39,001 nucleotides of DNA from IMG/VR virus record IMGVR_UViG_3300047476_000227, positions 1 through 39,001 of that record. One strand, given 5' to 3'. The notes beneath the pieces are model-generated. The model worked only from the letters and a program-made list of their open reading frames with translations, ran no database searches and was not told where the DNA came from. Source of the stretch: a virus. A program made the position numbers and the translations under genes. Positions 1-39,001 of this stretch are shown in pieces (within the stretch, counting starts at the first letter, position 1; every line of letters starts with the position of its first letter).

Positions 1-127
1 CCAGTAAGCTATCGTGTGTTTTATGGGTCCGAGAGCCTTGTGGCGTCACCCATTAGCCTTGACTTGCCTGAAGTCAGCCAAAACTTTTACGCCAATCAAG
101 CAGGTGTCACAATTAATTCGGTGGGGT
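1..127. repeat. Terminal direct repeat, left copy (contig circularity overlap)
   Basis: These bases are identical to the last 127 bases of the window. The reading frame of the connector gene continues exactly across the junction (234 bases before it, a whole number of codons). The repeat is therefore best read as an assembly overlap of a circular or circularly permuted genome. A true 127-bp terminal repeat cannot be excluded from sequence alone, but a packaging end inside a head gene would be unusual. Confidence 0.95.
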
Positions 128-438
128 ATTGGAACGATTCCTTCCCTCCTGTGTTTACAACGCTGGCAAGTTCAAGCTATTACTACGATGGCTCTGGCAA
201 CAAAGTGATTGTCAACAACTTGCCGACAAACGTGAACACAGTAATGACTGCGCCAATCATTGTGCAGTACACAACTGTCTCCAATCCTTTGGCTGCTTAC
301 CCTGTCATCAAGCAAGCTGGCTTGTTGTTGCTCACGCACTTGTATAACAACCGTGCCAATGCGACAGAAACTAAGCTGAAAGACATTCCGTTTGGTGTGA
401 CAACCTTGCTACGGTCTTACAAACCATTGGTGATGTAA
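1..438 (+). CDS. Head-tail connector protein, 3' part (gene starts at 38641)
   Basis: This is the C-terminal 145 residues of a 223-residue connector whose first 78 codons lie at 38641-38874. The joined protein has the look of the HK97 gp6 / phage gp6-like connector family: a helical N-terminal half with conserved 'AIEDYLG', a middle beta region and a C-terminal helix ending near 'LKDIPFGVTTLLRSYK'. In this family a ring of subunits sits under the portal and starts the head-tail interface. It is followed immediately at 439 by the head-closure gene, as expected. The family call rests on pattern and position. Confidence 0.88.
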   Translation, partial: PVSYRVFYGSESLVASPISLDLPEVSQNFYANQAGVTINSVGYWNDSFPPVFTTLASSSYYYDGSGNKVIVNNLPTNVNTVMTAPIIVQYTTVSNPLAAYPVIKQAGLLLLTHLYNNRANATETKLKDIPFGVTTLLRSYKPLVM

Positions 439-783
439 ATGTCAATCGCTCGTTTTGAGAACATCAACATCAACAATCTGACTTTTACCAAGTCGGATTT
501 TGGTGAGTCTGCGACAGTTCAGACATTGTGGTTTGCGACACGGGCAAGGGTATCTTCTGTGGCTAACAGCCTGAAGATTGCTGACAAATACCGTCTGTAC
601 CAAGACCTGACCAACTTCACGCTGAACTACACGCCAAACATGAAAAAAATAGTAGATGACCAAAATCTCTATTCAATCACATGGCGCGGTAAAGATTGGC
701 GTATTGACAATGTACGGGAATCTGATGATCGTATGAACGTCATCATCCTGTGCTACCGTTCTGATCCAGTTACGGCGGTCTAA
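439..783 (+). CDS. Head closure protein (head-tail adaptor)
   Basis: This 114-residue protein starts directly after the connector stop codon and overlaps the next start by one base. The C-terminal part 'YSITWRGKDWRIDNVRESD' resembles the beta-barrel core of SPP1 gp16 / HK97 gp7-type head-closure proteins (Phage_H_T_join family). These form a ring that plugs the portal-connector channel and docks the tail. The call rests on length, the short beta-rich motif and position between connector and tail terminator. Confidence 0.78.
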   Translation: MSIARFENININNLTFTKSDFGESATVQTLWFATRARVSSVANSLKIADKYRLYQDLTNFTLNYTPNMKKIVDDQNLYSITWRGKDWRIDNVRESDDRMNVIILCYRSDPVTAV

Positions 784-1202
784 TGGCAACTCAACTCAAT
801 CCTGTTGTCTACGGAAAAGCTATCCAGTACCAACTGGCTAACATTGTCACGCCAGTGCCTGTGTATGCGTCATTTAACCGCAACTTTGCCACTCAGCCTA
901 AGTTCATTACTTGGATGCTGCGTAACGTGCATCAACCTGTATATACAGGTACACAGCAAAGCAACAAAGGGATTGACCGACCTGTATTTCAGATTTCTAT
1001 TTTCACTCAACAGATTGAAGATGGTTTTACAATCTCAAATCAGATTCTGCAAGCCTTGCACGGGTATAGCGGGATTTTGGGAAGTCCAAGCGAAGGCTTT
1101 TATATCTCTAAAGCTGACGTTATGTGGCTGTACAACAGTTACAACGATGAGGAAAAGATGGCGCAAATCTTTTTGGATTGCACCATTGACATCCCGGCGT
1201 AA
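783..1202 (+). CDS. Tail terminator / tail completion protein
   Basis: The product has 139 residues and shares a base with the previous stop codon. Its length, position before the tail tube genes and motifs such as 'RPVFQISIFTQQIEDG' (an exposed beta-strand) and a C-terminal 'MAQIFLDCTIDIP' fit the DUF3168 / lambda gpU / SPP1 gp17-like tail terminator group. These proteins cap the tail tube and join it to the head. The family is inferred from position and strand pattern. Confidence 0.65.
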   Translation: MATQLNPVVYGKAIQYQLANIVTPVPVYASFNRNFATQPKFITWMLRNVHQPVYTGTQQSNKGIDRPVFQISIFTQQIEDGFTISNQILQALHGYSGILGSPSEGFYISKADVMWLYNSYNDEEKMAQIFLDCTIDIPA

Positions 1203-1239
1203 AACAAGACAATTGTTCAACTTTTGAAGGATACTCAAA

Positions 1240-1734
1240 ATGGCTTTACCAAACAAAGTTCTCCCCGGTTTTAGCGCGGCACTGTACGCACAACCCGGAG
1301 CCACTCCAACTCCTTTGACTACATCACAGTTGTCCTTGGTCGCCAGTGTGTCTCCTATCGCTGTTAGCGGCAACCTGATTCCTGTCGAGGCAATCCCTGC
1401 TTTCGGTCAAGATGATGCTGTGGCTAGTTTCAGCGTGGCTGGATCGCGTCAATCTGACAAAATTCCCGTTCAGGCTGCTCCAACTTCCATGACCATCACT
1501 GCCGCATGGAATCCTGCTGACACCAACTTGCTGTTGATGCGTGCTGATGCCTATTCTGGCGTCATTGACCGCACTTTCGTGGTTTCGGCTACCGAGGGAT
1601 CAAACATCGTTTATTACGCCTTTAACGGGCGTGTAGGCCAGTTCCAGATCGACTCTGCTCCTGGTGCAGAAGCCAAGGCGACATTTACCATCCACCCCCG
1701 TGGCAACCAGTACGGTTGGTCCAACAACGCATAA
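1240..1734 (+). CDS. Major tail tube protein, copy 1
   Basis: This 164-residue protein has a good Shine-Dalgarno (AAGGA) upstream. It is the first of two tandem paralogues. From 'VEAIPAFG' to the end, about 101 of 115 residues match the next gene by hand alignment, while the N-terminal 50 residues differ more. Position between tail terminator and chaperones marks it as the tube-forming major tail protein of a siphovirus. The conserved segments 'AVASF.VAGSRQSDKIPVQ' and 'IHPRGNQYGWSNN' are shared by both copies. Confidence 0.8.
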   Translation: MALPNKVLPGFSAALYAQPGATPTPLTTSQLSLVASVSPIAVSGNLIPVEAIPAFGQDDAVASFSVAGSRQSDKIPVQAAPTSMTITAAWNPADTNLLLMRADAYSGVIDRTFVVSATEGSNIVYYAFNGRVGQFQIDSAPGAEAKATFTIHPRGNQYGWSNNA

Positions 1735-1743
1735 GGAGTTGAG

Positions 1744-2262
1744 ATGTCTATCCCTGCAAAAGTTCTTCCCGGTTTTAGCGCATCGCTGTTTATGCAATCA
1801 GCGGCTACGCCAACTCCTTTGACTACTGCAAACTTGTCTGTCTGGACTGCTCAAGTTGCCACCATTGTTGGCACTTCTGCTGGCGGTACAGGCGCGGCTG
1901 GTGTTGCTGTTCCTGTTGAAGCAATTCCTGCCTTTGGCATGGACGATGCTGTTGCAAGTTTCGGTGTTGCTGGTTCGCGTCAAAGCGACAAGATTCCTGT
2001 GCAAGCGGCTCCTACAAGCATGACCATCACGGCTGCTTGGAACCCTGCTGACACAGCCTTGTTGCAGATTCGCTCTGATGCTTATTCTGGTGTTGTTGAC
2101 CGCACTTTTGTGGTCGCAGCAGTAGAAGGCGCAAACACTGTCGCTTATGCGTTTAATGGTCGCGTGGGTCAATTCCAGATTGACTCTGCTCCTGGCGCTG
2201 AAGCTAAATGTATGTTCACTATTCATCCACGGGGCAACCAGTACGGCTGGTCGAACAACTGA
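1744..2262 (+). CDS. Major tail tube protein, copy 2 (tandem paralogue)
   Basis: This 172-residue protein starts nine bases after copy 1 with its own Shine-Dalgarno (AAGGAG). The C-terminal two thirds are nearly identical to copy 1. The N-terminal region carries an eight-residue longer loop rich in Thr, Gly and Ala around residues 40-58. In a tube protein this region could be surface exposed, so the copies may differ in decoration or in where they sit along the tube (inference). Its stop overlaps the next start (TGATG). Confidence 0.8.
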   Translation: MSIPAKVLPGFSASLFMQSAATPTPLTTANLSVWTAQVATIVGTSAGGTGAAGVAVPVEAIPAFGMDDAVASFGVAGSRQSDKIPVQAAPTSMTITAAWNPADTALLQIRSDAYSGVVDRTFVVAAVEGANTVAYAFNGRVGQFQIDSAPGAEAKCMFTIHPRGNQYGWSNN

Positions 2263-2468
2263 TGAAAGTCTCAGACGCAATCGAAGCAATTGTGACCAGC
2301 TACGGCGACATCGATCTTGTCGCCCGTAGCATCGTGGTTGACGCTGGTGAGCTTGCAAAGGCTACAGCCGAACCTGATACAGCCGAAGCCGTTGCTTTGG
2401 CTTTGCTGAAAAAGTACAACGTGACTGCTCCTGTAGTGGTCATTGAAGAAGTCGATACAACAGAGTAA
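2262..2468 (+). CDS. Small hypothetical protein in tail module
   Basis: This 68-residue acidic protein starts at an ATG overlapping the tail tube stop (TGATG). A longer in-frame reading from 2208 would overlap the tube gene and is rejected. The sequence begins 'MKVSDAIEAIVTSYGD' and ends 'VVVIEEVDTTE'. I recognise no domain. Translational coupling to the tube gene suggests a structural or assembly accessory, for example a small tail chaperone, but nothing in the residues proves this. Confidence 0.65.
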   Translation: MKVSDAIEAIVTSYGDIDLVARSIVVDAGELAKATAEPDTAEAVALALLKKYNVTAPVVVIEEVDTTE

Positions 2469-2474
2469 CAAAAC

Positions 2475-2696
2475 ATGATAGTAAAAGACAGCAACGACCT
2501 TCTCAACTTTCTTGTAGCCCAATCCGATTCCTCCAAGAATTGGTTTGGGTTTCAGCAACAGAGAATTACGGCGATTGCTCTTGCACACGACATTGCAAGG
2601 AATCACGCTGACAAGATGACTCCTGAAGAAGCTGTGGATTACGCCATCAGCGTCAACGAGTCGATTTACCACAAGATCATCAAAACCACACGATAA
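2475..2696 (+). CDS. Small helical hypothetical protein
   Basis: This 73-residue, mostly helical protein has no recognised family. It lies between the tube genes and the chaperone, six bases after the preceding stop and three bases before the next start, so it is clearly part of the tail operon. The segment 'QQQRITAIALAHDIARNHADKM' splits into short amphipathic helices. A role in tail assembly is inferred from position only. Confidence 0.62.
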   Translation: MIVKDSNDLLNFLVAQSDSSKNWFGFQQQRITAIALAHDIARNHADKMTPEEAVDYAISVNESIYHKIIKTTR

Positions 2697-2699
2697 ACC

Positions 2700-3152
2700 A
2701 TGACAAAACTCACATCTGCCTTTGGCGAAATTTCCAATCTGCGTACCAAGTCTTTTGAGCTTGCAGGATACAACTTCAAGGTTCGTGTTCCTCTGACAAA
2801 AGAGCTTGATGCTATGCAGGAGCGAATTGAGAAATACGACCAAGCCGAATTTCAGAAACGCTTTGACAAGATGACTGCATCGTTTCGCAATAACACCATT
2901 GAAGGTGTTGTGGTGACAGATAACGATGTGATTGTTGAAGGTCGTTCTACCAAAGAACTGGTTGAAACCATCTTGCAGATGGAAAACCGAGTTGTGGAGT
3001 ACATCAAGTTGCTTGTTCCTGTGAATGGAACGCTTGATGAAATCACCTATGAAGAAATTGAAGCTGAGTGGCCTACTGCCGTTCAGTTGGAAATCCTTGC
3101 CAAAATTTCTGAGGCAATTCAGCCAGGATACAAGGATTCCAGAAAAAACTAA
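2700..3152 (+). CDS. Tail assembly chaperone (gpG-like)
   Basis: This 150-residue protein lies between the tail tube and tape-measure genes, where lambda-like phages encode gpG. It begins with a beta-rich part ('SFELAGYNFKVRVPLTKE') followed by helices. Its last sense codons form the heptamer A_AAA_AAC directly before the TAA stop, and the -1 frame after it stays open to 3493. The protein is therefore expected both alone and as the N-terminal half of a frameshift fusion that coats the tape measure before tube polymerisation. Confidence 0.8.
   Translation: MTKLTSAFGEISNLRTKSFELAGYNFKVRVPLTKELDAMQERIEKYDQAEFQKRFDKMTASFRNNTIEGVVVTDNDVIVEGRSTKELVETILQMENRVVEYIKLLVPVNGTLDEITYEEIEAEWPTAVQLEILAKISEAIQPGYKDSRKN
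3143..3149 (+). other. Programmed -1 ribosomal frameshift site (A AAA AAC)
   Basis: The heptamer AAAAAAC is in the correct phase (A AAA AAC relative to the upstream frame) and touches the UAA stop at 3150. Slipping one base back gives CTA ATC TGG GAC and joins the -1 frame that stays open to 3493. The arrangement fits the G/GT mechanism known from lambda-like tails. I did not identify a convincing downstream pseudoknot by eye. Confidence 0.85.
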
Positions 3153-3493
3153 TCTGGGACATTCACCTGCAAGCCAGAGCGTATGTGTACGCTCATGGTG
3201 GGTGTCCTGACGATGTTCCTGTAGATGATATGCGGAATATCGAGATTATGTTGTCTGACGGTATGTTGGGAAACAAAGCCATTTTGCTGGCTTTAAGTTC
3301 CTTGACCACAGGCAACCTAAACTCGAAAATACAGAAGAATACAAGACCGTTTACGATGAAAGATGTTCTTCCATCAACGCATGAATACATCATCCCGCCG
3401 CTGACAAAGGAACAACAGCAAGAGCAAGCCAGCAAGCAATTGATGGCATTCTTGGCTACCAGACCGGGTTCGGAGGCATACCTGAAAGAATAG
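3149..3493 (+). CDS. Tail assembly chaperone frameshift extension (gpT-like)
   Basis: This open stretch of 114 codons in the -1 frame is entered from 3149 and includes the downstream ORF whose first possible own start is a GTG at 3185. Fused to the upstream gene it gives about 264 residues. The residues directly after the slip, 'LIWDIHLQARAYVYAHGG', read like normal coding sequence although they precede any start codon, which supports frameshifting over independent initiation. No Shine-Dalgarno precedes the GTG. The stop at 3491-3493 is followed one base later by the next gene. Confidence 0.82.
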   Translation, partial: LIWDIHLQARAYVYAHGGCPDDVPVDDMRNIEIMLSDGMLGNKAILLALSSLTTGNLNSKIQKNTRPFTMKDVLPSTHEYIIPPLTKEQQQEQASKQLMAFLATRPGSEAYLKE

Positions 3494-3494
3494 T

Positions 3495-3995
3495 ATGGTT
3501 GCTTGGACTCCTGATGGCAAAAACAGGATGTTTCGTGTTGAAGGTATGGAAGACCTTGAGGCGAAACTTTCTGAACTGATGGATATGCACCGTGCTGATT
3601 CAGTAGCAAGAGCCACTATTGTTAAGGCGGCAAAAGATGCAATGGCTCCTGTTGCCGATCAGGTTAAAGCAACGGCTCCATACGACCCATCGCCAAGAAC
3701 CAAAGAAAATCCAATTCACCTGCGTGACACTGTGAGGTTGGATGCCAGAATCCCTACCAAAAGGGATCATCAATCAATTCACGTTAACCCGTCAGATGCA
3801 GCTATAGCCGTTGTTTCTGTCAAAAGAAGTGCTGTTTCTTTGGCTCAAGAATTTGGCACTAAAAAGATTCCCGCACAGCCATTTTTGCGTAGGGCGCTTG
3901 AACAAAATGCCGAAACAGTTGTAAACAACTTCAAGACAAGTTTTGCCCAGTATTTGGCTTCATATGCGAATAAAATGGAGAGAAGGAGAAAGTAA
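3495..3995 (+). CDS. HK97 gp10-like tail component
   Basis: This 166-residue protein has the recognisable core of the HK97 gp10-like family. The N-terminal part reads 'VEGMEDLEAKLSEL', the middle 'LRDTVRLDAR', and the C-terminal part 'EFGTKKIPAQPFLRRAL', where the 'xxxPFLRxA' pattern is characteristic. The family usually sits between head closure and tail terminator; here it lies between chaperones and tape measure. A second possible start at 3531 would trim 12 residues. The stop overlaps the tape-measure start. Confidence 0.82.
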   Translation: MVAWTPDGKNRMFRVEGMEDLEAKLSELMDMHRADSVARATIVKAAKDAMAPVADQVKATAPYDPSPRTKENPIHLRDTVRLDARIPTKRDHQSIHVNPSDAAIAVVSVKRSAVSLAQEFGTKKIPAQPFLRRALEQNAETVVNNFKTSFAQYLASYANKMERRRK

Positions 3996-6427
3996 TGGCC
4001 TCAAGTAACATCGCTCGTCTTGGTATTGTTCTCGGTGTTGACACGGCAGAACTTGAAGTCAAGATTTCTAAAGCAAAAGAGACTTTTCACGGCTTTACCA
4101 AACAAGTAGAGCGTGACTCTAACAACGCAGCTAAAGACCTTGTTGCTTTGCGTCATGCAACAGAGGATTACGGCAAAACACTGACTAAAGTTGAGCAAGT
4201 TGAACGAGAGATTAAATCTGGACGGTATCAACGTGCTGAAGGCTCTTTGATTGAAATGTTGCGTAAAGAAGCCGCTGCTTATGACGCAAAAGCCCTTGCC
4301 GTAAAAAATGCCACTGGCGCTCAGTTCAAGATGAACGAGCAACAGAAGATTCAACTGACTTACCAAACCACCGACTTGTTTACGCAGATTGCGTCAGGTC
4401 AAAGTCCAATCATTGCCATGTTGCAACAGGGTGGTCAGTTGAAGGATGTGATGGGTGGCGTGGGCAATATGTTCCGAGCTATTGGAACATTGATTACGCC
4501 TGTCTCTGTAAGTCTTACCTCTCTTGCTGCTATTGTTGGCACTGTTGGCTATGCGTTTTATAAAGCCGCAGATGAGTTATCACAGTTTAAAGATGCCATG
4601 ACTTTAACTGGTGGATTTTCTGGCCTGACATATGAAAATATGTTGAAGCTAGGAGACACGCTTGCCAACAAAACTAATGTTGCAATTGGCAGTGCAAGAG
4701 ATGTTATGCAACAACTTGCGGTATCTGGAAAATTTACTGGACAAACTTTAGAAGCAGTTGGCTCGGTAATTCTCAGGTTTTCTAGGTTGACAGGAAAAGA
4801 CGCAAAAGAGGCATCCGAGACTTTGATCCCATTGCTGGATGGAACTGCAAGTTCTGCAAAGCAACTTAACGAAAAATATCACTTCCTTACGCTTGAGCAA
4901 TACAAGCAAATCAGGGCGCTTGAAAAGCAAGGAAAGTTGCAAGAGTCAATTCTTATGCAAGCCAAATTGCTTGACAAGAGTTACGCTGAAAACCAACGTC
5001 AATTAGGCTACTTGGAAGGCGCATGGGACAAGGTTACTAAAGCCGCATCAGCAGCTTGGAATGCCATGATGGGGTGGGGTCGTGATGACAAAGCAAAAGA
5101 CTTGCAGAAACTAAATCAAGAAATTGCTTTAGCTACGGCTGCTGTAAATGCTCCTGGCACACGCATGAGTCAAGTGCAAGAAGAAAGACAAGCTAAGTTA
5201 GATTCGTTGCTAGAGCAAAGAAGTTTGTTGCTTAAATCCATGAGAATGGAAGAAGAAGCAGCAAAAGAAAGAGCAAAAAACGCAGAAAAAAATGCAAAGG
5301 CTATTCGCGAAGAAGAAAAATATGGGCCAATGGCAATAGCTAAAACAGCAGAATTGGCAAAAGCAAAAGCTGAACAAGAATTCGCTATTGCCAAACAAAG
5401 CGCAAACGAGATACAGATGCTTCAAATAGAGGCTTCTAAAAAATTGTATGACGCGCAACTTGATATGAAAAATAAAAACATACAAGAAGATGGGCGATTT
5501 ACAGAAGAAAACTTAGAAATATACAAAAACAAATCTATTGCTATTGCTGCTGAAACTGCGGAAAAGATAAAACAAATTCAGATCAAGAAATACATGGAAG
5601 AACAAGAGTTAAAGATTGCTTACCAAAAAGAAATGGATGATGAGTTTGTTCGTAGAAGTCAAGCTAGGATTGCGGCAGACATGGGTGCGCTGTCTAAAAC
5701 TGATGAACTTGATTTTCAACGCAAGTCACTTGACCTTAAATTTCAATTGATTTACGCAACTGAAAGAGAGCAAAAGTTGGCGCAAATTTCTTTGAAGTAC
5801 GCAAGGGAAAGAGAACTGCTTGAGCGTAGAGAAGACAAGTCGGAATACCAGCGACAGCAACTTGACCGCGAAGAAGCTATGGCACAAATGTTTGTCGTAA
5901 TGGAAGATTCCATGCTACGAACACAACGAGTTTTTGACACTGTTTTTGGCGCTTTGTCTGCTTCCATTGATAATTTTGTTAGAACTGGCAAGTTAAGTTT
6001 TAAGGATTTGACTGTTAGTGTTATTCAAAATATGCTTGCTATGGAAATGAAACTGCAAGCCATGAAATTGTTGCGCGGCTTGTTTGCCTCATTTGGTGGC
6101 ACAGGATCAACCTACAACGCATCAGGCGGTATCGCTGAACACGTTTTTAACCCTCAGAAAAGAGCAAATGGTGGCCCTGTTGAATCAGGTATGCCTTACA
6201 TGGTTGGTGAGCGCGGCCCTGAATTGATTATCCCAAGATCGGCAGGAACGGTCATTCCTAACAATCAAATGGGCATGATGGGCGCTACCACCAACGTGAC
6301 AAACAACTACATCAATGCCATTGACGTTAAATCGTTTGAGGAACGTCTGTTGGGCAGTTCAAACACCATTTGGGCGGCTAACCAGTACGCCAACAAAAAC
6401 CTGTCTACTAATTTCGGGAGAACTTGA
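3995..6427 (+). CDS. Tail tape measure protein
   Basis: This 810-residue protein is one of the longest in the genome. The N-terminus ('ARLGIVLGVDTAELEVKI') is typical of lambda gpH-like tape measures. A hydrophobic segment lies around residues 165-190, and a long Lys/Glu/Gln-rich coiled-coil stretch runs from about 360 to 640. The C-terminus carries the common 'GGPVESGMPYMVGERGPEL' and 'IPRSAGTVIPN' motifs. At about 0.15 nm per residue a tail near 120 nm would be expected (inference). Overlaps with both neighbours indicate translational coupling. Confidence 0.93.
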   Translation: MASSNIARLGIVLGVDTAELEVKISKAKETFHGFTKQVERDSNNAAKDLVALRHATEDYGKTLTKVEQVEREIKSGRYQRAEGSLIEMLRKEAAAYDAKALAVKNATGAQFKMNEQQKIQLTYQTTDLFTQIASGQSPIIAMLQQGGQLKDVMGGVGNMFRAIGTLITPVSVSLTSLAAIVGTVGYAFYKAADELSQFKDAMTLTGGFSGLTYENMLKLGDTLANKTNVAIGSARDVMQQLAVSGKFTGQTLEAVGSVILRFSRLTGKDAKEASETLIPLLDGTASSAKQLNEKYHFLTLEQYKQIRALEKQGKLQESILMQAKLLDKSYAENQRQLGYLEGAWDKVTKAASAAWNAMMGWGRDDKAKDLQKLNQEIALATAAVNAPGTRMSQVQEERQAKLDSLLEQRSLLLKSMRMEEEAAKERAKNAEKNAKAIREEEKYGPMAIAKTAELAKAKAEQEFAIAKQSANEIQMLQIEASKKLYDAQLDMKNKNIQEDGRFTEENLEIYKNKSIAIAAETAEKIKQIQIKKYMEEQELKIAYQKEMDDEFVRRSQARIAADMGALSKTDELDFQRKSLDLKFQLIYATEREQKLAQISLKYARERELLERREDKSEYQRQQLDREEAMAQMFVVMEDSMLRTQRVFDTVFGALSASIDNFVRTGKLSFKDLTVSVIQNMLAMEMKLQAMKLLRGLFASFGGTGSTYNASGGIAEHVFNPQKRANGGPVESGMPYMVGERGPELIIPRSAGTVIPNNQMGMMGATTNVTNNYINAIDVKSFEERLLGSSNTIWAANQYANKNLSTNFGRT

Positions 6428-7065
6428 TGTCATTTCAAACGATCTTTGAGGTGCAACAGTCAATGACTGTTAACAACCGCAGGACAGTAGGCCAACAAGT
6501 TAGTCGCTCTGGTCAAGTGCGTGTGGCTCAGTATCTGACTTCTGTGCCGTGGGTGTTTACTGTTGCTCCGCACAACTATCTGGCTTATGCAACTTCTCGT
6601 CAGATCATTCAAACGATTGATAACCTTGACAGGCAGTTGCCAGAAACGATTGTGTTTAACAGCGCAAACCTGCGTTGGTTTACGGCTTACCAAGGTGGTG
6701 CTGCTACAACCCCAACGACAGTAACGCTAGGTGCTACACCTGCCCCTAACTCGCAAACTTTGTCTTTGGCTAACTTGCCTGTGTCTACTGGCCCAATTTT
6801 TAGGGCTGGTGACTTCATAATGATTGGCGGTTACAGCTACAAGATTACTGCTGACGTACCTTATACGGGTTCAACAGCTACAGTGTCAATCCACAGGCCT
6901 GTAATTGGCTCTCCTGTATCTGGTGCGGCTGTAGCTTGCGGTAACAATTGCACATTTAGAGTATTGGCAGAAAGATGCCCTACCTATACACTTACGCCAT
7001 ACCCATCAAGCGCACTTGTGAATTGGGATGATGCGTTTGTATTTAGAGAGGACATTACAGGATGA
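6427..7065 (+). CDS. Minor tail protein, distal-tail position
   Basis: This 212-residue beta-rich protein is the first gene after the tape measure. Its ATG overlaps the tape-measure stop (TGATG); an in-frame TTG three bases upstream is less likely. It contains 'SVPWVFTVAPHNYLAYATSRQ' in its N-terminal third and a Cys-containing C-terminal third. Position corresponds to lambda gpM or a distal tail protein at the tube-tip junction. I cannot assign a domain from residues alone. Confidence 0.62.
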   Translation: MSFQTIFEVQQSMTVNNRRTVGQQVSRSGQVRVAQYLTSVPWVFTVAPHNYLAYATSRQIIQTIDNLDRQLPETIVFNSANLRWFTAYQGGAATTPTTVTLGATPAPNSQTLSLANLPVSTGPIFRAGDFIMIGGYSYKITADVPYTGSTATVSIHRPVIGSPVSGAAVACGNNCTFRVLAERCPTYTLTPYPSSALVNWDDAFVFREDITG

Positions 7066-7697
7066 CAACAATAATGACCGCATTGGATAGTTCATCTATC
7101 CGACAAGCTGAATTTATTCGGCTAACAATGCCATCAAACATATATACGTTTTGCAACGCTGCTGCGCCTATTACGGTCAATGGAATCACCTTCACAAACC
7201 TTGGTAGCTTGCTACAACTGTCAGAGATTAAGCGAGACATCAAAGCCAACAGTTCTGATTTGAACATTTCATTGACAGGTGTTGATGGAACAAATGTGGC
7301 TATTGTTTTAGGCTCTGACATTAAAGGGTCGCGCATAGAGATTTGGCGTGGATTTCTTGATTCCAATAACCAGATCATCACAACGCCTACACAGCAGTTC
7401 TTTAAACGCTATCAGGGTATTGTTTCCAACTATTCCATCACTGAGGATTGGAACGAGCAGCTAAGAACTCGTATTGCCACTGTAGGCTTGTCGTGTGCTT
7501 CTTTTCGCACGATCTTGGAGAACAGGGTTGGCGGTGTTCGCACTACACCTAAGATTTGGCAAGCCTTCTATCCTGGCGATAACAGCATGAATCGTGTGCC
7601 ATCTATTGCAGGGTCATACTTTGACTTTGGTGGTGAGCCAACATCAGGCAGTCAAGCAGTTACACAAGCACCATCACAAAGACGATTCGGCATATGA
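7062..7697 (+). CDS. Minor tail protein (gpL / DUF2163-like tail tip)
   Basis: This 211-residue protein overlaps the preceding gene by four bases (ATGA). The segment 'GVDGTNVAIVLGSDIKGSRI' followed by 'EIWRGFLD' and 'YQGIVSNYSITED' resembles the gpL-like hub N-domain that binds the distal tail ring. A Cys around residue 146 ('GLSCASF') recalls the Cys-containing C-terminal domain of gpL, but only one or two cysteines are present. Position before a gpJ-like protein supports a tail-tip hub role. Confidence 0.65.
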   Translation: MTTIMTALDSSSIRQAEFIRLTMPSNIYTFCNAAAPITVNGITFTNLGSLLQLSEIKRDIKANSSDLNISLTGVDGTNVAIVLGSDIKGSRIEIWRGFLDSNNQIITTPTQQFFKRYQGIVSNYSITEDWNEQLRTRIATVGLSCASFRTILENRVGGVRTTPKIWQAFYPGDNSMNRVPSIAGSYFDFGGEPTSGSQAVTQAPSQRRFGI

Positions 7698-8140
7698 TCC
7701 GACTTGCGACAAGATACGATATTCCAAGATTGCTAGAGTTTGTAGAGGCTTACTCAAAAGAGTACCCTGTAGACGTTCTTGGCGACACGACAAAACATTC
7801 ACCAAAGTATGTTGAGCAATTGCTTTTTGCCATCATCAATGGTCGTGGTTTTATCTTGATTGATAAGCACATGACCGGGACACTGATAGCAATTAAGCAA
7901 CAGAACATTTGGTGTCCTGATGTTGTGGAGTTGCATGAGTTGTTGTGGTGGGTGGATCACGAACACAGAAACAATCTTGTTGGTGGCAAGTTGTGGATTG
8001 AATACGACAAGATAGCCAGTAAACTGATTGCTGATGGTGCTGTGAATTGTGCCTACACATCAGTATCAGCAAATGGGCCATTGATAAATTACACAAAGCG
8101 CGGATACAAAGCTGTCGGCGCTAGTTTCGTGAAGGAATAG
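7694..8140 (+). CDS. GNAT-family N-acetyltransferase
   Basis: This 148-residue protein starts 'MIRLATRYDIPRLLEFVEAY', the standard opening of GNAT acetyltransferases. A central beta strand precedes 'HRNNLVGGKLW', a degenerate acetyl-CoA binding loop, and the protein ends with 'YTKRGYKAVGASFVKE', the usual C-terminal GNAT strand. It overlaps the tail-tip gene by four bases (ATGA) and lies three bases before the gpJ-like gene. It occupies the slot that in lambda holds the gpK peptidase. Its substrate is unknown. Confidence 0.85.
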   Translation: MIRLATRYDIPRLLEFVEAYSKEYPVDVLGDTTKHSPKYVEQLLFAIINGRGFILIDKHMTGTLIAIKQQNIWCPDVVELHELLWWVDHEHRNNLVGGKLWIEYDKIASKLIADGAVNCAYTSVSANGPLINYTKRGYKAVGASFVKE

Positions 8141-8142
8141 TT

Positions 8143-11100
8143 ATGGTCGGGACGATGATTGTTGCAGCGTACTACGGTCTTGCAACTGGGGTCGCTTTAA
8201 GTGCTGGACAGATGGCAGTTGCTTTTGCAATTAACTTTGCCGTGTCTTCATTGCTGTCTCGCGCATTTGCTCCTAACGCAAGTGACAATCAAGCGGTAGA
8301 CAACGGGGTTCGCCAGCAAGTTCCACCATCGTCAACAAACAGCATTCCTGTGGTCTATGGTGACGCTTACATGGGTGGATCGTTTGTAGATGCTGCTCTT
8401 AGCACTGATGCCAAGACGATGTACTACGTTCTGGCAATTTCGCACATCAGTCCCAACGGTCAATTCTCGTTTGACCTGACAGATATGTACTGGGGTGATC
8501 GCAAGATTACGTTTGATGGCACAGACCAAACAAAGGTCGTTAGCCTGACTGACAGCGCAGGTAACGTGGACACTAAGGTCAGTGGCAACCTGTTCATTGC
8601 TTTGTACAAGTCAACAGAATCTGGTGTCATTACTTCTGCCAACGGTGCGGCTTTGCCATCAACATACATGGGTGGTTCTGACCTGCCATCTGAATTGCGG
8701 TGGTCAGCAACTAATCGACAGATGAACGGTCTTGCCTTTGCGATTGTAAAAATGAATTACAACCAAGAGGCAGAGACTACAAGTATGCAAACCCTGACTT
8801 ACTCTGTCAGCCATTATCTTAATGGCACTGGCGCTGCAAAGCCGGGAGATGTTTGGTACGACTACATCACAAACCAAAAGTACGGTGGCGCTATGCCAGC
8901 AGACTTGGTAGACGCCACATCTGCTACTGCTTTGAACGCATACAGCGATGGCTTAATTCCGTACACACAACCTGGGACAGGTGTTTTAACGCAACCTCGC
9001 TATCGCATCAATGGTGTTATTGATACAGGACAGTCATGCCTAAACAACATTAACTCCATTATGATCGTTTGCGATTCATGGAATCAATACAACGCAGCAC
9101 AAGGCCAATGGAGTGTTGTCATCAACAAAGAGTCTTCAGTGGCTTATGCTTTTGATGATGACTCTATTATTGGCGAAATTCGCGTCAGTGCTTACGACAT
9201 TACAAGCAGCGTCAACCAGATTGAAGCAGAGTTTCCTAGTGGTCAGAACCGCGATCAATCTGACTTTGTTTATTACGAGACACCAGCAGAGTTGCTGTAT
9301 CCCAACGAGCCAATCAACAAGCAATCTGTCCAGTTTGCGATGACCAATGATTCGGTTCAGGCTCAGTACCTTGCAACCAGAATTCTTGAGCAAGCCCGTG
9401 AAGACCTGATTGTTAGCTTCAGCACAGCATATGTTGGTATCCAGGTTGATGCTGGCGATGTGGTGACTGTGACCAACTCATCTTACGGCTGGACAAACAA
9501 GCCATTTAGGGTGATGCGTGTGTCTGAAGTGTCTTTGCCTGATGGCAACCTTGGCGCATCGTTTGAGTTGAACGAATATAACGCACAAGTGTATGACGAT
9601 CAGGACATCACAAAGTACGTTCCAGCACCTAACTCAGACTTGCCTGACCCGTCTTTCTTTGGTGCTATTCCAGCGCCTACAGTAACTTCTAGCTTCCCTT
9701 CTGCGGCTGTTCCTAGTTTTACGGTTCAGCCATTCATGGGGACAGCTAGTTTTGCAACGTATGCTGAGATTTGGTATTCAGCTTTTGCAACACCAACTGC
9801 AACGCAACGATTTCTTGGCGGCACTACATCATTGCCAAGCAACGGTGTTCCATTCTCTGCTGGTCAAACATTGCCTACAGTTAACTTGCAAATTCCTGCT
9901 GGCAACTGGTATCTGTTTTCTCGTCTGGTCAACCCAATTGCTACCAGCGAATACTCGCCAGCATCGACTGTGTTTAACTGGAGGCCAACAACATTCCAGT
10001 ATGTTGAGCGATGGATTGCTGTTGCTTATGCTGACAACGCCACAGGCACATCAGGGTTCAGCACAAACCCTCGCAACAAAACATACTACGGCTTGCTAAA
10101 CAACCCAACGGCAAACGGTAGCCCAAATCCTTCAGACTACACATGGTACGCAGGTAATTTTGGAACAAACAATTACCTGTTGTTTGCTAACCGAACAAAC
10201 CGCAAGTTTAGTTTTGCCGTGGGAACTGCTGGTTTTGCAAACTTGGGCGGTGCGTTTGTGCCAACAGAGACTTCTGTATATGACTCATCCGTATGGGGCG
10301 CATTGGAAGATGGCTTTAACTTTATTGACCTTGACCAACGCACAGGACAATTGACACAAGCAGGAACAACAGCCATTAGCTCTGCTGATGGTTTGTTAAA
10401 TGTGACCAACAACACAAACGGGTCAATGGTTGTTTCGTTGCAAAAGTTCCTGAATTTTGGCTCTGGCGTTTACTCCAAATCTTTTTCCGCAGCAACTTTA
10501 ACAGTAGACATTTACGGTCGTGTAGTTGGCTTTACAGAACAAGATCAATTCTTTTACACAGAGTCAGTTTTTGTTGCTACAGCAGGTCAAACATCATTTG
10601 CTGTAACTCACGTTGTTGGCAACATTCTTGTGTTTAAGAATGGTTGCTTGCTAGACACATCTTTGTACTCGGAGACAACAACAACTGTTGTGCTGAACAC
10701 GGCTTGTGCTGTTGGTGAAATTGTTGTTGTGTACAACATGAGAGCAGTTAGCACAAATCAATATTATGAAGTGCTTGGAACAACAATTGCATCAAGCGGT
10801 TCAACCACTATTGTCTACGGAGATGCCACCGACCAAATCATTGAGGCTGGTGACAAATTGTGTTTTGCCGCAGCGCAACCAGACCCTGCATCTACACAAA
10901 CAACCTTTACGGTTCAGTCGGTCAACGTGTCTACAAAGACAATTACGTTTACGACCACTATTTCTGGTGCAACAGCAGGTCTTGGCGTGTTTAGGCAACG
11001 TGCTGCTGGCGCTGCTTACAGGCCATTTAGTCGTTACACATATGATCTGGTCAATGCATCGTCTATTGATCCTACAAATGTGACTGTGCGTAATGGCTTT

Positions 11101-11466
11101 GAATCTTTGTATGTGAATGGAACTCAACTTAGTGAAATTGACTATGATTTGTCGGGCAATGCGATTACAGGTTTTCCTGCTAACGTGACAGGCAAAATGA
11201 CGCTTATCATGTACGCAGAGAACAACCTTGGTATCCCTGCGTCTAACGTCACAAACACTGTTGCGTATTCTGTTAATGGCGCATTGACATATCCGTTTAC
11301 AAGTAATCCTTTGGCGCTTGAGATTTACGCAAACGGCGTATTGCTTGCTCAAGGCAGTGGATTGGATTACACAGCAAGCACATCAAACTATAATTTGGTA
11401 ACGGCGTTTGATAACAACTTCACCTTGTTAAATCAGCAAACATTTGCCAGAGATGGCGCAGCATAA
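8143..11466 (+). CDS. gpJ-like central tail tip / host-specificity protein
   Basis: This 1107-residue protein is the largest in the window. Residues 1-45 are hydrophobic and Ala-rich ('VAFAINFAVSSLLSRAF'), as in proteins merging gpI- and gpJ-like parts. Residues about 60-480 have the gpJ-like hub pattern, including 'SIPVVYGDAYMGG' and 'PFRVMRVSEVSLPDGN'. The C-terminal half is Ser/Thr/Asn-rich and beta-structured, as expected for a host-facing region. In lambda-like tails gpJ forms the tip and contacts the receptor. A good Shine-Dalgarno (GAAGGA) precedes the ATG. Confidence 0.88.
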   Translation: MVGTMIVAAYYGLATGVALSAGQMAVAFAINFAVSSLLSRAFAPNASDNQAVDNGVRQQVPPSSTNSIPVVYGDAYMGGSFVDAALSTDAKTMYYVLAISHISPNGQFSFDLTDMYWGDRKITFDGTDQTKVVSLTDSAGNVDTKVSGNLFIALYKSTESGVITSANGAALPSTYMGGSDLPSELRWSATNRQMNGLAFAIVKMNYNQEAETTSMQTLTYSVSHYLNGTGAAKPGDVWYDYITNQKYGGAMPADLVDATSATALNAYSDGLIPYTQPGTGVLTQPRYRINGVIDTGQSCLNNINSIMIVCDSWNQYNAAQGQWSVVINKESSVAYAFDDDSIIGEIRVSAYDITSSVNQIEAEFPSGQNRDQSDFVYYETPAELLYPNEPINKQSVQFAMTNDSVQAQYLATRILEQAREDLIVSFSTAYVGIQVDAGDVVTVTNSSYGWTNKPFRVMRVSEVSLPDGNLGASFELNEYNAQVYDDQDITKYVPAPNSDLPDPSFFGAIPAPTVTSSFPSAAVPSFTVQPFMGTASFATYAEIWYSAFATPTATQRFLGGTTSLPSNGVPFSAGQTLPTVNLQIPAGNWYLFSRLVNPIATSEYSPASTVFNWRPTTFQYVERWIAVAYADNATGTSGFSTNPRNKTYYGLLNNPTANGSPNPSDYTWYAGNFGTNNYLLFANRTNRKFSFAVGTAGFANLGGAFVPTETSVYDSSVWGALEDGFNFIDLDQRTGQLTQAGTTAISSADGLLNVTNNTNGSMVVSLQKFLNFGSGVYSKSFSAATLTVDIYGRVVGFTEQDQFFYTESVFVATAGQTSFAVTHVVGNILVFKNGCLLDTSLYSETTTTVVLNTACAVGEIVVVYNMRAVSTNQYYEVLGTTIASSGSTTIVYGDATDQIIEAGDKLCFAAAQPDPASTQTTFTVQSVNVSTKTITFTTTISGATAGLGVFRQRAAGAAYRPFSRYTYDLVNASSIDPTNVTVRNGFESLYVNGTQLSEIDYDLSGNAITGFPANVTGKMTLIMYAENNLGIPASNVTNTVAYSVNGALTYPFTSNPLALEIYANGVLLAQGSGLDYTASTSNYNLVTAFDNNFTLLNQQTFARDGAA

Positions 11467-11475
11467 GGACGTAAC

Positions 11476-12474
11476 ATGACACAAGCATTTAATCTTTCTC
11501 AGCTTGCAAACAACCTAAACACTGCTGGTCAGCTAGATGCCACTGATGGCCTTGTAAACGCTGTGCCTATTGCTAACGGTGGCACAGGAGCATCAACGAA
11601 TTCTGATGCAAGAGCAAACCTTAACGTCCCATCACGAACTGGTGGTGATGCTTCTGGCACTTGGGGCATTAACATTAGCGGTAACGCAGCCACTGCAACT
11701 AGTGCGGCTAATGGAGGTGTTACTAGCGTTAACGGACTTACTGGCGCTGTTGTTATTCCTGTTGGCACTAGCCAGCAATTGTTTGTAGCAAGTGGTACGT
11801 TTACTGTTCCGGCAGGCGTAACTTCTGTAATGGCAACTGTTATTGCAGGGGGTGGTGGAGGTAAAGGTGGCGTAAATGGCCCTGGTGGCGCGGTTGTAAA
11901 TGGCGGCAGTAATGCTGCTCAATGCCTTGTCACTGGTTTAACTCCCGGCCAAAACATTGCAGTAACAGTCGGGGCAGGAGGTGCGGGTAGTGCGGGTAGC
12001 AATAGCTCTACTTCATCAAACGGAACCACGGGAGGTGCATCTTCTTTTGGTAGTTTTGTAGTTGTTTCTGGTGGCCCTGGTGGCGGTACAGGAACAACAC
12101 CGACCATAACGACTTCTTCGCCGTTTTTAAAAGAATTTGTCAATGTTATTGGTTTTTCTGGAGGTCAAGGACCAAGTACTATTGATTCTGCGGAAGGTAT
12201 ATATTATTGGGGTGGCGGTTCTGGCGGAGCCGGGTGGTCTAGTGGTGGTGGCGGTGGGGCAGCCATATTTGCCAATCCTGGTGGTGGTGGTGGTTCTGCT
12301 TTTAACGGCACTGCAGGTAGTGCGGGTGGCAATAGTTCTTCTACTGTTTCAGGCGCTGGCGGTGCTGGTGGTAGCAACTCAGGCGGTGCGGCAGGAGGCT
12401 CCGGCGGTGCAAATTCTAACGCTGGCGGTGGCGGTGGCGGTGGCGGCGCAGGTGCTGTGCTGTTGCGCTGGTAA
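11476..12474 (+). CDS. Glycine-rich tail fibre protein
   Basis: This 332-residue protein begins with fibre signatures: 'VPIANGGTGASTNSDAR' and 'GTWGINISGNAATATSA' are modules widely seen in phage tail fibres. A beta domain with 'GTFTVPAGVTSVMATVIAG' follows, then a Gly-rich part (about residues 118-325) that ends in Gly runs and a C-terminal 'GAVLLRW'. This layout matches glycine-rich fibre tips that bind host surface receptors. The Gly runs are encoded by low-complexity GGTGGC repeats, a natural site for slippage-driven variation (inference). Confidence 0.85.
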   Translation: MTQAFNLSQLANNLNTAGQLDATDGLVNAVPIANGGTGASTNSDARANLNVPSRTGGDASGTWGINISGNAATATSAANGGVTSVNGLTGAVVIPVGTSQQLFVASGTFTVPAGVTSVMATVIAGGGGGKGGVNGPGGAVVNGGSNAAQCLVTGLTPGQNIAVTVGAGGAGSAGSNSSTSSNGTTGGASSFGSFVVVSGGPGGGTGTTPTITTSSPFLKEFVNVIGFSGGQGPSTIDSAEGIYYWGGGSGGAGWSSGGGGGAAIFANPGGGGGSAFNGTAGSAGGNSSSTVSGAGGAGGSNSGGAAGGSGGANSNAGGGGGGGGAGAVLLRW

Positions 12475-12490
12475 GAAATAGTGGGATAAT
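12463..12490 (+). promoter_or_regulatory. Candidate internal promoter before the adhesin gene
   Basis: TTGCGC and GATAAT are separated by 16 bases, with TG one base before the -10 box (extended -10). It would start transcription near 12497, inside the 91-base gap before the 160-aa gene. The same GTGGkATArT -10 context is present at 22531-22540. Confidence 0.5.
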
Positions 12491-12509
12491 TCCATCAATA
12501 CATGACAAG

Positions 12510-12561
12510 ACCCGTAGCCCTGTGAGTACATGGGGAGCGTCACCACCTGAGAACAGGGAGT
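12510..12561 (+). promoter_or_regulatory. Structured 5' leader, shares motif with 22549-22620
   Basis: The leader holds ACCCGTAGCC (12510-12519) and, 26 bases on from its first base, AGCGTCACCACCT (12536-12548). The latter matches AGCGTCCCCACCT at 22584-22596 in 12 of 13 bases. CCCTGT (12517-12522) can pair with ACAGGG (12553-12558), enclosing the motif. The Shine-Dalgarno (AGGGAG) overlaps the closing strand, so folding could mask it. It matches no riboswitch or ribozyme family I know. Confidence 0.45.
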
Positions 12562-12565
12562 CATC

Positions 12566-13048
12566 ATGGCAATTTTTAATCGCAACTCTTTAGCCCAAGT
12601 GTCGGGCTTTGACAATCCAATCCTAGCTGGCGAACTCGTTTGGGATCAGCAAACGTACTGGAACTTGTCTTTCACATCTCTTGGCTTGCCCGTCAACCTT
12701 ACAGGCGCAACCATTGATGCTCAAATCGTTAGACGCAATGTCACCAACATTCAGGACACCCGTAACGGGCTGACCTTTGACATTGCCGATTACACGCCAA
12801 CCCCGGCTGCTATTCCTCTGACCGTCACAAACATTGCTGCTGTTGCTGGCACTTGTACGCTTGTAATTGATGCTGGCGCATGGGGTTTGATGGCGACTGA
12901 TCCGCAGCTTGATATTAACGCTCAGAACTGCGTGGGTTATTCAGGTCGTGTGAAGGTATCGTTTCCTGTTTCTGGTAGCACTCCAGCAGATGACATGATT
13001 ATCTTCCTGTTGTTCCTTGTACGTTCTGATGGTGTGATCGTGTTATGA
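12566..13048 (+). CDS. Hypothetical beta-rich virion-associated protein
   Basis: This 160-residue protein is preceded by its own promoter-like sequence and structured leader. '[18 protein letters not shown]' near the N-terminus resembles the N-terminal fold of upper-baseplate / fibre-anchor proteins (BppU-like), but the match is by eye only. Its stop overlaps the collagen-like fibre start (ATGA), suggesting the two are made together and perhaps that this protein anchors the fibre. No catalytic motif is visible. Confidence 0.65.
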
Positions 13049-14148
13049 GCAACGTAACTGTAAACGTCATTGACGGAAACAACGTAAACCTTGAAGTAGT
13101 CCCACAACCTCGCGTAGAGGCTAGGATTGATCGTGGTGTATCTGGACCTACTGGCCCAACTGGACCTACAGGCGCACAAGGCGTTGTTGGACCAACTGGC
13201 CCAACGGGACAAACTGGTCCTACAGGGCCGACAGGTGCTGCTTCCACTGTTGCTGGACCCACTGGCCCCACAGGCTTGACAGGTCCAACGGGTCCAACGG
13301 GCGCAGCATCAACTGTTGCTGGTCCAACAGGACCAACAGGTTTAACTGGTCCTACTGGTCCAACTGGTGCAGCTTCTACAGTTGCCGGACCTACTGGCCC
13401 TACTGGCCCTACTGGTTTAACTGGTCCTACTGGACCTACTGGCGCTGCTTCTACAGTTGCCGGACCCACTGGACCAACAGGCGCACAAGGTATTCAAGGA
13501 CCAACTGGTCCTACTGGATCACAAGGCATTCAAGGCGCTACTGGACCTACTGGTCCGACAGGAGCAGCTTCTACTGTGGCTGGACCCACTGGCCCAACGG
13601 GAGCAACAGGCCCACAAGGGGTTATTGGGCCTACTGGACCACAAGGCGATATTGGCCCTACAGGTCCACAAGGTATCCAAGGTCCAACTGGCCCTACAGG
13701 TGCGGCTTCTACGGTCGCTGGTCCTACAGGACCGACAGGCGCAACTGGTTTAACTGGGCCAACAGGTCCAACAGGCAGTGCAGGTGCAATTGGTCCTACT
13801 GGACCGACAGGCGCTATGTACGGCAGTCGTGTGGTGTCTTATGCTGATGCAACAAGCATCACCATGAACGCTGATACGACTGACATGGCGACAATGGCGA
13901 ACACTCAGTCTGCTGGCACGTTTACGCTGAATGCTCCAACGGGTACTTTGGCGAATGGTCAGAAGTTGATGTTCCGCATGACAAGCACCAACGTGCAGAC
14001 ATTTAGTTGGAACAGTGTTTTCAGAGGGTCAACCGATCTTGTTTTGCCAACAGCATCTTCTGGTGCTGGTAAAGAAGATTACATGGGTTTCATTTACGAC
14101 AGCACTGCTGTCAAATGGGATTTGATTGCTAAAAACTTTGGATTCTGA
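13045..14148 (+). CDS. Collagen-like tail fibre protein
   Basis: This 367-residue protein has a 30-residue N-terminal part, about 230 residues of Gly-X-Y triplets dominated by Gly-Pro-Thr, and a C-terminal head of about 105 residues beginning '[14 protein letters not shown]'. The triplets are interrupted six times by the heptapeptide GAASTVA. The C-terminal head resembles trimeric fibre heads found at the ends of other phage fibres. Collagen-like triple helices in phage fibres are known; Thr instead of hydroxyproline in the Y position is normal in bacteria. Confidence 0.9.
13225..13735 (+). repeat. Imperfect tandem repeats encoding Gly-Pro-Thr / GAASTVA units
   Basis: Six GAASTVA-coding segments alternate with Gly-Pro-Thr-rich blocks. 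The first three are spaced by 66 bp and the third to fourth by 75 bp. Synonymous codons differ among units (for example GCTTCCACT, GCATCAACT, GCTTCTACA), so the units are not recent exact copies. This is an intragenic coding repeat, not a CRISPR array. Confidence 0.8.
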
Positions 14149-14150
14149 CC

Positions 14151-14324
14151 ATGAAAATCGACTTTGAGTTTGACACACCCCACGGCATGTTCCGCGACGC
14201 TTTGCATCTGCCTGACGACCAAACATTTACCGCTGAAGAAATCCAAGCAATGAAGCAGCAGCGTGTGGACAACTGGATTGCTGTTGTGACTGCCCCTCCT
14301 GTAGACGAGGTGACAGATGCCTGA
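14151..14324 (+). CDS. Small acidic hypothetical protein
   Basis: This 57-residue protein starts 'MKIDFEFDTPHGMFRDAL' and overlaps the next gene by eight bases. It is acidic and mostly helical ('TAEEIQAMKQQRVDNW'). Small proteins of this kind are common between fibre genes and may act as fibre-assembly helpers, but I recognise no family. The three-base gap after the fibre gene and the overlap with the next gene support it as real. Confidence 0.62.
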   Translation: MKIDFEFDTPHGMFRDALHLPDDQTFTAEEIQAMKQQRVDNWIAVVTAPPVDEVTDA

Positions 14325-16410
14325 CCGCTTCTGGGTCGGGGGTACTGCCAACTGGGATGCTACTGCTGGCACTAAGTGGGCCGCTACATCAGGTGGTACT
14401 GGTGGCGAGCCTGTGCCTACGGCTAACGATGATGTTTTCTTTGATGCTGCATCTGGTGCGGTAACAGTAACTGTAACAACTCCTACCCCTGTTTGTCGCA
14501 ATTTAAACTGCACTGGATTTACTGGCACACTTTTTTTCAGCTCTATAGGACTAAATTTGTACGGGAGCTTGACACTGAGTTCAAGCATGACGTTTCTTCC
14601 AGCAACAAACGGTTTTGTTTTCAATGCAACATCTGGGAGTCACACGATCACCACGGCAGGTAAAACACTGCCAGCCATAACAATTGGTTCCGCAGCATCA
14701 ACAGCCACACACACACTTGGCGACGCATTTACTTCTTCATCATCAATAACAGTTTCGTTTGGAACCTTCACCACCAACAACTTCAACGTCACTGCCACAG
14801 CCCTGTCGTCCAGCAACAGCAACACACGGACGATCAATCTGGGTAGCAGTACGGTTACGCTAAGTGGTTCTGGTTCTGTGGTGCAGTTCAATACTACTAC
14901 AGGGATGACGTTCAATGCCGGAACATCAACAATCGTTCTGTCATCTGCAACAAGCCCTAACTTAAACGTAGCATCAACAGGACTTACGTTCTATGACGTA
15001 AGTTTTACGGGCGCAAACGCAACGCAGCAGCAGGTTTCTGGCGCAAACACCTTTCGCAACCTGAGTGTGGCGGCGCGTAGCGGTGCTGGTATCAAACCAT
15101 TAATTGTTGACGCAGATCAAACCATCAACGGCACTCTGACGATCTCCGCTGGAGCCAACGCCACGATCAGGACGTTCGTGCGATCAGACACCCTTGGCAC
15201 AACACGCACGCTGACCTGCGCTGCTATTGCATCACTCACCGACATTGACTTTCGAGACATCACCATTGCTGGTGCTGCTGCTCCTGTCAGTGGTACTCGC
15301 TTGGGTGACTGCAAAGGCAACAGTGGGATTACGTTCCCTGCGGCTAAGACGGTGTATTACGCAGTTCCAACAGGAAACAACTGGGGCGGAACCTCGTGGT
15401 CTTTTACTAATGGTGGTTCTGCCGATGTAACGGCATTTCCATTGGCGCAAGACACTGCGGTTTTTCCGTCATCGCCGACAGTAAGGCCCGGATCGGGTGG
15501 TACAGCATCAATCAACGCCACCTACAACATCGGCACGATTGATATGTCTGCCCGTACCAGCAACACGATGACGCTGGCAACAAGTACAAACACACCAGCG
15601 ATCTACGGCAACTGGATCAACGGGACAGGCACAACGCTGACTGGTACGGGTACGCTGACATTCGCAGGGCGTAACAGTCAAACGATTACGAGTGCTGGTG
15701 TTACGTTTACGCAGAGGGTCACAATAGACAGTCCAAGTGGATCGGTAACTTTGCAAGATGCTTTTAATAATTCAAACGCATCCGCTGGTGTAATTGCGCT
15801 TGTTTCTGGCACTTTTGATGCAAATGGATATAACGTTACAATGTCTGGCGCAGCGGCTTCAGCCGCAATGTCCGGGACTACCACCAGAACTATGGCTGTG
15901 GGTTCTGGCACATGGACTATTGCTGGTAGCGGTAACGCATGGCTTGCATCAACATCCACAAACCTAACCGTCACAGGCACAGGCACGATCAGCCTAACAT
16001 CTGCATCTGCCAAGACCTTTGTTGGTGGTGGCATCCAAACCTACCCCACAATCAACCAAGGTGGTGCAGGAACGCTGACCGTTACCGGCAGCAACAGGTT
16101 TGCCAACATCACCAATACAGCGATTGGCAGGGTTCAGTTCACGGCAGGTACGACTACCATTTTCAACGCCTTTAATTTGTCGGGTGTTGCCGGGAACTTG
16201 TTGCAACTCGGCTCCACTACTACATCGCAAGCAACACTGCAAAAATCTACAGCATGGTTGATGGGCGCTAACTCAACAGATGCTGGTAACAACACAGGAT
16301 TGAGTTTCACGGCTGGTGGCGGCATTGACTATCTGTCGGTGAGTTATATCAACGGTACGGTAGTGGCTCCCCCTGCGACAAACACAGGTAATTTCTTTGC
16401 CTTCTTTTAA
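14317..16410 (+). CDS. Large beta-rich fibre / adhesin protein
   Basis: This 697-residue protein opens with 'RFWVGGTANWDATAGTKWA' and 'VPTANDDVFFDAASG', an arrangement seen in many phage structural and adhesin-like proteins. A degenerate second copy begins near residue 345 ('YYAVPTGNNWGGTSWS' then 'DTAVFPSS'), so the protein appears built from two similar halves. It is very rich in Thr, Ser, Gly and Asn with regular short strands, as in parallel beta-helix or beta-solenoid proteins. A receptor-binding or glycan-binding role at the virion surface is inferred from composition and neighbours. Confidence 0.75.
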   Translation: MPDRFWVGGTANWDATAGTKWAATSGGTGGEPVPTANDDVFFDAASGAVTVTVTTPTPVCRNLNCTGFTGTLFFSSIGLNLYGSLTLSSSMTFLPATNGFVFNATSGSHTITTAGKTLPAITIGSAASTATHTLGDAFTSSSSITVSFGTFTTNNFNVTATALSSSNSNTRTINLGSSTVTLSGSGSVVQFNTTTGMTFNAGTSTIVLSSATSPNLNVASTGLTFYDVSFTGANATQQQVSGANTFRNLSVAARSGAGIKPLIVDADQTINGTLTISAGANATIRTFVRSDTLGTTRTLTCAAIASLTDIDFRDITIAGAAAPVSGTRLGDCKGNSGITFPAAKTVYYAVPTGNNWGGTSWSFTNGGSADVTAFPLAQDTAVFPSSPTVRPGSGGTASINATYNIGTIDMSARTSNTMTLATSTNTPAIYGNWINGTGTTLTGTGTLTFAGRNSQTITSAGVTFTQRVTIDSPSGSVTLQDAFNNSNASAGVIALVSGTFDANGYNVTMSGAAASAAMSGTTTRTMAVGSGTWTIAGSGNAWLASTSTNLTVTGTGTISLTSASAKTFVGGGIQTYPTINQGGAGTLTVTGSNRFANITNTAIGRVQFTAGTTTIFNAFNLSGVAGNLLQLGSTTTSQATLQKSTAWLMGANSTDAGNNTGLSFTAGGGIDYLSVSYINGTVVAPPATNTGNFFAFF

Positions 16411-16422
16411 ACAGGATAAGAC

Positions 16423-17469
16423 ATGAAAATTGCGGTATATGCCATCAGTAAAAACGAGGAACAGTTTGTTCGGCGTTTCTGCGAGTCAGCCAAAGATGCT
16501 GATTTAATTCTCATTGCGGATACTGGCTCTACCGACAACACACAAGCCGTTGCGATCAATTGCGGGGCAGTTGTCCACGAAATCTGCGTCAAGCCTTGGC
16601 GGTTTGACAAAGCCCGTGACACTGCTTTGGCTCTTATCCCCGGCGACTACGATGTCTGCATTTCCCTTGACCTAGATGAGGTGCTAGAGCCAGGATGGCG
16701 GCAAGAGGTAGAAAGACTTTGGACAGAAGGCACAACACGACTGCGCTACAAGTTTGATTGGAGCAACGGCGTTGTGTTTTACAGCGACAAGATACATCAC
16801 CGACACGGCTACCATTGGCATCATCCAATCCATGAATGTATCCGTGCTGACGCCAGAGTGCCTGAAGTGTACGCATATACGGATATGTTGCTTGTTAGCC
16901 ATCATCCTGATGACACAAAGTCACGCAGTCAGTATCTGCCATTGCTAGAGTTGGCTGTTAAAGAAGACCCGTATTGCCACAGAAATGCTTTCTATTACGC
17001 CAGAGAATTGACGTTCTATTCTCATTGGCAAGAAGCTATCCCTGCGCTCAAAAACTACCTGACAATGCCGCAAGCAAGCTGGAGCCATGAGCGATGCTAT
17101 GCCATGAGGCTGTTGGGTAAATCACACGAAAACTTGGGTGAAATTAAAGAGGCTGAAAAGTGGTATCAGGGCGCTTGCCTTGAAGAACCCAACACCCGTG
17201 AGCCTTGGGTAGATTACGCCATGTTTTCCTACAATAATAAGGATTGGGAGACTTGCTACTTTGCCGCGACTAGGGCGCTCAAGATCACTCAAAAGCTAGA
17301 GGTCTACACGATGGACCCGTCAGCATGGTCTGACAAGCCACACGATCTTTGCAGCATTGCTGCTTGGCATCTTGGGTACAAAGATAAGGCAAGACAAGAG
17401 ATTGATGAGGCTTTAAAATTTAAGCCTAACGACACTCGATTACTTGCCAACAAGGATTTGATGAGATGA
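16423..17469 (+). CDS. Family 2 glycosyltransferase with C-terminal TPR-like repeats
   Basis: This 348-residue protein has a GT2 domain at residues 1-150 with 'KNEE' (10-13), 'ADTGSTDNT' (32-40) and the acidic metal-binding 'DLDE' (83-86). The C-terminal half has helical repeats of TPR type ('LGEIKEAEKWYQGACLEEP'). GT2-TPR proteins of the WaaE/SunS-like kind transfer sugars to lipopolysaccharide or protein. Next to the fibre genes it may glycosylate a fibre or alter the host surface (inference). Its stop overlaps the next start. Confidence 0.85.
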   Translation: MKIAVYAISKNEEQFVRRFCESAKDADLILIADTGSTDNTQAVAINCGAVVHEICVKPWRFDKARDTALALIPGDYDVCISLDLDEVLEPGWRQEVERLWTEGTTRLRYKFDWSNGVVFYSDKIHHRHGYHWHHPIHECIRADARVPEVYAYTDMLLVSHHPDDTKSRSQYLPLLELAVKEDPYCHRNAFYYARELTFYSHWQEAIPALKNYLTMPQASWSHERCYAMRLLGKSHENLGEIKEAEKWYQGACLEEPNTREPWVDYAMFSYNNKDWETCYFAATRALKITQKLEVYTMDPSAWSDKPHDLCSIAAWHLGYKDKARQEIDEALKFKPNDTRLLANKDLMR

Positions 17470-17645
17470 GCACGATTGACGCTACAGACGCGAGACTTTC
17501 AACACATGAAGAAGTCTGCGCCATTCGTTATGAGCAAATTAACGCACGGTTAAAGCGTTTAGAAAGCATCTTAATTAAGACTGCTGGCGTAATGATCTTG
17601 TCTATGGGCGGCACAATCTTTTCGGCTGTGTGGATACTGAGATGA
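17466..17645 (+). CDS. Small coiled-coil plus membrane protein (XhlA-like)
   Basis: This 59-residue protein starts in a four-base overlap (ATGA) with the glycosyltransferase. It has an N-terminal charged helix ('RYEQINARLKRLESILIK') and one C-terminal hydrophobic helix ('AGVMILSMGGTIFSAVWIL'). This layout is that of XhlA-like lysis accessory proteins, which assist holins at the membrane. The next gene overlaps it by four bases. The assignment is based on topology and position. Confidence 0.65.
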   Translation: MSTIDATDARLSTHEEVCAIRYEQINARLKRLESILIKTAGVMILSMGGTIFSAVWILR

Positions 17646-17734
17646 AAGATTGGGCTGTCAGCTTTGTTGCTGCGGCCTTTTTAGTTGGCCTCTTTGTTTG
17701 GTGCGCCAAAATCTTTATTGAGGTGTTGAGATAA
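17642..17734 (+). CDS. 30-residue single-pass membrane peptide
   Basis: This ORF runs ATG to TAA with overlaps at both ends: ATGA with the previous gene and TAATG with the next. It encodes a short N-terminus 'MKDW', one hydrophobic helix ('AVSFVAAAFLVGLFVW') and a short basic end. The coupled arrangement in a lysis cassette argues that it is translated, perhaps as a holin regulator or antiholin (inference). Confidence 0.55.
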   Translation: MKDWAVSFVAAAFLVGLFVWCAKIFIEVLR

Positions 17735-18216
17735 TGGACCCGATCACATTGGCCCTTGCTGGCATGGCTGCTGTTCAAAAGACGGTTGCCATGATTAAAG
17801 AAGTCTCAGGAACAGTGGATGATGTTCGGAGTCTTGGCCCATTGCTTGGCAAATACTTTGAGCAAAAGCATGAAGTCACCAAAGCGTTAAACCAAGCCAA
17901 AAGCAGTGGCGGCTCTAACATGGGCAAAGCCATTCAAATTGAGCTTGACCTAAAAGCACAGAAAGATTTTGAGGAGCAGGTCAAAGGTCTGTTCTTCCCC
18001 AACAACATGGACGTATGGAATTCCATCATGGCCCGTGTTGCTGAAATGAATAAGCAAGACAAAATTGACGCACAGATTGCCCGTGATCGTGCATTAAGGG
18101 CAAAGCAAGATCGTGAAGAACTTTTGGAAATTATTATCGTAGTCGGTTGCGTAATACTGATTTTTCTTTTGGTAGGCTTTGGCGTCTACATTCTCATGGA
18201 TGCAAGGAGCGCATAA
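17734..18216 (+). CDS. Tail-anchored membrane protein of lysis cassette
   Basis: This 160-residue protein has a long soluble, helical and Lys/Gln/Asp-rich part (to about residue 130) and one C-terminal transmembrane segment ('IIIVVGCVILIFLLVGFGVYIL'; residues about 133-154). Its stop touches the next start. Topology differs from Rz spanins, which have an N-terminal anchor. It may be an accessory of the holin next to it. No enzyme motif is visible. Confidence 0.68.
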   Translation: MDPITLALAGMAAVQKTVAMIKEVSGTVDDVRSLGPLLGKYFEQKHEVTKALNQAKSSGGSNMGKAIQIELDLKAQKDFEEQVKGLFFPNNMDVWNSIMARVAEMNKQDKIDAQIARDRALRAKQDREELLEIIIVVGCVILIFLLVGFGVYILMDARSA

Positions 18217-18720
18217 ATGTTATCTCTCATTTCAACCCTTGGTGGCTTGTTGATCTCTGGCCTACCAAAGCTGCTGGAATACTTCCAAAACAAAGCAGAC
18301 CAAAAGCATGAACTGGCATTGGCCCGAGTCCAGACCGAGCGTGAACTGCAACTAGCCGCTGCTGGCTTTGCGGCTCAGGCCCGTGTTGAGGAAATCCGCA
18401 CAGAGCAAGTGGCAATGGAAACCGATGCCCGAATGACTGAGGCCGCGCTTGAGCATGACAAGAAGGTGCTTGAGAAAGCATCTACATGGGTATCTAGCTA
18501 TGTCGGTACTGTGCGTCCTACAGTGACCTATATCTTTGTAGTTGAGTTGGTGCTGGTCAATGCGTTTATGTGCTGGTATATGTACAACCATCCCGGACTT
18601 ATTCAAAACATTGACGATGTGATTCGTTACTCCGACCTGATTTTTTCCAGCGATGAAATGGCTATGTTGGGGGGGATTTTGGGTTACTGGTTTGGAAGTA
18701 GAACTTGGAGCAAGAAGTGA
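18217..18720 (+). CDS. Holin, GTA-type three-TM family
   Basis: This 167-residue protein has a hydrophobic N-terminal helix ('LISTLGGLLISGLPKLLEYF'), a long charged helix (residues 25-90) and a C-terminal part with 'VRPTVTYIFVVELVLVNAF' and 'GGILGYWFGSRTWSKK'. The last motifs match the pattern of the three-TM holin family first described in gene transfer agents. Holins open the inner membrane for a soluble lysozyme, and the lysozyme gene overlaps its stop codon. Confidence 0.82.
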   Translation: MLSLISTLGGLLISGLPKLLEYFQNKADQKHELALARVQTERELQLAAAGFAAQARVEEIRTEQVAMETDARMTEAALEHDKKVLEKASTWVSSYVGTVRPTVTYIFVVELVLVNAFMCWYMYNHPGLIQNIDDVIRYSDLIFSSDEMAMLGGILGYWFGSRTWSKK

Positions 18721-19226
18721 AGCTGTCCAAGGCTGGTGAAGATTTGATGCACCGCTTTGAGGGGTGCAGGAACAAGCCATACCTTTGCCCTGCTCACATC
18801 TGGACCATTGGATATGGTCATGTGCTGTATCAAGAGCAAATCAAATTGCCTGTGGTGCGTACACCCGCCAATCCAACAGCCATGATTCGCAAAGAAATGC
18901 CTTTGCAGATAGATGACTTCCGCATTTGGAGCAAAGATGAAATCGATGCGCTATTCCGAAAAGATGTCGAGACTTTTGAACGTGGTGTTCTACGACTTGT
19001 TCCCGGCGTGGTTGGGCGTCAAGGCAGCTTTGACGCTCTTGTCTCTTTTGCCTTTAATGCAGGGCTAGGAAACCTACAGCGCAGCACCATCCGAATGAAG
19101 GCCAATAGAGGCGATTGGGAGGGTGCTGCGGAGGCTTTTATGGTTTGGACCAAGGGTGGTGGCAAAGTCCTGCCTGGACTCGTTAAACGGCGTCAGGCTG
19201 AGATTGCTCTGTTTCTAGCTGAATGA
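18717..19226 (+). CDS. Endolysin, P21/R21-type lysozyme (GH24)
   Basis: This 169-residue muramidase cleaves the glycan strands of peptidoglycan. The start is taken as GTG at 18717, which overlaps the holin stop (GTGA); a TTG at 18705 is possible. Catalytic residues fit the E-8aa-[D/C]-5aa-T pattern: Glu15, Cys24, Thr30 in 'HRFEGCRNKPYLCPAHIWT'. Cys in place of Asp is normal for the P21/P22 subgroup. There is no signal or SAR helix, so release needs the holin. The last 44 bp overlap the convergent DUF3310 gene. Confidence 0.93.
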   Translation: MKLSKAGEDLMHRFEGCRNKPYLCPAHIWTIGYGHVLYQEQIKLPVVRTPANPTAMIRKEMPLQIDDFRIWSKDEIDALFRKDVETFERGVLRLVPGVVGRQGSFDALVSFAFNAGLGNLQRSTIRMKANRGDWEGAAEAFMVWTKGGGKVLPGLVKRRQAEIALFLAE

Positions 19227-19428
19227 GCAACTCAATGTAGTGCTTGGCTTTCTCAAGGTCAGCAATACCGCCTTTGTCTTTGTAACGAGTAACGTACTTC
19301 ACTACATTGCCAGCACAAAATCCAAGATTGTTTGCGTGGATGTAGACAACAGGCTGGATGGCTTTGTTCTTGTAATGATCGCCAGAGACTTGTTTGTCAA
19401 GGGCAGAAGTAGTAAGGTCAAAAATCAT
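19183..19428 (-). CDS. DUF3310 family protein
   Basis: This 81-residue protein is recognisable by 'YIHANNLGFCAGNVVKYVTRY' split over residues about 29-50, followed by 'KGGIADLEKAKHYIELLI', the core of the DUF3310 (phage 'nucleotide kinase-like') family. Members are common in phage replication modules, often next to MazG-like genes as here; the biochemical role is unsettled. Start at ATG 19428 shares its bases with the MazG stop. A GTG at 19431 is the alternative. The 3' end overlaps the lysozyme gene on the opposite strand. Confidence 0.88.
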   Translation of the reverse strand: MIFDLTTSALDKQVSGDHYKNKAIQPVVYIHANNLGFCAGNVVKYVTRYKDKGGIADLEKAKHYIELLIQLETEQSQPDAV

Positions 19429-19745
19429 CACGACTCCTTCACAAACTGACCGTTCTTGTTCATGTAGCCTTTGCGTGGCTCAATGACCTTGTAAGCCTTG
19501 TAAAAGCACTGGCGCAAATCCATGTCGCACAACACGGCTACGTTGACCAGTGTGACCATGACATCACCAAGGGCATCGGCAATTTCTGCACGGTCATTAC
19601 TGGCTACTGCGGCAAGCAATTCACCAGCTTCTTCAAGCGTCTTTTTTGCTTGGCCTAATGCTGTGCCGTTTGCGTAGATGCCTGTTGCTTCTGCCCACTG
19701 CATGACCTGAAACTCTGTCATGCCAAACGATTGTGTTTCTTTCAT
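19428..19745 (-). CDS. MazG-like nucleotide pyrophosphohydrolase
   Basis: This 105-residue all-alpha protein has the MazG/NTP-PPase metal-binding pattern: Glu38, Glu39 and Glu42 in 'LEEAGELL', then Glu54, Asp57 and Asp61 in 'EIADALGDV'. Such enzymes hydrolyse (d)NTPs to monophosphates and, in phages, are proposed to reset nucleotide pools or alarmone signalling. A strong Shine-Dalgarno (GGAGG) precedes the start, which overlaps the upstream gene by four bases. Confidence 0.9.
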   Translation of the reverse strand: MKETQSFGMTEFQVMQWAEATGIYANGTALGQAKKTLEEAGELLAAVASNDRAEIADALGDVMVTLVNVAVLCDMDLRQCFYKAYKVIEPRKGYMNKNGQFVKES

Positions 19746-19957
19746 TTGTTGCCTCCATCAGCCTTCCAAAATACCCAAGAAATTATTGCGCTTTTGATGA
19801 TTGTTTTTGCCGCTTTGCCTTTGTAATTGCAAGCATCTGATTCAATGAATGCTTCAATCTCAGGCAAATATTTCAGACATTCTTGATGCACCCTTGCTTC
19901 TGTGATGCTTTTAAATGTCTTGCCATCGTCTGTTTCCCAAACTTCAATCATTTTCAT
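19742..19957 (-). CDS. Small hypothetical protein
   Basis: This 71-residue protein is read from ATG at 19957; a GTG at 19966 would add three residues. It starts 'MKMIEVWETDDGKTFKSITEA', a pattern common in small phage proteins that begin with a short beta hairpin ('DGKxFxxxxEA') followed by a helix. It overlaps neighbours on both sides by four bases. No function can be assigned. Confidence 0.7.
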   Translation of the reverse strand: MKMIEVWETDDGKTFKSITEARVHQECLKYLPEIEAFIESDACNYKGKAAKTIIKSAIISWVFWKADGGNK

Positions 19958-20265
19958 ACTGTCCACTCTCTTTCATTACGACCGGAGTTTGATTTAACTG
20001 TGTTGCCTGTCAGTACGATAAGGCACATAACCTTTAACTCGTTCAAACGTCTTGCAACCTGATTGCTTTCAAGGCCAGTTAACCTTGCGATGCCATCTTT
20101 GCCAAGCGGCCCGTTCTTTTCTAGGCACTCAAGGATGATTTTGTGATGTTTGGCAGAGACTTCTTTAACAGAGTCTGCTGCTTCAAATGATGTGATGGGA
20201 TCGTCTTTCCTAACCCTTGGGAAAAGGTCTAAAGGATGACCGCCAAAAAAATCTTTTAGTTTCAT
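19954..20265 (-). CDS. Winged-helix DNA-binding protein
   Basis: This 103-residue protein has a MarR/replication-type winged helix at about residues 35-85: 'AKHHKIILECLEKNGPLGKD' leads into 'GIARLTGLESNQVARRLNEL', a clear helix-turn-helix, followed by a wing ('VLTGNTVKSNSGR'). The N-terminal 'DPITSFEAADSV' is typical of small phage HTH proteins. It could regulate early genes or assist replication. It has its own Shine-Dalgarno (AAGGA) and sits behind a 108-base structured gap. Confidence 0.78.
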   Translation of the reverse strand: MKLKDFFGGHPLDLFPRVRKDDPITSFEAADSVKEVSAKHHKIILECLEKNGPLGKDGIARLTGLESNQVARRLNELKVMCLIVLTGNTVKSNSGRNEREWTV

Positions 20266-20373
20266 GTCTTATCCTTGTAAGGTGGGCCTACTCGCTGCAT
20301 TGCGCTGTGGGCAGGGAAGTCTCCCCACAGTCGGGACTCACCCCCGTTGCAACATCCGCTTTCGGCCCGAAAA
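20266..20373 (-). promoter_or_regulatory. Hairpin-rich intergenic leader
   Basis: On the minus strand, 108 bases between the Cys-rich peptide gene and the winged-helix gene contain several perfect inverted repeats. These are CTGTGGG/CCCACAG (20305-20311 with 20324-20330), CGGG/CCCG (20332-20335 with 20343-20346), TTTCG/CGAAA at the peptide gene's end, and a bulged GTAGG/CCTTAC just before the start codon. None is followed by a T-run, so a simple terminator is unlikely. Confidence 0.45.
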
Positions 20374-20526
20374 TCAGAAGCAGGTTGTAGTGCAGTTACC
20401 AGGACCGTAACAGCAAGTGGTGCAAGTAACCATGCGGCTACCCTGAATGATTGTGTGAGTGGTGCAAGTTGCCCAGACTGCTGTGGCAGATGCGGCAAGC
20501 GTAAGAGCGATGATGACTTTTTTCAT
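20374..20526 (-). CDS. Secreted cysteine-rich 50-residue peptide
   Basis: This small ORF has a strong Shine-Dalgarno (GAGG) overlapping the end of the Gp157 gene. It begins with a textbook signal peptide 'MKKVIIALTLAASATAVWA', with predicted cleavage after Ala19. The mature part is about 31 residues, rich in Thr and with six cysteines: one near its start, then 'TCTTCCYG' and 'NCTTTCF' at the end. Export to the periplasm and disulfide bonding are expected. Possible roles include an envelope-directed toxin, an exclusion factor or an enzyme inhibitor. I know of no characterised family. Confidence 0.75.
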   Translation of the reverse strand: MKKVIIALTLAASATAVWATCTTHTIIQGSRMVTCTTCCYGPGNCTTTCF

Positions 20527-20533
20527 AGTGACC

Positions 20534-21028
20534 TCATTTGATGGTTAAACGATCTTTGCGAACAATGTAAGCACCAGCTACAGGCTCACCAGCAAGAATG
20601 GCAATCTTGATCTTGGTTTTGCTTGGCTCTGGTGGCTTGGGGTCGTTGCACAATTCAGGCGCAAACTTAGCACCATCCTCAATGACAACAGACTCGTCAC
20701 GGTCAAGATATAACTTAACCACAAAAGACCCGTCAGCAGCCTTAATTTCGTGGATTCCTGCCGTTTTCATGTTCTCGGCAAGGTATTCCCTCAACTTCTC
20801 TGCTTTGCGCTCGTAGGCCGTTTGAAGGGCTTTGATACGCTTAATAGCGGCTTTTGCTTGTTCAGCATCTGACTCGCAGTTAAGAACGTAGGCAGCGACA
20901 GCGTTTGCTTTGTTGCCGAGCATGACCCGGAACTCGTCAAACGCTGGCAAAGCCTCACCTGTTTCTGGATCAAACAGGTTATCAAGTTGTTCACGAAAGT
21001 CGTGCGCTAGTTGATAGAGGCTTGTCAT
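20534..21028 (-). CDS. Siphovirus Gp157-family protein
   Basis: This 164-residue protein starts at ATG 21028; an upstream in-frame TTG is less likely. It has the Gp157 layout: an N-terminal helix, 'NKANAVAAYVLNCESDAEQAK' (residues about 40-60), a long basic coiled-coil ('AIKRIKALQTAYERKAEKLREYL') and a beta C-terminal part ending 'VRKDRLTIK'. The family is found beside SSB and recombination genes in phage early regions. A role in phage resistance or DNA replication has been suggested but is not established. Confidence 0.88.
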   Translation of the reverse strand: MTSLYQLAHDFREQLDNLFDPETGEALPAFDEFRVMLGNKANAVAAYVLNCESDAEQAKAAIKRIKALQTAYERKAEKLREYLAENMKTAGIHEIKAADGSFVVKLYLDRDESVVIEDGAKFAPELCNDPKPPEPSKTKIKIAILAGEPVAGAYIVRKDRLTIK

Positions 21029-21030
21029 GG

Positions 21031-21657
21031 TCAAAACGCTATATCGTCATCATCGCCAACAGGCGCAACAGTGTGACCCGCAGCTTTGGCAAATTCAGGG
21101 CTACGCTTAATCGCATCCTTGAGCTTGTCGTGGAACGTGTCAAACACAGCCCAATCAGGATTGTCCAAGTCAAACATCACTGTGTCGTGGACAGGCGCTG
21201 GTTTGTTGGCCTTCAATGCTGTAGGCAATGGGGTCAGGTTGGCTACGTTGCTGTACGTCTTGCCGTTTGTCTCACTTGTAGTCACGTTGACCATGCAGTA
21301 AGCACCAATCAACTTGCTGATGTCAAAGCCTTTAGCTTCTTCATCAGTAAACTCACGACCACGCCAAGATTGCAAGTCTTTACGCAGTGATGCTTTTTCA
21401 CTGAGAGACAAGGTGTATGACTTGCTAATGGTCATAGGCATTTCTTTGCCATCAAACTCAACGGTCAAAGGCTTTCCGTCCTCGTCCTCGCCAAACAACT
21501 CCCAGGCAACACGAATCTTGTGCTGCAATTTCTCTCCATACTGACCGCTAGACAACTGTGTGCCAAGGTCAATTAACGAATAGCAACGACCAATGTGAAC
21601 GCCAGAAGGCACACGTTTGAAGTTACCACCACCACTGTCAGAAGCTACAAAGCCCAT
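21031..21657 (-). CDS. SSB-like single-stranded DNA-binding protein
   Basis: This 208-residue protein has a beta-rich core and a C-terminal acidic tail 'GDDDDIAF' (residues 201-208), very like the 'DDDIPF' tip by which SSB proteins recruit host replication and repair factors. 'IRVAWELFGEDEDGKPLTVE' and 'FDISKLIGAYCMVNV' fit OB-fold-like phage ssDNA-binding proteins usually found next to Gp157, which lies directly downstream. It would protect single strands during replication and recombination. A Shine-Dalgarno (GGAGA) precedes the start. Confidence 0.75.
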   Translation of the reverse strand: MGFVASDSGGGNFKRVPSGVHIGRCYSLIDLGTQLSSGQYGEKLQHKIRVAWELFGEDEDGKPLTVEFDGKEMPMTISKSYTLSLSEKASLRKDLQSWRGREFTDEEAKGFDISKLIGAYCMVNVTTSETNGKTYSNVANLTPLPTALKANKPAPVHDTVMFDLDNPDWAVFDTFHDKLKDAIKRSPEFAKAAGHTVAPVGDDDDIAF

Positions 21658-21668
21658 TTCATTCTCCT

Positions 21669-21697
21669 AAAAAAACAGCCATTAAATAGGTTGGCTG
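21669..21697 (-). terminator. Intrinsic terminator / attenuator before the SSB-like gene
   Basis: On the minus strand CAGCCA pairs with TGGCTG (six perfect base pairs, ten-base loop) and is followed by seven T. It lies between the 51-aa gene and the SSB-like gene of the same operon. It should reduce read-through or require antitermination. Confidence 0.65.
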
Positions 21698-21703
21698 AAC
21701 ACC

Positions 21704-21859
21704 TTAACTTTTACGATTGATTGGTTTGGCAAGCAACCATTTGTCGCCAAGAAACCGGATTGACTTAATCCACTGTCGGCAGTTGTGTCGTTGTGTGCTA
21801 ACTGGCACACCATCTACGCAGTATAAGTTGCGAACCCGTGTAAGAAATGCTGTGTTCAT
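21704..21859 (-). CDS. First gene of leftward early operon, 51-aa basic protein
   Basis: This 51-residue basic protein starts at ATG 21859, chosen because AGGAG lies at proper spacing; an upstream in-frame ATG at 21886 lacks one. The sequence 'MNTAFLTRVRNLYCVDGVP' and 'KSIRFLGDKWLLAKP' has no recognised family. It is separated from the rest of the operon by a terminator-like hairpin, so it may be made in excess as an immediate-early product. A regulatory role is only an inference. Confidence 0.62.
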   Translation of the reverse strand: MNTAFLTRVRNLYCVDGVPVSTQRHNCRQWIKSIRFLGDKWLLAKPINRKS

Positions 21860-21964
21860 GTGAACTCCTGTCTTGTTGAGCCTCAATGTTATGACGCATA
21901 AAACAAAAAAGCATTAGGACATACCCTAATAGACAAGCTGGTTAACAATGATAACCTCGCCAGC
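21860..21964. promoter_or_regulatory. Divergent early control region with two operator-like palindromes
   Basis: This AT-rich region separates the two early operons. ATTAGG (21913-21918) and CCTAAT (21925-21930) form a perfect palindrome with a six-base spacer. GGTTA (21940-21944) and TAACC (21952-21956) form a second. The first shares TTAGG and ACCCTA half-sites at the same spacing with 30893-30907, and both are followed on the plus strand by AGACAA. Promoters must lie here, but I cannot fix exact -10/-35 boxes. Confidence 0.55.
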
Positions 21965-22165
21965 ATGAATACATTAGACCACCACGAAACAATTGCCGCA
22001 CAGGAGCTTTGCGTAATTGCAATCCAATCTGTCAAGCAATACACTTTTGATCCCGGAGACTTTGAGGCAGCTACTGTTGCTCTCTTAGCCCGAGCCATTG
22101 AATTAACAGCAAAAAAGGAATTTGAAATATGCTACAAGCAAAGCGGTACTACCTCGACCAACTGA
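21965..22165 (+). CDS. Small hypothetical protein, first gene of rightward early operon
   Basis: This 66-residue, mainly helical acidic protein begins 'MNTLDHHETIAAQELCVIAI'. It lies directly after the divergent operator region and overlaps the next gene by 37 bases. No Shine-Dalgarno is evident, so it may be translated from a near-leaderless transcript (inference). No family recognised. Confidence 0.55.
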   Translation: MNTLDHHETIAAQELCVIAIQSVKQYTFDPGDFEAATVALLARAIELTAKKEFEICYKQSGTTSTN

Positions 22166-22527
22166 AGAACGGGCCGAAGTCGCACCGAACTATCACGAAC
22201 AACATGACAAACAAGTTTGAGGTTAGCGCGGCAAAAATCAGGGATGAGTTGCTAAAAGAAGGTCTGATTGTTGTCGATCAATACAAAAACATCGGCCTGA
22301 CAGACAAGCGCAATTACTCCTACAGGTTGACAGGCAAAAAGACAAGTCAAGATACCCAAGATGTAAAGTATTGGCCTGATGGGTCGGTCAAGTCATCTGG
22401 CAATGCCTTTAACTGGCGTAGCAAGGAATTTACGTTGTTGAGCAAGCAAGACATCGTTAATGCCAGGAACACAGGCAGACCACAGAATTACAACCCTCAT
22501 CCAATTACCGCTTTTTCAAGGGCTTGA
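22129..22527 (+). CDS. Winged-helix-like early regulator
   Basis: This 132-residue protein has an N-terminal helix-turn-helix pattern at residues about 4-65: 'YYLDQLKNGPKSHRTITNN' then 'VSAAKIRDELLKEGLI' and a beta wing ('DKRNYSYRLTGKK'). The C-terminal half is polar with 'NARNTGRPQNYNPHPITAF'. A control function in early transcription or replication is plausible. The start lies inside the preceding gene. The family could not be named. Confidence 0.62.
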   Translation: MLQAKRYYLDQLKNGPKSHRTITNNMTNKFEVSAAKIRDELLKEGLIVVDQYKNIGLTDKRNYSYRLTGKKTSQDTQDVKYWPDGSVKSSGNAFNWRSKEFTLLSKQDIVNARNTGRPQNYNPHPITAFSRA

Positions 22528-22540
22528 TTGGTGGTATAGT
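22513..22540 (+). promoter_or_regulatory. Candidate promoter before the HNH leader
   Basis: TTTTCA and TATAGT are separated by 16 bases, with TG at the extended -10 position (TGGTATAGT). It would start transcription near 22547 and so produce the structured leader that follows. The -10 context matches that of the candidate promoter at 12485-12490. Confidence 0.5.
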
Positions 22541-22548
22541 TTTGTGAA

Positions 22549-22626
22549 ACCCGGATACCGAGGAAGTCATGAGCCTCGGGAAAAGCGTCCCCACCTCGCC
22601 TTCCGTTGGTTTCTTTCAAGGTGGCT
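22549..22626 (+). promoter_or_regulatory. Structured 5' leader, shares motif with 12510-12561
   Basis: CCGAGG (22558-22563) pairs perfectly with CCTCGG (22574-22579). CCACCT (22591-22596) pairs with AGGTGG (22619-22624). ACCCGGATACC opens the leader, and AGCGTCCCCACCT (22584-22596) matches the other leader in 12 of 13 bases. The two downstream genes are unrelated, so the shared part is not coding homology. Confidence 0.5.
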
Positions 22627-22647
22627 CATTGTTAAAAGGTGCGGCTT

Positions 22648-23037
22648 ATGGCTAAGAAAAGCTATTCCGAAAAATTGTTAGACCCTCGCTGGCAACAAAT
22701 GCGATTGCGCGTTTACGAGCGTGATGGATTTGCTTGCAGATGTTGCGGAAGCACAACAAAAACGCTTCACGCACATCATTCCCACTATCACCCATATTCT
22801 GAAGGGCCGTGGGACTATGACATGGACACAATCATAACTTTATGCGCTGATTGTCATTCAGATCAACACGCAGAAAGTGAAGGTTGCAAGGCTAATGTTT
22901 TGCTTTCTTTGGCAAAAATTGGATATTGGAATTGCTACGATCTTGATGGCTTGTGTGACATTCTTACAGTTTTAACTAAAGAAGATTTGGTTAATTTGTT
23001 TCTGGAGAAGGCCAATGGCACGAATCAGAACAGTTAA
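22648..23037 (+). CDS. HNH endonuclease (early region)
   Basis: This 129-residue protein has a zinc-type HNH fold. A Cys cluster at residues 30-33 ('CRCC') is followed by 'LHAHHSHY' (40-47), holding the first catalytic His, and 'TLCADCHSDQH' (64-74) with the second Cys pair and the metal-binding His residues. It cuts DNA, either as a homing-type enzyme or as a replication/host-attack nuclease. The start is ATG 22648 with AAAGG upstream; a GTG at 22639 is possible. It overlaps the replication gene by 23 bases. Confidence 0.87.
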   Translation: MAKKSYSEKLLDPRWQQMRLRVYERDGFACRCCGSTTKTLHAHHSHYHPYSEGPWDYDMDTIITLCADCHSDQHAESEGCKANVLLSLAKIGYWNCYDLDGLCDILTVLTKEDLVNLFLEKANGTNQNS

Positions 23038-23836
23038 ACCAGAATTGTTTCGGCATGAAGCACTTTTCGAGGCAGAACAGCAAAGCAAATTGCCTTTGCG
23101 TTTGGCATACATTGGATTGTTTACGGCCTGTGATCGAGAAGGTAGATTTAAATGGAAGCCAAGGGCATTGAAGCTGGATGTTCTTCCATACGATCAAATT
23201 GATTTTTTACGCGTGCTTGACGCGTTAGTCACGCATGGATTTATCGTCAAGTATCAGTTAGATGGCGATGAATTTGGTTGTATTCCAACTTGGTCGCAGC
23301 ATCAGGTGATTAACAACAGAGAATCGACATCTTTGTTGCCTTCACTTGAAGAATCAACAACTTGCACTCGTGATTCACGCGTGGATGACGCGTCAGTCAC
23401 GCCGCTTGTGCATACTCAAGTGGAAGGGAAAGGAAGGGAAGGGAAAAGGAAGGGAAAGGACTCGTTAGTAACGCGACCTAATGTTATTGATGAACAGCTT
23501 TGGAATGATTGGCTTGTTATAAGAAAAAAGAAAGATGCTCCGTTAACACAAACTGCATGGGATATGTTTATTTCACAAGTAAACAAAGCTGGATGGACAA
23601 TTGACGATGCTATAAAAGAATGTTGCCTCCGCACATGGGCAAGTTTTAAAGCAGAGTGGGTAGCACCTAAGCCTACCTTTGCCCAACAAGCCGCTGACAT
23701 TGCCCGAACAACAGTCCCTGCCAAACACTCTGGCCCTGACCCTGTGCTGCTCAAGATTGCGGCTGACCGGGAAAAGGCTGCTCCTATGCCTGACCACATT
23801 CGTCAACAAATTAACCAAGTCTTGAGGAAAGTATGA
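23015..23836 (+). CDS. Replication initiation protein (O-like / replisome organiser)
   Basis: This 273-residue protein opens with 'MARIRTVKPELFRHEALFE' and 'LPLRLAYIGLFTACDREGR', the N-terminal winged-helix signature of many phage replication proteins related in layout to lambda O. A variable linker (residues about 115-150) with the highly basic 'GKGREGKRKGK' follows, then a C-terminal domain ('LWNDWLVIRKKK') that may load the host helicase. Three in-frame 16-bp repeats lie inside the gene, as origin iterons lie inside lambda O. No phage helicase or polymerase follows, so host replication machinery is probably recruited. Confidence 0.8.
   Translation: MARIRTVKPELFRHEALFEAEQQSKLPLRLAYIGLFTACDREGRFKWKPRALKLDVLPYDQIDFLRVLDALVTHGFIVKYQLDGDEFGCIPTWSQHQVINNRESTSLLPSLEESTTCTRDSRVDDASVTPLVHTQVEGKGREGKRKGKDSLVTRPNVIDEQLWNDWLVIRKKKDAPLTQTAWDMFISQVNKAGWTIDDAIKECCLRTWASFKAEWVAPKPTFAQQAADIARTTVPAKHSGPDPVLLKIAADREKAAPMPDHIRQQINQVLRKV
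23219..23474 (+). other. Candidate replication origin: three iteron-like repeats inside the initiator gene
   Basis: GACGCGTTAGTCACGC (23219-23234), GACGCGTCAGTCACGC (23387-23402) and GACTCGTTAGTAACGC (23459-23474) are near-identical. The first two share an extended stretch, 25 of 29 bases at 23206-23234 and 23374-23402. A purine-only run of repeated GGAAGGGAA separates repeats two and three, and an A-rich stretch follows near 23520. Lambda-type origins have the same elements in the same gene position. Confidence 0.5.
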
Positions 23837-24021
23837 CCAGAACTTATGCCCTTAAAAAGCTGCTTGAGCACGGCGAACTGTCCAGCAAAGAGATTGAAGA
23901 AATCACCTGCTGGACAACAAAGCAAGTTTGGGCCAGCATCCAGCGTCTGCAAAAGACAAACATTGTTCGCAAGTACCCGCAAATGAAGTGGGGCTTGATT
24001 TCGTTGAGGCCATATCCATGA
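23833..24021 (+). CDS. Small helix-turn-helix protein
   Basis: This 62-residue protein overlaps the replication gene by four bases (ATGA). Almost the whole protein is one winged helix: 'LKKLLEHGELSSKEIEEIT', 'WTTKQVWASIQRLQKTNIV' and a short wing 'KYPQMKWGLIS'. It may bind DNA near the origin or regulate early genes. Such single-domain HTH proteins are frequent directly after phage initiator genes, but a specific family is not named. Confidence 0.7.
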   Translation: MTRTYALKKLLEHGELSSKEIEEITCWTTKQVWASIQRLQKTNIVRKYPQMKWGLISLRPYP

Positions 24022-24224
24022 CAAGAAGACCAATATCAGACGAAGGCGACAGGTATATGATTGAGTTGGGCGAAGCAAGAATTTTGTTTTCCACCTATCA
24101 GACTCTTAAATGCAGGGTGTTGACTGCCGAACGCATTGAATACCTTGAAAGACGCTACGGCATTGGCTCAGTACAGCGCATTCGGTCGTACATGGCAAAA
24201 CTGCAATCAGGAGAACTTGAATGA
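24018..24224 (+). CDS. Small conserved helical protein
   Basis: This 68-residue protein starts in an ATGA overlap; longer in-frame readings run inside the previous gene. Segments are 'MTRRPISDEGDRYMIELGEA', 'VLTAERIEYLERRYG' and 'VQRIRSYMAKL'. The look is that of a small phage family of unknown function often found after replication genes. It is rich in Arg, Glu and Tyr, with no catalytic motif. Confidence 0.7.
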   Translation: MTRRPISDEGDRYMIELGEARILFSTYQTLKCRVLTAERIEYLERRYGIGSVQRIRSYMAKLQSGELE

Positions 24225-24328
24225 ACTGGCCCTTTCCACCACCATCTGGCCCAATACCTTGGACACGCAAACAGATCAAGGAATATGAAAATCAAAAGCG
24301 TGATGACGCAGAGGATGCCTTGCTATGA
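24221..24328 (+). CDS. 35-residue proline-rich micro-protein
   Basis: This ORF is coupled by ATGA overlaps at both ends. The sequence starts 'MNWPFPPPSGPIPWTRKQI' and ends with an acidic helix 'DDAEDALL'. The proline/tryptophan-rich N-terminus and charged tail look like a peptide-binding adaptor rather than random reading. The perfect operon overlaps are the main evidence that it is translated. Confidence 0.55.
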   Translation: MNWPFPPPSGPIPWTRKQIKEYENQKRDDAEDALL

Positions 24329-24984
24329 CTCCTCTTATTCAAAAAGCTATTCGTTATGCTCCAGAGCCTGAAACGGCTTTGTGGTTTGATGTTGGACAAA
24401 TGGACAGCACATTAGCAATGAAAGTTCCTGCTGAATTTTTAATGAACATACCTTCAAAGCGCACTGGCATTGCTGGTTTAGATACTACAGGTAAAGACTT
24501 TATGTTGATGCTTGCTAAAAGCGATCAATCAATAACTGTTAGCGGCTGTTCAATGTATCACGGTGGTAAATATTTTCCACCTTTTGCTTATGTAGCAACT
24601 GCTGATGGTTTTAAGGTTTATCGAAAAGATAAGCAAATTAATCTTGATGATATAAAACAAGTTCATCGTATGGTGCTTGCAGTTTTAATTAAATTAGCTG
24701 AACACACTCAAGGATATAGACCAACACCACAACGAACTTTTATCAATCAAAAACGTATAGCTAAAGGAAAACCTGCATTAAAGTTTGATTGGCACACAGT
24801 CATCATTGAACCACCAACGCAAAAAAATGATCCACAAGGTGGCACTCATGCAAGCCCAAGAAGGCATCAAGTTCGAGGGCATTGGCGTACATATAAATCT
24901 GGTAAACGTGGTTGGGTTAAAGAATGCTGGAAAGGTGATGCCAGCAAAGGTGCTGTTTTTAAAGATTACAAAATAGGAATTTAA
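24325..24984 (+). CDS. Hypothetical protein with RGHWR-type C-terminus
   Basis: This 219-residue protein starts in an ATGA overlap. The N-terminal part is mixed alpha/beta. The C-terminal region has 'RRHQVRGHWRTYKSGKRGW' followed by 'CWKGDASKGAVFKDYKI', a pattern I associate with a phage protein family of unknown function. Basic and aromatic residues suggest nucleic acid contact. This gene is AT-richer than its neighbours, with more TTT, AAA and TTA codons, possibly a separate origin. Confidence 0.7.
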   Translation: MTPLIQKAIRYAPEPETALWFDVGQMDSTLAMKVPAEFLMNIPSKRTGIAGLDTTGKDFMLMLAKSDQSITVSGCSMYHGGKYFPPFAYVATADGFKVYRKDKQINLDDIKQVHRMVLAVLIKLAEHTQGYRPTPQRTFINQKRIAKGKPALKFDWHTVIIEPPTQKNDPQGGTHASPRRHQVRGHWRTYKSGKRGWVKECWKGDASKGAVFKDYKIGI

Positions 24985-24985
24985 T

Positions 24986-25249
24986 ATGAGGTACGCAGCC
25001 CGTGTAGACGCTAACCAAGCGCAGATTGTTTCGGCACTAAGGGCAGCAGGTGCTTATGTGTGGGTCATTGGCTTACCTGTTGACCTTTTGGTCGGCTACA
25101 ACAACCAGACATTCTTGGTCGAGATCAAGGATGGCCCTAAAAAGGCTTTAACGAGGCTACAGCAAGACTTTTTTGGAAATTGGATAGGTGGTAGCTTGCA
25201 CCGCATTGATGGCCCTGAAGACGCTTTACGCATAATTGGCGCTTTATGA
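24986..25249 (+). CDS. VRR-NUC domain nuclease
   Basis: This 87-residue stand-alone VRR-NUC protein has the restriction-like nuclease core: Asp33 in 'PVDLLVGY', then 'FLVEIKDG' with Glu46 and Lys48, and 'LTRLQQDFFGNW' with the conserved Gln. Small VRR-NUC proteins are proposed to act on branched DNA such as Holliday junctions. Its stop overlaps the NinB start, and the three adjacent genes form a recombination set. Confidence 0.88.
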   Translation: MRYAARVDANQAQIVSALRAAGAYVWVIGLPVDLLVGYNNQTFLVEIKDGPKKALTRLQQDFFGNWIGGSLHRIDGPEDALRIIGAL

Positions 25250-25569
25250 CACCTGACATGAAAAGCCGCGACCAAGAGAAGTTGTACCACAGCATCATTG
25301 GTCAGATTGCCAAACAAGCAAAGTTACACGGTAGCCGCTGGACAGCAGAGTCGTGGAAACGATTTCTGATTGACCAGTGGGCGCACGAAAGTGGCGAAAT
25401 GTCCAGCATTAGCAAAATCATGCCAAGCATTGATGGCGAACGAGTTGTCCAGCTAGGCCACCAAAGCAGACGGTTCACCAAAGAGCAAGCCATTAGCTTT
25501 ACCGAGTGGCTGCTGTATTGGGCCGGCACGAACGGAGTTACGATTGACGAACGCAGAGAAGAAGCATAA
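25246..25569 (+). CDS. ninB: NinB-like recombination protein
   Basis: This 107-residue protein matches the lambda NinB (Orf) pattern: 'HGSRWTAESWKRFLIDQW' in the first half, 'GERVVQLGHQSRRFTKEQ' in the middle and 'GTNGVTIDERREE' at the end. NinB binds ssDNA and SSB and helps load recombinases, substituting for RecFOR. It overlaps the VRR-NUC gene by four bases and the following nuclease gene by 26 bases. Confidence 0.88.
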   Translation: MTPDMKSRDQEKLYHSIIGQIAKQAKLHGSRWTAESWKRFLIDQWAHESGEMSSISKIMPSIDGERVVQLGHQSRRFTKEQAISFTEWLLYWAGTNGVTIDERREEA

Positions 25570-25828
25570 AGAGGCCGTAGCAAGCCTTGGCTGTGCGCTG
25601 TGCCACCACCTTTACGGCGATCATGAGCCGGGGCCAGTGGAACTCCATCATCTACGAGCAGGAGGTTGGGGCAAAGGCGACTACAAAACCCTAATACCTT
25701 TGTGTGTGGAACATCACCGTGGGGATAAGGGTTTTCACGGGCTAGGCAGCAAAGGCTTTGTGGCTTACTATGACATCACTCAGCAACAACTGCTTGAGTG
25801 GACACTAAACAAGATAGGACAGAAATGA
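25544..25828 (+). CDS. Ref-like HNH nuclease
   Basis: This 94-residue protein is read from TTG 25544, since no in-frame ATG or GTG precedes the conserved core. It has Cys17 and Cys20 ('CALC'), 'VELHHLRAGGWGKGD' (about 32-46), 'LIPLCVEHHRG' and 'GFHGLGSKGF', the pattern of the RecA-dependent nuclease family (phage P1 Ref). Ref cuts DNA at RecA-bound sites. A TTG start inside NinB implies coupled translation. Confidence 0.82.
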   Translation: MTNAEKKHKEAVASLGCALCHHLYGDHEPGPVELHHLRAGGWGKGDYKTLIPLCVEHHRGDKGFHGLGSKGFVAYYDITQQQLLEWTLNKIGQK

Positions 25829-26079
25829 ACTACGCAGCCATTGCAGCGGCTATGAGAGCCGAGATTGAAAACCCACTAAAGCTGTATATGCCCAACAGCC
25901 CTGGCGCATTTGTGCGGGACAGGCTGTTTAAGGAATGCTTGTGGGAAGAAGCAGCTTACTTTTGGGGTTGCTATTGCAGCAACAGATTCAACAACCAAGA
26001 ATTGGATGTATTGTTTTTGGAACTCAAAGCACTTGCCGCCAAAGAAAAGATGCCCGATTGGGGAACAAGGGGTACATGA
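25825..26079 (+). CDS. Hypothetical protein
   Basis: This 84-residue protein starts in an ATGA overlap. It is helical, with 'ERxLFKECLWEEAAYFWGCY'-like aromatic and Cys residues in the centre and a basic end. I recognise no family. It could be a partner of the recombination proteins encoded just upstream, but this rests on position only. Confidence 0.65.
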   Translation: MNYAAIAAAMRAEIENPLKLYMPNSPGAFVRDRLFKECLWEEAAYFWGCYCSNRFNNQELDVLFLELKALAAKEKMPDWGTRGT

Positions 26080-26585
26080 TGAGCCATAAAGCAATGAAGC
26101 TGGCGCTGAATAAAGCATTTCAACTTGGTCAGCGTTATTGGTCTTGGGCAGACAGTGAGTATTCCAGCCACTGGAAGAAGGCCGATGCCGCAAAAGCAGA
26201 GTTCGACAAACTTGTTGAAGACACCCTTCGCACCGCCATCGAGGCAGCTGAGAAGCAGGAGCTGGTGACAAAAGAAGGCCAGCTACGCGCAATGAAAAAT
26301 GAGCTGTGGAACACCCCACCCGCAGCACCTGTGCAGGAGCCTATTGCGTGGGCTACGACAGTCGGCAGTTACGCCCATGTGTCGTGGGGTAAAGAACGGC
26401 CTGACTATCCGATCCGCTACGAAGTACCCCTCTACACCACCCCACCCGAAGCACAGCGGCAATGGGTTGGGCTGACGGATGAGGAGATTGACGCTATCTG
26501 GGATGCAGTTATCACCCCAAGCAATCACATTCGTGAGTTTGTCCGAGCCATCGAAGCCACGTTGCGGGAGCAGAACACACCATGA
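26076..26585 (+). CDS. Modular hypothetical protein
   Basis: This 169-residue protein starts at the ATGATG that overlaps the previous stop (26076 or 26079). A helical N-terminal part (residues 1-70) is followed by 'VQEPIAWATT' and 'YEVPLYTTPP', then 'WVGLTDEEIDAIW'. These short modules recur in mix-and-match fashion in hypothetical proteins of many proteobacterial phages and probably exchange by recombination (general knowledge). Function unknown. Confidence 0.68.
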   Translation: MMSHKAMKLALNKAFQLGQRYWSWADSEYSSHWKKADAAKAEFDKLVEDTLRTAIEAAEKQELVTKEGQLRAMKNELWNTPPAAPVQEPIAWATTVGSYAHVSWGKERPDYPIRYEVPLYTTPPEAQRQWVGLTDEEIDAIWDAVITPSNHIREFVRAIEATLREQNTP

Positions 26586-26755
26586 AAACTCAACACTGCG
26601 ATCAGTGCAAACACGCCACCATGAGAGCACTTCCTAAGCCAACACTGATCTGCGCCATGCTGCACAAACCACGCTTTTACGCACCCGTCTACTGGCTCAA
26701 GGATTCGTGGGGCTGGAAGCGCAAGTGCGAAGATTTTTTGGAGAAGAACACATGA
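26582..26755 (+). CDS. Small zinc-finger-like protein
   Basis: This 57-residue protein starts in an ATGA overlap and ends in another. It has 'HCDQCKHA' at residues 5-12, a third Cys at about 24 and a last Cys in 'RKCEDF' near 49, a four-cysteine pattern expected to bind one zinc ion. Basic and Trp-rich segments ('WLKDSWGWKRK') may contact nucleic acid. Function unknown. Confidence 0.68.
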   Translation: MKTQHCDQCKHATMRALPKPTLICAMLHKPRFYAPVYWLKDSWGWKRKCEDFLEKNT

Positions 26756-27030
26756 GAGACACGATAGACATGGCCCGTGAGGCTGCTGGTGGAATGTTGT
26801 CTTATGACGCAGAAGATCAATGGCGACTGAGCGAAATGGAAGTGATGCGCCTTGTCGAGCTTGTCCGTGCTGACGAACGAGAGGTGTGTGCCGATAAGAC
26901 TGGCGAGTTTGCGCGGAAGTGGTGGTTGATTCACTGCGACAGCAACAAGCACATGGAAACAACGCGAAAAGCGCACGACGATTTCTGCGCCCTGCAAGCC
27001 GCCATCCGAGCCAGAGGAGAAACCAAATGA
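26752..27030 (+). CDS. Hypothetical protein, paralogue pair member 1
   Basis: This 92-residue protein starts 'MRDTIDMAREAAGGML' and contains 'RLVELVRADEREVCADKTG'. The first 34 bases of the gene are identical to those of the next gene, and both share the framework 'VRADER...AIRARG'. A common helical phage family of unknown function. The duplication looks recent at the 5' end only, as expected if recombination swaps the heads of such genes. Confidence 0.7.
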   Translation: MRDTIDMAREAAGGMLSYDAEDQWRLSEMEVMRLVELVRADEREVCADKTGEFARKWWLIHCDSNKHMETTRKAHDDFCALQAAIRARGETK

Positions 27031-27060
27031 GAGACACGATAGACATGGCCCGTGAGGCTG
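26752..27060 (+). repeat. 34-bp direct repeat at the 5' ends of two adjacent genes
   Basis: Bases 26752-26785 recur at 27027-27060 with no mismatch, including start codon and first 11 codons. The repeats are 275 bp apart, so recombination between them would delete one gene precisely. Confidence 0.85.
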
Positions 27061-27254
27061 GCTGGAAAGACCTGCGTGCCTATGACTCAGCAATGCGGCA
27101 TGACTTTTTCATGGGCAATACAGATTCCCTCAAAGCCTTTGAAGCCCTTGTACGTGCTGATGAGCGTGATGACATACTGCGTATGAGTGGTAGCCAATGG
27201 TTTAAATCACAAGCAAGATATGACGAAGCCATCCGAGCAAGGGGAAAAACATGA
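27027..27254 (+). CDS. Hypothetical protein, paralogue pair member 2
   Basis: This 75-residue protein begins 'MRDTIDMAREAGWKDL', identical in its first 11 residues to the upstream gene, and contains 'EALVRADERDDILR'. It starts in an ATGA overlap. It lacks the central part of the upstream paralogue with Cys and 'FARKWWLIH'. Function unknown. Confidence 0.7.
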   Translation: MRDTIDMAREAGWKDLRAYDSAMRHDFFMGNTDSLKAFEALVRADERDDILRMSGSQWFKSQARYDEAIRARGKT

Positions 27255-27709
27255 GAAAAGTTTGCCGCCGCAAGGTATACAAGCTACTTGACCCAATCGC
27301 TCATGCTATTGCTGGCGCTGGCATCACAACAGACGATTGCCTTGACCAGCTTAAAAGCAACGAAAAAGCAGCCATTGAGGCTATGCGTACAGGCAAAGCT
27401 ACGCTTCAAACGTGGCAAGAACTGGTAGATATGAACAACATCTGTCAGGTTATGGCAAGAAGCGGCATTGGCCCTGAAGCACTGGTCGATTGCATGATGG
27501 CTGAGATCGAGCTTAAACAAGCCGCCAAGCGATTTGAAGCCACAGGTAAGATGTTGTTTACAGGAATAGGTCTTAAAGCCATTAACGAGGTTTTAGAGTG
27601 GCATCACCTACAGCGCACATCAGTCAGTCGCTCAGAATACGAGCGCATGATTGAGAAAACACGCAACAAACTGCGCTCTCGCTCAAAAGACGTTACGGTT
27701 ATACAATGA
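27251..27709 (+). CDS. Helical hypothetical protein
   Basis: This 152-residue, all-helical protein begins 'MRKVCRRKVYKLLDPIAHA' and has the segments 'MNNICQVMARSGIGPEAL' and 'EYERMIEKTRNKLRSRSK'. This type is found near the end of phage early operons. Its function is not known to me. The stop overlaps a possible ATG (27706) of the next gene, but the better start there is 27727. Confidence 0.68.
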   Translation: MRKVCRRKVYKLLDPIAHAIAGAGITTDDCLDQLKSNEKAAIEAMRTGKATLQTWQELVDMNNICQVMARSGIGPEALVDCMMAEIELKQAAKRFEATGKMLFTGIGLKAINEVLEWHHLQRTSVSRSEYERMIEKTRNKLRSRSKDVTVIQ

Positions 27710-27726
27710 TGGAAGGAGAATCCACC

Positions 27727-28116
27727 ATGAAATTCAGCATCAACGAAGCACCATCGAATGTGATGGGAGAGTTTGCAATGTGTCTGCTTAACGGCGTGAC
27801 AGCAGGGCATATCCACCATCTTGGCACTGACAGCTACTCACAGCACATGGCTTTGGGCGACTTCTACGATGGTCTTGATGATTTGGCTGACAAATTCATT
27901 GAGGCATACCAAGGCCGATACTCGAAAATAATTTTCGCGGAAAAGGCACTTTTTCTGGGGGAAAATGGTTTGGCGCTTGTTCAATACGTCTGTGACCAGA
28001 TCGAAAGCTATCGCAAGATGCCAGGATTTCCGCAGGACAGCGAACTGCAAAACATCGTGGATGAATTGCTTGATCTGGCAGATTCCACCAAATACAAGCT
28101 CAGATTCCTAAAATAA
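27727..28116 (+). CDS. DUF5856-like ferritin-fold protein
   Basis: This 129-residue protein starts at ATG 27727 because GGAG lies eight bases upstream; an ATG at 27706 would add seven residues. The helical pattern has 'IHHLGTDSYSQHMALGDFYD' near residues 29-48 and 'DDLADKFIEAYQG', which recalls DUF5856 proteins, small helical-bundle phage proteins with His/Asp/Glu spacing like Dps/ferritin relatives. Metal binding is possible but unproven. Confidence 0.72.
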   Translation: MKFSINEAPSNVMGEFAMCLLNGVTAGHIHHLGTDSYSQHMALGDFYDGLDDLADKFIEAYQGRYSKIIFAEKALFLGENGLALVQYVCDQIESYRKMPGFPQDSELQNIVDELLDLADSTKYKLRFLK

Positions 28117-28316
28117 TGCCACTCGTCAAGAAATCATCAGGCTGGTATTGGGGTTCGCAAGGGCCATTCGATACAAAAGCAAAAGCACTTCAAGTTGCCA
28201 GAGCCGCATACGCTTCTGGCTACAAATCACAGAAAAATGATGTGATTTCCTACAGGATTGACGAAAGTTTTTGGAAGCCACCAACAAATCTTGTCAGAAA
28301 ATTTGAGAAGGCTTGA
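28116..28316 (+). CDS. Small hypothetical protein, last gene of rightward early operon
   Basis: This 66-residue basic protein starts in a TAATG overlap. The segment 'WGSQGPFDTKAKALQVARAA' followed by 'YASGYKS' recurs in small phage proteins of unknown function. It is the last gene before the strong terminator at 28364. Confidence 0.66.
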   Translation: MPLVKKSSGWYWGSQGPFDTKAKALQVARAAYASGYKSQKNDVISYRIDESFWKPPTNLVRKFEKA

Positions 28317-28363
28317 CAAAATTTTTTAATATTTTTGCCAGATTTTCGGAAGGGGAAATATTT

Positions 28364-28390
28364 TGCCTAGCCTGACTAGGCATTTTTTTT
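28364..28390 (+). terminator. Intrinsic terminator of the rightward early operon
   Basis: TGCCTAG and CTAGGCA form a perfect seven-base-pair stem with a five-base loop (CCTGA), followed by eight T. It lies 48 bases after the last early gene and is in the plus orientation. Confidence 0.88.
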
Positions 28391-28782
28391 CTTTATTTCC
28401 GAAATGCGTAGTGGCCTAACCCATTTTTTTGGCCCTAGTATTACTGGATGGGCATACAGTATTACAGGGTTTACCCTAGTTCTAATGGGCAAAGTCCTAC
28501 TTTTCATGCGGTTTTTATGGGAAAAAGCACTACAAAAAACGCCTGTTTTGCGTCAACCTAGCAGGCTTTGCCCTTGCCTGCCTGCCCTTGCCCGTTAACG
28601 CCTGCCCTCTATCGCTTGCCCGCCTTGCCCGTGCTGGAATACCGCTAAACCTGCCGCTTTGCTTGCCCTGCCTGCCGCTATGGTTTGCCGTTAGGCTTTG
28701 CCGCCTGCCCTGCCCGCCTACGGTTTAACCGCTGCCGCAGTAGCCTGCCTGTCGCTGCCCACAATGGCCCATAAGCGCCCAT
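28391..28782. other. Non-coding, C-skewed degenerate TGCC-rich region
   Basis: No convincing gene is present in about 390 bases. The first part has scattered CCCTA words and a palindrome AGGG-TTTA-CCCT (28466-28477) resembling the operator sites elsewhere. From about 28540 the plus strand becomes a degenerate series of CCTGCC, TTGCCC and CGCC words with very few G runs. It could be an RNA, a recombination hot spot or decayed sequence; nothing decides between these. Confidence 0.5.
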
Positions 28783-28864
28783 AAAAAACGCCCTAGGGCA
28801 AAGCATGGGCGAACCCTTGCAGCCCCCTAGGGCGGATCGCTTTTACGGGTAAGCGGGAACCGTT
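28783..28864 (-). terminator. CCTAGG structured unit, copy 1 (distal)
   Basis: On the minus strand the unit reads AACGGTTCCC, a hairpin (CGCTT/AAGCG, 28838-28842 with 28851-28855), then a long hairpin closed by CGCCCTAGGG/CCCTAGGGCG (28789-28798 with 28825-28834), then six T. The inner part can form GCA-GGG / CCC-TGC with a CGAA loop. It is terminator-like for the leftward operon, with extra conserved parts. Confidence 0.7.
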
Positions 28865-28872
28865 GACGCAAG

Positions 28873-28951
28873 AAAAAAGCCCTAGGACGTTTCAGGCCGT
28901 AACCCGAAACCCCCTAGGGCTTATCACTTTCGCGGCTTAGTGGGAACCGTT
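28873..28951 (-). terminator. CCTAGG structured unit, copy 2 (proximal)
   Basis: Same order as copy 1 with a period of 87-89 bases: AACGGTTCCC (complement of 28942-28951), hairpin CACT/AGTG (28925-28928 with 28939-28942), then AAGCCCTAGG/CCTAGGGCTT (28877-28886 with 28913-28922) with inner stem GTTTC/GAAAC, then T-run. The stems keep pairing while the bases differ from copy 1. The unit begins at the stop codon of the last leftward gene. Confidence 0.72.
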
Positions 28952-29189
28952 AAACCTTAATAAAAGCCTCTGAGCGTTGACAGTAGCGGCGCAAAACCTG
29001 AAAACAGGCTAAATACTCGCTTTCGGTAGAGGGCGGCTTGCACTGCCTCATGTAAGCCCGAGAGGCGCTAACGTGGCCTTCTCGCTCACTGTAGGCGGCG
29101 ATTGTCTTGTCTCGCTCTATTTGATCGGGGAAAAACAAAACGGGGACAAGCTGCCCCCCCATGGTTTCAAGTTTTACGTCAATTTTCAT
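28950..29189 (-). CDS. Accessory island hypothetical protein, last of operon
   Basis: This 79-residue protein starts at ATG 29189 with a GGGGG Shine-Dalgarno-like run upstream. It begins 'MKIDVKLETMGGQLVPVLFF' and has 'EREGHVSASRAYMRQCK'. No family recognised. It overlaps the preceding 49-aa gene by 11 bases, and its stop codon lies within the first tandem terminator unit. Confidence 0.62.
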   Translation of the reverse strand: MKIDVKLETMGGQLVPVLFFPDQIERDKTIAAYSEREGHVSASRAYMRQCKPPSTESEYLACFQVLRRYCQRSEAFIKV

Positions 29190-29328
29190 GCGGCCCCCAA
29201 AATGTCGCCTCAATTTCTAAGTCGTAAGCGATTTTGAGCAAAATTATGTCACCCGTTTTTTGCCACTTTTCACGGTGTAACCGTGCAAGCTCTTTCAACC
29301 ATGCGCGGCGGCTTTGTTCTTTTTTCAT
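29179..29328 (-). CDS. Accessory island 49-residue basic protein
   Basis: The ORF starts in a four-base overlap with the upstream gene's end. The sequence 'MKKEQSRRAWLKELARLHRE' then 'KWQKTGDIILLKIAYDLE' is a basic amphipathic helix followed by a second helix. Unknown family. The operon-type overlaps at both ends support translation. Confidence 0.58.
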   Translation of the reverse strand: MKKEQSRRAWLKELARLHREKWQKTGDIILLKIAYDLEIEATFWGPHEN

Positions 29329-29582
29329 GCGTCAACCTCGCCATAAGCTGACTCAATAGCGCGACCAGAATGAGCGCAAAAAAGCGGCTCGCCCTCCCAA
29401 TGAATAAAAACGTCAACGGGCGACCAGTCGCTGCCCGTTTCGCGTCTTATAAGGCGGTAATTCTCCCGCGCTGCCCGTGCGTCTATGGCTTGCCCGTCTT
29501 TCATAAGTAAGGCGCAAGGATAGCCGCCGGGCCATGAAAACCCGTTAGAACGAATGAAAGCCTGTAAAGTGTCTTTTTTCAT
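29325..29582 (-). CDS. Accessory island conserved small protein
   Basis: This 85-residue protein starts at ATG 29582 behind a GGGGG Shine-Dalgarno-like run; an upstream in-frame extension overlaps another gene and is rejected. 'FIRSNGFSWPGGYPCALLMK' and 'VFIHWEGEPLFCAHSGR' form a compact alpha/beta pattern that I have met in small betaproteobacterial phage and plasmid proteins of unknown function. Confidence 0.66.
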   Translation of the reverse strand: MKKDTLQAFIRSNGFSWPGGYPCALLMKDGQAIDARAARENYRLIRRETGSDWSPVDVFIHWEGEPLFCAHSGRAIESAYGEVDA

Positions 29583-29728
29583 GCTTTGCCCCCTTGATAG
29601 TCTATTGACGTAAACCAATAGTCGCACCCCATAAGATGCAAGACGTAAGCGCAAGCCCGAAAGCGGCGCGGCGCAAACCCTGCGTAATAGTCGCACTGAT
29701 CCCATAAATACAATTTAACTTTTTTCAT
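29579..29728 (-). CDS. Accessory island 49-residue protein
   Basis: This ORF has ATGA overlaps at both ends. It starts 'MKKVKLYLWDQCDYYAGFA' and contains three Cys and many Tyr/Trp. No family recognised. The sequence suggests a small compact beta/alpha protein. Real coding is supported by the exact coupling. Confidence 0.58.
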   Translation of the reverse strand: MKKVKLYLWDQCDYYAGFAPRRFRACAYVLHLMGCDYWFTSIDYQGGKA

Positions 29729-29967
29729 TGTGTAACCTCAAAAGTGAATTCAAGACAATCGCAAGGCAAAACGTAAGCCCTTGCATCATGGCCCGTACAA
29801 AAAAACGCTTCATGGCTTACGTCAACGCAAAACCCGTAGCCTTCCGCGCTTGCAGCGCTTTGCCACGCTTCAAGCTCGCTCGCTTCGCTTTCTTCAAGCC
29901 CGGAAAAGTCACCGTTGACAAGGGCGCAAGCCCAATGCGCTGGAAGTGTCAAAGTATCTGTTTTCAT
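29725..29967 (-). CDS. Accessory island conserved small protein (AHWACALVNGD type)
   Basis: This 80-residue acidic protein begins 'MKTDTLTLPAHWACALVNGD' and has 'DVSHEAFFCTGHDARAY' and 'CDCLEFTFE'. This type is widespread as a small hypothetical protein in phages and plasmids, where it often accompanies genes like the next two. Function unknown. It overlaps both neighbours by four bases. Confidence 0.7.
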   Translation of the reverse strand: MKTDTLTLPAHWACALVNGDFSGLEESEASELEAWQSAASAEGYGFCVDVSHEAFFCTGHDARAYVLPCDCLEFTFEVTQ

Positions 29968-30242
29968 GCTTCGCCCTTTCTGACCTTATCAATAGCGGCG
30001 GCGCGGGAGCCTGCCCTTACATAAGTACAAACTACTTGCCCGTCAAGCCACGCCCATACACCCCATACATTAGAGGGTGTCCCCCAATAAGCGCCGCCCT
30101 TGTCGTATCCATTGCCGCCGCCCTGCCGCCTAGCGTGTAACCGCTTTACGCCTTGCAGGTTCGCGGGGTTATCGCCACGCCTGCCCATGGGCGAACCATA
30201 GCGGCTTGAAACATCCGGGAAGGGGTTGAATTGTCTTTTCAT
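29964..30242 (-). CDS. Accessory island conserved small protein (GGAYWG type)
   Basis: This 92-residue basic protein is read from ATG 30242. It has 'GRRGDNPANL', 'GYDKGGAYWGTPSNVWGVWA' and 'VCTYVRAGSRAAAIDKVR'. The 'YDKGGAYWG' to 'VRAxSRxxA' arrangement is a recognisable small protein type frequent in phages, function unknown. Confidence 0.7.
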   Translation of the reverse strand: MKRQFNPFPDVSSRYGSPMGRRGDNPANLQGVKRLHARRQGGGNGYDKGGAYWGTPSNVWGVWAWLDGQVVCTYVRAGSRAAAIDKVRKGEA

Positions 30243-30246
30243 GTTT

Positions 30247-30501
30247 TTATTCCTTTGAAAATGCGTTATTCCACACAAAAACGTAATCGCCATTTTTCAA
30301 TTGACCGCCAAGTAATTCGCCATAAAACGGTGTATCCCACTCGCATTTGAGGGCTAAAGCTTCTGCCGCTTTGCGATGGCAAGCCTGCCCGCTTAATTCA
30401 TACGGATAAGGTATCGTTATTGAGCCTGCCTGCGCCCATGCTTTAATTCGTGAGCCACGGTTATTAGTGGGGCCAAAATAGCGTGTCTGTATTGCTTGCA
30501 T
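30247..30501 (-). CDS. Accessory island conserved small protein (QTRYFGPTNxRGSRI type)
   Basis: This 84-residue protein begins 'MQAIQTRYFGPTNNRGSRIK' and ends 'GDYVFVWNNAFSKE'. This is a very common small protein in proteobacterial phages, plasmids and islands. It often occurs in the same clusters as the two previous genes. Function unknown; a nucleic-acid-binding fold has been guessed from its basic beta-rich start. Confidence 0.76.
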   Translation of the reverse strand: MQAIQTRYFGPTNNRGSRIKAWAQAGSITIPYPYELSGQACHRKAAEALALKCEWDTPFYGELLGGQLKNGDYVFVWNNAFSKE

Positions 30502-30519
30502 TGTCTTATCTTTCGTGGG

Positions 30520-30615
30520 TTAGTAAGTAAGGATGTCAAAGTAAGCAAGGGCAAAGCCACAAAGGACAAGGCCCAAAGCTACTGCAAAAATTACGTCTAT
30601 CAGCTTTTCTTTCAT
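30520..30615 (-). CDS. 31-residue single-pass membrane peptide
   Basis: The ORF is in the gap between two island genes. It has a charged start 'MKEKLID' and one hydrophobic helix 'VIFAVALGLVLCGFALAYF'. It could insert in the inner membrane. No Shine-Dalgarno stronger than AACC is visible, so support is moderate. Confidence 0.42.
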   Translation of the reverse strand: MKEKLIDVIFAVALGLVLCGFALAYFDILTY

Positions 30616-30617
30616 GG

Positions 30618-30818
30618 TTAGGCTTTCAATGTGCGAGTGCTGCTAACTGTCTTAGCGATAGCGCAAAACGACTTCCAATAGTCTCTAGCTGCCTCCCTAG
30701 TGTCGCATCTCACCTTGTCAAAGTAGCCGTTATCGCAGCGCACCCTAACCTCTATCATCCCGGATGGCATTTGCACATCCCAAGTTACATATCCTTTTTT
30801 AAACATCTTGATCTTCAT
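30618..30818 (-). CDS. First gene of the leftward accessory operon
   Basis: This 66-residue basic protein starts at ATG 30818 behind GGAG. It begins 'MKIKMFKKGYVTWDVQMPSG' (beta strands) and ends with 'AARDYWKSFCAIAKTV'. No family recognised; the beta-then-helix layout with many Lys/Arg suggests nucleic acid or protein binding. Confidence 0.65.
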   Translation of the reverse strand: MKIKMFKKGYVTWDVQMPSGMIEVRVRCDNGYFDKVRCDTREAARDYWKSFCAIAKTVSSTRTLKA

Positions 30819-30845
30819 GGTGTATCTCCGGTTTCGGGCTTGCAC

Positions 30846-30964
30846 CTTGCTGCCCTAACTGCGATTGTCTTACTTATCCCCAAAAAATTATGTTAGGGAT
30901 AACCCTACATTTAGACAAATAAAAACCCTAGGGGAAAAAAGTATTCATTCTGTAAAATGTGCTT
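30846..30964. promoter_or_regulatory. Divergent control region with operator-like palindrome
   Basis: This AT-rich region lies between the leftward island operon and the rightward HNH gene. TAGGG (30894-30898) and CCCTA (30903-30907) form a perfect palindrome with spacer ATAA. On the minus strand CATAAT just after it is a good -10 box, placing the palindrome in the promoter spacer. A CCTAGG site lies at about 30928. The layout resembles 21913-21930. Confidence 0.5.
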
Positions 30965-31387
30965 ATGCCCTTTATCCCTTTAGATCAATGCGCCCACTAT
31001 CAATGCAAAGCCGCCTCTATCCGTGGGAGTGTCTATTGCATAGACCATGCGCCCATAAAACAAGTGAGCAAAACAAGGGAGGCATTTAACGCGCCGTATA
31101 AAACAGCGGCATGGGCAGCTATCAGGGCGCGGCAACTATCGGCTAACCCTCTATGCGCTGCCTGCCTGATTGACGGGCGCATAACGCAAGCGAACCATGT
31201 AGATCACGTTTTTCCGTGGGCAGCTATTGGCCCCCATGCGTTCACCCGTAATTTATGGCAAAGCCTCTGCCCTGAGTGCCACGGTACGAAATCAGGGCTT
31301 GAAAAGCGGGGGGTGTTTAGGCATTACACCGATAAGCCCCGCGATTACACCGCGCAAGACTATGCGTTCACCATGTTGCAAGCCTAA
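30965..31387 (+). CDS. HNH endonuclease next to terminase
   Basis: This 140-residue protein has an N-terminal zinc knuckle (Cys9, Cys14, Cys25, His28) and the HNH domain: Cys64 and Cys67 ('CAAC'), 'ANHVDHVFPW' (76-85) and 'LWQSLCPECHGTKS' (97-110) with the last Cys pair, His and Lys. HK97-type phages often place an HNH gene directly before terminase, where the nuclease takes part in genome cleavage during packaging (family knowledge). ATG 30965 is chosen; a GTG at 30959 is possible. Confidence 0.9.
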   Translation: MPFIPLDQCAHYQCKAASIRGSVYCIDHAPIKQVSKTREAFNAPYKTAAWAAIRARQLSANPLCAACLIDGRITQANHVDHVFPWAAIGPHAFTRNLWQSLCPECHGTKSGLEKRGVFRHYTDKPRDYTAQDYAFTMLQA

Positions 31388-31466
31388 CGCCTGCCTGCCT
31401 GCCTGATCCGCACTTTCAGCGCCTCATTAGTAATACCCCTGTTTGCAATAAGCTACGCCCTAGGCC

Positions 31467-31685
31467 ATGCGGCAATCAAAATGTAATGCCCTAGGGCTAC
31501 CGCTATGCCATTTTGAAACTAAAAGTACCCCGTTTGGCGCAGGAGCAGGCGCGGGGTCAATTTCCGGGTGGTACAAAGTCAAGAGGGGGGAGTCTTTTGC
31601 GTGGGAATTCCCTAAATGTGGTACGCTTGCGCTACGCATCAAGACGCATGAGGATTGCGACAAGCCTGAAGCGGCACTATGTTGA
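31467..31685 (+). CDS. Doubtful small ORF before terminase
   Basis: This 72-codon ORF starts at ATG 31467 in the CCTAGG hairpin region. Its C-terminal half ('WYKVKRGESFAWEFPKCGT') has a protein-like look, but it has no clear Shine-Dalgarno and overlaps the candidate late promoter. I give it little weight. Confidence 0.25.
   Translation: MRQSKCNALGLPLCHFETKSTPFGAGAGAGSISGWYKVKRGESFAWEFPKCGTLALRIKTHEDCDKPEAALC
31655..31683 (+). promoter_or_regulatory. Candidate late promoter
   Basis: TTGCGA and TATGTT are separated by 17 bases. The site lies about 125 bases before the small terminase start and is positioned to transcribe the whole late region. Each box matches the sigma70 consensus in four of six positions. 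Confidence 0.4.
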
Positions 31686-31808
31686 GATGGTGTCTTGGCA
31701 GTCCTCAGTCGTGTTGGTGTGGCGAAAGCTGCTGAAATGGAGAAAATTCGTATCGGGCCATTTTGGATGCCACGCACCAACAACTTACAAGACAGGAGAA
31801 ACAAACCT

Positions 31809-32180
31809 ATGGCAAAAAAACCTCGTCACATCCTTGGCTACTTAAACGACCCGTCCACTTGGGACAAGGCAGCGTTTGAGACAGCCATTCGCGCAGAAGT
31901 CGAAGCATCGACAGGCGTACTCACGGCATCTGACGAACTGTTGGTCGGCACGTTGGTCATCACGGTGGACAGCCTGTTGACTGCTGAAATCAACATTCGT
32001 GAAAATGGTCATGTCACGGTCTACGGCAACAACGAAGGCGTGACAGCTTGGTTCAAGATTCGCACTGAGATGGCTGACAAGGCCATCAAGATGCTGGCTG
32101 AACTAGGTTTGGTGGCCCGTGGTCGACCAAAGTTGAAGGCTAAAGTGAGTGATGTAGATGAGCTATTCGCCACTGCTTAA
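31809..32180 (+). CDS. terS: Terminase small subunit (P27 type)
   Basis: This 123-residue protein starts at ATG 31809, ten bases after GGAG; longer in-frame readings lack a better start. 'TGVLTASDELLVGTLVITVD' in the middle and 'MADKAIKMLAELGLVARGRP' near the end match the layout of P27-family small terminases, in which the C-terminal helix ends in 'LGLTPxxR'-like residues. The small subunit recognises the packaging site and controls the large subunit. It overlaps the large-subunit gene by 23 bases. Confidence 0.82.
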   Translation: MAKKPRHILGYLNDPSTWDKAAFETAIRAEVEASTGVLTASDELLVGTLVITVDSLLTAEINIRENGHVTVYGNNEGVTAWFKIRTEMADKAIKMLAELGLVARGRPKLKAKVSDVDELFATA

Positions 32181-33837
32181 CCCTGCGTTTGAGTATGCGG
32201 TAGCGGTAACTAGGGGCGACATTCAGGCGTGTGAGGATGTCAAACTAGCTTGCCAACGGTTCTTGGATATGGTCGAGCGTAAGGATGCGCCTTACGAGTT
32301 TGTACCTGCCAAGGCTGAACACATCCTCAAATTCGTCAAATTCTGCCGCCATGTCAAAGGCCCGGATGCCGGGAAGCCAATTGAACTTGAGCCTTTTCAG
32401 GTCATGTACTTGGCGGGTGTTTATGGGTTCAGGGACAGAAAAGATCACTCTTATCGGTATGTCACTGATGTCATTTTGTTCGTGCCTCGAAAATCTGGCA
32501 AGACAACCCTTGCGTCCATCATTGGGCTGTATGAGTTGCAGTTTGGTGATGCTGGCGCTGAAGTGTTTACTCTGGCTACTAACAGGGATCAGGCGAGTAT
32601 TTGCTTTGATTCGTCTAAAGCTATCTTGGAGAACATGAAGCCTGAGTTGGGGGCTAAGTTCATTGCCTACCGCAGCGAACTGAAAAAGGCTGGCGACTCG
32701 ACATCAACCTACAGGGCGCTGTCACGGGAAAACCGTAAAACAGGTGACGGTAAAAACCCGTCTTGCGCCATGATTGACGAGGCTGCTCAGATTACTGAGA
32801 GACAGTCAATTGAGGTTCTTCACTCGGGTATGGGCGCTCGTAAGAACCCGTTGCGGATGTATCTGACAACAGCCAGTTTCACCAAGGAAACCAAGTTTTT
32901 TGAAGACCTTTCTCACTTCCGTAACGTCTTGCGTGGCGCTGCTCCTGATAGCTTCCGCTGGTTTGGTCTACTCTATAGCATTGATCCCGGAGATAATTGG
33001 GCTGACCCTGCGGTATGGGGTAAAGCGAACCCGATGCTTGGGGTGTCTGTCACTACACAGCACATTCAGCAGATGGCTGAAGAAGCGTCTGCCAAGCCAG
33101 CAAGCCTAAACGAGTTTCTGTGCAAGCAGTTGAACATCTATGTCTCGGCTAACACTGCTTGGGTTGACCGAAGACATTGGGATGAATCGGCTGCACCAAT
33201 GCCTGAGAAAAAGCCAGAAGCTACATTTGTTGCATTTGACTTGGCGCACACCCGAGATTTGAACGCTGTTACTACAGTTCACAGGTATAGCGAAGAAGAT
33301 TTCTATGCAAAGTTCCAATTCTTTCTACCGGAAGAATCGCTTGACCTGATTCCAAACCATTACTTGAGCATTTTTCTGCAAGCCAAGGCAACTGGCATTC
33401 TTAGACTGACTCCAGGTAATGTCACTGACTTGAATGAGATTGAAAGCTACATCAAGCAAGAATGCGAGAAACACAACGTCAAGGAAATTGGCTATGACCC
33501 GTACAACGCTGCCGCTTTGGTGGCAAACCTGTACGCAGATGGCTTGCCTGTGAAGAAAGTTGGTCAGGGCATGGCTATGCTGTCAAACCCTTCCAAGACT
33601 ACAGAACAACTGATTCTGAAAAAAGCAATCAAGCACGATGGCAATCCGTTTGTTGGTTGGCAGCTTGGAAACTGCGAGGTTTACACCGATGTGAACGGTA
33701 ACGTGAAGGTCAGGAAGAACGAAGCAGACCCGTCAGCCAAGGTGGACGGTATTATTGCCTTGATTATGGCTATACACTGTCATTTGGATAACGTATTTGT
33801 CAGCGAATCATTTGGCTTTAGGTCGCTAGAGTGGTAA
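32158..33837 (+). CDS. terL: Terminase large subunit (HK97-like)
   Basis: This 559-residue motor has an N-terminal ATPase with Walker A-type 'RKSGKTT' (about residues 111-117) and Walker B 'CAMIDEAAQ' (about 202-210). The C-terminal nuclease has acidic residues in 'VAFDLAHTRD' (about 356-365), 'GYDPYN' (about 445) and 'KVDGIIALIMA' (about 528). It packages DNA into the prohead and cuts it. The best match by pattern is the HK97-type (Terminase_1) group. Confidence 0.95.
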   Translation: MSYSPLLNPAFEYAVAVTRGDIQACEDVKLACQRFLDMVERKDAPYEFVPAKAEHILKFVKFCRHVKGPDAGKPIELEPFQVMYLAGVYGFRDRKDHSYRYVTDVILFVPRKSGKTTLASIIGLYELQFGDAGAEVFTLATNRDQASICFDSSKAILENMKPELGAKFIAYRSELKKAGDSTSTYRALSRENRKTGDGKNPSCAMIDEAAQITERQSIEVLHSGMGARKNPLRMYLTTASFTKETKFFEDLSHFRNVLRGAAPDSFRWFGLLYSIDPGDNWADPAVWGKANPMLGVSVTTQHIQQMAEEASAKPASLNEFLCKQLNIYVSANTAWVDRRHWDESAAPMPEKKPEATFVAFDLAHTRDLNAVTTVHRYSEEDFYAKFQFFLPEESLDLIPNHYLSIFLQAKATGILRLTPGNVTDLNEIESYIKQECEKHNVKEIGYDPYNAAALVANLYADGLPVKKVGQGMAMLSNPSKTTEQLILKKAIKHDGNPFVGWQLGNCEVYTDVNGNVKVRKNEADPSAKVDGIIALIMAIHCHLDNVFVSESFGFRSLEW

Positions 33838-33861
33838 AGTGTAGGAAATTGAGGGGAAATC

Positions 33862-35259
33862 ATGGCATTTTTTGACATTTTCAAGCGCAAAAACACTCAG
33901 TCTGAAAGCAACACATTGTTCGGTCAGACAGCCCTTGGTAACAACATTGTTTATCAGGGAGATGCCAAACGTGGTGGTGTTAACACCCAAATCCTCTATG
34001 TGACCACCGCCAGCACCACAACGGCTGGTCGCCCTGTGGATATGTCTGTGCTGACCCGAAACAGCACAATCATGTCTTGCGTGGGTGTAAAAGCCCGTGC
34101 TTTGGCGCAGTTGCCAATCAAGATTTGCTGTGAAACTGCTGATGGCAAAATGGTTGATGCCATCAGGGATAAAGGCGTTGGTGCGCGAGATAAGGCCAAA
34201 GCCAAGCAAGTTGCCAAGCTGTTGGGCAACCCAAACAACTTTCAAAGCAAATACGAGTTTTGGTATCAGTGGCTGATGTGGTACGAGTTGTCTGGTGAAG
34301 CCTTTACCTTGTGGTGGAGGAAAGACCAGAACAGTTCTACCGAGACTCCGCTGGAAATGTATGTGCTGGATTCAACGCTGATTGCTGTGACCATCACGCC
34401 AACTCGTTATCCGACCTTCCGACTGTCTACGCCTAGTTATGGTTTTAATAAGGACCATGATTTCAAATATTTCCAAGTCATGCACACCAAAGAGATGGCG
34501 TGGCAAGGCTCGGCTGGCTTTAACAAAGCGATTTTGGCGACTGAATTGGTTGGCCTTGACCAAGATATTGACCTGTACGCCAACTTTGTCATGCAGAACG
34601 GTGCAAAGCCTTCTGGTATGTTTGTCACCGATCAAGTTATTCCTGATGGCAAATACAAAGAGATTGCTGCCCGTCTGAAAGAGGCGTGGAACAACATGAC
34701 AGGTAGCAAGACCAGTGACCCAAGCAAGCCGGGTCAGGGTATGTTGCTGGATCAGGGCATGAAGTATCAGAAGTTGGAGATGCTAACACTACAAGACACT
34801 GATGCTGCGGCTCTGAAGTTGATGACGATGCGCCGAATCTGCGGTTTGTTCGGTGTGCCACCTTCCATGATTGGCATCCATGATGGCAAGTTCAACAACA
34901 GCCAAACGGCGTTGGATGAGTTCTATAAAACTACCATGTACCCGACAATCTGCAACATTCAGCAGAAATTGACACAGCATTTGCTGGAAGGCTACCCGTC
35001 TTTGTGCGTGGAATTTGACACCAAGGACTTCTTGAAGGGTGCGCCTTTGGATCAGATGAACTTTGCTACTGCTGGCGTTAAAGGCGGCATTATGACGCCA
35101 AACGAGGCTCGTAACTACATGAATCTGCATTCTGTAGAAGGTGGAGATGAGTTGGTCAAAGAGCCTGAACCTGCCGAACCGATTGCGGGAACTAGCCCTA
35201 AAGATACTGGTGGCGGTGGTGGAAATCAGACCAGAAAAATGAATATTGGCACTACTTGA
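33862..35259 (+). CDS. Portal protein (HK97 family)
   Basis: This 465-residue protein has the HK97 portal layout: 'SCVGVKARALAQLPIKI' (about 73-90), 'YELSGEAFTLWWR' (about 135-150), 'MTGSKTSDPSKPGQGMLLD' (about 281-300) and 'RICGLFGVPPSMIG' (about 323-336). Twelve subunits form the channel at one vertex for DNA entry and exit. It has a strong Shine-Dalgarno (GAGGGG). The C-terminal 30 residues are Pro/Gly-rich and disordered. Confidence 0.95.
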   Translation: MAFFDIFKRKNTQSESNTLFGQTALGNNIVYQGDAKRGGVNTQILYVTTASTTTAGRPVDMSVLTRNSTIMSCVGVKARALAQLPIKICCETADGKMVDAIRDKGVGARDKAKAKQVAKLLGNPNNFQSKYEFWYQWLMWYELSGEAFTLWWRKDQNSSTETPLEMYVLDSTLIAVTITPTRYPTFRLSTPSYGFNKDHDFKYFQVMHTKEMAWQGSAGFNKAILATELVGLDQDIDLYANFVMQNGAKPSGMFVTDQVIPDGKYKEIAARLKEAWNNMTGSKTSDPSKPGQGMLLDQGMKYQKLEMLTLQDTDAAALKLMTMRRICGLFGVPPSMIGIHDGKFNNSQTALDEFYKTTMYPTICNIQQKLTQHLLEGYPSLCVEFDTKDFLKGAPLDQMNFATAGVKGGIMTPNEARNYMNLHSVEGGDELVKEPEPAEPIAGTSPKDTGGGGGNQTRKMNIGTT

Positions 35260-35265
35260 TATATC

Positions 35266-35478
35266 ATGCGAACTGATACACAATATCTGGTAGCATTAGC
35301 CAAACAGGTCAAACGACCTAAACAGTTGCCTGTTCTTCTAGGGCAACGCCCTAAAATACAGGACAATAACCAATCCATTGCTTTAGGGGCAATCAATGAA
35401 GACATTGAATCTTATCTGCGAAGCCAAGCTGAATCTCAACGAGAAAGCCGACAACGGCGAACCGTCTGGACAGATTGA
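35266..35478 (+). CDS. Possible small basic protein between portal and protease
   Basis: This 70-codon ORF starts six bases after the portal stop and overlaps the protease gene by 83 bases. It begins 'MRTDTQYLVALAKQVKRPKQ' and is basic and helical. There is no Shine-Dalgarno, and three perfect hairpins lie within it, so it may be non-coding. Confidence 0.35.
   Translation: MRTDTQYLVALAKQVKRPKQLPVLLGQRPKIQDNNQSIALGAINEDIESYLRSQAESQRESRQRRTVWTD
35306..35353 (+). other. Three consecutive perfect hairpins
   Basis: AGGTC-aaac-GACCT (35306-35319), AACAG-ttgc-CTGTT (35321-35334) and TAGGGC-aac-GCCCTA (35339-35353) follow each other with one- and four-base gaps. An outer CCTGT/ACAGG pairing is an alternative to the second stem. 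No T-run follows. An RNA element controlling protease/capsid expression is plausible. Confidence 0.55.
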
Positions 35479-36196
35479 GGCTCGTATCACGACTTGGGGC
35501 GCACGGGAAGGCGCTGATGGTCGTAAGTTTTTCTACAAGCCAGAAGGCTTTATGCAATGGGCTAAAGAGTTTGCTCAAATGGGCAGACCACTGCCGATGT
35601 ATGTCAACCACAATGCTGATGCTATTCCTGTTGGCGAATGGACAAGCATTGAAATGGATGACGAAGGCATGAATGCCACTGGTCGCCTTTACCTGAACAC
35701 CACAACTGGCTCAGACCTGTACCAAGTGATGAAAGAGTCCCCCAATATGTTTGGCGGGGTTTCTGTTGGTGCTTACGCTGATGAATATCAGTGGGTCAAA
35801 GAAGATGGCTCCGTTTTCCCTGCTGGCTCCGGCGAATATTGGGACGAAGGTTACTTCCAGATCACTAAAGGTGGTTTGCGCGAGACTAGCGTTGTGATGC
35901 ACCCAAATAACATGAAAGCAGAAATCAAGAAGTTGGAATATTTCCGACCTGATGGCTCTGCTGATTTGAAAGTATTGGAAGAAGCCTTGCGGGATGCAGG
36001 TCTGTCCAAGCAGATGTCGGTTGCCGCCGCATCTGTGTTCAAGACGGTAATTGAGCAGCGTGATGCTGTGAAAGAGCCTATTGAAAATGCGCCAACTCAG
36101 AGTGATTCTGATGCGGAGGCAACCGAAGCTGAAATTCTCGCTGCTCTTGAGCAACGTGAACTTCTCAAACTCCTTGACAAACGACTTAAAGGTTGA
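35396..36196 (+). CDS. Prohead protease (HK97 family, S78-like)
   Basis: This 266-residue assembly protease has His72 in 'YVNHNADAIPVGEW' and Ser123 in 'GGVSVGAYAD', the catalytic pair of the HK97 prohead protease family, followed by 'LRETSVVMHPNN'. It digests the capsid delta domains and itself during maturation. The C-terminal 60 residues are acidic and Ala-rich and may target it inside the prohead. AGGGG precedes the ATG. Confidence 0.93.
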   Translation: MKTLNLICEAKLNLNEKADNGEPSGQIEARITTWGAREGADGRKFFYKPEGFMQWAKEFAQMGRPLPMYVNHNADAIPVGEWTSIEMDDEGMNATGRLYLNTTTGSDLYQVMKESPNMFGGVSVGAYADEYQWVKEDGSVFPAGSGEYWDEGYFQITKGGLRETSVVMHPNNMKAEIKKLEYFRPDGSADLKVLEEALRDAGLSKQMSVAAASVFKTVIEQRDAVKEPIENAPTQSDSDAEATEAEILAALEQRELLKLLDKRLKG

Positions 36197-36199
36197 ATC

Positions 36200-37549
36200 A
36201 TGTCCCAAGTTATCCTTGAAAAATTGGATGCCATCGAAGCAAAGCAAGTTGAAGCTGTTGCCGCTGTGGAAGCCAAAATCCCCGCTGCTGTTGAGGCTGT
36301 CAAAGCTGAAATGGCTGAAAAAATGTCTGCTTTGGAAGCTAAAGTTGCCTCCATTCAGATGCCTGAGTTCATTCGCACTCCTGCCAAAACTGTTCGCCAA
36401 GATGTGAACCGTTCTGTCAAAGAGCAACTTGCTTCTTTCTACAAAGGCAACAACCGTTTGGAAAAAGAACTGCAAATCTTTGCAGACGAAAGCCAATACG
36501 ATGCGTACCTGAAAGAAGCCTCTGCTCTGACCGCTGGTGGTGATGGCAAGGGTGGTCGTACTGCTTACGATCCAGTGTTTGCTGCTCTGCGTTTGGCTAA
36601 CCCCATGCGCGGTATGTCTCGCACTGTTGCCACTGATGGTTCTAGCTATCAGTTCCGTGTCAAAACTGGCAATGCTGGTGCTGCATGGGGCTACGCTATC
36701 CAAAACAACGGCGCAGCCACCACTGAAGATACAACTATCTGGCAGTTGGTTCTGCAAGACCTGAACGTCCAGTTCCCAATCCGTACTGCGGCTCTGGATG
36801 ACATCGATGGTTTGGAAGCCAACGTGGTTGACGATATGCTGGCTGAATTCGCTCAGTCTGAAGCACTGTCGATGATCCAAAACAACGACCAAGTTGCTCA
36901 GGGTGTTAACAACCCCTACGGCGGCACTAACGGTCTGCGCGGTCTGGATCAGTACGCTGGTAACAACTCCACTTACACTGGTGGCACTTCTTCCGTGGCT
37001 GCTTTTGGCAACTCTGGTACTGGTTCGACAAGCGGTCTGCACTCGCTGGCTACTTACGACCAGATCACCACCAACGCCAACACTGTCGGTGCTAACAACA
37101 TCCAGTACAAAGACGTTATTAACTTCATCTACGCTTTGCCACAGCAGTACTGGACAAGCAACGCCAAGTTTATGGTCAGCCCAATCTTGGCTCAAGCTAT
37201 CCGTGGTCTGCAAGACACCAATGGTCGTCCAATCTTCAACTCTATGGAGTCGTTGAACCCCGATGGCATCATTGGTCAAATGCTCGGCTTTGATGTGGTG
37301 ATGAACAAGTATCTGGACAACCCAAGCCAAGCTACAACTGGCACTGCTGGCACTAACAGCCTGTACCCAATGTACTTTGGCGATTGGAGCCGCTGCCACA
37401 CCATCGTTGACCGCCTGAACATGGTCATGCGCCGCTACGACCAGACGCTCCCAGGATTTATAACATTTTTTGGGGAAAAGCGTTTGGCGACATCGGTTCG
37501 CGATCCCAACGCTCTGGTGCGTTATCGCTCAACAGGTACAGCTACCTGA
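36200..37549 (+). CDS. Major capsid protein 1 (HK97 fold, with delta domain)
   Basis: This 449-residue protein has an N-terminal coiled-coil delta/scaffold domain (residues 1-55, many Ala/Glu/Lys, extending to about 112), which the adjacent protease would remove. The HK97-fold part follows from 'GGDGKGGRTAYDPVFAALR' (113 on) to 'FFGEKRLATSVRDPNALV'. It starts three bases after the protease stop and has Shine-Dalgarno AAAGG. A strong terminator follows, as expected for a very highly expressed gene. Confidence 0.93.
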   Translation: MSQVILEKLDAIEAKQVEAVAAVEAKIPAAVEAVKAEMAEKMSALEAKVASIQMPEFIRTPAKTVRQDVNRSVKEQLASFYKGNNRLEKELQIFADESQYDAYLKEASALTAGGDGKGGRTAYDPVFAALRLANPMRGMSRTVATDGSSYQFRVKTGNAGAAWGYAIQNNGAATTEDTTIWQLVLQDLNVQFPIRTAALDDIDGLEANVVDDMLAEFAQSEALSMIQNNDQVAQGVNNPYGGTNGLRGLDQYAGNNSTYTGGTSSVAAFGNSGTGSTSGLHSLATYDQITTNANTVGANNIQYKDVINFIYALPQQYWTSNAKFMVSPILAQAIRGLQDTNGRPIFNSMESLNPDGIIGQMLGFDVVMNKYLDNPSQATTGTAGTNSLYPMYFGDWSRCHTIVDRLNMVMRRYDQTLPGFITFFGEKRLATSVRDPNALVRYRSTGTAT

Positions 37550-37555
37550 TAAATC

Positions 37556-37582
37556 GGAGGGGGTTAATTCCCCCTCCTTTTT
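37556..37582 (+). terminator. Intrinsic terminator between the two capsid genes
   Basis: GGAGGGGG and CCCCCTCC form a perfect eight-base-pair stem with a TTAATT loop, followed by five T. It lies seven bases after the first capsid gene and 24 bases before the second. Downstream late genes would be expressed by partial read-through. Confidence 0.9.
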
Positions 37583-37605
37583 GTGCCAATAATTTAGGAA
37601 CTGTT

Positions 37606-38637
37606 ATGACCATTACCGAACGCATCCTGTCTGGAATCAAGCAAACTTTAGAAACTGGCGATAAAGTCACAATCGACTTGCGCGAGGCATCTGCTATCAC
37701 AGGCTCTGGTGACGGGGTTGGTGGTCGCACCTTCTTTGACAACGCATTCGCTGCACTGCGTTTTGCAAACCCAATTCGCGAGATGTCGCGTGTTATCCCT
37801 GCTTCTGGCTCAAGCGTTCAGTTTGTTGCTAAGACAGGTAATGCGGCAAACTCAACAAACCCGTTTGGATATACGTTCACGCCTGACAGCGGTTCGCCAA
37901 ACATCAACACGACTATCTGGCAACTGCCTACCCGTGTAATTTCTGCTCAACTGCCTGTGCGTTCAGCGGTTATGTCGGATGTGAATTACCTGAACGAAAC
38001 GCTTGTTGAAGATTTGATGCTGGAATTTGCACAAATCGAAGGCGCTTCAATGGTTTTGAATAATGACCAAGCTGGTTCTACCACCACCATTAACGGTGCT
38101 ACAAACGGTTTGCGCGGCTTGAATATGTACACCAGTGCTGCGTCATCTGCTTTCGGCACAAGTGGCACAGCAATTACAAACGGCATCCACTCAATTGCTA
38201 CTTACACCCAAGCAGCAGCGGCTGTGTCGTATTCCGACCTTACCGACATGACTCGTTTGTTCCCTGCTCAATACTGGAATCTTCCCGGTACGGCTTGGAT
38301 GATGCACCCACAAACAATTCACGAACTGCGTAACCTTGGCCCCGGTACAGCCGCAATCAGAGAATTCCCTGAAGTTGGCAGTGATGAAGGCGGCGCTATT
38401 AAAAATATGTTTGGCTTCCCTGTGATTGCCAATCCCAACATTCAAACAACTGGCGCTGGACAATTTAACATTTACTTGGCTAACTGGCCTCGTTTTGTGA
38501 CCATTGCTGACGTTGAAGAAATGACCATTCAGGCAATGGAACAGAGCAGTCCCGGCTTTATCACGCTATATGCGGAAAAACGTCTGGTAAGCACTGTGCG
38601 TGACCCGTTCGCTGGCATCCGACTTGTGGGTGTTTAA
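37606..38637 (+). CDS. Major capsid protein 2 (HK97-fold paralogue without delta domain)
   Basis: This 343-residue paralogue of the preceding gene has the shared segments 'GVGGRTFFDNAFAALRFANP', 'INTTIWQLPTRVISAQLPVR', 'NGLRGLNMY' and 'FITLYAEKRLVSTVRDPFAG'. The N-terminus before 'GSGDGVGG' is only 32 residues against 112 in copy 1, so the coiled-coil delta domain is absent. By analogy with T4 gp23/gp24 it may be a minor, perhaps vertex, capsomer; this is inference. It has its own Shine-Dalgarno (TAGGA). Confidence 0.9.
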   Translation: MTITERILSGIKQTLETGDKVTIDLREASAITGSGDGVGGRTFFDNAFAALRFANPIREMSRVIPASGSSVQFVAKTGNAANSTNPFGYTFTPDSGSPNINTTIWQLPTRVISAQLPVRSAVMSDVNYLNETLVEDLMLEFAQIEGASMVLNNDQAGSTTTINGATNGLRGLNMYTSAASSAFGTSGTAITNGIHSIATYTQAAAAVSYSDLTDMTRLFPAQYWNLPGTAWMMHPQTIHELRNLGPGTAAIREFPEVGSDEGGAIKNMFGFPVIANPNIQTTGAGQFNIYLANWPRFVTIADVEEMTIQAMEQSSPGFITLYAEKRLVSTVRDPFAGIRLVGV

Positions 38638-38640
38638 ACC

Positions 38641-39001
38641 ATGAGCGTTGACAACTATCAATACGCTGCGCCCTTTGGCGCTCAAACGCGCAATCCGTTT
38701 AACTACGCAAAGGTTGAACAGATTGGGCGCGATAGTGTCACACCTTGGTTGACGCTTGACGAGATCACGCAACAACTAAACCTGTTCCAAGACGAGAGCC
38801 AAGACACTTACCTGTCTTCTCTTGAGTTGGCAACACGGCAAGCAATCGAAGACTACTTGGGGATGTCAATCTTCCCAGTAAGCTATCGTGTGTTTTATGG
38901 GTCCGAGAGCCTTGTGGCGTCACCCATTAGCCTTGACTTGCCTGAAGTCAGCCAAAACTTTTACGCCAATCAAGCAGGTGTCACAATTAATTCGGTGGGG
39001 T
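38641..39001 (+). CDS. Head-tail connector protein, 5' part (continues at window base 1)
   Basis: The gene begins with ATG three bases after the second capsid gene stops and runs off the right end. Because bases 38875-39001 repeat 1-127, it continues in frame at 1-438 to give 223 residues. The N-terminal part carries 'TPWLTLDEITQQLNL' and 'ATRQAIEDYLGM', typical of gp6-like connectors. Its position between capsid and head-closure genes is the canonical HK97 order. No strong Shine-Dalgarno sequence is visible, so translational coupling to the capsid gene is likely. Confidence 0.88.
   Translation, partial: MSVDNYQYAAPFGAQTRNPFNYAKVEQIGRDSVTPWLTLDEITQQLNLFQDESQDTYLSSLELATRQAIEDYLGMSIFPVSYRVFYGSESLVASPISLDLPEVSQNFYANQAGVTINSVG
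38875..39001. repeat. Terminal direct repeat, right copy
   Basis: This is the exact second copy of bases 1-127. Removing one copy leaves a 38,874-bp circle. A length of exactly 127 matches a k-mer size commonly used by short-read assemblers, which supports the artefactual-overlap reading (inference). Confidence 0.95.

Follow-up and report, generated by a model that had tools for sequence, protein, structure and literature searches.

A tandem RNA element at the end of a variable phage operon: most likely intrinsic terminators, each preceded by a new structured leader

The leftward operon and its terminal element

The window, meaning the whole stretch of DNA analysed here, is a phage record that looks circular, with 39,001 bases and a 127-nt end repeat. 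By terminase, the named phage closest to it is Methylophilaceae phage P19250A (61% identity). Rightward genes flank a leftward operon of small genes that runs from 30.85 to 28.95 kb (Table 1). The product of its last gene, fam1, matches nothing in Pfam or PHROG; a confident AlphaFold model (pLDDT 91) consists of four strands followed by two helices, and a comparison of this fold with the PDB returned nothing below an E value of 0.7 and no structural relative. Gene turnover within the operon is high between phages, with fam1 and the terminal element constant, and the operon is an accessory-gene island with a conserved exit. Elsewhere in the window, positions 13144-13792 encode collagen-like Gly-X-Y repeats (GPT repeats), probably part of a tail fibre.

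Table 1. Features at the convergent junction of the window.
Feature	Positions	Strand	Remarks
Leftward operon	28950-30845	-	Small genes
fam1	28950-29189	-	79 aa; last gene of the operon, always directly upstream of the element
Unit 1	28873-28951	-	
Module of unit 1	28921-28951	-	ACGGUUCC-CACU-AAG-CCGC-GAA-AGUG-AUAA; CACU/AGUG hairpin by covariation; ACGG-CCGC pairing partial
Predicted intrinsic terminator 1	28873-28920	-	CCUAGG hairpin, inner stem, UUUUUU; -28.8 kcal/mol for 28880-28920
Unit 2	28783-28864	-	
Module of unit 2	28835-28864	-	ACGGUUCC-CGCU-UAC-CCGU-AAA-AGCG
Predicted intrinsic terminator 2	28783-28834	-	CCUAGG hairpin, inner stem, UUUUUU; -31.8 kcal/mol for 28788-28835
Repeat-rich non-coding stretch	28392-28782		Between both convergent terminator sets; GGCAGG-like words
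Predicted plain terminator	28364-28391	+	Of the convergent rightward genes; without a module

The element consists of two units of about 80 nt each on the minus strand. In each, a module composed of AACGGUUCCC and a hairpin of the CGCU/AGCG type is followed by a linker of 3-5 nt, a long CCUAGG hairpin and a U-run. The initial annotation had described tandem CCTAGG units with retained arms, compensatory stem changes and T-runs, and direct reading of the DNA agrees, with a spacing of 87 nt and 75% identity between the units over 59 nt. The stretch AACGGTTCCC (in DNA letters) is identical in the two units, and in both modules ACGGUUCC is followed by a 4-bp stem around a loop that contains CCG and A's. 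The short stems are CACT/AGTG in unit 1 and CGCT(T)/(A)AGCG in unit 2; the CCTAGG arms are kept in both units, the inner stems differ, and both T-runs are T6. The minus-strand folds are more stable than those of dinucleotide shuffles, with z values of -5.6 (0/200) and -3.6 (1/200). The position assigned to the units, after the leftward operon, is correct except that the last leftward gene has its TAA stop (28952-28950) partly within unit 1. The GC-rich hairpins and U-runs at the end of this operon support well the proposal of a terminator pair.

Repeats at the place of the non-coding stretch differ in other phages of the lineage (GGTTCGCCAAT in L067; TCAGGCG and CATAGGC in L070), and the position is that of a fast-changing repeat tract.

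Distribution among phages and searches elsewhere

Pattern scans of IMG/VR, together with protein and profile searches with fam1, yielded 22 phage contigs, the window included; these are the contigs with readable sequence after fam1, and the phages are mostly uncharacterised. The element is present after fam1 (77-80 aa) in 22/22, 0-17 nt past the stop codon. Eleven contigs carry doublets with a spacing of 81-88 nt (the window, L002, L003, L005, L006, L007, L008, L010, L011, L013 and L042), and eleven carry single units (L004, L038, L039, L048, L064, L065, L066, L067, L070, L119 and L122). The pair in the window is not a chance arrangement, since the scans show the same arrangement in other phages, and the existence of further copies in related phages favours the original observation. 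The carriers form one syntenic lineage in which fam1 identity is as low as 46%. Where both flanks are present, the common gene order is HNH, variable leftward genes, fam1, element and convergent genes (e.g., a DUF5856 gene), and the element occupies the convergent junction in every such case.

A search with a covariance model, R1, as proposed in the initial annotation, recovered phage records of this lineage with one locus each; its matches in 398 Pseudomonadota genomes look like GC-rich ordinary terminators or chance. Weaker opposite-strand matches in the phage records are the same palindromic hairpins, and no further unit was found by R1 across the window. The presence of one locus per record rather than many copies argues against a dispersed REP-like or mobile hairpin repeat. 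Two of the bacterial matches are leader-like, G062 (opposite the end of a glnA-like gene) and G185 (after an aminotransferase-like gene). The leader-like sequence is absent from the sampled relatives of both genomes, and none of the other matches to a leader pattern fitted to the two precedes a terminator, so that chance is the simplest reading of the likeness.

In the P19250A record the element was sought, including with R1, and no match was found. Searches of annotated phages and plasmids (INPHARED and PLSDB) by blastn and tblastn gave no real match to the element or to fam1; MW202738.1 has a weak fam1-like gene, and the element is absent from it. Rfam, at gathering and relaxed thresholds, has nothing above cut-off for the element. 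Pattern matches in GTDB contigs share only the seed words and were attributed to chance, leader patterns in IMG/VR outside fam1 loci have no terminator behind them and look coding, and the REP-like CCCGCTCATCCCCGCGAAAGCGGGG repeats of G395 form a different hairpin. The bacterial genome G203 (L081, L087-L092) has a dispersed terminator repeat, GAGGGGGTCTGGGGGATTCATCCCCCAGACCCCCTC, with five or more near-identical copies located where genes end. The element itself is real, conserved, under selection and lineage-restricted.

Covariation of the leader and the terminator stem

Covariation was counted on an alignment of 28 units (A2). The leader hairpin is paired in all 28, with compensatory changes: one position shows G-C, G-U and A-U, another C-G, U-G and U-A; two of the single units add the stem variants CGUU/AGCG (L119) and CGUU/AACG (L122). 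The terminator stem covaries strongly, with eight pairs changed on both sides and 97% of cells paired, and at least UUUU follows the hairpin in every unit (UUUUUU in both units of the window). The structure as a whole is 95% paired, whereas shuffled controls reach 83% and slid ones no more than 48%, and RNAalifold, unaided, yields essentially the same helices. Conservation at the sequence level is found in GGUUnCC, in the CC/AAA of the loop and in the two G's after CCUAGG, which are invariant despite varying partners. Leader and terminator occur strictly one to one at a fixed spacing, the duplicated unit included.

An additional pairing between ACGG and CCGU could possibly close an H-type pseudoknot, which the sequences suggest only faintly: 82.7% of cells are paired, several units are broken, and compensation occurred once (AGGG/CCCU in L066, also in L119 and L122). 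In a hand alignment this pairing has a p value of 0.016 for all units and 0.08 for distinct types.

These data bear on whether the units are plain double terminators whose upstream likeness merely reflects phage kinship. Although every copy lies within one syntenic lineage, as such kinship would have it, we give this explanation little credence given the covariation and the persistence of the leader invariants in phages whose fam1 proteins are only 46-60% identical. Mean identity between lineages also argues against it, at 75% for the leader compared with 62-63% for 60-nt flanks and 56% for shuffled leaders (terminator, 73%); because this measure is crude and close pairs inflate the flank values, the argument for selection rests on the invariant positions and the covariation. 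The view that the AACGGTTCCC module goes beyond a plain terminator is thus upheld by its conservation and covariation across the 22 phages, in which fam1 identity falls as low as 46%.

Possible roles of the leader

Intrinsic terminators are usually seen as a hairpin and a U-run, with the sequence upstream drifting freely. The element shares with tandem terminators at operon ends its GC-rich hairpin, immediate U-run, place after the last gene and convergent junction. It differs from ordinary intrinsic terminators in adding a leader hairpin that covaries, bears a sequence signature and keeps a fixed spacing, and in the conservation of the CCUAGGGG arm sequence itself. This signature leader has stayed with its terminator despite duplication and deep divergence, so that the role of pre-terminator sequences can be tested directly, and the covariance model opens a way to the poorly known relatives of P19250A. 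Each unit is probably an intrinsic (Rho-independent) terminator with its own cis-acting, conserved, structured leader, placed in tandem to end the variable leftward operon. Of this explanation, the conservation, covariation, position and terminator anatomy are seen directly in the sequences.

In the mechanism that we infer, the leftward transcript of the accessory operon would run past the fam1 stop codon, and the leader would fold into the CGCU/AGCG hairpin, perhaps closed to an H-type pseudoknot via ACGG-CCGU. The long CCUAGG hairpin would form 3-5 nt past the leader, and RNA polymerase would release at the U-run. The leader may keep a distance of at least 28 nt between the stop codon and the terminator hairpin, and its fold beside the RNA exit channel may protect the terminator from a trailing ribosome or from competing pairings. 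The second unit, presumably born of duplication, would catch readthrough and so keep antisense leftward transcripts out of the convergent rightward genes; tandem terminators at an operon end that faces rightward genes fit such a role in insulation.

The distance from the stop codon to the terminator arm CCTAGGGG is 28-48 nt in 22/22 phages. In E. coli, terminators within ∼27-30 nt of a stop codon are subject to repression by the trailing ribosome (PMC4824070). The simplest role for the leader would thus be that of a structured spacer, since the observed separation matches this limit (PMC4824070). Spacing alone, however, would not need a conserved sequence, and unit 2 needs no ribosome spacer, yet retains its leader. 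As a spacer explains neither observation, the leader likely adds a further cis effect, on hairpin folding or 3′-end stability, or through a bound factor. Because its sequence is conserved, a role linked to a protein, a ligand or an sRNA is also possible, as is the self-standing RNA function, processing site or protein-bound element considered in the initial annotation. That it is a new RNA domain of regulatory function, small and possibly folded as an H-type pseudoknot, which through a bound protein or ligand controls termination where the accessory operon ends, thereby tuning antisense readthrough into the convergent rightward genes, seems quite improbable.

The anatomy of a unit resembles that of a terminator-ended sRNA, and the conservation of the 5′ segment exceeds what spacing requires. 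A cut near the fam1 stop might release a 3′-UTR-derived, trans-acting RNA of ∼80 nt, perhaps working with Hfq or ProQ, in which AACGGUUCCC would be single-stranded and followed by a pseudoknot or hairpin and a U-tailed terminator. We consider this reading, its proposed parts included, unlikely: complements of AACGGUUCCC occur in the phage at chance level (25 found vs 26 expected), unit 2, situated beyond terminator 1, would arise only by readthrough, and no Rfam sRNA reaches its cut-off, the best being STnc310 (RF02067) with 23.7 bits against a gathering threshold of 40 bits.

A conditional terminator was also considered, in which the leader switches termination, either by binding a protein or small molecule or by pairing with the GG in the CCUAGGGG arm, with readthrough yielding antisense RNA against the convergent rightward genes. 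An aptamer-like leader that accompanies each terminator one to one, the invariant GG of the 5′ arm despite its varying partners, and the possible H-type pseudoknot are consistent with such a switch. In the preQ1-I riboswitch, a small H-type pseudoknot precedes an expression platform, and the possible topology of the leader (GG-UUC-stem-loop-CC-A-rich loop, then terminator) would be similar. In preQ1-I an invariant, ligand-pairing C stands ahead of the P1 3′ strand; the corresponding nucleotide of the element varies (C/U/A/G), and the element controls no gene; the Rfam model for preQ1-I (RF00522) has no match in it at E values up to 5, nor in its relatives. With no downstream gene on the same strand, no conserved preQ1-like C, and no ligand, partner protein or covarying alternative pairing found, a switch of this kind is decidedly unlikely. 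Tandem structured units with a terminator are likewise reminiscent of type III antitoxin RNAs, in which ToxI-like pseudoknot repeats precede a terminator. The units of the element, in contrast, are ∼87 nt long and each has its own terminator, and no ToxN-type toxin gene was recognised among the genes around it in Pfam and PHROG searches.

CTAG is scarce in the window (positions 1-39001; 58 found vs ∼152 expected from base composition), and four of the seven CCTAGG sites lie within the element. This scarcity, the palindromic arms and the nearby HNH and terminase genes would suit an element acting as DNA through its CCTAGG arms, such as a packaging, replication or protein site. The U-run, the tolerance of G-U on one strand and the strict orientation to the gene fit RNA better, which leaves a DNA-level function very improbable. 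A further CCTAGG hairpin (GCCCTAGG ... CCCTAGGGC) at 31457-31497, flanked by the HNH and small terminase genes, has no T-run and is possibly a packaging or control site.
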